From NCBI GenBank assembly GCA_947378965.1, contig CANCMG010000001.1, positions 62,001-126,000 of the forward strand: a stretch of DNA of 64,000 nt, written 5' to 3'. Below are positions 1-64,000 of the stretch, piece by piece (position 1 is the stretch's first letter; every line of letters begins with the position of its first letter). The translations under genes were made by a program, and so were the position numbers. Source of the DNA: Alcaligenaceae bacterium (GTDB lineage Bacteria > Pseudomonadota > Gammaproteobacteria > Burkholderiales > Burkholderiaceae_B). Below the pieces are notes generated by a model. The model saw nothing but the letters and a program-made list of their open reading frames with translations. It made no database searches and was not told the origin of the DNA.

Positions 1-360
1 AGCACGCTGCCAGCCATTAGTGGCGGTCGCATTAAGGCCTACGCCGTGGCCGGCACGCAACGACTGCCAGGGTTACCAGACTTACCCGCACTCACTGAGG
101 TTGGCGTCAAAGGCTTTGATATCAGCATCTGGTTTGGTCTGTATGCCCCTAAAGGAACACCAAAGCCAATTATTGACAAGCTCTCAGCTGCGTTAGCCGC
201 AGCCGTCGTCGACCCCGACGTGAAAGCAAAACTCGAGAGCATCAGCACAACGGCCGTATCACCCGACCTAGCGGTACCCGCGAAGCTACGCGCTCATTTA
301 AAAAATGAAATCGAGACGCTCGGACCGCTGCTGATTAAATCTGGAATTACACCGAACTGA
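1..360 (+). CDS. Bug/TctC-family solute receptor, C-terminal part (5' end outside window)
   Basis: The open frame runs from the first base to a TGA at 358-360, so only the last 119 codons are present and the start lies outside. The text matches the C-terminal lobe of Bug receptors: a 'GRIKAYAVAG' segment followed by 'FGLYAPKGTPKPIIDKL' and the closing 'KSGITPN'. These periplasmic proteins bind small carboxylates for tripartite tricarboxylate transporters, but many are orphans. It converges on the ABC receptor gene at 418-1716. Family is clear; ligand is unknown. Confidence 0.88.
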   Translation, partial: STLPAISGGRIKAYAVAGTQRLPGLPDLPALTEVGVKGFDISIWFGLYAPKGTPKPIIDKLSAALAAAVVDPDVKAKLESISTTAVSPDLAVPAKLRAHLKNEIETLGPLLIKSGITPN

Positions 361-371
361 ACATAAGACAT

Positions 372-403
372 CGCAAGGCGCCTCGTTTCAAAGTCGCCCT
401 GCG
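372..403. terminator. Hairpin between convergent genes, possible bidirectional terminator
   Basis: CGCAAGGCG (372-380) and CGCCCTGCG (395-403) form a 9-bp stem with one mismatched position, which is a G-U wobble on the minus-strand transcript, around a 14-nt loop. It lies between the convergent ends at 360 and 418. There is no clear U-tract on either side, so termination is inferred from position and stem only. Confidence 0.35.
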
Positions 404-417
404 CTGATGCAGCTAGC

Positions 418-1716
418 TCACAGTGGCATCTTGTTTAACTCAGTGCGCACGGGCAATTGCTTAAGCAAATCTTCTTTTGAAATTCGCTGCTTCACCTCAT
501 AACGTCCATTTTCGACACGACTAATGTAGTGATCGAGTATGCCAGCGTGATCCTCTTTACGGATAATCTTATCGCCTTGAGGATGCCCAATTGAGTTTTT
601 CAAACTCATGCCCTCTAAGGCCTGAATCACGCCTTCAACATCTTTTCGTGATTGATAGCCAGAAGCCTCAATTGCTGCCTTTAACGCAAACAAATCCTCC
701 CAAGATTGCCAAGCATGGCTCTTAGCCATGACGAGCTTTCCGTTTTTCTCACGAGCATAAATGTCATCGACATTCATTGCATTAATGAACTCTTGATGAA
801 ATGCATCGTCTTTATACTTTGCCACACGAGGGAAATTTTCTAACAGATAAACACCCTCAGCCGCGCCTTGTATCTCACCAGGATCAATTGCCTCCATAGT
901 GCCATTGACCGAATACATCTTTAGTTTTTTATCTAAGCCCATCGATTTAGCCTGAGTAAAAAAGGCAACCGAAAGCGACCCAAAGAAAATAGAGAACAGC
1001 ACCTCAGTGTCAGCAGGCACCTGCGCCAGATAAGGCACTAAATCTTTTGCGTCAAGCGGAACGGGTATACCTTTCAACCAAGTACCGCCTAAGCGCTCGA
1101 TCACGGCTTTTGCTTCGGCGTTATGGCTTTGGCCCCAGGCATAATCCGCATAGATCACGGTCCATTTTTTTCCTAAATTTTCAAGCGCCCACGGCACACC
1201 AGCTGCTGCCATCGAGTAGGTGTCGCTACCCGTTCTAAAGCTATAGCGCGTTCCTTTCGATCCCGTCGCCTCAGTGGCTTCGCCTTGCGAAAAATAGATG
1301 GTTTTAAGTTCTGTCGCAATCGGAATAGAAGCGAGCATCACGCCAGAATGAACAGACCCAACGACAAACTCAGCGTTACCACGTTGAATCAGATTACGCA
1401 GCTTTCTTGCTCCAGTCGCGGGGTTGGACTCAGTATCTTCAGTCAGCAGGGTCACCTTACGCTTCGCAATCCCACCCTCTGCATTGATCCGCTCAACGGC
1501 TTTTTTTGCACAGACATCGTGCCAATGCCCCCAAGAGGCAAAACCGCCCGTGATCTCGGCATGATGGCCAATCACAAGTGGGCCGCTCGTTTGAGCGTAA
1601 AGATCTTTCATGATGGTCATATTGGCCAAGCCCGCCGCCACTCCGCCTTTAAGCGCGAGGCTCAGCAAACTACGACGACCGGAATTAGGCGATTCTTTGT
1701 TTGCGAGATCATCCAT
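418..1716 (-). CDS. Branched-chain-amino-acid/amide-type ABC transporter substrate-binding protein, Tat signal
   Basis: A 432-residue type I periplasmic receptor of the LivJ/urea-amide class. The N-terminus has a twin-arginine motif (R14-R15 in GRRSLLSLAL) and a hydrophobic stretch, with likely cleavage near A41 in 'LYAQ', so export is probably by Tat. The mature part begins with the typical 'IGHHAEITGGFASWG' strand and contains 'ERINAEGGI'. It is the last gene of a minus-strand livH-M-G-F-receptor operon, 29 bp after livF. The neighbouring nitrilase and shared operators suggest a nitrile, amide or related ligand, but that is inference; the fold alone does not define the ligand. Confidence 0.88.
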   Translation of the reverse strand: MDDLANKESPNSGRRSLLSLALKGGVAAGLANMTIMKDLYAQTSGPLVIGHHAEITGGFASWGHWHDVCAKKAVERINAEGGIAKRKVTLLTEDTESNPATGARKLRNLIQRGNAEFVVGSVHSGVMLASIPIATELKTIYFSQGEATEATGSKGTRYSFRTGSDTYSMAAAGVPWALENLGKKWTVIYADYAWGQSHNAEAKAVIERLGGTWLKGIPVPLDAKDLVPYLAQVPADTEVLFSIFFGSLSVAFFTQAKSMGLDKKLKMYSVNGTMEAIDPGEIQGAAEGVYLLENFPRVAKYKDDAFHQEFINAMNVDDIYAREKNGKLVMAKSHAWQSWEDLFALKAAIEASGYQSRKDVEGVIQALEGMSLKNSIGHPQGDKIIRKEDHAGILDHYISRVENGRYEVKQRISKEDLLKQLPVRTELNKMPL

Positions 1717-1745
1717 GCTGTAGTGCTCCTGTCAGGGTTAAGAGG

Positions 1746-2459
1746 CTAAATTTTGATTTCTAGATGCTCAGAGAGGACTCGGGGGTCAGTCAAAATCGAT
1801 TGCGTACTGGCATTCATGACAATCTTGCCCTTATCCATGACTAGTATCCGCGTACACAAATCGAGGGCAGTTTTGACATTTTGCTCAACCAATAAGATTC
1901 CAATACCTTGCGCGTTAATCTTCTTGATTTCGGCTCGAATTTCAGAAACAAGCTTAGGCATAATCCCTTCAGTTGGCTCATCTAAAATAATCAGCTTGGG
2001 TTCCATTAACAAACAACGAGCAATCGATAACATCTGCTGCTCGCCGCCCGATAACGTGCCGCCTGGCTGCTCAAGCCTTTCTCTAAGCCGAGGAAATCTT
2101 TCAAATACGTACGCAACTAAGTCATCAGGTGCTTTGCTCTTGACGCCAAGAAATAAATTTTCTTTCACACTCAAGTTTGGAAAAATACCGCGGCCCTGCG
2201 GAACGTAACCGATTCCTAAGTGCGGAATTTTATGCGGAGCCAATGCTCTGAGCTCTTGGCCATCAAACGAAATCGATCCTTGCCCCGAGGCTAGTAATCC
2301 CATCACCGTTTTGAGCGTCGTCGTTTTACCAACGCCGTTGCGCCCAAGGATACCCACCGCTTCACCCTGCTCAACCTTAAATGAAAGATCCTGCAGAACA
2401 TTCACTCGCCCATAAGAGGCGTACACACTCTTTAATTCAAGTGCATGTTGCTTATTCAT
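1746..2459 (-). CDS. livF: ABC transporter ATP-binding protein, LivF type
   Basis: A 237-residue cytoplasmic ATPase that energises the adjacent LivHM-type permease. Walker A is GRNGVGKT (about residues 39-46), the signature is LSGGEQQM and Walker B is LIILDEPTEG, all intact. I chose the ATG at 2459 (MNKQHALELK), which overlaps the end of livG by 8 bp. The frame stays open to 2594, but that extension lies wholly inside livG and has no family resemblance. The length is normal for LivF. It is translationally coupled to livG. Confidence 0.92.
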   Translation of the reverse strand: MNKQHALELKSVYASYGRVNVLQDLSFKVEQGEAVGILGRNGVGKTTTLKTVMGLLASGQGSISFDGQELRALAPHKIPHLGIGYVPQGRGIFPNLSVKENLFLGVKSKAPDDLVAYVFERFPRLRERLEQPGGTLSGGEQQMLSIARCLLMEPKLIILDEPTEGIMPKLVSEIRAEIKKINAQGIGILLVEQNVKTALDLCTRILVMDKGKIVMNASTQSILTDPRVLSEHLEIKI

Positions 2460-3210
2460 CGGCACGCACCTCGTCGACTCCAAAGTACACGTCTTTGACG
2501 CTTTGATTGTCAGCAATTTCGCGCGGAGTCCCGCCAGCAAGTTTTGTACCAAACGCGAGTACAGTAATTTCATCTGCAAGCTTAAAGACGACATCCATGT
2601 CGTGCTCGATGATTACCACGTGCGTCTGTTTAGCAAGATTCGCAATCTTCGTCACGACTTTTTCTGTCTCTTGTGGGCTCATGCCGCACACAGGTTCATC
2701 GAAAAGGATCATACGAGGGCGCGTAATAATTGCCATTCCGATCTCAAGCAACGCGACATCACCGTAAGACAGCGTGCCGGCTTCTCTGTCGCGAAAGCGT
2801 TCAAGCTCAAGTTGCTCAATCACGCTCTCTACCTCTTCTCGCTCGAGACGATAATTTGCAACTTTCTTGAACGGGTTCAAATGCTCACGATGTGCAGACA
2901 GCGTAATCCAGAGATTTTCAAAAACTGACATACTGTTAAACACACTTTTCACTTGCAAGGTGCGCTTAATTCCAAGTCTTGAAATTTCGTGTATCGGTAA
3001 GTTTGTGATTTCACGATCTTCAAAAAAAATCCTACCTGAATCGGGTCTGATAAAGCCCGAAATCAAATTGAATAGGGTCGTCTTACCCGCACCGTTGGGC
3101 CCAATAATTGCATTGATCTTTCCGGACATCAACGACACACTTAAGTCATGGACGGCCTTGACGCCACCAAACGCCTTAGACAACTTGTCAATTTTCAAAA
3201 AGGGAATCAT
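2452..3210 (-). CDS. livG: ABC transporter ATP-binding protein, LivG type
   Basis: A 252-residue ATPase, the partner of LivF. Walker A is GPNGAGKTT (about residues 37-45), the signature region reads LSYGDVALLEIG and Walker B is MILFDEPVCGM. The signature departs from the more usual LSYGQQRRLEI after the glycine, which suggests an amide/urea-like branch of the family, though this is a weak inference. The start overlaps livM by 4 bp (ATGA) and the end overlaps livF by 8 bp, as in a tightly coupled operon. Confidence 0.92.
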   Translation of the reverse strand: MIPFLKIDKLSKAFGGVKAVHDLSVSLMSGKINAIIGPNGAGKTTLFNLISGFIRPDSGRIFFEDREITNLPIHEISRLGIKRTLQVKSVFNSMSVFENLWITLSAHREHLNPFKKVANYRLEREEVESVIEQLELERFRDREAGTLSYGDVALLEIGMAIITRPRMILFDEPVCGMSPQETEKVVTKIANLAKQTHVVIIEHDMDVVFKLADEITVLAFGTKLAGGTPREIADNQSVKDVYFGVDEVRADE

Positions 3211-4160
3211 GCGCCCCTCTTCTGAACATATTTCTTCCAGAGTCCCACAATTCCTTCAGGAGCAAAAATAACAATACAAATCGCAAAGGCACCCACAATC
3301 AATGCGTAGTGCTGCCAATGGCTCGAAACAATCTCTCTGATCAGGATAAAAATTCCAGTCCCAATTGCGGGGCCAAGTAGTGTGCCAATACCGCCCACGA
3401 TCGCCCAAACGACGCCTTCACCTGAGACGTGATAGAACATATAAGAGGCAGAGGCATAGCGTCCAAACAGCGCAAACAGGGTCCCGGACACACCCGCCAA
3501 GAAACCCGCAATCACAAAGGCCGCAAGACGCAGACGATAAACGTGAATGCCAATCAGTGATGCCCTCACATCATTATCGCGAATAGCGATTAACGAGCGA
3601 CCAAAAGCGCTTGCCATCACAATTCGGATGAGCCAAAAGCATAGGGCAACAACAATCAGCATAAAAAAATACTGTGTTGTTGCATCGGTCAGGCTGAGCT
3701 TATAACCCGCCCCAAGCGCGATATCAGGCAGCGAAAAATTAATACCGTCGTCTCCACCTGTCAGCGTCTTAAAGGTTAGCGCCAAGAAGTACATGATCAA
3801 AGAAAATACGACCGTAATGATCGCAAAATAATGCCAGGTTAAACGTACTGCCAAAATTCCGGTTAAAAAAGCAATCACGGTGGCACTCAACGGGCCCAAG
3901 AAAAATGCGGGCCAAAAAGAGAGATGCAACTCCGTGATTCCTAGCGCGACGCCATACATGCCAAAGCCAAAGTACAACGCCTGACCAAACGAGAGTAAGC
4001 CCACATAGCCGAATAAAAAATTAATACTTGCTGCAAAGCATGACCAGATGACTATCTCGGTCAGAATGCTCAGCCAAAAAGGATCCCCAAGCCAGGTAAT
4101 TAACCAAGGCGCTAACCCCAGCGCGACAAACAGGCCTGCGTAGCCTAAACCGATCCTCAT
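3207..4160 (-). CDS. livM: Branched-chain-type ABC transporter permease, LivM type
   Basis: A 317-residue inner-membrane permease with about nine hydrophobic segments. The conserved region 'LLSFGQALYFGFGMYG' and the cytoplasmic loop 'GRSLIAIRDNDVRASLIGI', which contacts the ATPases, identify the LivM family. It overlaps livH and livG by 4 bp on each side. With LivH it forms the membrane channel of the importer. No defect is seen. Confidence 0.93.
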   Translation of the reverse strand: MRIGLGYAGLFVALGLAPWLITWLGDPFWLSILTEIVIWSCFAASINFLFGYVGLLSFGQALYFGFGMYGVALGITELHLSFWPAFFLGPLSATVIAFLTGILAVRLTWHYFAIITVVFSLIMYFLALTFKTLTGGDDGINFSLPDIALGAGYKLSLTDATTQYFFMLIVVALCFWLIRIVMASAFGRSLIAIRDNDVRASLIGIHVYRLRLAAFVIAGFLAGVSGTLFALFGRYASASYMFYHVSGEGVVWAIVGGIGTLLGPAIGTGIFILIREIVSSHWQHYALIVGAFAICIVIFAPEGIVGLWKKYVQKRGA

Positions 4161-5017
4161 TTCGTCAGCCCCTTAAACAAACCCTGTGGGCGAACCAAAA
4201 GGACTGCACTCATCAAAACGAGCGAAAATATTCGGGCAATCGTTGGTGTGGCAAAGCCCGAGATCACGCCCTCTAAGAACGAAAGCAACACCGCAGCAGC
4301 TACAGTGCCCGGCAGATTACCCAAGCCGCCGATAATCACCGCCATAAAACAGAAGGGCAAAATATCGACTCCTGTACGAAAATCGACCGTTGTGATTGGC
4401 GCTGCAATCACGCCTCCGAGTGCTGCCATCGCAAAGCCGATACCGAACGTAAATAAATACACCTGCTGAGTCGGTATCCCCATCGCGGTCGCCGTGTCGC
4501 GGTCATGCCGTACTGCCCTCATCCAAGTGCCGAGTTTCGTTTTTTTAAGAAATATGAAAAATGCAAGAATCGCGATGATTGCAGCCACCGCGGCAAAGAT
4601 TCGATACCACTCGTATTCAATACCAAACAAACCAAAGGTGCCTTGAATCGGCGACATAATACGTTTTGGTGCTGCACCAAAAGTCATCCTTACAACTTCT
4701 TGAATAATCATAGATAGGCCAAACGTGGCCACAATGGAGAGTGCGGCATTGTTTTTGATTCGCTGAATGATCGAATACTGAACCAGCACGCCCAGCGCAA
4801 AACCAATTAACGGCGCGATGATCAGCGCAGGCCAAAAGAGCCCAAGCGAGGTGAGTGTCGTGTAGGTGAGTACCGTGCCCACCATAAAAAAATCACCATG
4901 GGACAAGTTAATAATGTCCAATAGTCCAAAAATAATAGACAGCCCTAAGGCGATGAGCGCAACGATCAGCCCAAATACGATGCCGTTAATAGCCAGCGCT
5001 ACTATCGTTTGATTCAT
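4157..5017 (-). CDS. livH: Branched-chain-type ABC transporter permease, LivH type
   Basis: A 286-residue permease with about eight membrane segments. It has the family hallmarks 'INLSHGDFFMVG' near the N-terminus and the ATPase-contacting loop 'GTWMRAVRHDRDTATAMGIP'. It is the first gene of the liv operon. A perfect inverted repeat at 5088-5113 lies about 70 bp upstream of its ATG, between it and the lysR gene, so the operon probably has its own regulated promoter. Confidence 0.93.
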   Translation of the reverse strand: MNQTIVALAINGIVFGLIVALIALGLSIIFGLLDIINLSHGDFFMVGTVLTYTTLTSLGLFWPALIIAPLIGFALGVLVQYSIIQRIKNNAALSIVATFGLSMIIQEVVRMTFGAAPKRIMSPIQGTFGLFGIEYEWYRIFAAVAAIIAILAFFIFLKKTKLGTWMRAVRHDRDTATAMGIPTQQVYLFTFGIGFAMAALGGVIAAPITTVDFRTGVDILPFCFMAVIIGGLGNLPGTVAAAVLLSFLEGVISGFATPTIARIFSLVLMSAVLLVRPQGLFKGLTK

Positions 5018-5054
5018 GTGATTTTTTCTGTGAGTGCCTGAAATAGTGACCCTC

Positions 5055-5060
5055 AGTCTA
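5055..5060 (-). promoter_or_regulatory. Possible -10 hexamer of the liv operon
   Basis: On the minus strand the hexamer TAGACT (4 of 6 matches to TATAAT) begins about 40 bp from the centre of the inverted repeat at 5088-5113. The same geometry is seen at the nitrilase promoter. No good -35 is present, as expected for an activator-dependent promoter. The call depends on the paired geometry rather than on the hexamer alone. Confidence 0.35.
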
Positions 5061-5087
5061 ATCGACTACTCTGAAAATGCAAGGCTG

Positions 5088-5113
5088 TTTTTTGCAAGCA
5101 TGGTTGCAAAAAA
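5088..5113. promoter_or_regulatory. Perfect inverted repeat, candidate LysR operator of the liv operon
   Basis: TTTTTTGCAA (5088-5097), spacer GCATGG, TTGCAAAAAA (5104-5113): two perfect 10-bp arms. The core TTTGCAA-N6-TTGCAAA is the same as at 6056-6081. It lies between the end of lysR and livH, upstream of the importer operon. It does not have the classical T-N11-A spacing centred on the dyad, but a long A/T-flanked dyad suits a LysR-family site. Confidence 0.65.
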
Positions 5114-5127
5114 TCGACCTAACGAGG

Positions 5128-6039
5128 CTATTGATTCAAAAATACATCATCAGATTCAAAAATAGACTTGATGAACCGATGAACCTGAGAGACCCGCTCG
5201 ACCGCCAAGAGGTCACTTTGAGCGCTAATGAAGATCTCGCGCTTCACGCGCACGCTATCTGTCAACACAGGCGTCAATTCAGAGCCCTTGGGAATCGCAA
5301 ACTTAGGGAATAGACCCAAGCCCACCCCCGAGGAAGCAAACGCGATCTGGGCCACCATGCTGCTAGAGGTGACCTGAGATTGCGGACCTTTAATCACCTC
5401 CTCTAGCCAGCGCACCGTGTCCATCTGAATCAGATCATCGATATACGTCACGAACCGGTGCTGCTGCAGATCGGCCACAGACTTGGGCTGCCCGAACTGA
5501 GCGAAATACTCAGCGGTGCCATACAGATAAAGCACAAATTCACCCACTTTTTCGCAAACGATACCTTTGCCAGACTGCTTAAAAAAACTCAAAAATAAGT
5601 CAGCTTCTCGGTATCCGACCTTGATGTAATTGGATGAAGTCACCAATTCAAGACGTATCCCAGGGTACTCGCTGAAAAATGGCTTAAATTTATTTGCCAG
5701 ATATAACGAACCAATGCCCTCCATCATCGCGACTCGAACGGTGCCAGCGATCTCTTTTTCTGGCTGAACAATATCGGCCAAGCCCTGTATGCCAAGCTCA
5801 ACACGCTCGAGTTGTTCAACAATTTCATCAGCAAATTTCGTGTGAATCATGCCGCCTCGGGTGCGCTGAAAGAGCTTATGGCCAAGACACACCTCAAGCT
5901 GTGCAATCCGTCGACTTACCGTCGAGTCGTCTAGCTTCAACTTCTTGGCGGCATTGGTAATATTTCCTGAACGGTAGACGTTCAGGAAAATTTTTAGGTC
6001 CTCCCAATTCAACTGCCTATGTTTCGAATGCGCGGTCAT
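5128..6039 (-). CDS. LysR-family transcriptional regulator
   Basis: A LysR-type regulator of about 303 residues. The N-terminal winged helix-turn-helix is clear ('LNWEDLKIFLNVYRSGNITNAAKKL' to 'STVSRRIAQLE'), followed by the periplasmic-binding-like effector domain. I prefer the ATG at 6039 (MTAHSKHRQL). The longer frame to 6102 would place the perfect dyad at 6056-6081 inside the coding region. It is divergent from the nitrilase and upstream of the liv operon, so it probably controls both and possibly itself. The inducer is unknown. Confidence 0.88.
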   Translation of the reverse strand: MTAHSKHRQLNWEDLKIFLNVYRSGNITNAAKKLKLDDSTVSRRIAQLEVCLGHKLFQRTRGGMIHTKFADEIVEQLERVELGIQGLADIVQPEKEIAGTVRVAMMEGIGSLYLANKFKPFFSEYPGIRLELVTSSNYIKVGYREADLFLSFFKQSGKGIVCEKVGEFVLYLYGTAEYFAQFGQPKSVADLQQHRFVTYIDDLIQMDTVRWLEEVIKGPQSQVTSSSMVAQIAFASSGVGLGLFPKFAIPKGSELTPVLTDSVRVKREIFISAQSDLLAVERVSQVHRFIKSIFESDDVFLNQ

Positions 6040-6055
6040 TAGCGGTCGGCTTTGT

Positions 6056-6081
6056 AAATTTGCAATACAGGTTGCAAATTT
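6056..6081. promoter_or_regulatory. Perfect inverted repeat, candidate LysR operator between lysR and nitrilase
   Basis: AAATTTGCAA (6056-6065), spacer TACAGG, TTGCAAATTT (6072-6081): two perfect 10-bp arms. It shares the core and the 6-bp spacer length with 5088-5113, and both spacers end in GG. It lies in the divergent lysR/nitrilase promoter region, centred about 53 bp before the start expected from the -10 at 6110. That is a usual position for LysR activation with autoregulation. Confidence 0.68.
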
Positions 6082-6109
6082 ACTCTGATTCATTGCAGCC
6101 ATTCAAGCT

Positions 6110-6115
6110 TAGAAT
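6110..6115 (+). promoter_or_regulatory. Possible -10 hexamer of the nitrilase gene
   Basis: TAGAAT (5 of 6 matches to TATAAT) begins about 42 bp after the centre of the operator at 6056-6081. There is no recognisable -35. Transcription would start near 6122, leaving a short leader before the ATG at 6140. This argues against the TTG at 6116 as the start codon. Confidence 0.45.
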
Positions 6116-6139
6116 TTGACAAACGAAAAAGGGATCAAG

Positions 6140-7135
6140 ATGCAGAACACAGTGACTAAAGTTGCAGTTGCACACGTCGCACCGGTTTTTTTGGACAAAA
6201 CAGGTACTGTCTCGAAGGCCTTGGGGCTTATCCAAGAAGCTGCCCAAAATGGTGCACAACTCATTGTATTCCCTGAATCCTTTATTCCGGGATTCCCTAT
6301 TTGGGCAGCGCTTTGGTCGCCCATGCAAAATCACGATTTATTTCAACGCTTCGTCGAAAACAGCTTGTTATGCGATGGGCCCGAAGTCGCAGCCATTGCT
6401 GCGCAAGCAAAAAAATTTAATATCTTCGTATCCTTTGGCTTGAGCGAAGCGAGTCACGCCAGCGTGGGGTGTATCTGGAATTCAAATATTTTGATTTCTG
6501 ATCAAGGTGAAACTCTCATTCACCATCGCAAACTTGTACCGACTTTTTTTGAAAAACTCATCTGGGCACCCGGAGATGGTGCCGGCCTCAAGGTGGCGCG
6601 TACCCGCATCGGAAACATTGGGGGTTTGATCTGCGGAGAAAACACCAATCCGCTGGCTCGGTACGCACTGATGACTCAAAAAGAGCAAATTCATATCTCA
6701 AGTTGGCCACCTATTTGGCCCACGCGCAACCCAACCGACGGTGGCAATTACAACAATTTGCAAGCCAATCGTATCCGCGCCTCGGCGCACTCGTTTGAGT
6801 CGAAATCGTTCGGAGTTGTCTGCGCCGGTTTCATGGACAAACCCATGTTTGAGTTTTTAGTGAAAAGAGATCCTGGCGTTGCAAATGTGCTTGAGAATAC
6901 ACCGGGAGCAGAATCATTCTTTGTCAATCCAACTGGCACACAGTTTGGCGATACTTTACAAACTGAAGAAGGCTTAATCTATGCTGAGCTTGATCTCAGT
7001 CAGTGCATTGAACCTAAACAATTTCATGATGTCGTTGGTTACTACAATCGCTTTGACGTCTTCGATTTGAAAGTCAATCGTAAGCGGATTGAACCGATTA
7101 CTTGGGTAAACCTTGCCGACGATTCATCAAGCTAA
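6140..7135 (+). CDS. Nitrilase (carbon-nitrogen hydrolase superfamily)
   Basis: A cytoplasmic enzyme of 331 residues that hydrolyses a nitrile to carboxylate and ammonia, if it is a true nitrilase. The catalytic triad is visible: Glu46 in FPESFIPGFP, Lys131 in HHRKLVPTFFEK and Cys165 in GLICGENTNP. The tryptophan-rich segment after the cysteine ('ISSWPPIWPTRN') is typical of the nitrilase branch rather than of amidases. The ATG at 6140 is preferred because GGGA lies 5 bp upstream; the TTG at 6116 overlaps the promoter. The gene is divergent from lysR and converges on the reductase at 7132 with a 4-bp overlap. A cyanide-hydrating relative cannot be excluded. Confidence 0.88.
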   Translation: MQNTVTKVAVAHVAPVFLDKTGTVSKALGLIQEAAQNGAQLIVFPESFIPGFPIWAALWSPMQNHDLFQRFVENSLLCDGPEVAAIAAQAKKFNIFVSFGLSEASHASVGCIWNSNILISDQGETLIHHRKLVPTFFEKLIWAPGDGAGLKVARTRIGNIGGLICGENTNPLARYALMTQKEQIHISSWPPIWPTRNPTDGGNYNNLQANRIRASAHSFESKSFGVVCAGFMDKPMFEFLVKRDPGVANVLENTPGAESFFVNPTGTQFGDTLQTEEGLIYAELDLSQCIEPKQFHDVVGYYNRFDVFDLKVNRKRIEPITWVNLADDSSS

Positions 7136-8124
7136 AACTGCACCACCGCACGCCCGCGTACACCCGACTGAATCAGCTTATCGCAGTGCGCTTTTAAATC
7201 ATCAAAGGCGATGGTGTAAGCAATCTTATGAATGTGCCGCGGCCGCAGGTCGCCACCTTTTTGCATGCGCGCCCACACTGCACCGCGGGTAGGAACCGGA
7301 TGATTACCATTGATACCCACCAGCGAGACTGCACGCAAAATAAATGGGTAAATCGCCGTACTAAACGTTTCGCCTGCCGCATTACCGAAAGCGCACACGA
7401 CACCACGCTGCTTGGTGGACCGCAAGGCCGCATCCAGCGGCTGACCGCCTACCGCGTCAATCACACCAGCCCATCTCTGCTCTTCTAAAAATTTATCGCC
7501 ACCCGCAATCTCATCACGGCCAATGACTTCTGTTGCTCCGATGCTTTTTAGATACTCAGACTCAGACTCTTTTTTACCCGTGCTCGCCACAACTTGATAC
7601 CCTAAGCCTGCCAACATATCAATCGCAAACGAAGAGCTACCACCCGTACCGCCAGTGACCAAAATCGGACCGTGCTCTGGCTTAACGCCGCGCAACAACA
7701 ACTCATCGACCGCCAACGCTGACGTATAGGCTGCCAAGCCCATCGCCACAGATTCAAAAGGATCGGTGTCTTCAGGAACATGTGCAGCCCAATCACCAGG
7801 TACCCGCACATACTCGCTATAAGCACCATCGCGCCGCATACCGAACTCGCGTCCACCTTGCACGGTGACGACATCGCCAAGTTTGAAATGTGGGTTGCTC
7901 GATTCGACCACTAAGCCAGCGACTTCTACACCAGGCACCGCTGGCAGATTCGAAAGCACCTTACCGATACCAGTGACTGCTCGCGCATCTTTATAGTTCA
8001 CTGCAGCGTACTGGGATTGAATCACAATGTCGCCCAGCGCAAGATCAGCAATTGACTGTTCAATCATACGACTGACGCGCTGTCCGCCTTCTTCATATAA
8101 CTTGATCGACTTGAATTTCATCAT
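7132..8124 (-). CDS. Acrylyl-CoA reductase-like / YhdH-type quinone oxidoreductase
   Basis: A 330-residue medium-chain dehydrogenase/reductase of the AcuI/YhdH group, which reduces acrylyl-CoA or related enoyl-CoA with NADPH. The 'YAAVNYKDARAVTG' and 'PGVEVAGLVVESS' regions fit this group, and the nucleotide-binding loop is VTGGTGGSSSFAIDML. No structural-zinc cysteine cluster is seen, as is usual here. It is the last gene of the minus-strand run that begins with the molybdenum hydroxylase, 123 bp after the CoA transferase. The true substrate is not defined by the sequence. Confidence 0.82.
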   Translation of the reverse strand: MMKFKSIKLYEEGGQRVSRMIEQSIADLALGDIVIQSQYAAVNYKDARAVTGIGKVLSNLPAVPGVEVAGLVVESSNPHFKLGDVVTVQGGREFGMRRDGAYSEYVRVPGDWAAHVPEDTDPFESVAMGLAAYTSALAVDELLLRGVKPEHGPILVTGGTGGSSSFAIDMLAGLGYQVVASTGKKESESEYLKSIGATEVIGRDEIAGGDKFLEEQRWAGVIDAVGGQPLDAALRSTKQRGVVCAFGNAAGETFSTAIYPFILRAVSLVGINGNHPVPTRGAVWARMQKGGDLRPRHIHKIAYTIAFDDLKAHCDKLIQSGVRGRAVVQF

Positions 8125-8247
8125 TTTCTCGGTGACCTTTCATCACTCACGCATAGCGAGCAGTCAAATTTAACAATGTGTATCGGTCTGCGCAACGCTC
8201 AGCACCACCAACTGTCTCGTCCTTTCGTGCGGCAAGCACATCACAAC

Positions 8248-9471
8248 TCAAGCCCGCTGAAGCACCGCGCCACAAGCAAGCAACGCATCGATCTCAGTTT
8301 GCGACAGACCAAACTCAATCAGAATCTGACAACTGTGCTCGCCGAGCGCTGGTGGCCCATAGCGTACGCGCGACTGCGCATCGCGATCACCCGCAGCAAA
8401 GCCTGGCATCCGCACCAACCCCGCCACCGAACTATGGGTGTCGACAATCACACCGTTGTGTGCGAGTTGAGGTGATTGCATCACCATGTTGTAGTCAGCA
8501 ATCGGGCCACAAATAATATCAGCCGCCTCAAACAGCTCTTGCCACTCAAACGATGTTTTATGTGCCAGCAATACTGTCAACTCTTTCATTAAGGCATCGC
8601 GATTGGCGACACGCTTTGGAATCGTCGCAAAATCAGGGTGCGTCGCCAGCGCAGGCTTTTGTAGTAAGTCACACAGCGCGAGCCAGCGATCATCGTGGTA
8701 CGCCGCAATCATGATCCAGCCGTCTTTCGTAGGATACGCTTCGTTAGGCGCCGAGTATGGCGCTGCGGTCCCCGTGCGCAAGGGCAGTTCGTCACTCGAC
8801 AGATAAGAGGCCACGGCCGAACCCTGCAACATCAAGGCGCTGTTGTACAACGAAAAATCAAGATGCTGACCCTGCCCCGTCGCCTCGCGCACACGCAACG
8901 CTGCAAGCACAGCCGAGGTCGAGATAAAGCCGGTGACCATATCCACGGCGGGCACCAACACTTTCATCGGTGGTGAGTTCGCATCACCAATATTACTCAT
9001 CAGGCCAGAGACTGCCTGAACAATGCCATCGACTCCCGCCTTATCGCGCCAAGGTCCCGTCTGACCGTAGGCTGAAACTGACCCAAAAATCAAACCACGG
9101 TTGAGCGCCTGCAAGGTCGCGAAGCCCACACCGAGCTTATCCATCACACCCGGTCGAAAGCTTTCAAGCACGATATCGGACTGCGCAGCCATGCGCTTGA
9201 TCAACGCAACGCCCTCTGGTTTTTTTAAATCAACCGAGAGCGAACGCTTATTGCGATTAAAGCTCATCGATACAACCGACTCACCTTCTTGCCAGGGTGG
9301 GCCCAGCTTTCTACCAATATCACCGCCGGGCGATTCAACTTTGATGACCTCGGCACCCATGTCACCAAGCTGCATACCGATCAATGGACCTGCGCCGATC
9401 TGCGTGAAATCGAGTACTTTGATACCACTCAAAGCATGATTGATATTCACACCCTCTGCGTTGCTCATCAC
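8248..9471 (-). CDS. CaiB/BaiF family (class III) CoA transferase
   Basis: A 407-residue cytoplasmic enzyme that moves CoA between carboxylates. Family marks are 'LDFTQIGAGPLIGMQLGDMGAEVIKVE' near the N-terminus, 'NRNKRSLSVDLK', the catalytic aspartate D177 in 'PAVDMVTG', and 'GQGQHLDFSLYNS'. It lies between the Bug receptor and the AcuI-like reductase. This suggests that the imported or oxidised acid is activated to its CoA ester and then reduced. Donor and acceptor are unknown. Confidence 0.9.
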   Translation of the reverse strand: MMSNAEGVNINHALSGIKVLDFTQIGAGPLIGMQLGDMGAEVIKVESPGGDIGRKLGPPWQEGESVVSMSFNRNKRSLSVDLKKPEGVALIKRMAAQSDIVLESFRPGVMDKLGVGFATLQALNRGLIFGSVSAYGQTGPWRDKAGVDGIVQAVSGLMSNIGDANSPPMKVLVPAVDMVTGFISTSAVLAALRVREATGQGQHLDFSLYNSALMLQGSAVASYLSSDELPLRTGTAAPYSAPNEAYPTKDGWIMIAAYHDDRWLALCDLLQKPALATHPDFATIPKRVANRDALMKELTVLLAHKTSFEWQELFEAADIICGPIADYNMVMQSPQLAHNGVIVDTHSSVAGLVRMPGFAAGDRDAQSRVRYGPPALGEHSCQILIEFGLSQTEIDALLACGAVLQRA

Positions 9472-9507
9472 TGTTTCCTGCTGTATTGATCTGTCAAAGC
9501 GGTGACC

Positions 9508-10563
9508 TTATTTCTCAAGTTTGAAACCCATGGCTTTGATTGTTTTTTGCCAAAACAGTAAGTCACGTTTCAGCATTTCATTCATCTGCTGTGGATTCAA
9601 ATACGTCACAATAAAACCCTGACCCGTTAACCGATCACGAAGGACAGGGTCAGCCAAGGCACGCGAAAACTCGAGAGAGAGTCTTTCGACAATATCTGCA
9701 GGCGTGTTTGCAGGGGCAAGGATCGAATACCACAGCGGCGCATCAAACCCTGGCAACGCCGCCTCGGCGATGGTTGGAACCGACGGCATCGCAGCCGAAC
9801 GTTCTGGTGTCGTCACGCCAAGGGCTCGCAGTTTACCCGCCTTAACCAGCCCATCCAGTGAGGCCATCGTGCCAATTGCGCTCTGCACTTGCCCACCGAC
9901 TAAGTCAGCAATCGCGGGGCCAGTCCCTTTATAGGGCACATGCGTAACCTGCACGCCGGCCGAGTAATTAAATAGTTCAAACGCGATGTGCTGAGCGGTA
10001 CCCGAGCCAGGAGTCCCGTGATTGAATTTTCCAGGGTTCGCTTTAACCAAGGCGATGAATTCTTTCAAGTTCTGCACGGGCACCGAGGGATGCACAACCA
10101 ACACCATCGGGACTGAAGCAATCTGGGCTACGGTAACAAAATCTTTTTCAATATCAAACGGTACTTTGTTATCCAGCCAAGGGTTGATCGTGATTTGATT
10201 GGCTGCGATCAACATCGTGTAACCGTCCGGGGCTGAACGTGCAACAAACTCAGCTCCGATATTACCTCCAGCGCCGCCCTTATTTTCAACAACAACACTC
10301 TGTCCTAAACCTTCTGACAAGAGTGGAGCGAGCGCACGCGCCAAAATATCGTTGCCGCCGCCAGGAGGAAAAGGCACGACAAAACGTATCGATCGCTCTG
10401 GAAACTTTGTCGTCGTTTGGGCTAGAGACTGCTGCGCTATCACAATGCCAATCAGCGCCATCACAGTCACGCCGAATCGTGCTAACCGAGACCCCAAATC
10501 GAAACGCCGTGCGGCTTGCGCTTCAGGTTGAGAGACTACGTTTATATCTTGAGTCATATTCAC
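9508..10563 (-). CDS. Bug/TctC-family solute receptor
   Basis: A 351-residue periplasmic receptor. The family signature 'IRFVVPFPPGGGNDILARAL' is followed by 'VVVENKGGAGGNIGAEFVA' and 'PDGYTMLIA'. The signal segment is unusually far from the start: about 30 mostly polar residues precede the hydrophobic stretch ending at 'SLAQ' (about residue 49). A later start is possible but no better one is obvious. No TctA/TctB permease is nearby. Its position before the CoA transferase suggests it senses or delivers that pathway's substrate. Confidence 0.88.
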   Translation of the reverse strand: MNMTQDINVVSQPEAQAARRFDLGSRLARFGVTVMALIGIVIAQQSLAQTTTKFPERSIRFVVPFPPGGGNDILARALAPLLSEGLGQSVVVENKGGAGGNIGAEFVARSAPDGYTMLIAANQITINPWLDNKVPFDIEKDFVTVAQIASVPMVLVVHPSVPVQNLKEFIALVKANPGKFNHGTPGSGTAQHIAFELFNYSAGVQVTHVPYKGTGPAIADLVGGQVQSAIGTMASLDGLVKAGKLRALGVTTPERSAAMPSVPTIAEAALPGFDAPLWYSILAPANTPADIVERLSLEFSRALADPVLRDRLTGQGFIVTYLNPQQMNEMLKRDLLFWQKTIKAMGFKLEK

Positions 10564-10600
10564 CCCTTTTTTTGCACGACTGCATCATTAACAGCTGAAA

Positions 10601-11503
10601 TTAAGTCGCACGCGTTGACTTAGGCAGGGTGCCTAAGATAATTCCGGCAATAATCAAAACAGTCGCAATCAACAGAGCCGTCCCTAGCACTTCGCCTAAA
10701 AACAAACTCGCGCAGAACAGACCAATCAGCGGCACCCCAAGCAAGCCCATCGATACAGCCGCTGCGGGCAAATCTCGGCTCACAATATTCATTAGCCAGT
10801 ACGCAACGCCGTTTCCGAATAAGCCGCAAAATCCTACCAAGAGCACCATCTCTAGCGACCACGTAACCTGTGGTATCCCCTCTAAGGCAAAGGCTAATAT
10901 CACCTGTGTCACACCACCTAACAACATCTGCCAAGGTAATAACGAAAAAAGCGGTGTCACCCATTTATGCGCGCGCCCGTACACGATTGAGATCGCCCAC
11001 AGCAGCGCGCCTAACAACACAAAGCCATGGCCAATCAAAACATTGCGATCAGTCCAATCCATTGCGCTTGGCTGCAAAATCAGGATCAGCCCAGACATGC
11101 CGATGACTAAGCCCAGAATTCGACGTAGCGTGAAGGGCTCGTTCAAAAACAACCAAGCTGCAGGCAACACCCACAGTGGCGTCGTGTAAGCCAACACGAT
11201 GGATTTTCCGGCTGGCAGGTACTGCAGGCCTACGCTGACCAACACCGAAAACCCAACCATGTGCAGCCAGCCAATACTAAAAATAATGGGTAGGTCGGCT
11301 CGCACCGGAATGCGTAATTTTTTTGTAACCAAGCACACCACAAAAAAGATGATGCACATCGGCACTAACCTAAACGCCGTGACCCAAACTGGGGACACAA
11401 ATTCAAGAGACTTTTTAGCAGCGATCCAGTTCACCCCCCAGATCACCACCAGCAGCGCCAGCAACAGAATGGCACGACGCCGGCGCGTCGCCTCAGACTG
11501 CAT
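10601..11503 (-). CDS. EamA/DMT-family transporter
   Basis: An inner-membrane protein of about 300 residues with ten hydrophobic segments forming two EamA repeats ('LLLALLVVIWGVNWIAAKKS' opens the first). DMT proteins usually export metabolites. I chose the ATG at 11503 (MQSEATRRRR), which overlaps the preceding hydrolase by 11 bp and puts positive charge before the first helix. An in-frame start at 11533 would extend the overlap to 41 bp. It may export a product of the hydroxylase operon, but this is only positional inference. Confidence 0.85.
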   Translation of the reverse strand: MQSEATRRRRAILLLALLVVIWGVNWIAAKKSLEFVSPVWVTAFRLVPMCIIFFVVCLVTKKLRIPVRADLPIIFSIGWLHMVGFSVLVSVGLQYLPAGKSIVLAYTTPLWVLPAAWLFLNEPFTLRRILGLVIGMSGLILILQPSAMDWTDRNVLIGHGFVLLGALLWAISIVYGRAHKWVTPLFSLLPWQMLLGGVTQVILAFALEGIPQVTWSLEMVLLVGFCGLFGNGVAYWLMNIVSRDLPAAAVSMGLLGVPLIGLFCASLFLGEVLGTALLIATVLIIAGIILGTLPKSTRAT

Positions 11504-12377
11504 CAGTATCGTAGCGAAAGCCACCCGCGGCATTTGGCTCGATTCGTCCGATCGTTGGAGCAGGAAAATGAGCCGGGAATATCAGATTGCCACTGCCCGC
11601 ATGCTTTTCGATTAAGGCTGTTCGCGAGACGCGTGCCAGAGTTTGATCTGCGTCGGCTGTGGTCGACATTTCGGGATAGCGCAACTGAATCTGATGATGA
11701 ATCACGTCACCTGTTAACACGCCGCGCTGACCTTCAGACTCAAGATTAATCACAATGTTGCCAGGCGTGTGCCCATGACAGGGCTCGATCGACATCCCGC
11801 TATCGACTTCATAGTCATCGTCGATTAACACAGCTTGCTTGGCCCGTACGATTGGGTCGATACTGTCTTCAAAGGCCTGGGTGTGCGTATCTTTTTTGCC
11901 GCTGCGATAAGTCGCATCGGCCTGATCATATTCAGTTTTTGACATGAGGTACTTTGCATTTGGAAAGGTTGGCTTCCAAACCCCATCGACCAGACGGGTG
12001 TTCCAGCCTACGTGATCCCAATGCAGGTGTGTACACATCACATAATCGACCTCTTCAGGCTTAACCTTTGCCCGAGCGAGAGCCCCCATAAAATCATTAT
12101 TCATTTTATGAAAACCAGGGCGCAACGGGCGCTCTTTGTCGTTACCGCAGCATGAATCCACCAAGATTGTGAAGCGGCCGGTTTTTACAACAAACGAGTG
12201 AAAGCTCATTTGAAGCCTGCCCTCGGTCGTCAGTTGACCACCAGGCAACTCACGTAAACAAGTCGTCAACATGTCTTGCGTTAAATCTGGGAAAAAATCG
12301 CGCGCAGGTGCATAGGGGCGCTCGACTTCAACCACCCTTTCGACCAGATACCGACCAACTTTAGTAACAGCCATCAT
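11493..12377 (-). CDS. MBL-fold metallo-hydrolase
   Basis: A 294-residue metallo-beta-lactamase-fold enzyme. The zinc motif HLHWDH is complete (H117, H119, D121, H122 in CTHLHWDHVGWN), with a later 'CHGHTPGN' histidine and 'LTGDVIHH' aspartate. There is no signal peptide, so it is cytoplasmic. The lactonase-like layout would suit hydrolysis of a lactone or ester formed after hydroxylation, but MBL proteins are too varied to assign. It lies between coxG and the DMT transporter. Confidence 0.85.
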   Translation of the reverse strand: MMAVTKVGRYLVERVVEVERPYAPARDFFPDLTQDMLTTCLRELPGGQLTTEGRLQMSFHSFVVKTGRFTILVDSCCGNDKERPLRPGFHKMNNDFMGALARAKVKPEEVDYVMCTHLHWDHVGWNTRLVDGVWKPTFPNAKYLMSKTEYDQADATYRSGKKDTHTQAFEDSIDPIVRAKQAVLIDDDYEVDSGMSIEPCHGHTPGNIVINLESEGQRGVLTGDVIHHQIQLRYPEMSTTADADQTLARVSRTALIEKHAGSGNLIFPAHFPAPTIGRIEPNAAGGFRYDTDAV

Positions 12378-12464
12378 TTCGCCCCTTGGTTTTATTTTTA
12401 GATAGTGTGAGCGTCACTGTATTGCTTCGATATCTTCTAGTCAAACCGGTCGGTCGGGCTCTGG

Positions 12465-13076
12465 TTAGCGCCTGACATACCAAGTGAGCAAGGCCACCGC
12501 CACGACTGCCACGGTGATCCATACTAAGCGCTGAGTATTAGGAGCGCTAGGCGTTGCACCCTGACTGGCTGCAATGGGCGCTGTGGCTTGAATAGCGTCG
12601 CCCTGAGCACTAGCAACGTCGACACCGGCAAATTTATCTTGTAGTGCCTCCTCAAACCGTTTGAAAAAATCTTCGGCTAGAGACTTTGCCACCCCATCAA
12701 TCAGGCGTTGTCCAAGTTGGGCGATTTTTCCGCCGACCTTTGAATGAACGGTGTACTTCAGCTCACACCCACCCTCGCGAGGTATCAATTCGACCTTTGA
12801 TTCGCCTTGTCCAAACCCAGCGACGCCACCTTGCGCCTCAAACTGCAGGGCATACGACTCCGGAGCCTGGATATCTGCCAACTTAACCTTGCCATTGAAC
12901 TTCGCTGAAACGGGGCCGATCTTGACCGCTACGGTCACCGCGTATTCGTTTTCAGTCACGAGCTCAAATTTTTCGCACCCAGGAATACACATCTTTAACA
13001 TCGCAGGATCGTTGAGCGAATCCCAAGCCTGTTGTTGCGACACTGCTAGCGCGCGGCTACCTTGCATATCCATCAT
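12465..13076 (-). CDS. coxG: CoxG-type SRPBCC protein with C-terminal membrane anchor
   Basis: A 203-residue protein. The N-terminal 145 residues match the CoxG/SRPBCC domain ('AWDSLNDPAMLKMCIPGCE', 'GPVSAKFNGKVKL', 'YTVHSKVGGKIAQLGQRLI'). A Pro/Ala-rich linker leads to a single helix near residues 182-200 (VWITVAVVAVALLTWYV). CoxG is known to recruit molybdenum CO dehydrogenase to the cytoplasmic membrane, so this protein probably anchors the hydroxylase encoded upstream. It is 18 bp after the CoxE-like gene. Confidence 0.88.
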   Translation of the reverse strand: MMDMQGSRALAVSQQQAWDSLNDPAMLKMCIPGCEKFELVTENEYAVTVAVKIGPVSAKFNGKVKLADIQAPESYALQFEAQGGVAGFGQGESKVELIPREGGCELKYTVHSKVGGKIAQLGQRLIDGVAKSLAEDFFKRFEEALQDKFAGVDVASAQGDAIQATAPIAASQGATPSAPNTQRLVWITVAVVAVALLTWYVRR

Positions 13077-13094
13077 ATTCTCTCGAAAAAATAA

Positions 13095-14270
13095 CTACCT
13101 TTTTACAAGCTTTGCTAAGTGACGTGCCAAATCTTCTAATTGCGCAAGATTGTGAATCGCTAGCATGCCATCTGCTTTTTTTTGTAATACCGCGGGCCCG
13201 CGTGCGCTGGGCTGATATTCGTCAAAGCGCAGCATAGGGTTTAACCATAACAGACTACGACAGTTGCGTTTCAGCCAGTCTAACTCAGCGGCCAGTTGTT
13301 CTGAACTACCCGTATCTAAGCCATCACTAATCAGCAAGACAACCGTACGGCGCCCGACCAGTTGACGGTTTTGCGTACGTCGTAACTCAGCAAGCGACCC
13401 ACCGATCTGCGTGCCACCTGCAAAGTCACTAATCAAACGATTGGCACCCTCTAACATCGCATCGGTGTCAGTCAATCGAAACACGGGATTTAAATTAGTC
13501 AAGTGATTGCCAAACGCAAAGACTGAGCGCGCTACCCGCTCGGTGCTTTGATGCAAAAAAGCAAGCATCAATCTTGCATAGCGCTCCATCGAGCCCGACA
13601 CGTCAATCAATAGCAACACCGGCAACGGCTCACGCCGCCGAGAGAGATAGGGCATGGCGAGTATTTCGCCGTCATAGCGGGCCGACTCGCGTAAGGTTCG
13701 CCGCCAATCCAGTCGAGCACCGTGCGAGGCACTTTGCAGACGCCGCGCCTTGAGCTGCGGCCATGGCAGCGCGATCTCGCGCGCAAGTCGCTCAACCAAG
13801 CGAAACTCACTTGCGCTTAGACTTTCAAAATCGGCATGTCTTAAACGTTCGCGGTCACTGGCCGACAGCGCGGCATCGAACTGAATTTTTTCTTCTTCTC
13901 TAGGCTGAGAGTTGACCGCTGCACGTACCGCCGCCAGCGCCTCTTGCGCTCGGGCAAGACGCTTAGGCTTTGGTGCTGCCTCGGTTGTCTTGGGCAACAT
14001 CTGCGCCAACAACTGTTGCGTCAACTCTGGGTTACGAAAATAGGCATCGAATAATTGCTCAAATACTGCTTGATCTTGTTGGCGACACACGAGCGTTGCT
14101 TGCAAAGCCGCACACAAGTCTGCCTTTGCCTCGATACCCACCAAGAGGGCAGCCTGCAAACCTAGCCCAATGCGTGCGCTATCCATTGGCAGTCCAGCGC
14201 GTCTGAGCGTTCGCCCAAAGCCGATGATGTTCTCAGCCATCTTGCCGCTACGCGCGTCACCGAGTTGCAT
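13095..14270 (-). CDS. coxE: CoxE-type VWA-domain protein
   Basis: A 391-residue cytoplasmic protein with a C-terminal von Willebrand A domain. The metal-binding DxSxS motif is present in LLIDVSGSMERYARL, and 'LLISDGLDTG' supplies the later aspartate. Together with the MoxR-type ATPase upstream it forms a CoxD/CoxE pair, known to mature the active site of molybdenum CO dehydrogenase. I chose the ATG at 14270, preceded by GAGAG at good spacing; GTG codons at 14276 and 14273 are alternatives. Confidence 0.87.
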   Translation of the reverse strand: MQLGDARSGKMAENIIGFGRTLRRAGLPMDSARIGLGLQAALLVGIEAKADLCAALQATLVCRQQDQAVFEQLFDAYFRNPELTQQLLAQMLPKTTEAAPKPKRLARAQEALAAVRAAVNSQPREEEKIQFDAALSASDRERLRHADFESLSASEFRLVERLAREIALPWPQLKARRLQSASHGARLDWRRTLRESARYDGEILAMPYLSRRREPLPVLLLIDVSGSMERYARLMLAFLHQSTERVARSVFAFGNHLTNLNPVFRLTDTDAMLEGANRLISDFAGGTQIGGSLAELRRTQNRQLVGRRTVVLLISDGLDTGSSEQLAAELDWLKRNCRSLLWLNPMLRFDEYQPSARGPAVLQKKADGMLAIHNLAQLEDLARHLAKLVKR

Positions 14271-14309
14271 CACCACTCTCTGTACAGTAATCGCGTATTC
14301 AGCATGGCG

Positions 14310-15227
14310 CTAGCTTGAAGGGGCAGAGTCTGGGTCAGGCTGTAGCAGAGCGTCAAGCATCGGTTCAAGCGCTGCAATATCCTCACGCTGTTTAAACAAG
14401 ATTCCCACAGTGTTCTGCACCACCTCAGGGTCAAGCGCCAGTGTGTTCAGCGCAACGAGCGCGCGGGCCCATTCAACACTTTCAGCAATCCCTGGGCTGC
14501 GACTAAAGGCGCTCGCGAAAGGTGCGCTACGCAGGCGTGCAACAAAGGTGGCGACCTGCTGGGAGAGCGCCTCGCCGGCCTGCGGTACTTGTGCCTGCAC
14601 GATCGAGAGTTCGCGTTCGCGATCTGGATAGTCCAGCCATTGATACAGGCAGCGTCGTTTGACAGCATCGTTTAAATCACGCGTGCGGTTACTGGTCAAA
14701 ATTGTGACGGGTGCAGACGCAGCCTGAATGGTTCCAAACTCAGGGATGCTGATTTGAAATTCGCCTAGGTACTCAAGCAAAAAGGCTTCGAAGGGGGCAT
14801 CGGCACGGTCGACTTCATCAATCAGCAATACCGCGCCTGGTGCGGGCGCTTCGAGCGCTTGTAATAACGGTCGCCTGATTAAGTACTTCTCTTGATAAAT
14901 CTCGTGCTCGAGTTGATCGGAATTCGTGCCTTCAGGCTGCGCGCGCATATGCATCAACTGCGCAGCGTGGTTCCACTCGTAGAGCGCCTCGCGCTGTTCC
15001 ATGCCGTCGTAGCATTGCAAACGAATCAGTGGGCGGGCCAAGACCTTTGACAGCGCTTTTGCTAATTCAGTTTTACCGACCCCGGGCTCACCTTCAAGCA
15101 GCAATGGCTTCTGTAAGCGCAAACTTAAAAAGACAGCGGTCGCTAAGCGCCTGTCTGCCTGATAGCCCACGGCCGCCAGTGCTTCGATCAATGCGTCGAT
15201 AGAATCAACGCCAAGCGTGCCCGTCAT
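14310..15227 (-). CDS. coxD: CoxD-type MoxR AAA+ ATPase
   Basis: A 305-residue AAA+ ATPase. Walker A is GEPGVGKTELAKAL, Walker B is AVLLIDEVDRAD, and 'LTSNRTRDLNDAVKRRCLYQW' holds sensor 1 and the arginine finger region. CoxD is the chaperone for insertion of sulfur and copper in form I CO dehydrogenase; in form II systems its job is less clear. I chose the ATG at 15227 because AGGAAG lies just upstream; the in-frame start at 15266 lacks such a site. A structured 172-bp gap separates it from coxM. Confidence 0.88.
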   Translation of the reverse strand: MTGTLGVDSIDALIEALAAVGYQADRRLATAVFLSLRLQKPLLLEGEPGVGKTELAKALSKVLARPLIRLQCYDGMEQREALYEWNHAAQLMHMRAQPEGTNSDQLEHEIYQEKYLIRRPLLQALEAPAPGAVLLIDEVDRADAPFEAFLLEYLGEFQISIPEFGTIQAASAPVTILTSNRTRDLNDAVKRRCLYQWLDYPDRERELSIVQAQVPQAGEALSQQVATFVARLRSAPFASAFSRSPGIAESVEWARALVALNTLALDPEVVQNTVGILFKQREDIAALEPMLDALLQPDPDSAPSS

Positions 15228-15256
15228 GTTTCTTCCTAAAAACTCAGTACGACGCT

Positions 15257-15356
15257 TGGGTCGCAAGGGTTCAGATGAGAACCCCGCGGACCCACAGCGA
15301 TCACCACCCTCTCAGAACTGGGCGATGAAGCCTCAGTCGTAGCAACACGCTGAGGC
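15257..15356 (-). other. Structured intergenic segment between coxM and coxD
   Basis: Nested stems are visible: TGGGTC (15257-15262) pairs with GACCCA (15289-15294), enclosing GGGTTC (15267-15272) paired with GAACCC (15279-15284). A second hairpin follows, GCCTCAG (15330-15336) with CTGAGGC (15350-15356). No U-tract follows on the minus strand. I infer an RNA-processing or attenuation site that separates expression of the enzyme subunits from the accessory genes, or an intergenic repeat of the genome. Confidence 0.4.
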
Positions 15357-15399
15357 CACAAGCCCCTAAAGCTCGAGGCGTCTTGAACAAGCCAACGTT

Positions 15400-16191
15400 T
15401 TAGCTCAGCGCGTCTTGAACGGCCTTGCGCGTTTGCACTTTGATTAACTGCGCACGGTATTCGGCCGAAGCGTGAATATCGCTATTGAGTTCAGACGCAT
15501 CAATTGCCACACCAGCAACAGACTCTGGCGCGAATTGTTTTGCTAACGCGGCTTCAAGTCCTGCATGTCGAAACACGCCGTTGGCCGCGCCCGTGACCGC
15601 CACGCGTGGCCCCTGTGCTGTATCAGCCACAAACACACCGACCATCGCAAATCTCGAGGCGCCCTGCTTAAACTTGGCGTAAGACGCGCGTTTGGGGATT
15701 GGAAAACTCACTGCAGTAATCAGTTCGCCCTCTTTCAAAGCAGTCGCGTACATGCCCAAAAAGAAATCATCGGCTGCAATCTTGCGCGTGGTCGTGTGAA
15801 TGGTTGCCCCCAAGGCCATTGCTGCGCTGGGGTAACAAGCGGCAGGATCATTATTTGCGACCGAGCCACCGAGCGTACCCATCGCGCGCACTTGTCGATC
15901 GCCAATGCCCCCAGCCAACGCAGCCAGCGCTGGAATATGCTGTTTGACCAAAGCATTTTGCTCAACATCACAGTGCTTGGTCATCGCACCAACCACGAGT
16001 TGGTCGCCCTCTTTACGGACCCCGCTTAATTCGCTGATCCGACTCAAATCCACCAATTTCTCAGGCTGCATCAGACGTTGCTTCATTGAGGCAAGCATGG
16101 TCTGTCCGCCGGCAAGTGCCTGGCCACCGGCCTGTACTAGCTTAGCTGCCTCAGCTAATGAAGCAGGACGATCGTATGTGAATGCGTACAT
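15400..16191 (-). CDS. coxM: FAD-binding medium subunit of a xanthine-dehydrogenase-family molybdenum hydroxylase (CoxM type)
   Basis: A 263-residue flavoprotein that takes electrons from the iron-sulfur subunit. Both FAD motifs are visible: AGGQTMLASMKQRL (about residue 27 on) and TLGGSVANNDPAACYP (about residue 107 on). The length is slightly short but normal for the family. It is 15 bp downstream of the large subunit. The gene order small-large-medium is that of form II clusters. Confidence 0.9.
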   Translation of the reverse strand: MYAFTYDRPASLAEAAKLVQAGGQALAGGQTMLASMKQRLMQPEKLVDLSRISELSGVRKEGDQLVVGAMTKHCDVEQNALVKQHIPALAALAGGIGDRQVRAMGTLGGSVANNDPAACYPSAAMALGATIHTTTRKIAADDFFLGMYATALKEGELITAVSFPIPKRASYAKFKQGASRFAMVGVFVADTAQGPRVAVTGAANGVFRHAGLEAALAKQFAPESVAGVAIDASELNSDIHASAEYRAQLIKVQTRKAVQDALS

Positions 16192-16206
16192 GTCGAAATC
16201 CTCTGT

Positions 16207-18582
16207 TTATGCTTTCGCTGATTGAATGGCTTGCCACACGCGATGGGGCGTAGCAGGCATATCCAAGTCTTTTACGCCTAACGGTGCCAAGGCGTCTAAC
16301 ACAGCGTTGATCACTGCGGGGGGTGAGCCAATCGCACCGGCTTCACCACACCCTTTTGTACCCAAGGGGTTGTGCGTGCAGGGCGTGCATACATGTCCGA
16401 TGTTGAACTGCGGAAAATCATCGGCACGCGGCATCGCGTAATCCATAAACGAGCCGGTTAACAGTTGGCCCGTCTCGCGGTCGTAGACGCAATTTTCGAT
16501 TAAGGCCTGACCGATACCTTGTACCAAGCCACCATGCACTTGCCCCTCGACAATCATCGGATTAATGATGGTGCCAAAGTCGTCAACCGCAGTGAAGCGA
16601 TCTAAGCGCACAGTGCCTGTCTCGGGATCAATCTCGACCTCAGCGATATAAGTACCAGAGGGAAAAGTGAAGTTAGTCGGGTCATAGAACGCGGTTTCAT
16701 TCAAGCCGGGCTCAAGAGTTTCGAGAGGATAGTTATGCGGCACGTAAGCCGTTAGGGCTACAGTGCCAAACGGGATTTTTTTGTCAGTCCCGCGCACGGT
16801 AAATTCACCATTCGCAAAATCGATATCCGTATCCGAGGCCTCCATCAAATGTGCGGCAATCTTTTTGGCCTTTGCTTCGATCTTATCGAGCGCCTTCATG
16901 ATTGCAGCGCCCCCGACTGAAATCGAGCGCGAACCATAGGTGCCCATGCCAAAAGGCACGCGACCAGTGTCGCCGTGAACAATATCCACCGCGTCTACCG
17001 CGATCCCTAAGCGAGAGGCAACAACCTGTGCAAACGTTGTTTCGTGACCTTGTCCATGGCTATGCGACCCCGTAAACACTGTCACACTACCGGTTGGGTG
17101 CACACGCACTTCACCACACTCAAACAAACCTGCACGGGCACCTAAGGCACCCGCAATATTGCTTGGCGCCAAACCACAGGCCTCGATATAGCTCGAGTAC
17201 CCAATACCACGCAACTTACCCTGTGCCTGGCTTGCCACTTGACGCGCTTTGAAGCCAGCGACATCAGCCAGTTTTTGCGAAGCGTCCATGCAGGCAACAT
17301 AGTCACCAATGTCGTATTGCAAAGCAACTGGCGTTTGATACGGAAACTGCGTAATGAAATTACGGCGACGGATTTCATCTTGCGGCAGACCGAGTTCGAA
17401 CGCAGCTCGGCTCACGATGCGTTCAAGTAGATACGTCGCCTCGGGGCGACCGGCACCGCGATACGCATCAACCGGCGCAGTATTGGTAAACCAAGCATCA
17501 ACCTCTGCGTAGACAAGCGGCGTGGTGTACTGCCCTGCAAGCAAGGTCGCATACAAAATGGTTGGCACACAGGTTGAAAACGTTGACAGATAGGCACCAA
17601 GATTGGCGTCTGTATGCACTCGCAAGGCTAAAAATTTGCCGTCTTTATCCAGTGCCAGTTCAGCATGGCTTGAGTGATCGCGGCCGTGCGCGTCAGACAG
17701 AAAGGCTTCGCCACGCTCACAGATCCATTTGATATTACGATTAAGTTTTTTAGAGGCCCACGTCAGGCAGACGTCTTCGGCGTACAAATAAATTTTCGAG
17801 CCAAAACCACCACCAACGTCAGGTGCAATCACTCGCACTTTATGCTCTGGCAAGCCCATCACAAACGCCGTCAGCAACAGACGCTCAACGTGGGGGTTTT
17901 GATTTGAGACATACAAGGTGTAGTCATCATTGGCGCGACTATACGAACCAATGGCAGCGCGAGGCTCCATTGCATTGGGTACCAGACGATTGTTAATTAA
18001 ATCGAGCTTGGTGATATGCGCTGCCTTGGTGAAGGCTTCGTCTACCAACCCTTTATCACCAATCGCCCACTTGTAGCAGTGATTATCAGGTGCAATATCA
18101 TGTAAAGTTGGGCCGCCATTCGCATCGCGCACATCCACTGCTGCGGGTAACGGATCGTAATCAACCTCGACCAACTCGGCTGCATTTTTTGCCTGCTCAA
18201 GCGTCTCGGCCACAACCATCACAACGTGATCACCCACGTAACGCACTTTGTCGTGCGCCAACACGGGGTGGGGTGGCTCTTTCATTGGTTGGCCATCAGT
18301 ACTTGTAATCAGCCAGCCACAGGGCAAACCATTTAGCTTGTCGTTTGCAACGTCTTGCCCGTCAAGCACGCCGATGACGCCGGGTGCCGCTTTAGCGGCG
18401 CTTGTGTTGACGCTCTTAATATTGGCGTGAGCATGCGGCGAACGCACAAACACCGCATGCGCCATACGCGTAAGCGTGATGTCATCGGTATATTGCCCGG
18501 CACCCGTTAAAAATCGATAGTCTTCTTTACGTAAAACCGATTCCCCGATATGAGGAAGCTTTGCGAATTCATTTGCACCCAT
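16207..18582 (-). CDS. Molybdopterin-binding large subunit of a form II CO-dehydrogenase-like hydroxylase
   Basis: A 791-residue xanthine-oxidase-family subunit with molybdenum-cytosine-dinucleotide-type motifs ('VGGGFGSK' near residues 257-263, '[11 protein letters not shown]'). The active-site loop reads AYRGAGR (373-379). This is the form II motif; true aerobic CO dehydrogenase has AYxCSFR with a copper-binding cysteine. The catalytic glutamate is E747 in GTKGCGEAG. So it probably hydroxylates an organic substrate such as an aldehyde, heterocycle or purine-like compound, and CO oxidation is unlikely. It is 10 bp after the small subunit and is accompanied by CoxD, CoxE and CoxG homologues. 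Confidence 0.9.
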
Positions 18583-18592
18583 GGCAGTCTCC

Positions 18593-19063
18593 TTAGGCTT
18601 TCATGGCGGCAGCACCTTGCTGCACTGCCTTAACAATGTTTTGATAACCGGTACAACGACAAATATTGCCGTCGAGCTTCTCTCGGATTTGCTGCTCAGT
18701 CGGATTGGGATGATGTCGACAAATATCGACAGCGTTCATGACCATACCCGGCGTACAGTAGCCACATTGCAATCCATGGCAATCTTTAAACGCTGCCTGC
18801 ATGGGGTGCATCGTGCCGTCAGGCTGGGCCAGCCCTTCAATGGTTGAAATTTGCGCGCCCTCTACTTGAGCGAGCAACACATTGCATGACTTAATCGCCT
18901 GACCATTCATGATGACGGTGCACGCACCGCACTGGGCAGTGTCGCAACCCACGTGGGTCCCGGTCAAATTAAGATGTTCGCGAAGCGCCTGCACCAACAA
19001 GGTATTCTCTGGCGCATTCAGCGTGACGGCGGCGCCGTTTACTGTCAATTGAACCTGCATCAT
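18593..19063 (-). CDS. coxS: 2Fe-2S small subunit of the molybdenum hydroxylase (CoxS type)
   Basis: A 156-residue protein with the plant-ferredoxin-like cluster motif '[11 protein letters not shown]' and the second cluster formed by 'CGYCTPGM' and 'CRCTGY'. It passes electrons from the molybdenum site to FAD. It is the first gene of the long minus-strand operon. The 194 bp upstream, shared with a divergent nitroreductase, should hold the promoter and contain a 7-bp inverted repeat at 19189-19209. Confidence 0.93.
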
Positions 19064-19188
19064 CGAGCGGTCTCCAAGAGCAAAAAAATATTGTCAAACA
19101 ACGAAAATCAAGGCATGCGATCCTGCTTCAGGCATATGACGAAGCCTGTTTTCAGAGAGATTGCCTCTTTTCTAGTTTTGTAGTGAAT

Positions 19189-19209
19189 CAATCTAACACG
19201 GGTAGATTG
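19189..19209. promoter_or_regulatory. Inverted repeat in the divergent hydroxylase/nitroreductase promoter region
   Basis: CAATCTA (19189-19195) and TAGATTG (19203-19209) are perfect 7-bp arms separated by ACACGGG. TAGAAT follows at 19213-19218 and could be a -10 for the nitroreductase, but I see no good -35. It is a candidate operator for a regulator that is not encoded next to it. Confidence 0.4.
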
Positions 19210-19257
19210 AAATAGAATGGTATTTTTTAGTGATTACATGAGACTTACGGACAAACC

Positions 19258-20088
19258 ATGACAACAATATCTAAAGAACTCTCAGCTTCGCTTCTCGCCC
19301 GCTACGGTCATACCCCAGACGTTCTGGATGCGCTGAATCCCACCATCGAAACGATGCTGCAACACCGTTCGGTGCGCGCCTATACAGCGCAGCCAGTTCC
19401 GGCCAACACTGCAGAGCTTCTTGTTGCAGCTGCACAATCGGCTTCGACCTCGTCGAACATGCAAACCTGGAGCGTCATTGCCGTGACCGACCCAGGCCGT
19501 AAGGATCGTTTAGCCAAAATTGCCAACAATCAAGAGTTTGTGCGCAGCTGCCCTCTCTTTTTGGTATGGGTCGCCGACCTGGCCCGACTCAAAGCCCTAG
19601 GCAATGACCGGCAAAAACCCCACGAGAGCTTAAATTATCTCGAGATGCTCTTGGTCGCTGCCATTGATTCAGCATTGGCCGCTCAGAACGCCGCGGTAGC
19701 AGCCGAGTCACTGAATTTAGGGATGGTCTATATCGGAGCGATTCGCAATGACCCCATCGCCGTGGCCAAAGAGCTCAATCTCCCACCCATGAGCCTTGCG
19801 ACCTTTGGTATGTGTATCGGTTATGCCGAGCCTTCGCTCACAACCGCAGTCAAGCCACGCCTGCCGCAGTCTGCGATTTTGCATCAAGAAACCTACAATG
19901 CGACTGTTTACCAAGAGACCGTCAAAACGTATAACGAGACGATGGATGCCTTTTATGCAGCACAAAAAATGACTCCGCTGGGGCCTTGGGATCTGCATAC
20001 CTTAAACCGAGTGCGTGGCCCCGAAGCAATGGGTGGACGCCATGCGATGACGGAAACCCTGCGCGCGATGGGCTTTGAAATTCGTTAG
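19258..20088 (+). CDS. Nitroreductase-family NADPH-dependent oxidoreductase (NfsA/FRP-like)
   Basis: A 276-residue flavin-dependent reductase. 'HRSVRAYTAQPVPANTAELLVAAAQSASTSSNMQTWSVIAV' is the typical N-terminal FMN-binding region, and 'LAAQNAAVAAESLNLGMVYIGAIRNDP' fits the NfsA/FRP group, which uses FMN to reduce quinones, nitro compounds or free flavin. No signal peptide is seen. It is divergent from the hydroxylase operon and overlaps the end of the ABC exporter by 4 bp. A role as electron partner of the hydroxylase pathway is possible but unproven. Confidence 0.87.
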   Translation: MTTISKELSASLLARYGHTPDVLDALNPTIETMLQHRSVRAYTAQPVPANTAELLVAAAQSASTSSNMQTWSVIAVTDPGRKDRLAKIANNQEFVRSCPLFLVWVADLARLKALGNDRQKPHESLNYLEMLLVAAIDSALAAQNAAVAAESLNLGMVYIGAIRNDPIAVAKELNLPPMSLATFGMCIGYAEPSLTTAVKPRLPQSAILHQETYNATVYQETVKTYNETMDAFYAAQKMTPLGPWDLHTLNRVRGPEAMGGRHAMTETLRAMGFEIR

Positions 20089-21929
20089 GTCACCTGGTCG
20101 TCTTGGCGCTTTTGCATATTCCACATTTGTGCATAAGTGCCTTGTTTGGCGATCAACTCGGCGTGGCTACCTCGCTCGACAATTTGTCCTTGATCCATCA
20201 CTAAAATTTGATCGGCATGCACGATTGTCGATAGCCGATGGGCAATGATCAATGTAGTGTGATTGCGCGCCAAGCCCGTCAATTCTTCTTGTAAGGCACG
20301 CTCGGTCTTTGAATCTAAAGCCGACGTCGCTTCATCAAAAATCAGCATCGACGGCTTTTTAAGCAAGGTACGCGCGATCGCCACACGCTGTTTTTCACCA
20401 CCCGATAATTTTAGACCGCGCTCACCGACTTGCGTGTTGTAACCCTCGGGCAGGTGCACAATAAACTGATCCATCTGCGCTGCACGCGCCGCGCTTTGTA
20501 TGTCAGCCTCAGAGGCGCCCGGGCGCCCATATGCAATGTTGTATGCGATCGTGTCATTAAACAAAACCGTATCTTGCGGAACAATACCGATCGACTGACG
20601 CAAGCTAGCTTGCTGTACGTGTTTAATATCTTGCCCATCGATCAAAATCGCACCCGACTGTACGTCGTAAAAACGAAACAACAACCGCGCCAACGTGCTT
20701 TTGCCAGCCCCGCTGCGCCCAACCACCGCGGTAATCGTCCCAGCCGGAATCGTAAAACTCAAGTCATGCAAAATGGTGCGGTTTGACTCGTAGTGAAAAC
20801 GTACCCGCTCAAAACGCACTTCAGGCCCCTGGGTTTGATCGGCAATCACAAGCGCAGGGGCACCCGGGTCATCGGCGATTTCGCGATCGGCCATCAGTAA
20901 GGTAAACATTCGATCGAGGTCAGTGAGAGACTGTTTGATCTCGCGATAAATGACGCCTAAAAAATTCAAGGGTATGTAAAGCTGGATCATCAGGGTGTTG
21001 ACCAATACAAGATCACCAAGCGTCATCGAGCCGTTGGCCACCCCAACGGTTGAGCGCCATAAGATAAGCACTAAGCCCACGCCAATGATGAACTGCTGAC
21101 CAACATTGAGTAGCGACAAAGATTTTTGCGACTTAATCGCCGCGGCCTGATAACGGACTAGATTCTCGTCATAGCGCCTAGCCTCGAACGACTCATTGCC
21201 AAAATACTTTACCGTTTCAAAGTTCAATAAAGAATCGATCGCCTTTTGATTTGCCTTGGAATCCATATCATTCATAGTGCGACGCAAATGTGTGCGCCAT
21301 TCAGTCACAACAATCGTAAAGGCGATATAAATGATCAAGGCGCCTAGCGTAATCGCGGCAAACCAAATGTTGTATTGATAGGCAAAATAACCAAGTACCA
21401 GCAGAAACTCAATGAGCGTTGGCACGATGCTGTAAAGCGAATACGAGACCAGCGATTGAATCGCACGCGTGCCGCGTTCGATGTCACGACTGACGCCACC
21501 CGTCTGGCGCGACAGATGAAACCTAAGGGACAACGCATGCAAATGCTGAAAGACCTCGTGTGCAATTTGTCTGACCGCGTGTTGAGTCACTCGCGAAAAC
21601 AATAGTTCGCGAAGTTCGGTAAATAAAGACGCCGAAAACCTCAACAAGCCGTAACCAATAATCAAGCCAAGTGGCACCACCAATAACGCAGACGAAACAC
21701 TTTTGTGCGCATCCAGATCGTCGATGAGCGTTTTAAGCAAAATGGGGATACCCAAATTGGCAAACTTTGCCGCGAGCAAACAAGAGATCGCTAGCAGGAC
21801 TCGGTAGCGATACGCCAGCAGGTAGGGCAGTAAGTCTCGAATCACATACCAGTCGCCCAACTGGCGTCTGGCAACTGGCTGATCGGGGTCGTGTTGAAAT
21901 TCAGTTGAACGTCTGGTGGAGTGTCTCAT
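20085..21929 (-). CDS. Atm1-type ABC exporter (fused membrane and ATPase domains)
   Basis: A 614-residue half-transporter. An N-terminal six-helix domain (about residues 35-330) precedes an ATPase with Walker A GRSGAGKSTLA, signature LSGGEKQRVAIA and Walker B MLIFDEATSALDS. The 'RETGGVSRDIERG'-like stretch here reads 'RQTGGVSRDIERGTRAIQSL', typical of the Atm1/HMT1 group, which exports glutathione-linked sulfur or metal compounds. It works as a homodimer in the inner membrane. It converges on the nitroreductase. The start at 21929 puts about 30 polar residues before the first helix; a later start is possible. Confidence 0.88.
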   Translation of the reverse strand: MRHSTRRSTEFQHDPDQPVARRQLGDWYVIRDLLPYLLAYRYRVLLAISCLLAAKFANLGIPILLKTLIDDLDAHKSVSSALLVVPLGLIIGYGLLRFSASLFTELRELLFSRVTQHAVRQIAHEVFQHLHALSLRFHLSRQTGGVSRDIERGTRAIQSLVSYSLYSIVPTLIEFLLVLGYFAYQYNIWFAAITLGALIIYIAFTIVVTEWRTHLRRTMNDMDSKANQKAIDSLLNFETVKYFGNESFEARRYDENLVRYQAAAIKSQKSLSLLNVGQQFIIGVGLVLILWRSTVGVANGSMTLGDLVLVNTLMIQLYIPLNFLGVIYREIKQSLTDLDRMFTLLMADREIADDPGAPALVIADQTQGPEVRFERVRFHYESNRTILHDLSFTIPAGTITAVVGRSGAGKSTLARLLFRFYDVQSGAILIDGQDIKHVQQASLRQSIGIVPQDTVLFNDTIAYNIAYGRPGASEADIQSAARAAQMDQFIVHLPEGYNTQVGERGLKLSGGEKQRVAIARTLLKKPSMLIFDEATSALDSKTERALQEELTGLARNHTTLIIAHRLSTIVHADQILVMDQGQIVERGSHAELIAKQGTYAQMWNMQKRQDDQVT

Positions 21930-22144
21930 CTCGTGATTTTATACGCCGGCCGACCCCTGCGTATCGATTGACACCCCCTTTCAATATCACTTTCGCCCCA
22001 TCTCGCGGCTTAGTGAAACGAATACTCGAGAATCGGCAATCCCAAAAAAGCCGCAATCGAGTATAAAAGCTGACTTGCACTGAACGAGTCCGACTTGAAA
22101 TAATCAACATTCTTCACTCACTCTTTGAACTCGCGTTGCCATCT

Positions 22145-23338
22145 ATGACTAGCCCAATTGATCTATCCAAGCTAAAGCCAAACGCAGATCACCTGCTGCA
22201 GCAGGCGGTTCAAGCCGGCCACGTACCCGGCGTCGTCGCCGCGGCGAGCTCTTCCCAAGGTACCGTCTACGAAGCTGCTTTCGGCGAGCGTGCTCTGGGC
22301 CAGGGGGCCGCGATGACTCCTGACACCGTGTTTTGGTTGGCTTCGATGACCAAACCCATTGTGGGCGCTGCAGCCATGCAACTCGTCGAGCAGGGCAAAC
22401 TCACGCTCGACGAACCGGCGGCGAAGTTTTTGCCTGAACTGGCAGCCGTGAAACTCTTAACGGGCTGGGATTCAAGCGGGCAGCCCGTTGTGCGAGCCCC
22501 CAAGACGCAGATCACCTTACGCCAGTTACTGACCCATACCGCGGGCTTTACTTCTGACATCTGGAATGTGGACTCTGCTCGCTATCTGAAAACGATGAAC
22601 TTACCTCGTGCAGGTTCAGGAAAAAAAATTGCCCTTTCGGTGCCGCTCACCTTCGAACCGGGCACGCGCTGGGAGTACGGGATCAATATTGATTGGGTCG
22701 GCCAAGTCGTTGCTGCAGTCAGCGGCATGCGTTTGGGTGAATATATTCAAAAGAACATTGCCGAACCACTAGGGATGGGTAGCACGGGATTCAAAATATC
22801 GCCAAGTATGCGCACCCGTTTAGCAACGGTACATCAGCGCGATACGCTCACCGGCGTGTTAAGCCCCACCACCTTTGAGGTATCGCAAGACACCGAATTT
22901 GATCCGGGCGGTGGCGGCTTGTATTCAACAGCGGGCGACTATCTACGCTTTACGCGCATGATCTTGAATCAAGGTCGTGGTAATGGGCATCAGCTTTTAA
23001 AACCTGAAACGATCGCCCTGATGTCAAAAAACGCCATGGGCCCCTTACGGGTGAGTTTGTTACGCACACAAAATCCAGCAGCTTCGCTCGATGCTGAGTT
23101 TTTCACGGGCATCGAAAAGTCGTGGGGTTTGACCTTCATGATCAACGAACAACAAGCTCCAACTGGCCGCTCGGCGGCCAGCCTTGCGTGGGCCGGCTTA
23201 CCAAATGCATTTTTCTGGATTGACCCCAAAAAAGATTTGGCTGGGGTCATTCTCATGCAAGTACTACCCTTTGTTGACCCACATGCGATTGGTTTGTTCA
23301 CCGCCTACGAAAAAGCCGTATACGCAGCCAGCGCGTAG
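22145..23338 (+). CDS. Serine hydrolase, class C beta-lactamase/esterase fold
   Basis: A 397-residue protein. The SxxK motif is S67-M-T-K70 in FWLASMTKPIVG, and the second motif is the tyrosine of RWEYGIN near residue 178. No signal peptide is seen, so it is more likely an EstB-like cytoplasmic esterase than a beta-lactamase. The ATG at 22145 is preferred over the TTG at 22136. A 215-bp region separates it from the divergent Atm1 exporter. The substrate is unknown. Confidence 0.86.
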   Translation: MTSPIDLSKLKPNADHLLQQAVQAGHVPGVVAAASSSQGTVYEAAFGERALGQGAAMTPDTVFWLASMTKPIVGAAAMQLVEQGKLTLDEPAAKFLPELAAVKLLTGWDSSGQPVVRAPKTQITLRQLLTHTAGFTSDIWNVDSARYLKTMNLPRAGSGKKIALSVPLTFEPGTRWEYGINIDWVGQVVAAVSGMRLGEYIQKNIAEPLGMGSTGFKISPSMRTRLATVHQRDTLTGVLSPTTFEVSQDTEFDPGGGGLYSTAGDYLRFTRMILNQGRGNGHQLLKPETIALMSKNAMGPLRVSLLRTQNPAASLDAEFFTGIEKSWGLTFMINEQQAPTGRSAASLAWAGLPNAFFWIDPKKDLAGVILMQVLPFVDPHAIGLFTAYEKAVYAASA

Positions 23339-23431
23339 CCGGGCAGTTTGTTCTGTTCTCTGCATACAAGAAAATCGGCTAGGCGGCATGCGCTTAGCCA
23401 AGCACAGTCACTCAGACACACAGCTTCGCGA

Positions 23432-24238
23432 CTATTTTTTTGGATACCAAGACGGCAGACGTTTTTCTAAAAACGAGGCAGTCCCCTCTGCAGCGTCGGC
23501 TTGTTGACGCAGTTCAGAATGCTGTCGAACGAGATCCGCAAACAATACGTCATCAAGCAACGAGTCTGAGACCGCGAGTGTGCGCATCTTTGTGGCAGAG
23601 ACTGCACTCGGCGAGTTCATCAACAGCCCATCGACGATACGTGCACCGACCGCAGTCAGCTCATCAGCTTTGCAGATTTCGTGTACCAAACCAATATGCC
23701 AGGCGATCTCAGGGCTAAAACGCTCGCACGTGAGCGCATAACGCCGAACGTTGCGTACACCGATTGCCTTGCATAATTGCGGCAAAATAATCCCAGCAAT
23801 CAAGCCCCAGCGCGCCTCAGTAATGGCAAAGATCGCGTTATCGGCAGCGACCACAATGTCGCACACCGAGGCGATGCCTGTGCCGCCCCCAAAGCAGCCG
23901 CCTTGGATCAATGCAACTGTTGGAATTGGTAACGTATCCAAACGACGAATCGCCTCGCCAGTTAAGTGCGACACACGTTCGTTTTCTTCGGGACTTTTGG
24001 GCGCGACACTCGATATCCACGCCAAATCAGCCCCGGCTTGAAAATGTTTGCCGTTGCCCTGCACCACCACCACCCGCGCGTCAGGCAATGAAGGCAACAG
24101 ATCCATGGCCTGATGCAGGCCTTGAATCATATCTTCGTTATAGGCGTTGTTCACCTTGGGGCGATTGAGCGTCACGGTGACAACCCCACGCGAGTCGACG
24201 TCGCACAACACAGCACCATTACCAAGTTCTTTTGACAT
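23432..24238 (-). CDS. Enoyl-CoA hydratase/isomerase family protein
   Basis: A crotonase-fold enzyme of 268 residues. 'FQAGADLAWISS' and 'GGCFGGGTGIASVCDIVVA' form the oxyanion hole, and 'ITEARWGLIAGIILPQL' carries the likely catalytic glutamate, in a form close to methylglutaconyl-CoA hydratases. I chose the ATG at 24238 (MSKELGNG). The frame is open to 24460, but the extra 74 residues look non-coding and would overlap the start of the divergent Bug gene. The acyl-CoA substrate is not defined. Confidence 0.86.
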   Translation of the reverse strand: MSKELGNGAVLCDVDSRGVVTVTLNRPKVNNAYNEDMIQGLHQAMDLLPSLPDARVVVVQGNGKHFQAGADLAWISSVAPKSPEENERVSHLTGEAIRRLDTLPIPTVALIQGGCFGGGTGIASVCDIVVAADNAIFAITEARWGLIAGIILPQLCKAIGVRNVRRYALTCERFSPEIAWHIGLVHEICKADELTAVGARIVDGLLMNSPSAVSATKMRTLAVSDSLLDDVLFADLVRQHSELRQQADAAEGTASFLEKRLPSWYPKK

Positions 24239-24365
24239 GAGGGTCTCTTTATCTGTTGAATATTTGTCTAGTGTAAACATACGACGGGAATAGCCCCTTG
24301 AATAGGCAAGCAAAAGACTTGCGTCAGTCAGCCCCAGTCGATTACTGTTACAGAAAGGACAAGAC

Positions 24366-25376
24366 ATGATAATCCGCCCGCTTGATAAAAAAAGACGCTT
24401 GGTATTGGCAAATGCGGCAAGAAGCACGCTTGCATTCGCAATGCCGACCTTCGCACTCAAAGCCGCTCACGCCCAAGCCGACTATCCCACTCGCTCAATT
24501 CGCATGATCGTGCCGTTTGCACCCGGCTCTGCCACCGACATCTTGACGCGTCATCTTGAACAGTCGATGTCGGCTACGTTGGGGCAAAAAATTGTTGTTG
24601 AAAATCGTGCTGGCGCTAATGGCGTATTAGGTGCTCAGGTTGTCAAGTCTGCCTCACCCGATGGTTACACCTTTTGCATGGGGTCGACGTCATCGCACTC
24701 GATTGTGGCGGCTATACGTCCAAACTCAATGCCTTACGATATCGAAAAGGATTTTTCACCCATTGGCTTGGCTGCGATGTCAGCAAACATCATTGCCATC
24801 CATCCCTCTGTTCCTGTCAAAAATATTCAAGAACTGATTGCCTACTCGAATACGCTGCCTAGCGGCTTAAGTTATGCGTCATCACCCGCCGGCTCTTCAA
24901 ATAGCCTCGCAGGCGACATGTTGCGCACAAAGGGTGCCAAACTCGTCAATATCCCGTACAACAATATTAGTCAGGGCATCACCGATGTCCTTGCGGGTCA
25001 CGTCCCGGTTCTCATTTATACGGTCGCCTTGTTACCGTACATCCGCGATGGCCGCTTGCGAGGCATCGCGACGCTGTCTGAAAAACGTCTGACACAAGCG
25101 CCCGACTTACCGACCGCAATCGAGCAGGGCGTGCCAGGCATGCTGGCTAGCGCATGGTTCGGCTTGTTTGGGCCAGCGCAACTACCCGCCAATATTTCTC
25201 AAAAAGTCAGTGCTGCTCTTGAGCAAGCAATCGCCGATAAAACGATTTACGGCAAACTCATCGATGCCGGTCTTGAGCCTCAATACCTAGGTCCGAAACC
25301 GATGGCAACGTTCGTCGCACAAGACATCGCTCGCTGGAAAGAGGTGGTCGTGAAGGCGGGCGTTAAAACCGAGTAA
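24366..25376 (+). CDS. Bug/TctC-family solute receptor
   Basis: A 336-residue receptor with a signal peptide ending near 'AHAQA' (about residue 38). Two lysine/arginine-rich runs precede the hydrophobic part (KKRR). Family marks are 'IRMIVPFAPGSATDILTRHL', 'VVENRAGANGVLGAQVV' and 'PDGYTFCMG'. It is divergent from the enoyl-CoA hydratase and convergent with dmeF (6 bp between stops). An adjacent acyl-CoA enzyme but no permease is the usual pattern for orphan Bug proteins. Confidence 0.9.
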   Translation: MIIRPLDKKRRLVLANAARSTLAFAMPTFALKAAHAQADYPTRSIRMIVPFAPGSATDILTRHLEQSMSATLGQKIVVENRAGANGVLGAQVVKSASPDGYTFCMGSTSSHSIVAAIRPNSMPYDIEKDFSPIGLAAMSANIIAIHPSVPVKNIQELIAYSNTLPSGLSYASSPAGSSNSLAGDMLRTKGAKLVNIPYNNISQGITDVLAGHVPVLIYTVALLPYIRDGRLRGIATLSEKRLTQAPDLPTAIEQGVPGMLASAWFGLFGPAQLPANISQKVSAALEQAIADKTIYGKLIDAGLEPQYLGPKPMATFVAQDIARWKEVVVKAGVKTE

Positions 25377-25382
25377 GCTGAC

Positions 25383-26438
25383 TCACGAATCTGCGACATC
25401 AGCGCAAAACTGAATCTCGATCGTGCAATGAACAATTTCTTCGTGCACGGCGAGTTGCTTACGAATCGTATCGGGTGTCAGGTTGACATCGTGCGTCAAC
25501 ACGCTCAGGGCGCACGAATACACTTGCTTACCCACACGCCAGACATGAAGATCGATGACGCGAGTGTGTCCCGCCTCTGCACCCGTTTCTACCACCTCGC
25601 GAATTTCCTCAACAACAGGATGATCCATCTCGCGGTCAAGCAGCACCTTACCCGTTTCGAGCAACAACCCTTTGGCCCATATTGCGACCATCACTGCACC
25701 CACGATCCCCATCACCGGATCAAGCCACGACCAGCCCCAAACCAAGCCGCCAATCAACGCGATCACTGCCAGCACTGAGGTTGCAGCGTCGGCGATGACG
25801 TGGAGGTATGCCGCCTTGAGATTCAGATCGGGCTGATGAGTCACACGCCGCTCGTGCGTCTCGACGGCCTGGACCGACGAGCCCGGCGCATGTCCGTGAA
25901 GATGCCCATGACCATGAACCTGAGCATGGCCATGAGCGTGACCGTGGCGATGCGCGTGCCCATGACTATGGCCATGATCCTCGTGAGAGCGCCCTAAAAT
26001 GACGGCACAAACAAGGTTCACAACCAAGCCAATAATGGCGATCACAATCGCCTCTTGGTAGTGGATCGGCTTTGAGTCTAATAAGCGTTCGATCGAACCA
26101 ATCACCATCCAGACCGCGACACCGACCAAAAAGAGTGCGCTGGCAAAGCCCGCCAAGACCTCGATTTTCCAGGTGCCGAACGCGAAGCGAGGATCGAGTG
26201 CATATTTGCGTGCTGCTGCGTACGCGAAGGCGCTTAAGCCTAGCGCGACGGCATGTGAACTCATATGCCAACCGTCAGCTAACAAAGCCATCGAGTTAAA
26301 CCACCACCCAGCAACGATTTCGAAGACCATCATGACCGCAGTGATCCACATCACCCAGCGTGTCCCTCGCTCAGCTGCGCGGCTACCTTGATCAAAGGTA
26401 TGACTATGGATCCAGTCAGACAAATTATGTGTATGCAT
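25383..26438 (-). CDS. dmeF: Cation-diffusion-facilitator metal exporter, DmeF type (Co/Ni)
   Basis: A 351-residue inner-membrane protein with six hydrophobic segments. The start MHTHNLSDWIHSHTFDQG and 'EIVAGWWFNSMALLADGWHMSSHA' are characteristic of DmeF, the CDF branch that exports divalent cobalt and nickel. The HMSSHA and later HVIADAATSV segments hold the transport-site residues. A histidine-rich loop of about 35 residues (near 26000-25870) separates two halves of the membrane domain. The ATG at 26438 is chosen; upstream frame to 26552 has no family match. No dmeR regulator is adjacent. Confidence 0.88.
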   Translation of the reverse strand: MHTHNLSDWIHSHTFDQGSRAAERGTRWVMWITAVMMVFEIVAGWWFNSMALLADGWHMSSHAVALGLSAFAYAAARKYALDPRFAFGTWKIEVLAGFASALFLVGVAVWMVIGSIERLLDSKPIHYQEAIVIAIIGLVVNLVCAVILGRSHEDHGHSHGHAHRHGHAHGHAQVHGHGHLHGHAPGSSVQAVETHERRVTHQPDLNLKAAYLHVIADAATSVLAVIALIGGLVWGWSWLDPVMGIVGAVMVAIWAKGLLLETGKVLLDREMDHPVVEEIREVVETGAEAGHTRVIDLHVWRVGKQVYSCALSVLTHDVNLTPDTIRKQLAVHEEIVHCTIEIQFCADVADS

Positions 26439-26567
26439 TACGACACCTCGAACACGAACGATTAGCTGTTTACCTCGACAAGATGGTAAAACAAAAATAA
26501 CAATATCAGAGCACGCCACCCAATAAACCTTTATTGCGGCTGTCGGCCACACCGCACGGAGACAAAC

Positions 26568-27548
26568 GTGAATTCTTTTTCAATGATGCTGCGCATCATG
26601 ACGCTCTTGGCCTTAACCCTGATCAACCCTTCGCACGCGCAAACGACCGAGTCTTTCCCGACCCGGCCAATAAAAATGGTGGTGCCCTTCGGCCCCGGTA
26701 GCGGTACTGACACAGTCGCCCGAGTCGTCGCCCAGCAAATGCAAACCTATCTGGGGCAACCCGTCACAGTTGAGAATCGCGCAGGCGCAAATGGCTTTAT
26801 CGGCGCAGAGGCGGTCGCGCGCTCAGCGCCTGATGGGTACACGGTTTTTGTGACCTCTGCCTCAATTCACTCGCTCAACCCAAGCCTGTTCAAAACTTTA
26901 CCCTACGACACTGAACGTGATTTCGCGCATGTTGGGGGCATCATGGAGGCCTACTACACACTGTTAGTGGGAGACAGCTTGCCCGTAAAAAGCGTACAAG
27001 AACTCAGCGCATGGCTAAAGGCACACCCAGACAAAGCCTCCTATGGGTGGGGTGCCACGGTTGGGCAGATCGCGGGCGCGACCTTTTTAAAGCAGACTGG
27101 CACCAGCGCAACGGGTGTCCCGTACAAAAGTAGCCCTCAAGCAGTGACAGATTTAATCGGCGGACAAATTAAGTTCATGTTTAACGACGTAACAACATCG
27201 AAGGCGCATTTAGGTCAACAACGTCTGCGGGCGCTCGCCGTCACATCGCCCGAACGAATCGTCGGGCTTGAAGAGGTACCCACCATGGCACAAGCCGGGG
27301 TCGCGGATTTTGAGATGACAACGTGGGTGGGGATGCTGGTGCCCAAGAACACCCCCTCAGCCATCATTAGCACGTTAAGCGCAGCTCTACTCAAAGCTGT
27401 CGCCTTACCCGAAGTGGCCGCAAAGATGCAGGCCTGTTGTTCAGCACGAATGCTCGTCAAAACCCCTGAAGCGTTTGCACAATTCATGCGAGACGATCAG
27501 AAACAGTGGGCCAAAAAGATCAGTGAAGCAGGCGTAAAGCCCGAATGA
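26568..27548 (+). CDS. Bug/TctC-family solute receptor
   Basis: A 326-residue receptor. The GTG at 26568 has GGAG 6 bp upstream. The signal peptide ends near 'SHAQT' (residue 25). The ligand-binding lobes show 'IKMVVPFGPGSGTDTVARVV', 'VTVENRAGANGFIGAEAVA' and 'PDGYTVFVT'. It is divergent from dmeF and 123 bp upstream of the carboxymuconolactone-decarboxylase-like gene, with which it may be cotranscribed. Confidence 0.9.
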   Translation: MNSFSMMLRIMTLLALTLINPSHAQTTESFPTRPIKMVVPFGPGSGTDTVARVVAQQMQTYLGQPVTVENRAGANGFIGAEAVARSAPDGYTVFVTSASIHSLNPSLFKTLPYDTERDFAHVGGIMEAYYTLLVGDSLPVKSVQELSAWLKAHPDKASYGWGATVGQIAGATFLKQTGTSATGVPYKSSPQAVTDLIGGQIKFMFNDVTTSKAHLGQQRLRALAVTSPERIVGLEEVPTMAQAGVADFEMTTWVGMLVPKNTPSAIISTLSAALLKAVALPEVAAKMQACCSARMLVKTPEAFAQFMRDDQKQWAKKISEAGVKPE

Positions 27549-27671
27549 ATAACAGTCGTGTACAAAATATCCAAAAGAACGATCGGCTGGCGCAGCGCGA
27601 GCCCTTAAGCAAACCACTGCTCTGCGTCACCCCTTGAAAGCCACATCACACAGACACGCCGGAGAATCTAT

Positions 27672-28421
27672 ATGAACGATCGACTCGAACTACGCGCCCT
27701 TGGCCGAAGCAAGCAACACGAACTCTTTGGCGATACTCCACCGCAAAGTGGTCACGCAGCGTTTGATCAATTTGAGCAAGAGTTTGTCTTTGGTCGGGTC
27801 TGGGCGCGACCAGGGCTTGACTTAGCCTCGCGAATGATCGCCACGCTTTCAGCCCTTTGCGTTGGTCGCCGGCTCTCGTCGTTAGAGCACTATATCGACG
27901 CCGCGCTAGATACCGGCTTAAGCGCTCAAACGATTAACGAAATTTTTATGCAATGTGGCATCTATGCAGGATTTTCGACTTCAACAAAAGAGTGTTTGAC
28001 CCTGGCGCAACGTGTCTTTGACGCACGTGGCGTATCGCTGCCAGTCGCCGCAAGTCGCGACGACTCTTTGGCACTCGTCGCCGAACGTGGTCAAGAGGTC
28101 ATGACGACACTTCACGCCGAGCGTCGCCACGTGGGTTACGCCAACCCTGAAAACTCGATCGCCTCAACGTTCTACCCAGATGTCGTACAGTTTTGCTACG
28201 GCGAACTCTGGAAGCGCCCTGGCATGGAGATGCGTGAACGTGCCATCTGCGCCATTGCCTCATTTACCGCCTTGACGTTTTCGGGGTTAGTCACTAAGTT
28301 TTCTAAAGCCGGTTTGAACTGCGGGCTGACGCAAGCCGAAGTGGTTGAAGTCGTGATTCAAACCGGCCCCTATACTGGGCTTGCGCCGGTGCTGATGGGC
28401 TTAGCCGCGCTTAGTGCTTAA
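27672..28421 (+). CDS. Carboxymuconolactone decarboxylase family protein, two-domain
   Basis: A 249-residue cytoplasmic protein with two tandem CMD-like halves. The first shows 'FGRVWARPGLDLASRMIATLSALCVGR' and the second 'YGELWKRPGMEMRERAICAIASFTAL', an internal repeat typical of fused PcaC-like proteins. True PcaC decarboxylates 4-carboxymuconolactone in protocatechuate breakdown; many homologues have other roles. I see no CxxC pair of the AhpD type. It is 53 bp before the alpha/beta hydrolase and probably cotranscribed. Confidence 0.83.
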   Translation: MNDRLELRALGRSKQHELFGDTPPQSGHAAFDQFEQEFVFGRVWARPGLDLASRMIATLSALCVGRRLSSLEHYIDAALDTGLSAQTINEIFMQCGIYAGFSTSTKECLTLAQRVFDARGVSLPVAASRDDSLALVAERGQEVMTTLHAERRHVGYANPENSIASTFYPDVVQFCYGELWKRPGMEMRERAICAIASFTALTFSGLVTKFSKAGLNCGLTQAEVVEVVIQTGPYTGLAPVLMGLAALSA

Positions 28422-28474
28422 CGAGCTTCAAGGCGCCTAATGCGCAATAAATATCCTTTTCCTCTGAGATCAAC

Positions 28475-30052
28475 ATGAAAAATTCTCTTGCAAGCCTTGC
28501 AACAGCAGCCGCACTCAGTTCGCTCTTCGCCTTTCACGCCGCAGCCGAGGTCACTCGCCTCGAGATCACCTCGACTCAGCCGTATGGCACCTTTCGCGCC
28601 GGCAACTACACTCTCATTCAAGCAACCCTCCATGGGCAGCTCTCTCCTACAGAAAAGATTCCAGGCTTAGACAAAGCGCCGCTGAATGCGGCGGGGCAAG
28701 TTGACTACTCGACCAAGCTCGTGCTGATGATGCCCACAGATCCGTCGCGCGGTAACGGTGCACTACTCGTTGACGTACCCAACCGCGGCAAAGCTTACGC
28801 CAATGCGCTGTACAACTCGCCTCGCGACGAACCCTTTCAATCGGGCACCTTCGAACAAGGTACTGGATTTTTACAAGACAACGGTTTTTCGATTGCAGAG
28901 GTCTATTGGGAGCTCGGCCAAGGCGCAAATCTTCCCTCGTTTATTGACGCAGAGGGAAAGAGAAAATATGTTGAGGGCGCGGGTTTTGCCATGATGCGCG
29001 ATGCAGGGATCTTTCTCGCACACGCCGCAAAGGACTCTACAGGCACCGCGAATCCACTCGCTGGGATGATCAGCCGCACGCTTGCAAGCGGTAAATCGCA
29101 AACCGGAAGATTTCTAAAAGGCTTTTTACTAAACGGCTTCAACATGGCAGGCCCACAACGCGTCTTTGATGGCATGCACGTGTTTGTGTCTGGCTCAGGT
29201 CTACTGCCCATTATGCAGACAGGCACCGGTCCCGAATCTAGTGCAAACGGCACACCTAGCTTTACCAATCCCGACTTGCCTGGCGTACATGACGGGCTAT
29301 TAACGATCGGCGAGATCACCGCCCAGGTTGTCGCCCGAGGTGAGGTTGCACCGAAGATGATGCTCATCACAACCTCAACCGACTACTACTCATTGCGCGC
29401 CTCGCTGGGGCGCACCGGCGCAGAGGGACAAGCCGATCAAACGCTGCCCGCGAACGTTCGGATGTACGACATCGCTGGCTCATCACATGTGCTGATCCCA
29501 ATCAAGCCACCCCACTGCACCATGGTGCAAGGTGTGCTTGACTGGACACCCGTCTCGCGCGCGACCTTTTTACGCTTGGACCAGTGGGTAGGCTCAAACC
29601 TCGCACCGCCCGCCACGCAACTCATGACTCTCGAGCGCGCCTCGACGACTCCCGCGACGCTGAGGGCACCAGCCAGTTTGCCCAACGCCGTAATGCAGGT
29701 TCCTAAATTAGATGCAGACGGCAACGCCTTGGGCGGTGTGCGACTCCCAGACCTCGTCGCGCCCTTGGGGACACATGGCGGACAAAACTCCCCCGAGACA
29801 CGCTGTAGCTTGATGGGCTCATACATACCGTTTGCAAAGGATGCAGCGCAACGCACGGAAAACAACGACTTGAGACCTTCAGTGGCCGAGCGTTATAAAA
29901 ATCGCGATGATTACGTCAATCGCATTCGGGGTGCCGCGTTCAACTTGCTCGAAAGCGGTTTCCTTTTGCGAGATGATGCCGCAGTGATCGTTCAAGCGGC
30001 AGCTGCCACCAGAGCCTTTGGTGAACTCAAACCTAACCCAAATGCTCGCTAG
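28475..30052 (+). CDS. Exported alpha/beta-hydrolase-domain protein
   Basis: A 525-residue protein with a signal peptide (MKNSLASLATAAALSSLFAFHAAAEV, cleavage near residue 24). The body matches the large 'alpha/beta hydrolase domain' family of Proteobacteria. 'ASGKSQTGRFLKGF' places a G-x-S-x-x-G nucleophile near residue 208, and 'YDIAGSSHVLI' supplies a late histidine. Such enzymes are poorly characterised; ester or lactone hydrolysis in the periplasm is a family-level guess. It follows the CMD-like gene and precedes a TRAP transporter. Confidence 0.78.
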   Translation: MKNSLASLATAAALSSLFAFHAAAEVTRLEITSTQPYGTFRAGNYTLIQATLHGQLSPTEKIPGLDKAPLNAAGQVDYSTKLVLMMPTDPSRGNGALLVDVPNRGKAYANALYNSPRDEPFQSGTFEQGTGFLQDNGFSIAEVYWELGQGANLPSFIDAEGKRKYVEGAGFAMMRDAGIFLAHAAKDSTGTANPLAGMISRTLASGKSQTGRFLKGFLLNGFNMAGPQRVFDGMHVFVSGSGLLPIMQTGTGPESSANGTPSFTNPDLPGVHDGLLTIGEITAQVVARGEVAPKMMLITTSTDYYSLRASLGRTGAEGQADQTLPANVRMYDIAGSSHVLIPIKPPHCTMVQGVLDWTPVSRATFLRLDQWVGSNLAPPATQLMTLERASTTPATLRAPASLPNAVMQVPKLDADGNALGGVRLPDLVAPLGTHGGQNSPETRCSLMGSYIPFAKDAAQRTENNDLRPSVAERYKNRDDYVNRIRGAAFNLLESGFLLRDDAAVIVQAAAATRAFGELKPNPNAR

Positions 30053-30154
30053 TAGATGGGAGAGGTCAGGCCGAGCGACGAGCCACCGAGACGCCCTAAG
30101 CGCCGCGAAACATTACGCCAACCTGACAAACTCCACCTCTAAACTTTCTGATGT

Positions 30155-30198
30155 TAGGGATTAACCCTAGGTCATTCGCCCGCGCAGAGACTTATACT
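30155..30198 (+). promoter_or_regulatory. Candidate operator and -10 of the first TRAP operon
   Basis: TAGGG (30155-30159) and CCCTA (30165-30169) flank ATTAA as a short inverted repeat. TATACT (5 of 6 to TATAAT) lies at 30193-30198, with no good -35 at 17 bp. The dyad would be centred about 43 bp before the start site, a normal position for an activator overlapping a weak -35. The reading of the parts as one promoter is inference. Confidence 0.4.
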
Positions 30199-30253
30199 TT
30201 GTAGTCATATTTTTAAACGCCATCGGTTCATTTATTCCAGTGAGGAGACCTTC

Positions 30254-31390
30254 ATGAGTGAAATCAAGCCAGCAGTCAATGCGGTAAAAGCGCGCCGTAA
30301 ATTTCTAACCGGCGCTACTGCGGCCGGTGCAGGCATGGCCACCTTGGGTTTCCCCATGGTGTCGAATGCGCAAACGGTTAACTTCCGTTTCCAGTCAACC
30401 TGGCCCGCGAAAGATATTTTTCACGAGTATGCACTTGACTATGCGAATAAAGTGAATGCGATGTCAGGTGGTCGTCTCAAAATTGACTTACTGCCCAGCG
30501 GCTCTGTTGTGGGTGCCTTTAATTTGCTCGACGCAGTCTCAAGTGGCACGCTTGATGGCGGCCATGGTGTGTTGGCCTACTGGTACGGCAAGAGCCCAGC
30601 CTTAGCGCTTTGGGGTTCGGGCCCAGCCTTCGGTATGGATCCAAACATGCTGATCTCATGGCATCAGTATGGTGGCGGTAAGCAGCTGCTCGAAAAAATT
30701 TACGCTAGCCTGAAAATGGATGTCGTATCGTTTGTCTACGGCCCAATGCCCACTCAGCCACTGGGCTGGTTTAAAAAGCCTGTGACTAAGACCGAAGACT
30801 TCAAAGGCCTCAAGTACCGCACGGTTGGCCTGTCGATCGAGATCTTCAATGCCATGGGTGCATCGGTTCAAGCTTTGCCTGGCGCTGATATCGTTCCGGC
30901 AATGGATCGTGGCGTATTGGATGCAGCTGAATTTAATAACGCGTCGTCAGACCGCACACTCGGCTTTGCCGACGTGTCGAAAGTCTGCATGCTGCAAAGT
31001 TTTCACCAGTGCTCAGAGCAGTTTGAGATCTTGTTTAACAAGAAAAAATTTGACGCGCTCCCCGCTGAGTTGAAATCGATCATCACGATCGCGACTGAGG
31101 CGGCTTCGGCAGAGATGTCATGGAAAGCTGTTGATCGTTACTCAGCTGACTTTATCAAGCTGCAAACCGAAGACAAGGTGCGTTTCTATCAAACACCGAA
31201 GTCAATCCTTGAAGATCAACTCAAAGCGTGGGATGTCATCATTGCCAAGAAATCAGCTGAAAACGCCGACTTCAAAGCCGTGCTCGACTCACAGCGCGAA
31301 TTTGCTCGCCGTGCCGGTCGGTGGCAGAACTTCACCAACGTTGACTACAAAATGGCCTACGACCATTACTTTGCACCTAAGAAGTCTTAA
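30254..31390 (+). CDS. TRAP transporter substrate-binding protein (DctP family), Tat signal
   Basis: A 378-residue periplasmic receptor. ARRKFLTGATAAGAGMATLG (residues 14 on) is a good twin-arginine signal, with cleavage near 'SNAQT' (residue 36). 'FRFQSTWPAKDIFHEYALDYANKV', 'LKYRTVGLSIEIFNAMGASVQALPGADIVPAMDRGVLDAAEFNN' type segments place it in the subgroup related to TakP, which binds 2-oxo acids as a dimer. The arginine of 'KYRTVG' should bind the ligand carboxylate. It is the first gene of a TRAP operon and is followed by a strong hairpin. Confidence 0.9.
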   Translation: MSEIKPAVNAVKARRKFLTGATAAGAGMATLGFPMVSNAQTVNFRFQSTWPAKDIFHEYALDYANKVNAMSGGRLKIDLLPSGSVVGAFNLLDAVSSGTLDGGHGVLAYWYGKSPALALWGSGPAFGMDPNMLISWHQYGGGKQLLEKIYASLKMDVVSFVYGPMPTQPLGWFKKPVTKTEDFKGLKYRTVGLSIEIFNAMGASVQALPGADIVPAMDRGVLDAAEFNNASSDRTLGFADVSKVCMLQSFHQCSEQFEILFNKKKFDALPAELKSIITIATEAASAEMSWKAVDRYSADFIKLQTEDKVRFYQTPKSILEDQLKAWDVIIAKKSAENADFKAVLDSQREFARRAGRWQNFTNVDYKMAYDHYFAPKKS

Positions 31391-31410
31391 GCAAAATCGG
31401 TGTTAAACCA

Positions 31411-31444
31411 TAATCCGGATAGTTACTTATCCGGATTATTTTTT
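31411..31444 (+). terminator. Strong hairpin with U-tract between dctP-type and dctQ-type genes
   Basis: TAATCCGGATA (31411-31421) and TATCCGGATTA (31428-31438) form a perfect 11-bp stem with a 6-nt loop, followed by six T. This is a textbook intrinsic terminator, but it lies inside the apparent operon, 20 bp after the receptor gene and 30 bp before the permease gene. It probably limits readthrough so that the receptor is made in excess. Confidence 0.85.
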
Positions 31445-31473
31445 GCCGTTAACTCGTAGAGTCAAAGCAGATC

Positions 31474-32157
31474 ATGGATTCAAAAAAAGATTTTAAAAAA
31501 CTGATGCTCGTCGTCGATGGGGTCAGTACGTTTGTTGGAAAGGGCTCAGGGTGGTTAATCATCCTGTTGATGGTGATGGTGTGTATTGACGTGTTCAGGC
31601 GCTACGTACTCAATGCGCCCTCAGCATGGATCGGCGAACTCTCAGTGATGTGTTACGGCGCCGTCATTATGCTGTCAGGTGCGTACACGCTTGCCCAAAA
31701 TGGCCATGTTAGAGGCGATTTTTTATACGGCTCAATGAAGCCACGCACACAAGCCACTTTTGATTTGATTTTGTACATTACTTTTTTTCTACCAGGTGTT
31801 GCCGCCCTGTGCTACGCCGGTTACACGTTTGCGGCTGACTCTTGGCGGATTGGCGAACACACCACGCAAATCGCAAACGGCCCACCGGTCTATCACTTCA
31901 AGTCCTTGATTCCAATCGCCGGCGCTTTCTTGCTTTTGCAAGGCTTCATCGAGATGATTCGTTGCGTCATTTGCCTCAACACCGGCGAATGGCCAGCGCG
32001 CTTAAAAGACGCTGAAGAGATTGACGTCGTAGAACAACAACTACAAGCGTCAACCTACGTTGACGAAGAATCAAAGAACATGGCTATTGCACGTGCCAAA
32101 ACAATTGATGAAGAGGCCCACCAACGTATTGGTGGCATGAAAGGAGAAAAATCATGA
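31474..32157 (+). CDS. TRAP transporter small permease (DctQ family)
   Basis: A 227-residue membrane protein with four hydrophobic segments. 'CIDVFRRYVLNAPSAWIGEL' is the DctQ signature. A charged tail of about 50 residues after the last helix is longer than usual. It supports the large permease in Na+-driven uptake. Its last 4 bp overlap the DctM gene (ATGA). The long DctQ and long DctM probably co-evolved in one TRAP subgroup. Confidence 0.9.
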   Translation: MDSKKDFKKLMLVVDGVSTFVGKGSGWLIILLMVMVCIDVFRRYVLNAPSAWIGELSVMCYGAVIMLSGAYTLAQNGHVRGDFLYGSMKPRTQATFDLILYITFFLPGVAALCYAGYTFAADSWRIGEHTTQIANGPPVYHFKSLIPIAGAFLLLQGFIEMIRCVICLNTGEWPARLKDAEEIDVVEQQLQASTYVDEESKNMAIARAKTIDEEAHQRIGGMKGEKS

Positions 32158-34034
32158 GCGATCCGTATCTCGGTCTCTTAATGCTGTGCCTGATCGTTGT
32201 CGTGATTATGTTGGGCTTTCCCACCGCCTTTACTTTGATGGGTTTAGGCATGGCGTTTGGCTTCTTTGCCTTCTACGATCCCAGCGACGTCTGGACAAAT
32301 AACAAAATTTTTACGCTGATGGTTCAGCGCACTTACGGGGGGATGACGAACGACACGTTATTGTCGATCCCACTCTTTGTGTTGATGGGCTACGTCATGG
32401 AACGTGGTGCCCTGGTCGATAAAATGTTTCATAGCGTGCAGCTCGCGTTTCGGGGCATGCCTGCGTCGCTCGCGGTTGCCACGCTGGTTATTTGTACGTT
32501 CTGGGGTATTGCCAGCGGCCTAGTGGGCGCAGTGGTGGTGCTAATGGGCGTGATCGCTCTTAAGCCCATGCTCAACGCTGGCTATGATGTTCGCCTGGCT
32601 AGCGGCGTGATTACAGCGGGCGGCACACTTGGGATCTTGATCCCCCCGTCCGTGATGATTATTGTGTATGCCGCCGTTGCCGGTCAATCAGTTGTCAAGC
32701 TTTACGCTGCAGCGATGCTGCCAGGGTTTTTCTTGGCACTGCTTTACTTGGTCTACGTGATTGGGTGGGCGCTCATTGACCCCAAGATTGCCCCTAAGCT
32801 TCCTCCTGAGTTGTTGAAAGTGCCAATCCCGGCTCCGGTTGCCTTTTTGCGTGACCACTACTCGACAAACTTTCTTGTCGCAACACTCAAAGCGGCCTTT
32901 GCACCTAGCCCGTTAATGAACGCCCCTGCAGGCACGCGTATTACGTACGGCCGCATTATCAAAAACCTGATTTCTGCGCTGTTCCCTTTAATCATGACAG
33001 TCGCGCTGATCGCCGGTACGTGGTGGTACGTCGTGATTCATCCCAAGGCGCAGTTCGATGAGGCGCAAGCGGTGCTCGTACTGGCAAAACCTTTGCCTGG
33101 CCCCACCAGCTCAGCTCCGGCCAAAGCGCAAGAAGAGACGTTGGTAGAAATCGGTGCTGAAAGCACCTCAAGCTCACGCTCTTCGAGCAACAGTGGCGGC
33201 GGTCTGATAGCGTTAGATGCGGATCCCGATAACGCTGACAGCCAAAAAGCAGATGTCTACACCCCGCCCTCAGATAATTTCTACCTTTATTTTTGGATCA
33301 CGAGCTTTTTAACATTGCTTTTGTTGATCAACTATTACCGAAAATTAAGGGACGAACAATTTGAAATTCTTAAGTTGCTCGTTGAGTCGGTCATGCCTTT
33401 GGGTATTTTGACTGTGGTCGTGCTTGCGGTGATTTTGCTAGGCATCACAACGGCAACTGAATCAGCAGCCATCGGAGCGGCGGGTGCTTTCTTACTGGCC
33501 TGGTCATCAGGCTCGTTTACCTTTGAACGCATGAAGCAAGCTGTATTTTTGACCACAAAAACGACCTCAATGGTATGTTGGTTGTTTGTTGGCTCGGCGC
33601 TGTTTTCAGCGGTCTTTGCGATTTTGGGTGGCCAACAGATCATCGAAAGCTGGGTGCTAGGCATGAACCTATCACCGCTGCAATTTATGCTGCTCTCGCA
33701 GGCCTTGATTTTTGTGCTCGGCTGGCCGCTTGAGTGGACAGAAATCATCGTGATTTTTGTACCAATCTTTTTGCCCATGCTGTCGCACTTTAATATCGAC
33801 CCGATCCTCTGGGGCACACTGGTATTTGTAAACTTGCAGGCGGCGTTCTTGTCGCCACCCGTAGCCATGTCAGCGTTTTATCTGAAAGGCGTCGCGCCCC
33901 CGCACGTCACGCTCAATCAGATTTTTGCGGGCATGATGCCGTATATGTTTATCGTGATTATTTGCATGGCGATCATGTACGTCTGGCCTGGCATGACGCT
34001 GTGGTTGCCTAAATATTTATATGGTGGAGGTTAA
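32154..34034 (+). CDS. TRAP transporter large permease (DctM family) with long central insertion
   Basis: A 626-residue permease, about 200 longer than the usual 425-430. The N-terminal half is standard ('GMTNDTLLSIPLFVLMGYVMERG', 'FWGIASGLVGAVVVLMG', 'GGTLGILIPPSVMIIVYA'), and so is the end ('ATESAAIGAAGAFLLAW', 'PLEWTEIIVIFVPIFLPML'). In between, roughly residues 240-400, there are two extra helices (about 272-294 and 376-398) around a Ser/Gly/Ala-rich hydrophilic loop. The two halves remain in frame, so the insertion looks genuine. Function is cotransport of an organic acid. Confidence 0.88.
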   Translation: MSDPYLGLLMLCLIVVVIMLGFPTAFTLMGLGMAFGFFAFYDPSDVWTNNKIFTLMVQRTYGGMTNDTLLSIPLFVLMGYVMERGALVDKMFHSVQLAFRGMPASLAVATLVICTFWGIASGLVGAVVVLMGVIALKPMLNAGYDVRLASGVITAGGTLGILIPPSVMIIVYAAVAGQSVVKLYAAAMLPGFFLALLYLVYVIGWALIDPKIAPKLPPELLKVPIPAPVAFLRDHYSTNFLVATLKAAFAPSPLMNAPAGTRITYGRIIKNLISALFPLIMTVALIAGTWWYVVIHPKAQFDEAQAVLVLAKPLPGPTSSAPAKAQEETLVEIGAESTSSSRSSSNSGGGLIALDADPDNADSQKADVYTPPSDNFYLYFWITSFLTLLLLINYYRKLRDEQFEILKLLVESVMPLGILTVVVLAVILLGITTATESAAIGAAGAFLLAWSSGSFTFERMKQAVFLTTKTTSMVCWLFVGSALFSAVFAILGGQQIIESWVLGMNLSPLQFMLLSQALIFVLGWPLEWTEIIVIFVPIFLPMLSHFNIDPILWGTLVFVNLQAAFLSPPVAMSAFYLKGVAPPHVTLNQIFAGMMPYMFIVIICMAIMYVWPGMTLWLPKYLYGGG

Positions 34035-34041
34035 GCTCAAT

Positions 34042-34509
34042 ATGTCAGCAGAAGCTAAACTTAAAGAACTTGGGCTGCAGTTGCCCACGCCCCCAGTTCC
34101 CATCGCAAGTTATTTGCCTTGGCGCAGGGCCGGTCAATTGCTCTACCTCTCGGGCCAGGGCCCACGCGATGAAGCTGGCAACATCAGCGTCGGGCGCTTA
34201 GGTCGCGACTGCTCGGTTGAGCGCGGCTACGCCGATGCGCGACGTGTTGGGCTGCAACTCTTGTCAACAATCCGCGCAGCAATCGGCTCGCTTGATCATG
34301 TCGAAGCAGTCATCAAACTGTTGGGAATGGTCAACGCCGAGCCCGACTTTGGCGAGCAGCCCCAGGTGATTAACGGCTGTTCAGATGTACTGATTGAGGT
34401 ACTTGGTGAACGCGGCAAGCATGCCCGCTCAGCGGTTGGCATGGGCTCACTGCCTAACGCAATGACCGTTGAGGTTGAGGTGATTATTTTAATAAAAGAC
34501 GGGTTTTAG
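34042..34509 (+). CDS. RidA/YjgF-family protein
   Basis: A 155-residue protein of the Rid superfamily: 'LYLSGQGPRDEAGNI' and 'VEAVIKLLGMVNAEPDFGEQPQVINGCSDVLIEVLGERGKHARSAVGMGSLPNAMTVEVEV' are typical, and the near-terminal RSAVG arginine is the residue that binds carboxylates in RidA. RidA hydrolyses reactive enamines and imines; this longer group (YjgH/Rid-like) may act on other substrates. I chose the ATG at 34042 because GGAGG at 34026-34030 precedes it; an in-frame ATG at 34021 would overlap the permease gene. Confidence 0.85.
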   Translation: MSAEAKLKELGLQLPTPPVPIASYLPWRRAGQLLYLSGQGPRDEAGNISVGRLGRDCSVERGYADARRVGLQLLSTIRAAIGSLDHVEAVIKLLGMVNAEPDFGEQPQVINGCSDVLIEVLGERGKHARSAVGMGSLPNAMTVEVEVIILIKDGF

Positions 34510-34610
34510 ACTTTGATACCTGAACTTTTGCGATTTAGAATCGCGGCGCCTACCAATGGCGCTGCTCATGTGGTAATTTAAAGGTCTCACAAAACCAATA
34601 TTGACAAGCC

Positions 34611-36224
34611 ATGAACACATCAGCAGCCATCCAAAACGTTGACGCCATTATTGTTGGCTCCGGCTTTGCGGGGATGTACCAATTACATAGCCTGCGCGAC
34701 AAACTGGGCTTAAATGCCAAAGTGATCGAACGCGGTGCAGGCGTGGGCGGCACGTGGTACTGGAACCGCTACCCAGGGGCGCGTTGCGACTCTGAAAGCC
34801 ACACCTACATGTATTATTTTTCGCAAGAGCTCGTGCAAGCGTGGGAGTGGTCAGAGCGCTACCCCCAACAGGCCGAAATTTTGCGCTACATGAATTTTGT
34901 GGCCGACAAACTGAATCTGCGCTCGGATATCAAACTCAACACGGCGATGACGCAGGCACATTTTAATGAAGCCACGAATCGCTGGTTGGTCACGACAGAT
35001 ACTGGCGAACAATACAACGCCCAGTTCTTAATCACCGCAGTGGGGTGCCTCTCTAACGCCAACGTTCCTAAAATCCCAGGCATCAGTGACTTTAAGGGCG
35101 ACTGGTACCACACGGGTCAGTGGCCGCATGAAGGCGTTGATTTCACCGGCAAGCGGGTAGGTATCATCGGTACAGGCTCAACCGGCATTCAGGCCATCCC
35201 AGTGATTGCAGCGCAGGCCAAGCATTTGACGGTGTTTCAGCGTACCGCAAACTACAGCTTGCCGGCACGACATCATCCCCTGACCCCAGAGTTTAAAAAG
35301 TACGCCAAAGAGCACGCGCCCGACATTTATAAAGTCATGACGTCCAATACCAACGGGCATGCGTTTTATATCGAAGATCGCTCAGCCGTTGAAACCCCTG
35401 CCGACATCCGTCAAAAAACGTATGAAGATAAGTGGGAAATGGGCGGCTTTCAGTTCAGAGCGTCTTATCGCGATCTGTTAACCGATGATGCCGCCAATAA
35501 AACTGCCGCAGACTTTATCCGCGAAAAGATTCGTGGCATCGTCAAAGACCCAAAAATGGGCGAGGTCCTGTCTGACATCGACCATCCGTTTGCAGGTAAG
35601 CGGCCGCCAATTGACGATCACTACTTCGAGACCTACAACCGCGATAACGTCGCACTGGTTGATCTGCGCTCGGCACCGATCGAAAAAATTACGGCGAAAG
35701 GGATTAAAACGACAGAGCAAGAATACGAAGTCGACATCATCGTTTTTGCCACTGGCTTTGATGCCATGACAGGTTCGCTCGTTAGACTGGATATTGTGGG
35801 CCGTAATAAGCGAACATTAAAAGACTACTGGAGTGCCGGCCCTCGCACCAATCTGGGCTTGCAGGTACCCGGTTTTCCAAACATGTTCACGATTACGGGC
35901 CCAGGCAGCCCGTCAGTCCTCAGCAACATGCCCCCGACCATTGAGCAGCACGTCGAGTGGATCAGCGACTGCATCAGCAAAATGAAAGCCAAAGGCTTGA
36001 ACTGCGTTGAAACTAGCGAAGCTGCGAGCGAAGCCTGGCAAAAAGAGGTAGACCGCGCGGCCAACGCCACCCTGCTGCCCAAAGTCAAACACTCGTGGTA
36101 TTTGGGGGCGAACGTGCCCGGCAAACCCCAGGTGTTTATGCCCTATGCAGGTGGCTTTGCACACTATCGCGCGATCTGCGACAAAGTGGCCAGCGAGGAC
36201 TACAAAGGCTTTGAAATGAGCTGA
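34611..36224 (+). CDS. Baeyer-Villiger-type flavin monooxygenase
   Basis: A 537-residue cytoplasmic FAD/NADPH enzyme. Two Rossmann motifs are visible: IVGSGFAGMYQL (residues 14-25) and GIIGTGSTGIQAIP (about 184-197). Between them the type I BVMO fingerprint FxGxxxHxxxWP reads FKGDWYHTGQWP (about 162-173). The length equals that of cyclohexanone monooxygenases. It should turn a ketone into an ester or lactone. It follows the TRAP/RidA genes and precedes an unassigned gene, so I infer it oxidises the imported compound or its product. Confidence 0.9.
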   Translation: MNTSAAIQNVDAIIVGSGFAGMYQLHSLRDKLGLNAKVIERGAGVGGTWYWNRYPGARCDSESHTYMYYFSQELVQAWEWSERYPQQAEILRYMNFVADKLNLRSDIKLNTAMTQAHFNEATNRWLVTTDTGEQYNAQFLITAVGCLSNANVPKIPGISDFKGDWYHTGQWPHEGVDFTGKRVGIIGTGSTGIQAIPVIAAQAKHLTVFQRTANYSLPARHHPLTPEFKKYAKEHAPDIYKVMTSNTNGHAFYIEDRSAVETPADIRQKTYEDKWEMGGFQFRASYRDLLTDDAANKTAADFIREKIRGIVKDPKMGEVLSDIDHPFAGKRPPIDDHYFETYNRDNVALVDLRSAPIEKITAKGIKTTEQEYEVDIIVFATGFDAMTGSLVRLDIVGRNKRTLKDYWSAGPRTNLGLQVPGFPNMFTITGPGSPSVLSNMPPTIEQHVEWISDCISKMKAKGLNCVETSEAASEAWQKEVDRAANATLLPKVKHSWYLGANVPGKPQVFMPYAGGFAHYRAICDKVASEDYKGFEMS

Positions 36225-36318
36225 GCACCCTGCGTGCTAGCTGAATGATTAGCCACAATGACTGCCGAAACTAAGTCTAACTTTATTTTGGTCTCATTAA
36301 GACTAACTTCCAGGCAAA

Positions 36319-36366
36319 TTGGTCTATATCCCTACTAGTGCGATAATCGTCCTAGTAGGGATTTTT
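36319..36366 (+). promoter_or_regulatory. Hairpin with U-run enclosing an extended -10: terminator and/or regulated promoter
   Basis: ATCCCTACTAG (36328-36338) and CTAGTAGGGAT (36352-36362) are perfect 11-bp arms, followed by a short T-run, which suits a terminator of the BVMO gene. The 13-nt loop contains TGCGATAAT, an extended -10 (GATAAT at 36342-36347), 17 bp from a weak -35 TTGGTC at 36319-36324. So the same element may be a promoter of the next gene with its -10 between operator half-sites. The sequence supports either reading. Confidence 0.6.
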
Positions 36367-36412
36367 ACTTACCCTTCAACTTTTTCTCATCCACGACTAA
36401 GGTTCTGCGTTC

Positions 36413-37789
36413 ATGGCACAAAATCTCGATCTGCTGAAAATCGCTCAAGAAGAGCAAAACGGCGACCTCTTCAAAATGCTTGATGGCATTTACAAGCGCT
36501 CGGCTATTAAACCGACCGATTGCCCCGACGCAATCATTTGGGAAGGCGGCAGCTCCGCTGGCGGCGTCAAACCCGTTGCCCATGCGTTCACCGACATGTT
36601 TGCCTTGAACGGCACACTGATGGCGCTTGACGTCTTAGGCCTGCCTTTTTTAGGCGTACCGATGATGGCGCAGTTTCGTCACGACAGTAAACTTGCTTCA
36701 CTTGAGTGGTTTGGCAAACTCGACTACACCGCACTGAAATGGTCGACCGCCGGTGACTTCATGGTTAACGAAGGCGGCAAGAAAGTTGTGGTTAATGGCA
36801 AGTCAGCCAACGCACCTTTGCGCACCGCTGCAGGCGTCTATTGCAACGTGCGCCCTTACGGCGGCATCACCAGCATTCGCTTTATGCCTGGTCTGCCTTA
36901 CTCGCAAGATAAAAAGAAATTCAAGGTTGATCCAGCCACTGGCGTGATCCATTCTGAAATGAACACCCCCGGTGTGCGTATGGCCTACGCAGCGCGTCTG
37001 TTCTTGAAGATGGTGCACGAAACTGGCCAAATTGGTCGCGTCGCCACCAAGCCCACACAGGCACAAGAAGACGCGATCAACGCCGGCATCATGCGTTGGT
37101 TGTTACAAGGCACCAAATTCAAACTGAAGCGCCAGTACACCGTAGACGCCTATGAAGAGCATCGCGCCAACGTCGACGCCATCGTTGCCTGCTTGCCTAA
37201 AGACTTTAAAGACGGCATGGAAAACTGGGGTGGCGATATTTACGAACACATTTCAGACACAAACTTTGGTTTGTTGCTGCATGACATGATTCGTCAGCGC
37301 CCTTGCATCGTTTACGCAACCGATCTTGACGGCGACCGCCTGACAGACTTGATGGCTGATGCACCCGATGTGTTACGCGACTGGGGTCAAATTGTCATCG
37401 ACCGTGTTGGCGCTAAAGTTGACATGAAAAAACTGTGGGTCGACATGGGCTTCACCATGACCAATGGTAAAGACATGACTAGCGTGATGTATCGCGTGCA
37501 TGGCGCTCCGATCTATGAGCAGACTCTTGGTTCAGCCGACGCAATGCTGTTGCGCTTGCTCGATGGCGACGAGACCGTCGGCGGCGAAAAGCAACCCTAC
37601 GATCCGCGCATTCACTTTGTGCTGATTAACGAAGCATACAAAGCCGCTAACCCAGGCAACAAACAGTTGTCTGATTGGCTCGATGCACAGCTTGCCACCT
37701 TCGACAAAATCTTCGGTGAGAAGCGTCCACGCTACTTAGATGGTTACGCACAACTGAAGGCAGCAATCAAGCCTTGGGGCACTGCGTAA
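36413..37789 (+). CDS. Unassigned 458-residue soluble protein
   Basis: I do not recognise this family. The protein has no signal peptide and no membrane helix. Visible points are a Gly/Ser-rich stretch 'IWEGGSSAGGVKPVAHAF' (about residues 41-58), a conserved-looking 'CNVRPYGGITSIRFMPGLPY', and an acidic 'YATDLDGDRLTDLMADAPDVL' near residue 303 that resembles an aspartate-rich loop but is not a known motif. Codon use matches its neighbours and the composition is normal, so it is surely a real gene. It is flanked by a hairpin/promoter upstream and a strong terminator downstream, so it may be expressed alone. Position suggests a catabolic role with the BVMO, but no function should be assumed. 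Confidence 0.85.
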   Translation: MAQNLDLLKIAQEEQNGDLFKMLDGIYKRSAIKPTDCPDAIIWEGGSSAGGVKPVAHAFTDMFALNGTLMALDVLGLPFLGVPMMAQFRHDSKLASLEWFGKLDYTALKWSTAGDFMVNEGGKKVVVNGKSANAPLRTAAGVYCNVRPYGGITSIRFMPGLPYSQDKKKFKVDPATGVIHSEMNTPGVRMAYAARLFLKMVHETGQIGRVATKPTQAQEDAINAGIMRWLLQGTKFKLKRQYTVDAYEEHRANVDAIVACLPKDFKDGMENWGGDIYEHISDTNFGLLLHDMIRQRPCIVYATDLDGDRLTDLMADAPDVLRDWGQIVIDRVGAKVDMKKLWVDMGFTMTNGKDMTSVMYRVHGAPIYEQTLGSADAMLLRLLDGDETVGGEKQPYDPRIHFVLINEAYKAANPGNKQLSDWLDAQLATFDKIFGEKRPRYLDGYAQLKAAIKPWGTA

Positions 37790-37810
37790 GTCACAGTCGC
37801 TGTTTGACTA

Positions 37811-37843
37811 AAAGCGAGCGCAACACATTGCGCTCGCTTTTTT
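37811..37843 (+). terminator. Intrinsic terminator after the unassigned gene
   Basis: AAAGCGAGCGCA (37811-37822) and TGCGCTCGCTTT (37829-37840) form a perfect 12-bp stem with a 6-nt loop; the run of six T closes it. It ends the 36413-37789 transcript, 21 bp after the stop. Confidence 0.9.
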
Positions 37844-37905
37844 CATCCCGTTAAACAAAGGTATGTCTTAGCAAATCTAAACAATCTTCAGCATTTGTTG
37901 AATTT

Positions 37906-37935
37906 TCGACTCTTTCGCTGAGCACTGGGTATACT
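37906..37935 (+). promoter_or_regulatory. Possible sigma-70 promoter of the M23 peptidase gene
   Basis: TCGACT (37906-37911, 4 of 6 matches to TTGACA) and TATACT (37930-37935, 5 of 6 to TATAAT) are 18 bp apart. The predicted start lies about 25 bp before the GTG at 37967. It follows directly on the terminator of the previous gene, as expected for a new transcription unit. Confidence 0.45.
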
Positions 37936-37966
37936 TTCCCTCCGTTTATTTAAAACACTACCTTCT

Positions 37967-39169
37967 GTGCAACTCATTTGGATTTCAGGGTCAACCTCGA
38001 CCGTCAAAAAACTCAACATCTCGCGCACGAGTCTGCTGCGCTGGTCCGGCTTGGCTTGCGCATGTCTGATCATGTTTGGTGTGGGCATTCATTTTTTTGG
38101 CTTTAGGATTGCGCTTCAAATCAAGCCTGAGTTGGCACGATCAATGGGGGATGTGATCACTGCCGAAGAGCAGGCCCTACTTCACGCGCAACACCAGGCC
38201 CAACTCGAGCGACTGACACAACAACATCAAGCAGCGCTCGATAAGCGCGCAAAAGAATTGGCAGACGCAGAGTCACAGCACCACAAACAACTTGAACGTC
38301 TGAATCAAGTACAACAGACCGCCCTCGCTCAGCGTGAAAAAAAACAAAAAGATCTGATCGCGTCTTATGAGCATCAACTCGAATTAATGCACGGTGATTT
38401 CAAAGAAACCTCGATGCAGTTCAGTCGCGAGAAAAAAGAAATTGATGCGTTGTACCGTAAAAAGCTCGACGCCTTGAATACGCAAATGACCGCCATGACG
38501 AATAAGATTGGCGAGCTGCACACGCTCAAAGAGCGCTTTGCAATCCTTGCTGCACCTGCTCCGATCAAAAATAAAATGTCGGATTCTTCTGGGCGAGGTG
38601 GGCCCTTTCGCCCCGTTACCTTTAAATCTACCCCCAACGCCTACCTTGAAGACGAACTTGAATACACCATCGCCAAGATCTCGTCTCTCAACACAACGGC
38701 ACTTGGCTTACAAGAGCTTTGGACGACGCGTTATCAGTTACTGACTCAACTTCCGCTTGGCGCCCCGTTGCCCTTGGCACTTGGTATGAATAGCAACTTT
38801 GGGCCTCGGGTTGACCCAATCACTGGCACCATGGCACAACATTCAGGTATTGATTTCGTTGCCAAGGTCGGCACTCCGATTCTGGCAGCTGGCAACGGCG
38901 CCGTGCTGCGCGCCGGTTGGGATGGCGCCTACGGCTTAACCGTCGAAATCAAGCATGCAGAAGGCTATGTATCAAAATACGCCCATGCAAGTAAGCTCGA
39001 CGTCACCGTAGGGCAAACCGTCACAAGTGGACAAAAGATCGGCGAAGTCGGGTTAACTGGACGCACCACCGGTGCCCATCTTCATTTTGAAGTCTTGCGC
39101 AACGGGCAGTTTGTTAATCCGATGCAGGTGCTGATAGTGCCTGGTTCGACGCAGATTGCAAAAGAGTAG
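37967..39169 (+). CDS. M23-family murein endopeptidase with membrane anchor and coiled coil
   Basis: A 400-residue cell-envelope protein. A single hydrophobic segment (about residues 25-48) anchors it, then a long Gln/Lys/Glu-rich coiled coil (about 60-195) leads to a C-terminal LytM domain. Zinc residues are visible in 'HSGIDF' (HxxxD) and 'GAHLHFE' (HxH). It cuts or regulates cutting of peptidoglycan cross-links. The GTG at 37967 is the only start before the helix. In Burkholderiales such genes often lie next to a bactofilin gene, and a broken bactofilin is found at its 3' end. Confidence 0.88.
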   Translation: MQLIWISGSTSTVKKLNISRTSLLRWSGLACACLIMFGVGIHFFGFRIALQIKPELARSMGDVITAEEQALLHAQHQAQLERLTQQHQAALDKRAKELADAESQHHKQLERLNQVQQTALAQREKKQKDLIASYEHQLELMHGDFKETSMQFSREKKEIDALYRKKLDALNTQMTAMTNKIGELHTLKERFAILAAPAPIKNKMSDSSGRGGPFRPVTFKSTPNAYLEDELEYTIAKISSLNTTALGLQELWTTRYQLLTQLPLGAPLPLALGMNSNFGPRVDPITGTMAQHSGIDFVAKVGTPILAAGNGAVLRAGWDGAYGLTVEIKHAEGYVSKYAHASKLDVTVGQTVTSGQKIGEVGLTGRTTGAHLHFEVLRNGQFVNPMQVLIVPGSTQIAKE

Positions 39170-39314
39170 GGTGGCCTTCAGTCGTCAACTCACCTTGTTG
39201 CGCATTCGCTTGCGTCACCATACGACCATTCATTTTTGCACCTGGCTCAATACTAATTTGGCCATAAGTGATATCGCCATAAAAGTTCGCAAAATCCTCC
39301 CGCGACCGACCGAC
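39114..39314 (-). pseudogene. C-terminal remnant of a bactofilin gene
   Basis: On the minus strand an open frame between stops at 39315 and 39114 encodes 'DFANFYGDITYGQISIE' then 'PGAKMNGRMV', about residue pattern GxIxYxxIxIEPGAxxxG. This is the last beta-strand repeat of bactofilins (polymer-forming cytoskeletal proteins). Everything before that repeat is absent: an in-frame TGA lies at 39315-39317 and there is no start codon or earlier repeat. The tail overlaps the last 56 bp of the M23 gene. I read it as a truncated copy of a once intact bactofilin neighbour. It is not expected to be functional. Confidence 0.65.
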
Positions 39315-39360
39315 TCATTTATCCGACTATCGGACAATTAGACAAATAATCGAAAACTTG

Positions 39361-39389
39361 TTGAGTCAAACCAAAAACACCCATAGAAT
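39361..39389 (+). promoter_or_regulatory. Possible sigma-70 promoter of the receptor gene at 39599
   Basis: TTGAGT (39361-39366) and TAGAAT (39384-39389) are separated by exactly 17 bp, with 4 of 6 and 5 of 6 consensus matches. It would give a leader of about 200 nt. I see no gene between it and the ATG at 39599, and no clear riboswitch in the leader. The 39170-39598 gap otherwise contains only the bactofilin remnant. Confidence 0.45.
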
Positions 39390-39598
39390 CAAAACAGAAA
39401 AATCTATAAGACGGGCATCATGACCCCTTACGTTGAAACAAAACCCAATTGAGAGCAAAGTCTGTCTCTCAAGTTAGGCGATTGCCTTTCCCAGCCAACC
39501 CTTTTGACTCACACACAGCCACTGCAAATCGCTTGACCACGCACCCTATGACTTAAAGCCTCACTAACGCAATAAAAATACTTAAAACGGAGAGACAA

Positions 39599-40807
39599 AT
39601 GAACGTAACAATAAGAACACTCACTAGGGCTGCCCTATTATCAGCAGCACTCGCCACGAACTCGTATGCAGCCGATGGAATTGTCAAAATTGGCGTCCTC
39701 GGAGATATGAGCGGGGTGTATTCAGATGTGTCAGGCCGTGGTGCCGTTGAGGCAGCGAAGATGGCCGTCGAGGCATTTGGCGGGAAAGTGGCTGGCATGC
39801 CGATTGAAGTTGTTTATGCTGACCATTTAAATAAAGCCGACGTTGCTGCAAACACTGCGCGCAAATGGTTTGACGTCGAGAAAGTCGACATGATTACCGA
39901 CCTCGTGAACTCGGCAGCCGCGCTTGCAGTGAGCCAGATTGGCAAAGAAAAAAACAAAGTGGTTTTGGTAAGCGGTGCGGGTGTATCAGACCTAACCGGT
40001 AAGGCATGCAACGCCAATACGATTCACTGGACGTACGACACAAGCTCAATCTCGAAAGCGACCACGGCGGCGTTGGTGGGTGCTGGCGCCAAGACTTGGT
40101 ATTTTTTAACCGCTGACTACGCGTTTGGCACCGCGATGCAGCGCGACGCAACGCGCTTTATCGAGGGCGCTGGTGGTCAAGTGCTAGGCGCTGTTCGCCA
40201 CCCCTTAAATCCTTCAGATTTTTCGTCCTTCCTGCTAACCGCACAAGCCTCGAAAGCGCAAGTCATCGCGCTGGCGAATGCTGGCGGCGATACCGCCAAT
40301 TCAGTCAAACAGGCGAGCGAGTTTGGCATTGGCAAGGGTGATCAAAAGCTGACCGGCCTACTGGTGACCGTGACGGACGTTTATGCGATCGGAACAGAAA
40401 AAGGCCAAGGGCTGATTATCACCACGCCTTTTTATTGGGATCGAGATGACAACACCCGCAAATTCGCAGCCGAGTTTGTCAAGCGCGCGGGCGGAAAATA
40501 CCCGACCATGATGCAAGCTGGGGTGTACTCGTCCGTGCTGCACTACCTAAAAGCGGTCGAAGCAGCCAAGACAAACGATGGGGCAGCGGTTGTCGCAAAA
40601 ATGAAAGAATTGCCAACGGACGACCCACTGTTTGGCAAAGGAAGTATTCGCAAAGATGGGCGCAAGCTGCACCCTATGTATGTCTATCAAGTCAAAACAC
40701 CCGCAGAATCCAAAAGCCCGTGGGATCTCTACAAACTGCTGCACTCGGTTCCTCCTGAGCAGGCGTTTTTAACCATGGCTGAAGGCGGATGCTCTTTAGT
40801 CAATTAA
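39599..40807 (+). CDS. ABC transporter substrate-binding protein, LivJ/branched-chain type, orphan
   Basis: A 402-residue periplasmic receptor with a signal peptide ending near 'SYAAD' (about residue 24). The mature start 'VKIGVLGDMSGVYSDVSGRGAVEAAKMAVE' is typical of type I receptors. The start has GGAGAG close upstream. No permease or ATPase genes are next to it. It precedes the CoA ligase/oxidoreductase/BKACE cluster, so it may bind an aromatic acid or related substrate and feed one of the liv permeases. That is inference. Confidence 0.88.
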   Translation: MNVTIRTLTRAALLSAALATNSYAADGIVKIGVLGDMSGVYSDVSGRGAVEAAKMAVEAFGGKVAGMPIEVVYADHLNKADVAANTARKWFDVEKVDMITDLVNSAAALAVSQIGKEKNKVVLVSGAGVSDLTGKACNANTIHWTYDTSSISKATTAALVGAGAKTWYFLTADYAFGTAMQRDATRFIEGAGGQVLGAVRHPLNPSDFSSFLLTAQASKAQVIALANAGGDTANSVKQASEFGIGKGDQKLTGLLVTVTDVYAIGTEKGQGLIITTPFYWDRDDNTRKFAAEFVKRAGGKYPTMMQAGVYSSVLHYLKAVEAAKTNDGAAVVAKMKELPTDDPLFGKGSIRKDGRKLHPMYVYQVKTPAESKSPWDLYKLLHSVPPEQAFLTMAEGGCSLVN

Positions 40808-40845
40808 GGATGTGACGATCACGTTTTCTAAGGTGCTAGATGCTC

Positions 40846-40925
40846 TCAACGCACCTTGGACAGCTTGATATTGTCAACGCACTTTGGTCGGCTTGATATT
40901 GTCAACGCACTTTGGTCGGCTTGAT
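40846..40925 (+). repeat. Tandem repeat, 28-bp unit, about 2.9 copies
   Basis: Copies begin at 40846, 40874 and 40902. The unit starts TCAACGCACTTTGGTCGGCT and ends TGATATTG. The second and third copies are identical over the 24 bp of the third; the first differs at a few positions. It lies between the receptor gene and the CoA ligase, about 50 bp before the latter's ATG. Function is unknown; slipped-strand expansion or repeated regulator sites are both possible. Confidence 0.9.
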
Positions 40926-40973
40926 CTCTCCCTGTCGGCGCAAGCCGATTGATTTGTAGCAAACAGGAAAAAA

Positions 40974-42485
40974 ATGGCATTTCCCTTTACAAATGTCCGA
41001 CCTGAGGTGCAACAGCAACTCTCGTTTGAGCGCTTAACAGACTACCTCAAAAGGATCATCTATCCTTACTCTCCCTACTATCGGCAGCTATTTAAGTCGC
41101 TGAAGATTGATCCGGCTGCGATTAAAACGTATGCGGACTTTCAACGCATCCCTATCACCTACAAAGAGGATATGGTTGCCGATCCGAATCAGTTTGTACT
41201 ATCGCCGAATATGCCAGGTGAACCAGCGCGTTACGACACAGAGACTCTTACCGCAGAGCATTGGCAGCAATACGCTGAATATGCAAAGGTTCAAGGTGTT
41301 CGTGATGTATTTTTTCCGCGCACTGAACAACAGCGCATGCGTGAGGCGTTCTTAAATGAATGGTTACCCATACATTTCCAGATGTCAGGCGGGTCGACCG
41401 GCAAGTCACTCATGACAGCGCATACCAAGCGGGATGTCGAAACGCTTTTTGCTCGCACTGGTGCGTGGTGGTACGCCATGCGCCCCGATGTCGACCAGAC
41501 CGACAAGTGGCTGAATCTAATGCCCGCCGCACCGCATTTAGGCATCTACGCTGGGCTGTTAATCCCGCTGATGAATGGTCAGCCGAATTTCAACACCTTT
41601 GGTGGCAAAGTGATGCCAACCGAACGACAAGTTGAGATTGTCGCTGAAGACAACTTCGCTTTAATTTTAACCATCCCCTCTTACCTCACGCACTGGCTGC
41701 GTACTGCTAAACGTTTGATTGAAAGCGGCAAGATCCAACCGATCACCTCTTTTCGTATCGCCTATTGCGTCGCTGAGCCTATTACCGACTCTTACAAACG
41801 GGTCTTACATGAGTTGTTTGAGGCGATTGGCTCGAAAAATGTCGAAATTCTTGAGGGAATGGGCTCGACAGAATTACGTAGCGCTGGCTTTTATGAGTGC
41901 TACGAAGGTTCAAAACTACATCTTGATCCCGAGTATTTTTTTACTGAAATTCTAGATCCCGAAACCAAACAACCTGTTGCGCCAGGTGAGCCGGGCGTGT
42001 TTGTCTGGAGTCATATCGACTGGCGCGGCACGGCGATCTTACGTTATTGGACCGGTGATTATGTCAGCGGCGGCGTTAAGTGGGGGGAGTGTCCGCACTG
42101 CAAACTGACCCTGCCGCGCCTCATCACACCAATTTGGCGCGCTGCCTACGACTCAACCAAATTTCGTGGGGCGCGTATCGAATACGTGGCGCTACAAGAC
42201 TGCGTGCGCAGTGCCATTGGTGTGCAGACGTTTCAGGTACTGTTACACAAAGAAGATGAGAATGATCCAACTTCGCGCGACATACTCGACATTTTTATCG
42301 CAGTCGCTGCAGGTGCCAACTCAGACGCTATCAAAACAGACATCCTCAATACCCTGAGGAGCAAACTAGAAATCACGCCGGATACGATTCAACTTCAAAC
42401 AGTTGAAGACATAGAATCGCGCCTGTTTGCACGTAAGCTCAAAGCAGAATGGGTAGTCGATACACGACCAAAACTGACGGAATAA
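40974..42485 (+). CDS. Phenylacetate-CoA ligase-like (PaaK-family) adenylate-forming enzyme
   Basis: A 503-residue cytoplasmic ligase that should activate a carboxylic acid to its CoA thioester with ATP. 'YYRQLFKSLKIDPAAIKTYADFQRIPITYKEDM' is the PaaK-type N-terminus, and the phosphate-binding loop is MSGGSTGKSL (about residues 136-145). 'LEGMGSTELRSAGFYEC' and 'RYWTGDYVSGG' fit the A5 and A7 regions. It is about 60 residues longer than PaaK. AGGAA precedes the ATG. It forms an operon with the next two genes. The acid is unknown. Confidence 0.85.
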   Translation: MAFPFTNVRPEVQQQLSFERLTDYLKRIIYPYSPYYRQLFKSLKIDPAAIKTYADFQRIPITYKEDMVADPNQFVLSPNMPGEPARYDTETLTAEHWQQYAEYAKVQGVRDVFFPRTEQQRMREAFLNEWLPIHFQMSGGSTGKSLMTAHTKRDVETLFARTGAWWYAMRPDVDQTDKWLNLMPAAPHLGIYAGLLIPLMNGQPNFNTFGGKVMPTERQVEIVAEDNFALILTIPSYLTHWLRTAKRLIESGKIQPITSFRIAYCVAEPITDSYKRVLHELFEAIGSKNVEILEGMGSTELRSAGFYECYEGSKLHLDPEYFFTEILDPETKQPVAPGEPGVFVWSHIDWRGTAILRYWTGDYVSGGVKWGECPHCKLTLPRLITPIWRAAYDSTKFRGARIEYVALQDCVRSAIGVQTFQVLLHKEDENDPTSRDILDIFIAVAAGANSDAIKTDILNTLRSKLEITPDTIQLQTVEDIESRLFARKLKAEWVVDTRPKLTE

Positions 42486-42494
42486 ATCTACATC

Positions 42495-43475
42495 ATGAAA
42501 GCTCTTGTATGCAAACAGTTTGGCGAACTCGATCAGCTACGGATTGAAGAGATTGCAGCGCCAGCCATGTCACCAAGTCAGGTTCGCCTCTCAATGCGAG
42601 CAGCGGGCGTCGGGTTTATGGACACCTTGATGGCTAAGGGTCTTTATCAGCTCAAACCCGAATTGCCCTATGTGCCTGGCGCCGTTGGTGCTGGCATCGT
42701 CACAGAAGTGGGGGCCGAGGTACACCACGTCAAAGTCGGCGATCGCGCCTCATTTCTGAATTACTACGGCGCCTTCGCCCAAGAAGTCGTGACTGAAGCT
42801 CACACCATTGTGCAAATTCCGGACTCGATGGATTTCGCACAAGGGGCAACGTTTAGGCTCTCTTACACACCCGCGTATTTAGCCCTAAAACTTAGAGCAC
42901 AGCTGCAGCCCGGTGAGGTACTTCTGGTCACTGGAGCCTCTGGCGGCGTCGGACACGCTGCGGTACAACTCGGCAAACTGATGGGCGCGCGCGTCATCGG
43001 TAGCGTGGGGCGCAATGAAAAAATGGATATCGTACGCAGCTTCGGTGCCGATGAGGTTATCAATCACTCTAGTGAGAGGCTGCGCGATCGCGTCAAAGAG
43101 CTAACCGATGGTCGTGGCGCGGATGTCATCCTTGACCTAATCGGTGGCGATGTTTTTGATGAGTGCCTACGCTGCATCAACATGCTTGGCCGGATCATTG
43201 TCATGGGGTTTACGAGTGGTCGCATTCCGCAAATTCCGGCCAATTTGGTACTGCTGAAAAACTGCTCAATTTTGGGTGTCTTTTTGGGTGGCTGGATGAC
43301 CCGCGATCAAGCGGGCTCTATGAAACTCAATCAAGAGTTGGCCGAACTTGCAAAACAAGGGGCCCTGCGCACACATATTTCGCATCGCTTCGCGTTTGAA
43401 GACGCCATCGAAGCGATGCAAACACTTTTACAGCGTGACACGATTGGCAAGGTCGTGCTCGATATCAATCCTTAA
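42495..43475 (+). CDS. NADPH:quinone oxidoreductase-like medium-chain reductase
   Basis: A 326-residue MDR-family enzyme. 'MKALVCKQFGELDQLRIEEI' starts it; the nucleotide-binding loop is VTGASGGVGHAAVQLG (about residues 143-158), and no zinc-ligand cluster is seen. Members reduce quinones or double bonds of enones and enoyl-CoAs with NADPH. It lies 9 bp after the CoA ligase and 21 bp before the BKACE gene, so an enoyl-CoA or enone reductase role in the same pathway is likely. Confidence 0.88.
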   Translation: MKALVCKQFGELDQLRIEEIAAPAMSPSQVRLSMRAAGVGFMDTLMAKGLYQLKPELPYVPGAVGAGIVTEVGAEVHHVKVGDRASFLNYYGAFAQEVVTEAHTIVQIPDSMDFAQGATFRLSYTPAYLALKLRAQLQPGEVLLVTGASGGVGHAAVQLGKLMGARVIGSVGRNEKMDIVRSFGADEVINHSSERLRDRVKELTDGRGADVILDLIGGDVFDECLRCINMLGRIIVMGFTSGRIPQIPANLVLLKNCSILGVFLGGWMTRDQAGSMKLNQELAELAKQGALRTHISHRFAFEDAIEAMQTLLQRDTIGKVVLDINP

Positions 43476-43496
43476 TTTTTTTGAAGATCAATCATC

Positions 43497-44531
43497 ATGG
43501 CAAATGAAAAAAAACGCAGTGATAAAGTTAAGTGGGAACACGTTAACAATTGGGTAGCTCGTCGTGGCTTGAAGACCGACTGGAAGGTCTTTGGTATGCC
43601 CGAGATCTTGGATCCCTTTACCAGCAGCTTTGTCGATGTCGACCCTATGCCCAAGTGGGATATCCCGCAAAAGATCATGATTTCGACCACGATTACCGGC
43701 GCATTTTTTAGTAAACGTTCAAATCCGCATCACCCAATTACGGTCGATGAAATTCGTGACTCTGCTGAAAAATGCATCTTGGCAGGTGCGCCAAATATCC
43801 ATATACACGTGCGCGACGATCGCGGATATAACGTGCTCGATCCTCAGCGCTTTCACGATGTCATTGCACCCTTGCGTGAAAAATACCCAGAGGTGACCTT
43901 TGATGGTTGCCTCGTTGCCGTCAACGATCATGAAAGTTCACTCATGGCGTCGACCATGAAAATGGGGCTTTTTGATGCCTTACCCGTCAACACAACCGCC
44001 CTCTGCTGCGGTGACAACATGTTCTTTAAAGCGCCTCATGTGGTCATCGAAAAGGCGCGCTTAGCGCAAGAAGCGGGCTGCAAGCCGATTATCGCTGTCT
44101 ACACAGATGGAGACATTGATAACGCGCGTCGCTATCTCGTCGAAAGCGGCGTGGTTCAAGGCCCCTGCTACTGGATTCTATTGCCGGCCCTGCCGGGCTG
44201 CAGTCCTATGCACAACCCGCAACAAATGGTGGATGGTTTGCAGCGTATGGTTCGTGCCATTCGCGACTTTGATCCAAATGGTTTCTTAATGGTAAGTGCG
44301 GCAGGAAGAGCCAGCACCTACCTGGCGACATTCGCAATGCTTCTGGGCTTGCACGTGCGTGTCGGGATGGAAGATACCGTCTGGCCATACCCGCATCGTG
44401 ACGACTTGCTGAAACACAACGTCGATCATTTCACTCAAGTGCGCGATATCGCAAAACTTTTAGGACGAGAGCTGATGACACCAAGCGAATATCGCTTGGC
44501 GATAAACATGCCTGTTGTGGTACGAGCTTAA
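43497..44531 (+). CDS. Beta-keto acid cleavage enzyme (BKACE, DUF849 family)
   Basis: A 344-residue zinc enzyme. The metal/substrate motif HIHVRDDRG lies at residues 102-110 (H102, H104). BKACE enzymes condense a beta-keto acid with acetyl-CoA and split it to acetoacetate and a new acyl-CoA. An N-terminal extension of about 55 residues ('VKWEHVNNWVARRGLKTDWK') comes before the usual family start 'IMISTTITGAFF'. Together with the ligase and reductase it forms a short catabolic operon. The specific beta-keto acid cannot be read. Confidence 0.9.
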   Translation: MANEKKRSDKVKWEHVNNWVARRGLKTDWKVFGMPEILDPFTSSFVDVDPMPKWDIPQKIMISTTITGAFFSKRSNPHHPITVDEIRDSAEKCILAGAPNIHIHVRDDRGYNVLDPQRFHDVIAPLREKYPEVTFDGCLVAVNDHESSLMASTMKMGLFDALPVNTTALCCGDNMFFKAPHVVIEKARLAQEAGCKPIIAVYTDGDIDNARRYLVESGVVQGPCYWILLPALPGCSPMHNPQQMVDGLQRMVRAIRDFDPNGFLMVSAAGRASTYLATFAMLLGLHVRVGMEDTVWPYPHRDDLLKHNVDHFTQVRDIAKLLGRELMTPSEYRLAINMPVVVRA

Positions 44532-44553
44532 CAACGTAGCTAGCGCCGAGGAG

Positions 44554-45288
44554 CTAATTGGGCCGTATAAAGCGTAAAGCAAAACGGTCACTCGGCGCAT
44601 CCATTTTTGAAGAGTGTTGCTCACGCGTATCACTTGGATTCGCCCAAGCCTCAGACTGACCATCGAGTTTGAAGCCGACAGCCGTCAGCTCTGCGACAAC
44701 GACCTCTTGGTCGATGCGATGCAGAGTCGAAGTCTCAGTGATGCCTGAGCCAGCTTTGCCGGCGTGATCCATCACGATTAAAAACCCACCGGGCTTAAGC
44801 GCATTGAAAATCGCTTTATTCATTATGCTGCGCTCGGTCGGAGTATTCACGATATCGTGATATGACAAGATCAAAGTCACGCGATCGACGCGTGGTAGGT
44901 CTGCTGCAAACAAATCTTCTAGCGGACGTGCGAGTACTTGCAGGTTGGCCTGAGGTTGCGCAGCAAGCCGTGTCTCAAGCGCAGGAGATGGTCTGGCAAT
45001 TTGAGCCCAGACCTTACCATTTACACCAACCGCTAGCGCGAAAACCTGTGCTGTATAGCCACCGCCCGACGCAATATCCAACACAGTCATGCCAGGTGCG
45101 ATCTGCGCTAACTTAAGCAGTTCGAGTGGTTTGCGCCTAGCGTCTGCCTGTCGATCGCGCTCGGTTCGGATGGGACTCTCTAATAAAGCAGTGTCGCTTA
45201 GCGCAACTTGCGCGCAGAGCTCAAAACTGAGCGTGCAGGCAACAAGCAAACAGGCAACAAGCGAGCGGCGGCGTGATTGTGCAAACAT
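44554..45288 (-). CDS. Class I SAM-dependent methyltransferase with predicted signal peptide
   Basis: A 244-residue protein. Residues 1-26 (RRRSLVACLLVACTLSFELCAQ) look like a Sec signal. Motif I of SAM methyltransferases, VLDIASGGGYTAQ, is intact near residues 69-81, with 'LSYHDIVNTP' as motif II-like. The combination is odd, as SAM is cytoplasmic. A small known group of such exported 'methyltransferases' exists in Proteobacteria, with no clear function. It converges on the BKACE gene and is the only minus-strand gene here. Confidence 0.82.
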   Translation of the reverse strand: MFAQSRRRSLVACLLVACTLSFELCAQVALSDTALLESPIRTERDRQADARRKPLELLKLAQIAPGMTVLDIASGGGYTAQVFALAVGVNGKVWAQIARPSPALETRLAAQPQANLQVLARPLEDLFAADLPRVDRVTLILSYHDIVNTPTERSIMNKAIFNALKPGGFLIVMDHAGKAGSGITETSTLHRIDQEVVVAELTAVGFKLDGQSEAWANPSDTREQHSSKMDAPSDRFALRFIRPN

Positions 45289-45443
45289 GATGAGCCCTAA
45301 GTTTTAGAATCGTGATCTTGATTAAACCATGCCGTGCTATCTTTAGCACTAGCCTATGAGGATCGCGTTGCCGGCCAGACGTTGCAGGATGAGCTTTGCA
45401 CCGGCAAAACTCATTATTAAATTCATTTTTGTTGAGTCACACT

Positions 45444-46154
45444 ATGCCTCAAATCCTTGCCCCTACCGGAAAGTTGCGCGTTGGGGTCTACACCGGCAGC
45501 CCACAGTCACTCATGCTAGGCCAAACGCCTCAAGACAATTACGGCATGGGCTACGAGTTAGGGCGTGAGTTTGCACGCCACCTGGGGCTGCCCTTTGAGC
45601 CGGTCGTTTTTGAAAAGAATGGCGATGTTTTAGCCGCCGCCAAACAAGGCGTGATTGACTTAGCACTGGTCAATGCAACACCAGTACGCGCCAAGTATTT
45701 AGACTTCGCTCAGGCGATTCTTTTTTCGGCGCAAAGCTATTTGGTAGGTGCCCACTGCGATGTGCGTGACATGGCCGCCCTTAATCGCGAAGGAATCGTC
45801 GTAGGGGTGTCGGGTGGCAGCACCTCTGAAACCGTCTTGCCGGCTATTTTGCAGCGCGCAAAGGTTGTTGCTATCAATAGCCTTGATGAAGTCACACGCC
45901 TACTCAATCAAGCAAAAATCGACGCCTTTGGCACCAATAAGGGCATCCTCTTTGAGTTGGCAAAGCGTAGCCCAGGCTCGGTCGTCTTAGATGGTGCCTG
46001 GGGCTTTGAACGTATCGCACTAGGGATCCCAAAGGGGCGCGCAACGGCACTGCCCTTACTGCAAGCGTTTTGCAAAGTCATTAAAACAAACGGCTTTTTA
46101 GAGGCTGCAGCCCAACGTGCGGGGATGCAAGGGGTAAGCTTCAACGAAAGCTAG
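45444..46154 (+). CDS. Periplasmic-binding-protein-like domain (SBP_bac_3/PhnD-like) without signal peptide
   Basis: A 236-residue protein beginning MPQILAPTGKLRVGVYTGSP, which is the mature start of a type II receptor fold. 'GVIDLALVNATPVRAKYLDFAQ' and 'GVSGGSTSETVLPA' fit the family. No hydrophobic leader precedes it; the TTG at 45396 would add only 16 polar residues, so I chose the ATG at 45444. It may act in the cytoplasm or use an unusual export route. It lies 57 bp before a Bug receptor, and both may serve one substrate. Confidence 0.8.
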   Translation: MPQILAPTGKLRVGVYTGSPQSLMLGQTPQDNYGMGYELGREFARHLGLPFEPVVFEKNGDVLAAAKQGVIDLALVNATPVRAKYLDFAQAILFSAQSYLVGAHCDVRDMAALNREGIVVGVSGGSTSETVLPAILQRAKVVAINSLDEVTRLLNQAKIDAFGTNKGILFELAKRSPGSVVLDGAWGFERIALGIPKGRATALPLLQAFCKVIKTNGFLEAAAQRAGMQGVSFNES

Positions 46155-46211
46155 TTTGAAAAGCGATATAGTTTGAATGTGTAGACACATAAGTATAAAA
46201 AAGAGGCAAAC

Positions 46212-47201
46212 ATGACCCAATACTCTAGCAAACTAAGTACAGCCTTCGCCTACCTTGGCGCCATTGTCTTCTCCACGCTGCTAACCGGTTATCAAACCGC
46301 TGTTGCACAAACCTATCCGAGCAAACCCATCACTGTCGTCGTGCCTTACGGCCCGGGCACAGGAAACGACATCATCGCCCGCATCATCGCCCAGAAAGTC
46401 AGCGAAACCTCAGGGCAACCAATGGTGATCGATAACCGAGCTGGCGCGAACGGCAGCATCGGCGCTGACTATGTCGCACGCGCCACACCCGATGGTCACA
46501 CCGTGTTGATTGCCAGCACAAGTAGCATCGTCAATCAGTTTGTCACAAAAGACTCTCGCCTCGATATTGCCAAGGACTTTAGCCCCGTCGGCCTGGTGGG
46601 GTCTTTGCGCAATGTCTTAATTGCACGTCAAGATCTACCTGCGAACTCAATGAAAGAGCTCATTGCGCTCGCGAAAGACAAACCAGGTCAGCTCAATTTT
46701 GCCTCGGGTAGCGCGGCTACGCACTTTGTTGGAATGATTTTGAAGTTTGCTGCGCAGATTGACTTTTCAATTATTGATTACAAGCTCACAACGACCGGGA
46801 TGACCGATGTTGCAAGCGGCAGAGTGGATTTGCTTTGGACGACCACTGCGTCAGCCTTGTCTTTAGTCAACACAGGTAAAGTCAAGCTCTTAGGCGTAAC
46901 AGGCCCGACCCGATCGGCTGTTGTGCCAAACACAGCAACCATGATCGAAGCGGGTTATCCCGAAATTGATGTCAGTATCGACTTTTTTATTTTGGCGCCA
47001 GCGGGTACGCCGCCAGAGATTTTGACAAAATTGAATCGCGAGATTGTGACTGCACTGAACGATAAGGTCGTTAAAGAGAAACTAGCGACCGCAGGTGTTG
47101 AGGCAAACGGCAGTTCGCCTGAAGCACTGGCCAAATATATTCAACAGGATATGGCTCGCTGGGCACGTCTCGTTAAAGAAACAAACTACCAAGTGCACTA
47201 A
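46212..47201 (+). CDS. Bug/TctC-family solute receptor
   Basis: A 329-residue receptor with signal peptide ending near 'VAQTY' (about residue 34). Family motifs 'ITVVVPYGPGTGNDIIARII', 'MVIDNRAGANGSIGADYVA' and 'PDGHTVLIA' are intact. It follows the leaderless receptor gene and converges on the DMT transporter at 47278. No permease partner is seen. Confidence 0.9.
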   Translation: MTQYSSKLSTAFAYLGAIVFSTLLTGYQTAVAQTYPSKPITVVVPYGPGTGNDIIARIIAQKVSETSGQPMVIDNRAGANGSIGADYVARATPDGHTVLIASTSSIVNQFVTKDSRLDIAKDFSPVGLVGSLRNVLIARQDLPANSMKELIALAKDKPGQLNFASGSAATHFVGMILKFAAQIDFSIIDYKLTTTGMTDVASGRVDLLWTTTASALSLVNTGKVKLLGVTGPTRSAVVPNTATMIEAGYPEIDVSIDFFILAPAGTPPEILTKLNREIVTALNDKVVKEKLATAGVEANGSSPEALAKYIQQDMARWARLVKETNYQVH

Positions 47202-47277
47202 ACAATATGAGCCATAGCTATGCGACGCAACAAATCCCTCGCACTGCGAATATCTCTCAAGAGCTCACCAAGACTTC

Positions 47278-48186
47278 TCAACTTTGATTCTTTCTTAAGC
47301 CAATCTTTATCACTAATCCTAAGACGATACCGGCTCCGATGAGCTGTATCAACGCGATATGCTGTCCTAAGATGAACCAACCTAACACCAATGCGCAGAT
47401 GGGCTCGATATTTAGAATAGCCGAATTTGCTGCAACGCCTAGCCTGGGTAGCACGGTTAGCATGATGGTAAAGCCCGTACCAAACAGGATCGTCAATAAT
47501 CCCAGCCCCCACCACCCAACCATATCTGTGGGCCATTGAAAATCGCTCATCGTCTGGGCGCCAATCAACGCTAACAAACCTACAATCCACATCGTACTCA
47601 CCGTTCGAATACGCCCATCCAAATCAGCGGCTTCATTTTGTATCAACACCATCGCTAAGCCAAAAGTAGCCCCAGCAAGCAAGGCAAACGCGACCCCTGC
47701 GCCGATGACTTCCCATTGGCCCAATGCACCTAGCCCCGAAGCAGCACCAAATACATCTAGGGCCAGTGCCAGTCCAAATAACATCACCGGCATCGTCTTT
47801 AGGATGAAGGGCTCAGGTCTCTGTCCATAAAAAACCCAGGACCACAATACAATCCATAAGGGGTATGTATTAAAGGCCAACAACGCCAACGAGACCGGCA
47901 ACCGAGCGACCGCCGAGTAAACAGAAAACCCCTGAATAGCAACCAAAAACCCGATGATTGGTAGCACTTTTATATGTCGCCAGCTTAATTGGACCGGCAC
48001 GCGCTGTACGTACAGTATTAACGTCACGACAAGCGCCGTCACGACGCTACGAAAGAACACCGCGGTCACGACATTTGTCCCATGATCAAAGGCGACGCGG
48101 GCCGCCACATGATTTGCACCCATGACGACGGCAATCAATAACAAGGTAGCAAAAGCGGAGCCTGAGATAGCTTTTTTTTTCATCAT
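47278..48186 (-). CDS. EamA/DMT-family transporter
   Basis: A 302-residue inner-membrane protein with ten hydrophobic segments in two EamA repeats ('ATLLLIAVVMGANHVAARVAFD' opens). It is divergent from the second liv cluster and shares its 155-bp upstream region. It resembles the DMT protein at 10601 in fold only. The substrate is unknown, export of a metabolite being most usual. Confidence 0.87.
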   Translation of the reverse strand: MMKKKAISGSAFATLLLIAVVMGANHVAARVAFDHGTNVVTAVFFRSVVTALVVTLILYVQRVPVQLSWRHIKVLPIIGFLVAIQGFSVYSAVARLPVSLALLAFNTYPLWIVLWSWVFYGQRPEPFILKTMPVMLFGLALALDVFGAASGLGALGQWEVIGAGVAFALLAGATFGLAMVLIQNEAADLDGRIRTVSTMWIVGLLALIGAQTMSDFQWPTDMVGWWGLGLLTILFGTGFTIMLTVLPRLGVAANSAILNIEPICALVLGWFILGQHIALIQLIGAGIVLGLVIKIGLRKNQS

Positions 48187-48341
48187 ACGCCCTGAAAGAC
48201 TGTGTCGATTTACCCCAAAAGGGCAAGAAATTTTTTTGCAAGACTCGGTGAAATCAAAGAGAAAAATATTGCTTATTCAGTTATATACAGTTACTGTTTG
48301 CACAATAATATTCAATAAAAACAATAAATCAGGAGACTAAA

Positions 48342-49538
48342 ATGAAAACAAATAATCAGATTACCAGAGCTGGGCTACTGTTCACCGCTGGGCTCTTACT
48401 CTCAGCAGCCGCAAATGGTCAAGAACTTATCAACCTGGGTGTATCGCTTCCGCTATCGGGATCGGGCGCAAACTGGGGAAAAGGAAGTGAAATAGTCTGC
48501 CAGGAAGCTGTTCGCGTGGTGAATGCAAATGGTGGCGTCAAGATTGGCGCAAAAATTTACAATTACACGTGCATTGCCTACGACAACAAATATACCGCCG
48601 CTGATGGTGCTCGAGTCACGCAGACTTTGCTTAAAAAAGATAACGTCAAGTTTATAGCGGGTAACGTCGGGACTGCACCTGCGCGGGCGATGCAGTCGAT
48701 CACCGAAAAAGAGGGTGTTCTGATGTTTACTACCGCCTGGGGGCAATCAATTAAAGGGCCAAAGTTCCCGATGACCTTCACGCAAATGAATACCCCCGTT
48801 GAATTCGTTGAGTCAATGGTTCCATTCATTAAACAGGCGAACCCCACGGTCAAGACGGTCGCTCTCTTGAATCCAAACGATGCGACCGGCCAGGATATTG
48901 AGAAAATTTCTCGTAAAACCTGGGAGTCTGTTGGTGTGAAAGTGCTATCGAGCGACTGGTTCGAGCGTGGTACCACCGAGTTTCAACCGATTGCTACAAA
49001 GCTAGCAAGTACCAAAGCTGATGTCGTGGATTTAGGGGCTGCACCACCACCAGATGCTGGAAGGATTTTTAAAGAACTCAAAGCTCTTGGCTGGAAAGGC
49101 GTGCAAGTCGTTGAGGCAGGCACCGGAGCTGAGGGGCTGATTACGACTGGTGGCGATGCCTCCGACAAAACCTACCTCGGGGCAGCGATCGCCTTTGACT
49201 CATCATCAAGCGAAATACTGCAGCGACTCAATGCCCTAGTATTAAAAGGCACAGGCGAGTCTTTAAACTTAATTCAACTAGGTTTCTACGACTCGGTCAT
49301 CGCTCTCAAGGCTGCAATGGAGAAAGCTCAAAGCATAGACCCCAAAGTCGTTGCAGAAGCCTTACCTAGCATTATTTTTGATGGTGCCTTTGGAAAGACT
49401 GGGTTTGGGGGGGTCGCCTCTTATGGGTCACCACAACAAATGCTACTTCCGGTAATCGTTACTCAAATTAACGGCACTCAGTTGAAGCAGGTTCATCGCG
49501 TCGAAAACGCAGAACTAGCTAAACGATTAGCAAAATAA
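48342..49538 (+). CDS. Branched-chain-type ABC transporter substrate-binding protein
   Basis: A 398-residue periplasmic receptor. The signal peptide ends near 'ANGQE' (about residue 28), and the mature start 'LINLGVSLPLSGSGANWGKGSEIVCQEAVRVVN' is typical of type I liv receptors. AGGAG precedes the ATG. It heads the second liv cluster, followed by livH-M-G-F. A palindrome ACAGTTACTGT at 48287-48297 lies upstream but is short. The sequence around is visibly A/T-rich compared with the left half. Confidence 0.9.
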   Translation: MKTNNQITRAGLLFTAGLLLSAAANGQELINLGVSLPLSGSGANWGKGSEIVCQEAVRVVNANGGVKIGAKIYNYTCIAYDNKYTAADGARVTQTLLKKDNVKFIAGNVGTAPARAMQSITEKEGVLMFTTAWGQSIKGPKFPMTFTQMNTPVEFVESMVPFIKQANPTVKTVALLNPNDATGQDIEKISRKTWESVGVKVLSSDWFERGTTEFQPIATKLASTKADVVDLGAAPPPDAGRIFKELKALGWKGVQVVEAGTGAEGLITTGGDASDKTYLGAAIAFDSSSSEILQRLNALVLKGTGESLNLIQLGFYDSVIALKAAMEKAQSIDPKVVAEALPSIIFDGAFGKTGFGGVASYGSPQQMLLPVIVTQINGTQLKQVHRVENAELAKRLAK

Positions 49539-49583
49539 ACAAACGCTTGCCCTTGACAGGCTGGTCGTTAGCGCCCCAGGTTT

Positions 49584-49618
49584 GACCGATCACCGCGTGC
49601 TGCTCGTGGTCATCGGTC
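49584..49618 (+). other. Hairpin between receptor and permease genes of the second liv operon
   Basis: GACCGATCACC (49584-49594) pairs with GGTCATCGGTC (49608-49618) with one mismatch, an 11-bp stem with 13-nt loop. No U-tract follows. It lies 46 bp after the receptor stop and 77 bp before livH. It probably stabilises the receptor mRNA 3' end or lowers permease expression. Confidence 0.5.
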
Positions 49619-49694
49619 ACTAGCCCAAAAGGTTCACAATTCACGCCGCTCGATAACTACGAAGCACGCGTACGCGAACGTTCGACTGTAAAAC

Positions 49695-50570
49695 ATGCAA
49701 ACATTCATTCAACTTGTGTTTACCGGCGTCCAAATTAGTGCGATTTACGTCCTTTTTTCTTTGGGACTCACTCTCATTTTTGGCGTCATGAAAATAGTCA
49801 ATTTTGCTCATGGTCAATTCTTCACGCTGACCGCGCTCTTAATTTCGGTCGCCCTACCTTTCTTAATTGGATACGGGCTCTCGACGTTAACCGCATACCT
49901 TATTTCTGTAGTTGTCAGCGCCTGTGCCTCGTTGCTGCTGGGGCTGATCATTTATCAAGGTGGTCTCCGATTTTTTCAGCGTGATCTATCAGGTTCATTT
50001 ATCTTAACTGTCGGAGTCGTACTGTTTCTTGAGGGTGTGTTTCTACACTATTTTGGGGGGGTCGTGCGTTCTGTTCCCCCATTTGTCGAAGGTAGCATCT
50101 CCCTTTTGGGCGTCAACATCACGCTTCAAAGAATTCTATTGATAGTGGTATCACTAAGCTTCACGGCAGTACTGTTCTGGGTTCTTTCATTTACAAAACT
50201 CGGCAAAGCCATGCGGGCAGTCTCAATTGATCATGAGGCGGCCATGCTGCAAGGTATTCCATACAAAAAAATCGCCTTCCGCGGTTTCATGATTGCGACT
50301 TTTATGGGTACGCTTGCCGGTGCAATGATGGCGCCGCTTGCGATGATTTCCCCTACCGTTGGCTCAGACTACCTAGTGAAAGGATTTATCGCGGTGATTA
50401 TCGGCGGATTAGGAAGCGTGCCTGGCGCAATTGTTGGCAGCCTGTTCATCGGAATGATTGAAAGCTTTGGTGGTTATTTTTTTGATCCCTCAATTGCAAA
50501 CATCAGTATTTTTATTTTGGTCATCTTTACGCTTTTAGTACGTCCTAATGGATTGCTAAAAAATGGATAA
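49695..50570 (+). CDS. livH: Branched-chain-type ABC transporter permease, LivH type
   Basis: A 291-residue permease with about eight membrane helices, 'VNFAHGQFFTLTALL' and 'GKAMRAVSIDHEAAMLQGIPYKK' being the family marks. It overlaps livM by 8 bp. It is the second copy in the window (the first is at 4157-5017) and only distantly similar, so the two importers have probably separate origins and substrates. Confidence 0.92.
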   Translation: MQTFIQLVFTGVQISAIYVLFSLGLTLIFGVMKIVNFAHGQFFTLTALLISVALPFLIGYGLSTLTAYLISVVVSACASLLLGLIIYQGGLRFFQRDLSGSFILTVGVVLFLEGVFLHYFGGVVRSVPPFVEGSISLLGVNITLQRILLIVVSLSFTAVLFWVLSFTKLGKAMRAVSIDHEAAMLQGIPYKKIAFRGFMIATFMGTLAGAMMAPLAMISPTVGSDYLVKGFIAVIIGGLGSVPGAIVGSLFIGMIESFGGYFFDPSIANISIFILVIFTLLVRPNGLLKNG

Positions 50571-51486
50571 GAAAACTATCGTCCAAGCAGGATTAAGCGT
50601 CGCGGCTCTCGCCCTAGCCTCTCTGAGCATTTCAAGCGGCTATATTTCCAGTGTCGTGAGTTGGATGGCTATCGCAACCCTCTTAGCCTCTAGCCTCCGA
50701 TTTGTCACGCTGATTGGAGAACTCAATTTTGCGACAGCTGCGTTTGTCGGACTAGGCGCCTACGGTGCCGGAGTCATGCTGACGATCTTTGAATGGCCGT
50801 TCATCGCCTGCTTACTTTTTAGCGGTGTTGTTGCCGCAGTCGTGGGCTTCGGTTTCGGTTATGTGACACTCAAGACAAAAGGCCCCTATTTTCTGCTGAT
50901 TGGGTTTGCTTTTACTGAGGTCGTTAGGCTTGTGTACACAAAAATCGATATCATTGGAAGTAACTCAGGGATGGTAGGGATCTTTCCGCCGAGCTATCTT
51001 GAGCCATACTATTCTTCCTTTGCTATTGCGGTATCGGGCCTTCTCATTATCGCGCTCTACGTCATTGAAAAGTCGCACCTCGGCAAGGCTTTCACTGGCA
51101 TTCGCGATAACGATCAAGTTGTGCTGGCAGTTGGTATTAACGTACACCTCACTAAAGTCATCTGCCTGACGATCGGTGCTTTCACCTCCGGCATCGCTGG
51201 CGGTTTGACTGCCTTTGTCAATAATGTCATTAGCCCGGGGGACTTTAGCTACTTGCTCTCGACATTCGCTCTAGCCTACCTTAAAGTCGGAGGAGAAGAG
51301 AGACCAATGGGCCCTATTTTGGGTGCGGTCCTACTAGTGTTCTTAAGTTCAATTTCATTGCTTTTTGGCGGTGCTGATCACATCTTTTATGGAACTGCAA
51401 TTATCGTCAGTGTACTGATCCTGCCGAAAGGTTTGATTGGCTTAATTGAACAAATACAGCTTCGATTTAAAAGGGATCATAACTAA
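50563..51486 (+). CDS. livM: Branched-chain-type ABC transporter permease, LivM type
   Basis: A 307-residue permease with about nine hydrophobic segments. 'GELNFATAAFVGLGAYGAG' and the ATPase-contact loop 'GKAFTGIRDNDQVVLAVGINV' identify it. It pairs with the LivH protein encoded just upstream. The stop lies 1 bp before the livG ATG. Confidence 0.92.
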   Translation: MDKKTIVQAGLSVAALALASLSISSGYISSVVSWMAIATLLASSLRFVTLIGELNFATAAFVGLGAYGAGVMLTIFEWPFIACLLFSGVVAAVVGFGFGYVTLKTKGPYFLLIGFAFTEVVRLVYTKIDIIGSNSGMVGIFPPSYLEPYYSSFAIAVSGLLIIALYVIEKSHLGKAFTGIRDNDQVVLAVGINVHLTKVICLTIGAFTSGIAGGLTAFVNNVISPGDFSYLLSTFALAYLKVGGEERPMGPILGAVLLVFLSSISLLFGGADHIFYGTAIIVSVLILPKGLIGLIEQIQLRFKRDHN

Positions 51487-51487
51487 G

Positions 51488-52225
51488 ATGACTGCCAAAT
51501 CGTTAGTAAGGCTCGAGGGATTAACCCGACGCTATGGTGGACTGATCGCAGTTTCAGATCTCAACATGGAAGTCCATCCGGCCGAAATTCTTGGTCTGAT
51601 TGGCCCAAATGGCGCAGGAAAAAGCACAACGTTTAACCTCCTCAGTGGCTTTGTGAAGCCTACCAGCGGCCAACTATATATTGATGAAGAAAATGTAACC
51701 GGAAAATCTCCAACATATATCAGCAAGCTGGGCTTGATTAGAACTTTTCAACACAGTAGTCTAATGAAAACCCTGACTGTACATGACAACATTCTGATGG
51801 GGGCAATTGGTGGCTTAAGCTTTTTACACACCCGTAAATGCCTCGCACGCGTGCATGACGTTGCAACACTATTGGGTCTGAACACATATCTCAATGAAAT
51901 ATCTGGCAATCTTTCGCACGGCATACAGCGACTTGTCAGCATCGCCATCGCTTTCGCTGCGCATCCCAGAATTCTCTGTCTTGACGAGCCCTTAACGGGT
52001 TTGAATCAAACAGAAGCAACAACTACTCTTCGTGTTCTGCGCAGGATACGCGATGAGTTCAATTGTTCGATTCTATTGGTCGAACACAATATGAAAGCGG
52101 TGATGCAAGTTTGCGACCGCATCGTCGTGCTTCACCAAGGCAAGTTACTCGCATCGGGTACGCCTGAAGAAATACGTAATAATGCAGATGTGATTAGCGC
52201 ATACTTGGGACCGAAGCATGCATAA
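51488..52225 (+). CDS. livG: ABC transporter ATP-binding protein, LivG type
   Basis: A 245-residue ATPase with Walker A GPNGAGKST, signature region 'LSHGIQRLVSIAIAFA' and Walker B ILCLDEPLTGL. The signature has LSHG instead of LSYG. I chose the ATG at 51488 (MTAKSLVRLEGL); an in-frame start at 51446 would overlap livM by 41 bp and add residues without family match. It overlaps livF by 8 bp. Confidence 0.9.
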   Translation: MTAKSLVRLEGLTRRYGGLIAVSDLNMEVHPAEILGLIGPNGAGKSTTFNLLSGFVKPTSGQLYIDEENVTGKSPTYISKLGLIRTFQHSSLMKTLTVHDNILMGAIGGLSFLHTRKCLARVHDVATLLGLNTYLNEISGNLSHGIQRLVSIAIAFAAHPRILCLDEPLTGLNQTEATTTLRVLRRIRDEFNCSILLVEHNMKAVMQVCDRIVVLHQGKLLASGTPEEIRNNADVISAYLGPKHA

Positions 52226-52940
52226 CGCGACAACTTCGCTCGACATTCATAACCTCTCGGTTAGCTACGGTCGCGTGCCGGTACTAACGGATATCAACAT
52301 TAAGGTTTTACGCGGACAGGTCGTCACGATAATTGGCGCGAATGGTGCAGGTAAGTCGACTATTTTAAAAACGATCACAGGACTCTTGCAGCCGACTAGC
52401 GGATCGATTCGCCTATTTGGACAGCCTATTGAGCGCCTAGAGCCCGATCAAATTGTTCCGATGGGATTAACGCTAGTGCCAGAAGGCCGGCGACTGTTTG
52501 ACGTCATGACGGTTCAAGAAAATCTAGAGATGGGCGCTTATAGTAGGGTAGACACAGACGGTATTAAAAAGGATTTTGAACGCGCGCTAGCTTTTTTTCC
52601 AGATCTCAAAGAAAAACTAAAATCACAGGCAGGCTCGCTCAGTGGCGGCCAGCAACAAATGGTGGTTGTGGCGCGTGCACTGATGGCCGGGCCTAAAGTG
52701 ATGCTGCTCGACGAACCAACGATCGGTCTAGCGCCAGCTGTCGTGCAATCGATCGCGCGCGTGATTTCGGAGATTCGGGACTCTGGCGTTGATGTCTTGC
52801 TTGTTGAGCAAAATGCTGAAATGGCGATCGAAATATCAGACTATGGTTATGTTCTAGAGCAAGGCAGAGTGGTGCTCGAAGCCTCTGCGCGAGACCTTGC
52901 CAACAATCCTAGCGTGCAAAAAGCCTATCTTGGGATATGA
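52218..52940 (+). CDS. livF: ABC transporter ATP-binding protein, LivF type
   Basis: A 240-residue ATPase with Walker A GANGAGKST, signature LSGGQQQMVVVARAL and Walker B VMLLDEPTIGL. It closes the second liv operon. No clear terminator follows. The next gene, a dehydrogenase, starts 165 bp later on the same strand and may be a separate unit. Confidence 0.93.
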   Translation: MHNATTSLDIHNLSVSYGRVPVLTDINIKVLRGQVVTIIGANGAGKSTILKTITGLLQPTSGSIRLFGQPIERLEPDQIVPMGLTLVPEGRRLFDVMTVQENLEMGAYSRVDTDGIKKDFERALAFFPDLKEKLKSQAGSLSGGQQQMVVVARALMAGPKVMLLDEPTIGLAPAVVQSIARVISEIRDSGVDVLLVEQNAEMAIEISDYGYVLEQGRVVLEASARDLANNPSVQKAYLGI

Positions 52941-53105
52941 CGGTGAGGCCAAGCATTTAGCCTACTTAGGTTCTTCTACGTCAAAATTAAAACGCTATTC
53001 TGACTGCGGACATTGACTAGAAAGACATTACGTAGCTCAGTAAAAAAGATTAACGTAACAGCACACTAGACGCAGAGACTGCACCAACACAAAGGGGATC
53101 ACCTC

Positions 53106-53990
53106 ATGACCATCAAAACTGTGGCTCTAATCGGCGCCGGCAATATGGGTTCGCGTATGGCGCGCTGCATCAAACGCGCTGGTTTCGAGTTGACAGTCTG
53201 CGATCAAGATCTAGCCGTGCTCGCAGAATTCAAAAAAGAAGGAGTGGGCGTCACGCAAGACCCTCGCGACTGTGCTCAGGCAGATGCCATCATCGTGCTC
53301 GTTGCCAATGACGAGCAAATTATCTCGGTCACGTGCGGAGCCACAGGCTTTATCGATGCAATAGACCCTGAGCGCCAACCCTTAGTCTGCATCATGAGCA
53401 CCACCCTACCCTCTACGCTAAAACAGATCGCAGCCCGACTGAAGACCACCCGGGCACATTTGATCGATGCCCCAGTGAGCGGCGGTTTAGTCAAAGCCGA
53501 GCAAGGCACCCTCACCATCATGATGAGTGGTGACGACCAAGACTTAAACAGAGCCGAGCCTCTGATGCGCTCGATGGGCACTGAAATTTTTCGGTGTGGT
53601 GCGCTTGGCGCAGCAGAGGTGATCAAAGTGATCAACAACATGCTCGGCATTGCGAGCATCTATCTAGCAGCAGAGGCCTTTGAATTAGCAGCCAAACATG
53701 GCGTGAGCATTGAACAAATTGCACCGATTCTTGAAGTCAGCAGCGGCAGAAACTTTATGTCGCTTGACGGCGCGATGACACGTCAACACTATCAAGCCTG
53801 GGCACGCTCACCAGAGGCGTTTTTCTCGCTAGTCAATATCGTCAGCAAAGATTTACACTTAGCCAAGGCACTAGCCGACGAGGTCAACCTCGATTTGCCA
53901 CTTCTCAATGATGTGTCGCTTAACGTCGATGCCACCGATCAAACGGTGATGAAGCGCTGGATGCTAGCTGCCGGACAAAAGGTCACTTAA
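53106..53990 (+). CDS. 3-hydroxyisobutyrate dehydrogenase-family NAD(P)-dependent oxidoreductase
   Basis: A 294-residue beta-hydroxyacid dehydrogenase. The Rossmann loop is GAGNMGSRMARCI (residues 10-22), the substrate motif is DAPVSGGLVKAEQGTLTIM (about 120-138) and the catalytic lysine is in 'AEVIKVINNMLGI'. The family oxidises 3-hydroxyisobutyrate, tartronate semialdehyde and related hydroxy acids. It follows the liv importer, which suits valine-type or hydroxy-acid catabolism, though this is inference. Confidence 0.9.
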   Translation: MTIKTVALIGAGNMGSRMARCIKRAGFELTVCDQDLAVLAEFKKEGVGVTQDPRDCAQADAIIVLVANDEQIISVTCGATGFIDAIDPERQPLVCIMSTTLPSTLKQIAARLKTTRAHLIDAPVSGGLVKAEQGTLTIMMSGDDQDLNRAEPLMRSMGTEIFRCGALGAAEVIKVINNMLGIASIYLAAEAFELAAKHGVSIEQIAPILEVSSGRNFMSLDGAMTRQHYQAWARSPEAFFSLVNIVSKDLHLAKALADEVNLDLPLLNDVSLNVDATDQTVMKRWMLAAGQKVT

Positions 53991-54042
53991 GATACACTGC
54001 AATGCTGGCCTTCGCTTTTGCACGTGTCGCTCATGACTTTAA

Positions 54043-54807
<765 letters not shown>

Positions 54808-54987
54808 CGTGCTCAAAGGCATTGGTTAGCTCGGGCACAGCCAGAGGCTGCTCAGGCACAAGGCTTTAGCCCTTGTAACATCTTTCAACATATCATTTGC
54901 CTCAGGTATTGATGCAATCTATCCCAGCGCTCACTCAGCAAGGCATCAGAAACTTGAACAACACGGTAAAAACGAAAAGGATACAAA

Positions 54988-55962
54988 ATGTTTAGACGAA
55001 GAATATTGTCGGTAGGCGTGATCTCCCTCATGCTCGGCATCATTGCGCCGTCTCAAGCGCAAGATTTTCCGAGCAGACCAATTCGCCTGATCGTGCCGTT
55101 GGCCGCAGGGGGCGCCACCGACGTGGTTGCGCGCCTGATCGCAGACAAACTCTCTGAACAAGTCAAACAGCCTGTGATTGTTGAAAATCGCCCTGGTGCG
55201 CAAGGAATGATTGGCGTCGAGGCCGCAGCAAAAGCAGCACCCGACGGCTATACGCTGGTGTTTGGTTCGAGCACAACGATGGCAGCGATTTCAAGTCTGT
55301 ATAACAAGTTGCCTTTCGATCCTATCGAAGACTTTGCGGCGGTGGCCAAGGCACTTGATAATGCCTACAACGTGCTACTGGTGCCCACCTCTTTACCCGT
55401 TAACAACGTTGCAGAGTTAATTGCCTTTGCAAAAGCCAATCCAACAAAATTGAACTATGGGGCAGGCACAGCCAGCTCCAGAATTTGCATTGAAATGCTC
55501 AAGGTCATGTCTGGGGCAAGTATCGCCTTTGTTCCCTATAAAACATCCACGCAAGCGCTCAACGATTTAATGGGCAATCAGGTGCAACTGGTGTGCGAGC
55601 CAACCGGCTCGGGGATGGCGCTGGCTGCTAATGGCAAGCTTCGTGCAATTGCAGTCACAGGGCCACAGCGTATCGACGAAGCCCCAGGCGTTGCCGCAGT
55701 TGCCGAAACCGCAGGGCTCAAAGACTATGGGCACTGGTCGTGGCTGGCATTTTTTACCAAAGCTGGCACACCACCCGCCGTCATCGACAAGTTGAGCACC
55801 GAACTGCTAAGGGTCTTGGCCAATCCAGAGGTAGCAAGCAAAATCAAAAAATTTGGTTTTGATGTTGTACCGTCAGGGCCAAAAGAACTCGCAGCTTTAC
55901 AAAAAGAGGCCGTGACCAAATACGCAAAAATCGTAAAAGACGCGGGGATCACGCCCGAGTAG
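54988..55962 (+). CDS. Bug/TctC-family solute receptor
   Basis: A 324-residue receptor with signal peptide ending near 'SQAQD' (about residue 24). 'IRLIVPLAAGGATDVVARLI', 'VIVENRPGAQGMIGVEAAA' and 'PDGYTLVFG' are intact. Its 3' end overlaps the convergent trhO gene by 14 bp. The 180-bp upstream gap contains small hairpins but no clear promoter. Confidence 0.9.
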   Translation: MFRRRILSVGVISLMLGIIAPSQAQDFPSRPIRLIVPLAAGGATDVVARLIADKLSEQVKQPVIVENRPGAQGMIGVEAAAKAAPDGYTLVFGSSTTMAAISSLYNKLPFDPIEDFAAVAKALDNAYNVLLVPTSLPVNNVAELIAFAKANPTKLNYGAGTASSRICIEMLKVMSGASIAFVPYKTSTQALNDLMGNQVQLVCEPTGSGMALAANGKLRAIAVTGPQRIDEAPGVAAVAETAGLKDYGHWSWLAFFTKAGTPPAVIDKLSTELLRVLANPEVASKIKKFGFDVVPSGPKELAALQKEAVTKYAKIVKDAGITPE

Positions 55963-56902
55963 AGCTGTCGGGCATCTTTGCCCCAACATGAGCCGTGTCT
56001 CGTTTTTTAGCGAGCTCACACTGGCGCTGTCGCTCACGGGCGCCGCTCTTTTGTAGCTCGGTCGTTTTATTGATGCAGCGCGGGCAACTCACACCCTCTT
56101 CGTAAAGCGGCGATTCTGTTGCGCCGTCTGGTAGTGGCTGACGACAACAACGACACAACGGACGCGAGGTCTGCTGCAACCCATGCCCCACTGAAACGCG
56201 CTCATCAAACACAAAACACTCTCCCTCCCAGAGGCTTTGCCCGGGCGGGACGATCTCAAGGTATTTAAGAATGCCCCCCTCAAGATGGTAAACCTCGTCA
56301 AAACCCTTTGAACGCATCAGTGCGGTAGATTTTTCACAACGAATCCCACCGGTGCAGAACATTGCAACTTTAGGCTTTTTACCCGTGCGGGCTTCAAGCG
56401 CCTTGGCCTGATCCACCCAAGAAGGCAACTCAGAGAAGGTGCCGATATTCGGATCCAGCGCTCCCTTAAAGGTGCCTAGCTCAACCTCGTAGTCGTTTCG
56501 CGTATCGATCAGTACCACGTCAGGGTCGCTGATGAGTGCGTTCCAGTCTTGCGGTTTGACGTAGGTGCCAGCCATGCGGGTCGGGCTAATGCCAGGCACA
56601 CCCATCGTGACAATTTCTTTTTTTACGCGAATCTTCATTCGGCGAAACGGTGGGTTGTTAGCCCATGCCTCTTTGTGCTGTAAATCCGCAAAGGCTGGAT
56701 CTGACCGCAAATGCGCCAAGATAGCCCGAATATCAGACTCAGCCCCAGCCAAGGTGCTGTTAATGCCCTCGCGCGCCAACAGGATCAGACCTTTGACGTT
56801 GCGCGCTTCACACAACTCGAGCAGAGGTAACCTGCGTTGCTCAAAATCAGGTAAATCAACAAATTTATAAAAAGCGGCGGTCAGAAATTGGCTGGTAGGC
56901 AT
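55949..56902 (-). CDS. trhO: tRNA uridine(34) hydroxylase TrhO (rhodanese family)
   Basis: A 317-residue cytoplasmic enzyme that hydroxylates uridine 34 of certain tRNAs in an oxygen-dependent route to 5-methoxyuridine or cmo5U. The N-terminal acylphosphatase-like domain has 'GLILLAREGINSTLAG', and the rhodanese domain holds catalytic Cys183 in MFCTGGIRCEKS. A C-terminal cysteine cluster (CRCCRQPL and CPRCIN) follows. I chose the ATG at 56902 (MPTSQFLTAA); the open frame to 57028 is a non-family extension. It is the clearest housekeeping gene in the right half. The 279 bp upstream contain no gene. Confidence 0.92.
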   Translation of the reverse strand: MPTSQFLTAAFYKFVDLPDFEQRRLPLLELCEARNVKGLILLAREGINSTLAGAESDIRAILAHLRSDPAFADLQHKEAWANNPPFRRMKIRVKKEIVTMGVPGISPTRMAGTYVKPQDWNALISDPDVVLIDTRNDYEVELGTFKGALDPNIGTFSELPSWVDQAKALEARTGKKPKVAMFCTGGIRCEKSTALMRSKGFDEVYHLEGGILKYLEIVPPGQSLWEGECFVFDERVSVGHGLQQTSRPLCRCCRQPLPDGATESPLYEEGVSCPRCINKTTELQKSGARERQRQCELAKKRDTAHVGAKMPDSSTRA

Positions 56903-57181
56903 TAGTTCAGGCAGGTGGTCAGCAGAGGTCGTGTAAACAGAAGCATTGGGATAAAAAACATTCAGGCACAAACGCAGTGTTAAGACACAAAAGAATGAAA
57001 CCATCCGTATCTTAGCGTTAAGACTCAAGGCTTAGCTTGATAAAACGCAAGCCCCTGACAAACTACAAACCTAGAGTATAGAGATGGGGCAACAGCACGG
57101 TCTTACCACCTGCCACCCACCGAGCGCCCCCCATGAGCAAACTCAACAGACTCAGCAGCTCCCCGTCCCAGCAACGAGGTG

Positions 57182-58171
57182 CTAATTTCCCGTTAAGCGC
57201 TTCACAAAAGAAGCCGCATACGCGGGCGAACGAAACAGCAAAATAGGATCGTCGGTCGGGGCAATGCCATCACTCATCACCAACGGATCAAAGTTGATTT
57301 TTTCGCAGTCTGCGCCTTTTTGTGGGGTTGCCGAGGTCAGCGTGAGTACCCCCGCCTGAATAGTTTTACGTTCGGCTGGCCAATAAACTGTTGCATTGTT
57401 TTGCACATCCGAGGCCTCACCGATCGTGAGGATCATATTCCAGCGAACCGGCCCTTTTTGGGTTTTAGCAATCAGGTCGTCATCCAAAAAACGTGCTGGC
57501 ATCGTACCCATCTCTGCATCCGTTAAGCGCTTGACGCCGTCTTCAGGCTCAAACCTCCAACGCACCAAAGTCGTTTGGTTGTTAGGGTTAATAAACTTAA
57601 AGGTGTGAATGCCAAAAAATTCACTGTTGGCGTAACTCACCGGCGGATTATTTTTAGCCATGAATTCACCCAGCGGCTTAGTATCAGGATGAGTCTCTCT
57701 GAACTGCTTTTGCTTTTCTGGATCAGGCTTACCCGTTGCAGGATCAACCATGTTGGACAGCAAGCCTGCGTAAAACGTTTGAGGCGTCGCCGCGCCAAAC
57801 ACCGGCACATTCAGCATGGTGAAGTGGTGAAGGCTATCGCCCGGCAGTTTGAATTGCAAGGCCAAACCACGCGGGCTTTTAGCCGTATCTGGCGCTTTAG
57901 GGTTACCGCCCGGCAACGAAAAGCGACCAATCACAGGGATCGCGGCGCCCGAAAACAACGCCGAGCGCGTAAACGCTTGAGCGTCCTTTGAGCCAACAAA
58001 CGAACCGTCCACACAGACGCCGATAATATGGTTGCGCCGCTCGCCGGGGTGCACACCACCAAGCTTTTCGAGCGCACTGACGACTTGGTCTGCCGTCGGG
58101 GCTTGTTGCGCAGTTGCATTGAAGGTGCAAAATACAGAGGCTAGCGCCACTGAAAAGAGTTTTGCGTTCAT
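57182..58171 (-). CDS. Exported catalase-like peroxidase (SrpA/catalase-related family)
   Basis: A 329-residue heme protein with a signal peptide (MNAKLFSVALASVFCTFNATAQ, cleavage near residue 22), so probably periplasmic. 'RRNHIIGVCVDGSFVGS' carries the distal histidine, 'GRFSLPGGNPKAPDTAKSPRGLALQF' is the conserved core and 'FRSPAYAASF' lies near the end. It is the short catalase family that uses H2O2 with organic donors. The ATG at 58171 is preferred over 58207. It is divergent from the TfdA-like gene. Confidence 0.88.
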   Translation of the reverse strand: MNAKLFSVALASVFCTFNATAQQAPTADQVVSALEKLGGVHPGERRNHIIGVCVDGSFVGSKDAQAFTRSALFSGAAIPVIGRFSLPGGNPKAPDTAKSPRGLALQFKLPGDSLHHFTMLNVPVFGAATPQTFYAGLLSNMVDPATGKPDPEKQKQFRETHPDTKPLGEFMAKNNPPVSYANSEFFGIHTFKFINPNNQTTLVRWRFEPEDGVKRLTDAEMGTMPARFLDDDLIAKTQKGPVRWNMILTIGEASDVQNNATVYWPAERKTIQAGVLTLTSATPQKGADCEKINFDPLVMSDGIAPTDDPILLFRSPAYAASFVKRLTGN

Positions 58172-58224
58172 TGGGAGTAGCCTCAGGCTATAAGTTGAAG
58201 GATTCACTCTATTGCAGTGGCCTG

Positions 58225-58260
58225 TCTTAGATCCATTGCACTGAGCATCTTAGATCCATT
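58225..58260. repeat. Direct repeat of 13 bp in the catalase/dioxygenase intergenic region
   Basis: TCTTAGATCCATT occurs at 58225-58237 and again at 58248-58260, 23 bp apart, about two helical turns. Nearby is the perfect palindrome TTACCGGTAA (58304-58313). Both lie in the 195-bp divergent promoter region, so they are candidate regulator sites. No regulator gene is adjacent. Confidence 0.6.
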
Positions 58261-58366
58261 TTGCTTGAAATACCATCAAGTTTGGTGCCCTCAACCAAGA
58301 TTTTTACCGGTAATATTGCAGCATAAGAATGGGTAAACCCAGAATTTACCGCCTGAGACAACGATC

Positions 58367-59242
58367 ATGCACATTAGACCAATTGGTAACGACTTTGCCG
58401 CCGAAATTACGGATATCGACCTGCGCCAACCCCTGACAGCAGAACAGGTTCACACGATTGACCGCACGATGGATCAATACGCGGTCGTGGTGTTTCCAAA
58501 ACAAGAACTCGACGATGATCAAGAGGTGGCGTTTGCCCGCAGCTTGGGGCCGCTCGAAGAGACGCGCGCGGTAGTCGATGTGCACAAGCAACGGCTCGCG
58601 TACAACCAAATGAACGACATTTCGAATCTGGATGTCGATGGCTCAATTCTGGCCGCAGATGACCGGCGTCGCATGTTTAATTTAGGCAACGCGCTGTGGC
58701 ACTCGGATAGCAGCTTTAAGGCGACGCCCGCTAAGTACTCAATGCTGCATGCACGTGTGATTCCACCTGAAGGTGGTAACACTGAATTTGCCGACATGCG
58801 TGCGGCCTGGGATCGACTGCCTGATAAAACCAAAGCCTTCATCACGCCGTTAGTCTGCGATCACTCTTTAATCTATTCACGTGCGCAGCTAGGCTTTGAG
58901 GCGTTCAACGAACAAGAAAAAATCAACTATGCCCCAGTACCGCAACGCTTGGTGCGCAAACACCCAGGCTCTGGGCGTAAGTCAATTTATTTAGCTTCAC
59001 ATATTGGCGTCGTACACGGCATGCCTCGACCAGAAGGCATGGTGTTGATTCGAGACTTAATTGAAGAGGCCACCAGACGCGAGTTTGTCTACAGCCATGT
59101 CTGGAGTCAATTCGACCTAGTGATGTGGGATAACCGCTGCACCATGCATCGTGCACGTCCTTACGATGACAAACTCTACAAACGAGATATGCGTCGCATG
59201 ACCTTGACCGACAGCGCACCGACACTCGAGCAGCCGTTATAA
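58367..59242 (+). CDS. TfdA-like 2-oxoglutarate/Fe(II) dioxygenase (TauD/TfdA family)
   Basis: A 291-residue cytoplasmic dioxygenase. The iron ligands are H112 and D114 (LWHSDSSF) and H261 (DNRCTMHRARPYD), with the 2-oxoglutarate-binding arginine near 275. Positions and text are close to TfdA of 2,4-D degraders (H113, D115, H262), including 'YSMLHARVIPPEGGNTEFADMRAAWDRLP'. TfdA splits an aryl ether with 2-oxoglutarate and oxygen. The natural substrate here could be a phenoxy acid or another acid, as many such homologues are not herbicide enzymes. The cupin gene is 56 bp downstream. Confidence 0.92.
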   Translation: MHIRPIGNDFAAEITDIDLRQPLTAEQVHTIDRTMDQYAVVVFPKQELDDDQEVAFARSLGPLEETRAVVDVHKQRLAYNQMNDISNLDVDGSILAADDRRRMFNLGNALWHSDSSFKATPAKYSMLHARVIPPEGGNTEFADMRAAWDRLPDKTKAFITPLVCDHSLIYSRAQLGFEAFNEQEKINYAPVPQRLVRKHPGSGRKSIYLASHIGVVHGMPRPEGMVLIRDLIEEATRREFVYSHVWSQFDLVMWDNRCTMHRARPYDDKLYKRDMRRMTLTDSAPTLEQPL

Positions 59243-59298
59243 CTATTTTTTCAGTGCAGCCCTCAATAAAAATAAACTCAATCCCACCGGAGACCTTA

Positions 59299-59787
59299 AT
59301 GAAATTCACTCTCAATAGTTTTACGCTCATCATTGCCTGCGTACTCAATGCGTCACCCCTGATAGCTCAGGCTCAAACGACAACTAAAGACTTTGTCACC
59401 GTTAAGCGCGAGCAAATTGTCTGGAAAGATGGCGACCTCGGCGTGAAATCTACCGTTTTATTCGGCGACCCAACGAAACCTGGTCTGTATATCGTGCGCA
59501 ATATCTTTCCAGCCGGAATCATGAGTACCCCGCACTCACATGATCAAGACCGCTATGTCACTGTGATTCGCGGCACTTGGAATGCAGGCACGGGCCCAAG
59601 CTGGGATCCAGCCGGTACCGACCCTTTGCCCACCGGCAGTGTGATGTTTCACCCCGCCGGCGCGGTCCACTTTGATGGCTCGATCAAAGATGAAACAGAA
59701 GTACAAATTATGGGTATGGGTCCAGTCACCACCAAATCGGTCTATCCCGAATTAGGCCGTTTTGGTAACGCCCGAAAAATGAACTAG
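59299..59787 (+). CDS. Exported cupin-domain protein
   Basis: A 162-residue protein with a signal peptide ending near 'AQAQT' (about residue 24). The cupin motif 1 is 'PHSHDQDRYVTVIRG' and motif 2 'PAGAVHFDG', giving histidine metal ligands. The usual glutamate of motif 1 appears replaced by Asp/Arg. GGAGA precedes the ATG at 59299. It follows the TfdA-like gene and is likely cotranscribed. Function unknown; sensing or an enzymatic role in the periplasm is possible. Confidence 0.84.
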   Translation: MKFTLNSFTLIIACVLNASPLIAQAQTTTKDFVTVKREQIVWKDGDLGVKSTVLFGDPTKPGLYIVRNIFPAGIMSTPHSHDQDRYVTVIRGTWNAGTGPSWDPAGTDPLPTGSVMFHPAGAVHFDGSIKDETEVQIMGMGPVTTKSVYPELGRFGNARKMN

Positions 59788-60014
59788 GCGCGATATCCTG
59801 AACACTTACAGCCATTCATGACAGACCTCGTTTTCAGTATTCTGATTCTGGGGTCTGTAGGTCTGATTGCAGGCGTCATGGCCCGGATCAATTCTTTCAA
59901 AAAGAATTGTCTTGGCGCTACCTGAAAAACGTTTCATGCAGCTCATGGAGATTGTGATGCTAATTTCAGGGCTGAGCATTCTGGGCCAATGTCTGTACAG
60001 CCAATAAGCATCGT
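59788..60014. other. Intergenic region without a supported gene
   Basis: Between the cupin gene and the end of the second TRAP operon. A 35-codon hydrophobic frame begins with an ATG at 59818 but has no ribosome-binding site. No terminator with a U-tract is evident between the convergent ends. I see nothing else here. Confidence 0.5.
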
Positions 60015-61280
60015 TCACATTCGCAGCGTCATCGCCGGCACAAACGCAAACAGCAGCAAGATACCAATCGCTACAACATAAAATGGGATGAGCTCAATCA
60101 CCACCTTACCCATTTTGACCTGAGCGATCGAACTTGTAATAAACAAAGTGGTCCCAACCGGAGGATGGTACAGACCGATTGATAAATTGATAATCATCAT
60201 GATGCCTAACTGCACGGTATCCATGCCAATCGCAGCGGCTAAGGGCACGAACATTGGCGTCAACAACAGCACCGCTGCCGGCAGATCAATAAACATGCCA
60301 ACCGCTAACATGATCGCGTTCATCGATAAGATGATCATCCACGGTTCACCCAGCGTACGTTGAACAAAGGCCACAAAATCTGCTGGCAACTGTTCAAACG
60401 TCAAAATCCATCCAATCACACTTGAAGCCATGATGATGAGCATCACGACCGCCGTGGCGAGTCCGGCATCGACAATCGAGTGTTTGAGTCGCGCCATTGA
60501 AAGATCGCGATAGATGATCCAAGACACAACGAGCGCGTACAGCGTCGACATCACGCTGACTTCGGTAGGCGTTGCTATACCAAACCGCAAAAAGATAATA
60601 ATTAAAACGGGCAACGCCAACGCCGGTAATGAATACAGCAGTTGAACCCTAAAACGCCCCCAGTCAAACGGGGTAGTATCTCTTGGAAAACCTCGTCGAC
60701 GCCCTTGTATGTAGCACACCAACATAAACCCACCGCACATAATGACGCCAGGCAAGATACCTGCCACAAACAATGCGCCAATTGAGGCATTCGACACCAA
60801 TGAATAGATGATCATCGGAATCGAAGGGGGGATGAGGATATCAATGGTTGCGGCCGCGGCGATCGTGCCCGCGGCAAATGCGGGAGGGTAGCCAAGCTTT
60901 TTTAACCAGGGGATTAACAGCGAACCAATCGCGGAGGCATCTGCAACGGCAGAGCCCGAAACGCCGCCAAAGATCGTCGACGACATGACACCCACTTGCG
61001 CCGGACCACCGTGAAAACGCCCCATCAACGTCGACAATAAATCAATCAAATGCTGACCGAGCTTGCCACCGACCATCAGCGATCCGGTCAACATAAAAAA
61101 TGGGATTGCGATCAAAGGGAAACTTTGTGTTTGAGTGACAAGCTGCGACACAATAAACTCTGAACCCAATCTCTCTGAAGGCATCAGCCCCAGCTGAGCG
61201 CCAACGATCAGGGCGTGCGCAATTGGCAATCCAAGCATCGCGAGTGCCAAAAATGCAATGAAGGTAGCAATCGATAACAT
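60015..61280 (-). CDS. TRAP transporter large permease (DctM family)
   Basis: A 421-residue permease of standard length with about 12 helices. 'AIPFFMLTGSLMVGGKLGQHLIDLLSTLMGRFHGG', 'FGGVSGSAVADASAIGSLLIPWL' and 'IDILIPPSIPMIIYSLVSN' are typical. It is 9 bp after the DctQ gene and forms a P-Q-M operon on the minus strand. It contrasts with the 626-residue DctM at 32154, so the two TRAP systems are of different subgroups. Confidence 0.93.
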   Translation of the reverse strand: MLSIATFIAFLALAMLGLPIAHALIVGAQLGLMPSERLGSEFIVSQLVTQTQSFPLIAIPFFMLTGSLMVGGKLGQHLIDLLSTLMGRFHGGPAQVGVMSSTIFGGVSGSAVADASAIGSLLIPWLKKLGYPPAFAAGTIAAAATIDILIPPSIPMIIYSLVSNASIGALFVAGILPGVIMCGGFMLVCYIQGRRRGFPRDTTPFDWGRFRVQLLYSLPALALPVLIIIFLRFGIATPTEVSVMSTLYALVVSWIIYRDLSMARLKHSIVDAGLATAVVMLIIMASSVIGWILTFEQLPADFVAFVQRTLGEPWMIILSMNAIMLAVGMFIDLPAAVLLLTPMFVPLAAAIGMDTVQLGIMMIINLSIGLYHPPVGTTLFITSSIAQVKMGKVVIELIPFYVVAIGILLLFAFVPAMTLRM

Positions 61281-61289
61281 GGCAAACTC

Positions 61290-61835
61290 TCAGTGTTCGG
61301 CAAAGGCCGAGGCTGTCTGCCCACTACTAATGTAGCGGCCATGCATGCCTTGGGTCAGATACATACGTATCGATTGTGTGACTGCAGTCAAAACCAACAA
61401 CACAAAGGCAATTAAAAAACACGTATAGGTCACAGAAGACGGCACCCCCAAAACCGGCGTCCGCTCGGTACTGACGATCGGCATCAAGGTAAAGGCTCCC
61501 CAGGCTAGCGAGCTATACGCTGCAATGAGAATCAAGCTGTTTCCCATAATCACTAAGCGTCGATACTTAAGCGAAATTTTTTCAAGAAACCAGACAATAC
61601 TAATGTGCGAACCGTACTGCGCTGCGAGCACGACTCCGGCCATCACCATCCACGGAAAGATCAGCTCAGGGGCTTCGCCACCTGCCTTCAAACTTGTTGA
61701 AGACAGGTAACGTAAAAACACGTTGATGGCTAAGATCCCAAACAAGAGCACAGTCGTCACATACAAGACAAAACGGCACACCGCTGCAATACAAGCGTCA
61801 ATTAAGTCACAGATTTTCAGCAGCATCACGCTCAT
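61290..61835 (-). CDS. TRAP transporter small permease (DctQ family)
   Basis: A 181-residue protein with four membrane segments. 'INVFLRYLSSTSLKAGGEAPELIFPWMVMAGVVLAAQYGSHISI' is the DctQ core. It lies 19 bp after the receptor gene and 9 bp before DctM, so all three are likely cotranscribed. Confidence 0.9.
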   Translation of the reverse strand: MSVMLLKICDLIDACIAAVCRFVLYVTTVLLFGILAINVFLRYLSSTSLKAGGEAPELIFPWMVMAGVVLAAQYGSHISIVWFLEKISLKYRRLVIMGNSLILIAAYSSLAWGAFTLMPIVSTERTPVLGVPSSVTYTCFLIAFVLLVLTAVTQSIRMYLTQGMHGRYISSGQTASAFAEH

Positions 61836-61854
61836 CTCACGTGCTCCTCGTTAA

Positions 61855-62844
61855 TTACTTACCAGCTCTAACCGCTTGCGCAGCGTCTACAACCTTCTTG
61901 ACGAAGGCGCCCTGCGGCCCCTTGAGCCAGGACTCGGTGACTGATTGCGTGGCCGCGTTAAAGGGAGCCAAATCAACCGTATTCATTTCAATCCCTTTTG
62001 CTTTGAGTTCGCCAACCAATTTTTGATCTGACTCAAGCGACAACTGACGATTGAGCTTTGTCGCTTCGGCAGCAGCCTCGCGAATAATCTTTCGATCAGC
62101 TTCTGACATACGATCGTACGTGCGCTTAGACATCACAAATGGCGTCATCTCGTACTTATGCGCGGTAAAAGAGATGAACTTTTGCACTTCATACAGTTTG
62201 GATGAATAGATATTCATCAGTGGATTCTCTTGCCCATCCACCACACCCTGTTGCAAGGCGACATACAGCTCAGAGAACTTAATTTGCTCGGGCTCTGCAC
62301 CCAACGCTTTCATAATGTCGATAGTGGCTGGATCAGGTGGTGTGCGCACCTTTAAGCCTTTCATGTCAGCGGGCGTCTTGATTGGGCGAAGCTTATTAGA
62401 CACATGACGAATGCCGTTATCCCAGTACCCCAGAACGATCAAGCCTTTTTCAGCCGAGATTTTGGCGAGTTCTTCACCAGCGGGGCCATCAAGAACTTTC
62501 CAAGCGTCTTGTAAGGTCGGAAACAAGAACGGCATGCCAAACGCAGAGTATTCTGGCACGACAGACGAAATCGAGCCTTGCGAATTTGCGGCAAAATCAA
62601 CAACGCCACTGCGTAGCGATGTCAAGATTGGCACATCGTCGCCCAACTGAGCAGCTGGTGCGACCTGCACTAGCATTTTGCCGCCACTTTTTTCTTTAAC
62701 AATATCCGCGAACTTAACCGAGGCTTCGTGCTTTGGATTGCCAATTGCCGCGTTATGACCGAGCGTCAATTTCATCTGGGCACTAGCGCCCACCGAAATA
62801 AACAGACACGAGGCGGCAAGCATCGTTTTAAATAATTGCTTCAT
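61855..62844 (-). CDS. TRAP transporter substrate-binding protein (DctP family)
   Basis: A 329-residue periplasmic receptor. The signal peptide is MKQLFKTMLAASCLFISVGASAQ. 'KLTLGHNAAIGNPKHEASVKFADIVKEKSGGKM' and 'KLRPIKTPADMKGLKVRTPPDPATIDIMKALGAEP' are DctP signatures; the arginine of VRTPP binds the carboxylate. I chose the ATG at 62844, preceded by GGAGAC. Upstream on the minus strand is a tandem 20-bp repeat that falls in the leader or promoter. The transketolase neighbour suggests a sugar-acid ligand, by inference. Confidence 0.92.
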   Translation of the reverse strand: MKQLFKTMLAASCLFISVGASAQMKLTLGHNAAIGNPKHEASVKFADIVKEKSGGKMLVQVAPAAQLGDDVPILTSLRSGVVDFAANSQGSISSVVPEYSAFGMPFLFPTLQDAWKVLDGPAGEELAKISAEKGLIVLGYWDNGIRHVSNKLRPIKTPADMKGLKVRTPPDPATIDIMKALGAEPEQIKFSELYVALQQGVVDGQENPLMNIYSSKLYEVQKFISFTAHKYEMTPFVMSKRTYDRMSEADRKIIREAAAEATKLNRQLSLESDQKLVGELKAKGIEMNTVDLAPFNAATQSVTESWLKGPQGAFVKKVVDAAQAVRAGK

Positions 62845-62868
62845 GGTTTGTCTCCGTTTCGATTTTAG

Positions 62869-62945
62869 TAATCTGTTTTCAAGGTTAATCATCTATTTTC
62901 AATGCTAATCATCTATTTTCAATGCTAATCATCTATTTACAAGTA
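62869..62945. repeat. Tandem repeat, 20-bp unit, about four copies, upstream of the second TRAP operon
   Basis: The unit TAATCATCTATTTTCAATGC occurs at 62886-62905 and 62906-62925, with a variant copy at 62926-62945 and a 17-bp degenerate copy at 62869-62885. It begins 24 bp before the receptor ATG on the minus strand. It could be repeated regulator sites or a slippage-prone leader that tunes expression. Confidence 0.88.
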
Positions 62946-62999
62946 TTAGCGACATCACAATAGCCATCAAGCATCGCCTCACTTGACGTCTTTGAACCT

Positions 63000-63983
63000 C
63001 TATAACAACTTCTTGATAAAAGACACAATCGCTGTCGTCGAGATACCATAACGATCATGCAATGTCGGTAAAGCACCTGCTGCTAAAAACTCGTCTGGCA
63101 AAGCAATTTGATGGTAGTTGGGTGACATCCGCGCACGCAATACGCAGGCGGCGATCGCCTCACCTAAGCCCCCTATCCTTGTGTGATTCTCAGCCACAAT
63201 CACCAAACGTGAGCCTCGACCTATTTCTTTTAAAATAGTCGCCTCGTCTAAGGGCTTGATTGTTGGTACGTGCAGAACTGCAACATCTGCCGCACCACCC
63301 GCCATCTCTTTTGCAACTTCTAGCGCCCGCATCGTCATGATGCCGCTCGAAATAATGAGTACATCCTTACCGTCGCGTATGAGCTGCGCCTGACCTAATT
63401 TGAACTTGTAGTCATACTCATCTAAAACTAAAGGCACCTGTCCACGCAGCAGGCGCATATAGACTGGGCCATCGTGCGCCACCACCGCCGGCACCATTTG
63501 TTCAATATCCAGTGCATCGCACGGATCAATGACTGTCATGCCCGGAATCGCGCGCATCATCGCCAGGTCTTCGGTCGCCTGATGGCTCGGGCCATAGCCC
63601 GAGGTCAGTCCTGGCAGGGCACAGGCAATTTTTACATTTAAATTTTCTTCGGCAATCACTTGATGAATGAAGTCGTAGGCGCGCCGCGTTGCAAAGACAG
63701 CGTAGGTTGTCGCAAAAGGGATCAAACCCTCTTTAGCCATGCCGCCAGCAGCGCCCATTAAAAGTTGCTCGGCCATGCCCATTTGAAAAAAACGCTCTGG
63801 GTAGGCTTGCGCAAAGATATGCAAGTCGGTGTACTTGGCTAAGTCTGCGGTCAGACCCACAATTTCGGGGCGGCTTTCAGCGAGCTCGACAAGTGCCTTA
63901 CCAAAGGGTGCGGCCCGGACACGCTGACCTTCAGCGGCAATCGAAGCAATCATGGCCGAGGTCGTCAGCTTAGGCTTAGTCAC
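63000..63983 (-). CDS. Transketolase family protein, C-terminal subunit (split transketolase)
   Basis: A 327-residue protein equal to the pyrimidine-binding and C-terminal domains of transketolase. 'FFQMGMAEQLLMGAAGGMAKEGLIPFATTYAVF' holds the conserved glutamate that activates thiamine diphosphate, and 'GLTSGYGPSHQATEDLAMMRAIPGMTVIDPCD' is typical. The start is a GTG at 63983 that overlaps the stop of an upstream frame (GTGA). The N-terminal subunit should lie just outside the window. Apulose-4-phosphate transketolases have the same split form, but the substrate is not known here. Confidence 0.9.
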   Translation of the reverse strand: MTKPKLTTSAMIASIAAEGQRVRAAPFGKALVELAESRPEIVGLTADLAKYTDLHIFAQAYPERFFQMGMAEQLLMGAAGGMAKEGLIPFATTYAVFATRRAYDFIHQVIAEENLNVKIACALPGLTSGYGPSHQATEDLAMMRAIPGMTVIDPCDALDIEQMVPAVVAHDGPVYMRLLRGQVPLVLDEYDYKFKLGQAQLIRDGKDVLIISSGIMTMRALEVAKEMAGGAADVAVLHVPTIKPLDEATILKEIGRGSRLVIVAENHTRIGGLGEAIAACVLRARMSPNYHQIALPDEFLAAGALPTLHDRYGISTTAIVSFIKKLL

Positions 63984-64000
63984 TGCAGTGTTGATGGGCG
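63980..64000 (-). CDS. End of an upstream gene, probably the N-terminal transketolase subunit
   Basis: The last six codons (…RPSTLQ) and a TGA at 63982-63980 overlap the GTG of the C-terminal subunit. Only the overlap arrangement supports it; the rest is outside the window. Confidence 0.4.
   Translation of the reverse strand, partial: RPSTLQ

Follow-up and report, generated by a model that had tools for sequence, protein, structure and literature searches.

RESULTS

Gene content of the locus

The window, by which we mean the whole 64,000-nucleotide stretch of DNA analysed, contains an ABC importer operon, a gene for a LysR-type regulator and a gene for a nitrilase-superfamily enzyme, together with two inverted repeats (Table 1). 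The importer is of the liv/urt type, with a binding protein, two permeases and two ATPases encoded together on the minus strand (418-5017). None of these five proteins reaches an NCBIfam cut-off for urea (Urt) or branched-chain amino acid transport; the binding protein finds its best match in UrtA with 85 bits (cut-off 492.75). The true start of the LivF/UrtE-like ATPase probably lies near 2459, where its relative from a Polynucleobacter genome (L035, see below) begins to align. The regulator combines an N-terminal HTH_1 with a C-terminal LysR_substrate domain, both scoring above the Pfam gathering thresholds.

Nitrilases are widely used enzymes, and to our knowledge the natural roles and inducers of most of them are unknown. 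The enzyme encoded here has the CN_hydrolase fold and a Glu-Lys-Cys triad (E46-K131-C165), placing it in the nitrilase superfamily. E46 and K131 are present in 23/23 aligned nitrilases and C165 in 22/23, the exception (L090) being gapped at this position. Its closest relatives of known structure are named nitrilases, a cyanide hydratase and cyanide dihydratases. The best NCBIfam match is the Nit6803 family (TIGR04048), at 209 bits far under the equivalog cut-off of 502.6, and we therefore do not assign the enzyme to that family.

Beyond the nitrilase, on the opposite strand, the window encodes a member of the AcuI-like acrylyl-CoA reductase family, a family III CoA-transferase and a TctC-type binding protein (7132-10563). 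We considered these genes as a continuation of the pathway (an acrylate route) and set them aside because no operator of the kind described below precedes them. The AcuI-like gene was likewise rejected as a regulon member: it is convergent with the nitrilase gene, and L035 has a different oxidoreductase in this place.

Table 1. Features of the importer-lysR-nitrilase locus, in window coordinates
Feature	Position	Strand	Description
Periplasmic substrate-binding protein, liv/urt-type ABC importer	418..1716	-	Pfam Peripla_BP_6 206 bits, Peripla_BP_5
ABC importer ATPase, LivF/UrtE-like	1746..2594	-	Pfam ABC_tran; best NCBIfam UrtE 244.7 bits, cut-off 285.8
ABC importer ATPase, LivG/UrtD-like	2452..3210	-	Pfam ABC_tran; best NCBIfam UrtD 239 bits, cut-off 304
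ABC importer permease, LivM-like	3207..4160	-	Pfam BPD_transp_2
ABC importer permease, LivH-like	4157..5017	-	Pfam BPD_transp_2; first gene of the importer operon
-10-like hexamer TAGACT, importer promoter	5060-5055	-	first base 40.5 bp from operator 1 centre
Operator 1 (putative)	5088-5113	.	perfect inverted repeat, 10-bp arms, 6-bp spacer
LysR-type regulator	5128..6042	-	304 aa from ATG 6042; Pfam HTH_1 60.1 bits, LysR_substrate 75.5 bits
Operator 2 (putative)	6054-6083	.	perfect inverted repeat, 12-bp arms, 6-bp spacer
-10-like hexamer TAGAAT, nitrilase promoter	6110-6115	+	first base 41.5 bp from operator 2 centre
Nitrilase-superfamily enzyme	6140..7135	+	331 aa; Pfam CN_hydrolase 143.8 bits

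Two inverted repeats with a common core

Operator 1 reads TTTTTTGCAA-GCATGG-TTGCAAAAAA and operator 2 GTAAATTTGCAA-TACAGG-TTGCAAATTTAC; common to both is the core TTTGCAA-N6-TTGCAAA. As TTGCAA is its own reverse complement, each dyad is equally a pair of palindromic TTGCAA boxes at a spacing of 12 bp. The first-pass annotation had described two perfect 10-bp repeats with spacers of equal length. Both repeats are present and both spacers measure 6 bp, but the second repeat is longer than claimed, its arms extending to 12 bp. The placement given there is correct, with one dyad before livH and the other between lysR (ATG 6042) and the nitrilase gene (ATG 6140), and the -10-like hexamers, put at 40-42 bp from the dyad centres, indeed begin at 40.5 and 41.5 bp. 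The position of operator 2 between divergent lysR and nitrilase genes is the usual layout for a LysR-type regulator. The T-N11-A motif, usual for LysR-type sites, is not centred on either dyad; two T-N11-A strings occur per site, both off-centre. Both dyads are instead centred on TGCA-N8-TGCA, equivalent to T-N14-A, a spacing compatible with LysR-type membership since other spacing variants are known.

Repeats of this kind are rare. In Markov simulations, a 64-kb sequence contains on average 0.05 perfect repeats whose arms reach at least 10 bp around a 6-bp spacer, and none of 40 such simulations contained a pair of repeats sharing the same 7-bp arms and 6-bp spacer. A genome scan for the exact core (14 bases), proposed in the earlier annotation as a check against many unrelated copies, returned two places in 4,503,821 bases, both at this locus. 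Allowing up to two mismatches yields 60 places (29 for a reversed-pattern control); the mean for shuffled windows, 0.89 per 64 kb, scales to ∼63 genome-wide, and the inexact matches therefore look like background.

The shorter pattern TTGCAA-N6-TTGCAA occurs at six places in the genome, namely the two dyads and four places inside ORFs, which we rejected as regulon members because all are intragenic. A one-mismatch place on C27, between ORFs and ahead of one of them, was also rejected, inexact matches being no commoner than chance. An 11-bp inverted repeat within lysR (5963-5989), terminator-like on the plus strand, is absent from the congener G004, and we regard it as coding chance.

Conservation in congeners and in a diverged relative

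Matches to the regulator at E ≤ 1e-30 were found in 21 of the 101 genomes searched. Within the genus, besides the window's own genome, only G004 (95% identity) and G009 (97%) encode it, and the nitrilase (E ≤ 1e-60) has the same distribution. Both congeners keep the two dyads with a single change, located in a spacer, and are too close to the window to count as independent evidence. The exact core occurs at nine places in 32 genomes of the genus (two for the reversed control): two in each of the three genomes with LysR and nitrilase, and three across the other 29. This co-occurrence of site and regulator is confounded, as genomes without LysR lack the whole locus. The three places in LysR-less congeners were rejected as members: two are in ORFs, and one, between ORFs, adjoins a MiaA-like ORF (judged by eye).

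A more distant comparison is offered by L035, a metagenome-assembled genome of a Polynucleobacter sp., whose LysR and nitrilase are 69% and 80% identical to those of the window. Its gene order is that of the window (nitrilase, operator, lysR, operator, livH onward). The 7-bp inner arms of the two operators keep 27/28 bases and the 12-bp arms of operator 2 keep 22/24; the spacers keep 4/12 and the intervening DNA 14/44 bases. One arm of operator 1 carries a mismatch without compensation in the other arm. TTAGACT is retained on the importer side (7/7), as are 13/15 bases of ATTCAAG-N2-TAGAAT on the nitrilase side, and the distance from dyad to -10 is unchanged at both promoters.

A clade of LysR regulators linked to a nitrilase

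We placed the regulator in a tree of 48 LysR rows, comprising 17 of 195 matching plasmid records and loci from the genome searches. On the window's side of one branch (the window and 22 loci grouping with it) a similar nitrilase lies beside LysR in 23/23 rows, compared with 0/25 of the others. Nitrilases in these loci were called by tblastn at E ≤ 1e-8 and are 46-96% identical, that of L090 being incomplete. The branch has support values of 92/83 and occurs in 90% of bootstrap trees, and the nitrilase label requires one change on the tree; near-copies are present in both sets, and some long branches were flagged. The locus stretches are 8.5 to 19.5 kb long, and a nitrilase farther away could thus be missed. 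One locus outside the clade (L102) carries a gene annotated as a carbon-nitrogen hydrolase, which gives no match to the window nitrilase at E ≤ 1e-8. A second importer-nitrilase pairing was seen in genome G057 (L077:19-2517), where LivG- and LivF-like genes directly precede another nitrilase (44% identical); the contig starts within the operon, leaving the promoter outside it.

Recurrence of the operator across the clade

For the clade we assembled 13 promoter sets, taking one locus per close group and drawing the regions by hand. TGCA-N8-TGCA is present in 8/13 (0.21 expected), a count that includes the window and L035 and uses a TGCA box chosen after the sites were known; the largest count at any TGCA spacing in 500 simulations of the 13 sets was four loci. 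The motif is missing from the sets of G039, Erwinia, Klebsiella, Rhizobium BT04 and B. glumae (5/13). Erwinia has instead TGCA-N4-TGCA (two boxes 8 bp apart) before a DUF485 gene, Rhizobium BT04 CGCAC-N6-GTGCA and B. glumae TGTGC-N6-GCACA; none of these forms occurs in the G039 and Klebsiella sets. Within 330 bp upstream of lysR, TGCA-N8-TGCA is found at 8/23 clade loci (five once near-copies are removed) and at 0/25 loci outside the clade.

Two other lineages show the site. In one genus (g2; G157, G159, G160 and G161), with a LysR about 43% identical to that of the window, 4/4 genomes fetched have TTGCAA-N6-TTGCAA ahead of a DUF485-symporter-nitrilase operon, at a distance of ∼3.6 kb from lysR; these genomes are close relatives and contain two to five places with this pattern each. 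Five genomes of the genus without this nitrilase contain one to three. The other is G441, from another family and with 68% GC, whose gene synteny is that of the window (binding protein 70% identical, livF 63%, livG 53%, livM 67%, livH 69%, LysR 45%, nitrilase 65%). It has TGCA-N8-TGCA before the nitrilase gene (at 9091) and again before livH, within the 3′-terminal part of the lysR ORF (at 8073), the latter site lying outside the promoter regions used for the 8/13 count.

Further sites were noted on the way. The g2 genomes G156, G157, G159, G160 and G161 each carry TTGCAAGAAGCTTTGCAA at one further place, and TTGCAAATTTGCAA, with two boxes 8 bp apart, stands before lysR in 4/4 g2 genomes fetched (L068:10740-10753). 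In rhizobia, a similar site precedes a gene for a PLP-dependent aminotransferase of class V near lysR (L091:8978-8997, L096:6975-6994 and L090:9783-9802), a placement which suggests that the regulon may be wider there.

Distance between operator and -10 element

A promoter scan detected no sigma-70-type pair at either the importer or the nitrilase promoter of the window, as would fit activator-dependent promoters. We compared the -10 offset over 13 of 23 rows, having dropped near-copies (G009, G004, L069, L070, L071, L090 and L096) and rows read towards lysR (Variovorax, Rhizobium and BT04). The summed TATAAT match over the 13 sites is maximal, at 48, 40.5-41.5 bp from the dyad centre (next separate offset, 37). 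It remains maximal there when the window's two sites are left out: the 11 others, of which L035 contributes two, sum to 39, against 32 at the next separate offset. At this offset, 0/2000 single-base shuffles reach either score. A hexamer with at least four matches to TATAAT is found at 39.5-42.5 bp in 9/13 sites; the four sites with no such hexamer there are those before the G441 and Variovorax nitrilase genes, the Rhizobium PLP gene and the Bradyrhizobium DUF485 gene. One of the dropped rows, from Rhizobium, has GATCAT at 41.5 bp, tied for best.

DISCUSSION

A predicted two-operator circuit

The sites, their rarity and conservation, the link between LysR clade and nitrilase, and the recurring -10 distance can be read from the DNA itself. 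Together they make it highly likely, on comparative grounds, that the LysR regulator binds both dyads and activates the importer and nitrilase operons, while probably repressing its own gene. The comparative tests thus support the small LysR regulon of importer and nitrilase put forward in the first-pass annotation, including the regulator-site link that had been conjecture there: the sites are unique in the genome, arms and -10 elements are kept in L035, the nitrilase is linked in 23/23 clade loci, and the same half-sites and spacing reappear in further genera, one of which has its genes in a different order.

The regulator would contact a TTTGCA/TGCAAA half-site in each arm, that is, two TGCA boxes 12 bp apart. 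The effector may be a small molecule that the importer brings in, or a product of its hydrolysis, binding to the LysR effector domain; the effector-bound protein would then activate the liv-type importer from operator 1 and the nitrilase from operator 2. An activator position is suggested by the distance of ∼41 bp between each dyad centre and the first base of the -10 element downstream of it, which would put the centre near -53 of the expected start, just upstream of a would-be -35 element. Only ∼26 bp separate the centre of operator 2 from the lysR start codon, which makes this site a probable mediator of negative autoregulation. Binding, activation, autorepression, the identity of the inducer and a nitrile as substrate are what we infer. 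By analogy, the mechanism would follow the general LysR pattern.

It is unlikely that the dyads instead serve a different regulator, such as a global nitrogen regulator acting on both operons, with LysR acting elsewhere or on itself. Half-sites of the TTGCA type are also used by unrelated proteins, among them LuxO, with the consensus TTGCA-W3-TGCAA (PMC8911003), and operator 1, standing before livH, adjoins only the 3′ end of lysR. Many sites would be expected for a global regulator, however, whereas only two exact copies of the pattern exist in the genome, and the remaining TTGCAA-N6-TTGCAA matches fall within ORFs. Moreover, the site recurs across genera within this LysR clade, in g2 despite another gene order, and TGCA-N8-TGCA is missing within 330 bp upstream of 25/25 LysR genes outside the clade.

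The repeats might also act in RNA, with operator 1 terminating or attenuating transcription between lysR and livH and operator 2 forming a leader hairpin. The two dyads form stable RNA folds (z -2.9 to -4.3), and operator 1 lies 14 bp beyond the lysR stop codon, but this reading is quite improbable. Both dyads lie upstream of the conserved -10 elements and thus outside the expected liv and nitrilase transcripts, the spacing between dyad and -10 recurs across loci, and the operator 1 arm change in L035 goes uncompensated. With no T-run following operator 1 on the lysR strand and operator 1 absent from the output of a terminator scan, we hold a terminator there, judging from the scan and RNA folding, to be unlikely. 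Finally, simulations predict about one repeat (0.93) with arms of at least 10 bp in every 64 kb if any spacer from 0 to 12 is allowed, so that one might think of two unrelated AT-rich palindromes. This is scarcely credible for two dyads with the same arms, the same spacer and nearly the same -10 offset that are unique in the genome; their conservation at 69% LysR identity, as seen in the aligned loci, makes chance very unlikely. We thus retain binding of both dyads by the LysR regulator as the preferred reading.

Substrate and uptake systems

The neighbours of the LysR-nitrilase pair vary by lineage and include a symporter, an NrtA-type ABC system and, in rhizobia, Rid and PLP enzymes. The Variovorax locus has genes for malonate decarboxylase at a distance of ∼7-9 kb from the nitrilase gene. 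In G441 (L103:9181-11575) the ORFs of the nitrilase and a malonyl-CoA decarboxylase share 17 bp as listed, a hint that the downstream product may be malonate. From the G441 and Variovorax neighbours we would guess at a cyano-carboxylate substrate, for instance cyanoacetate converted to malonate. A broader reading, which we put forward tentatively, is that of a Proteobacteria-wide LysR family dedicated to nitrilases, with one operator grammar and an exchangeable uptake system, the substrate perhaps being a cyano-carboxylate. The grammar could possibly consist of TGCA boxes mostly 12 bp apart and ∼41 bp before the -10 element; the systems conceivably swapped, though this too is doubtful, would be a liv-type ABC importer, an NrtA-type ABC importer and a DUF485-SSF symporter.

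Where a family of regulators belongs with a single nitrilase clade and its operator is readable, targets, transporters and finally substrates could become predictable in many genomes. The regulator and its promoter may also serve as a sensor for nitrile compounds. The locus further extends the known LysR-type sites by one whose spacing is unusual and whose distance to the -10 element allows comparison between lineages.

Comparison with known systems

The two-operator catabolic regulon under a LysR-type protein is a well-known kind, and the predicted circuit is probably real but ordinary in this respect. NitR of Rhodococcus likewise controls a nitrilase gene but belongs to the AraC family rather than the LysR family. 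Our literature search, for which subscription journals were mostly beyond reach, returned no LysR-controlled nitrilase cluster or substrate and no description of this LysR clade, its operator or its exchangeable transporters.

Searching the PDB with the window LysR gave 3szp and 3t1b, which we take to be AphB, as second and third best matches. AphB, a LysR-type regulator of Vibrio, recognises TGCAA-N7-TTGCA at tcpP, a half-site nearly that of the window dyads and the nearest we found in print (PMC8911003). The spacer differs, being 7 bp for AphB and 6 bp in both window dyads and in L035, and the two proteins share low similarity (60.9 bits); the AphB targets named alongside this site in PMC8911003 include no nitrilase genes.

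In its arrangement the locus recalls CutR, a LysR-type regulator of Mycobacterium sp. JC1 with paired IR1/IR2 sites (TTAAG-N6-CTTAA), described in PMC12609908. As predicted for the window LysR, CutR works with a pair of matching N6 dyads, one upstream of its target and the other upstream of the gene that encodes it; IR1 lies at about -60, and the spacing exceeds T-N11-A. It differs in its half-sites, in its CO dehydrogenase target and in being T-N12-A where the window has T-N14-A. PMC12609908 also gives T-N13-A for IlvY, T-N12-A for PcaQ and T-N10-A for OccR, which shows that LysR-type sites may deviate from T-N11-A; compared by spacing alone, the T-N14-A of the window is one base longer than that of the IlvY operator.
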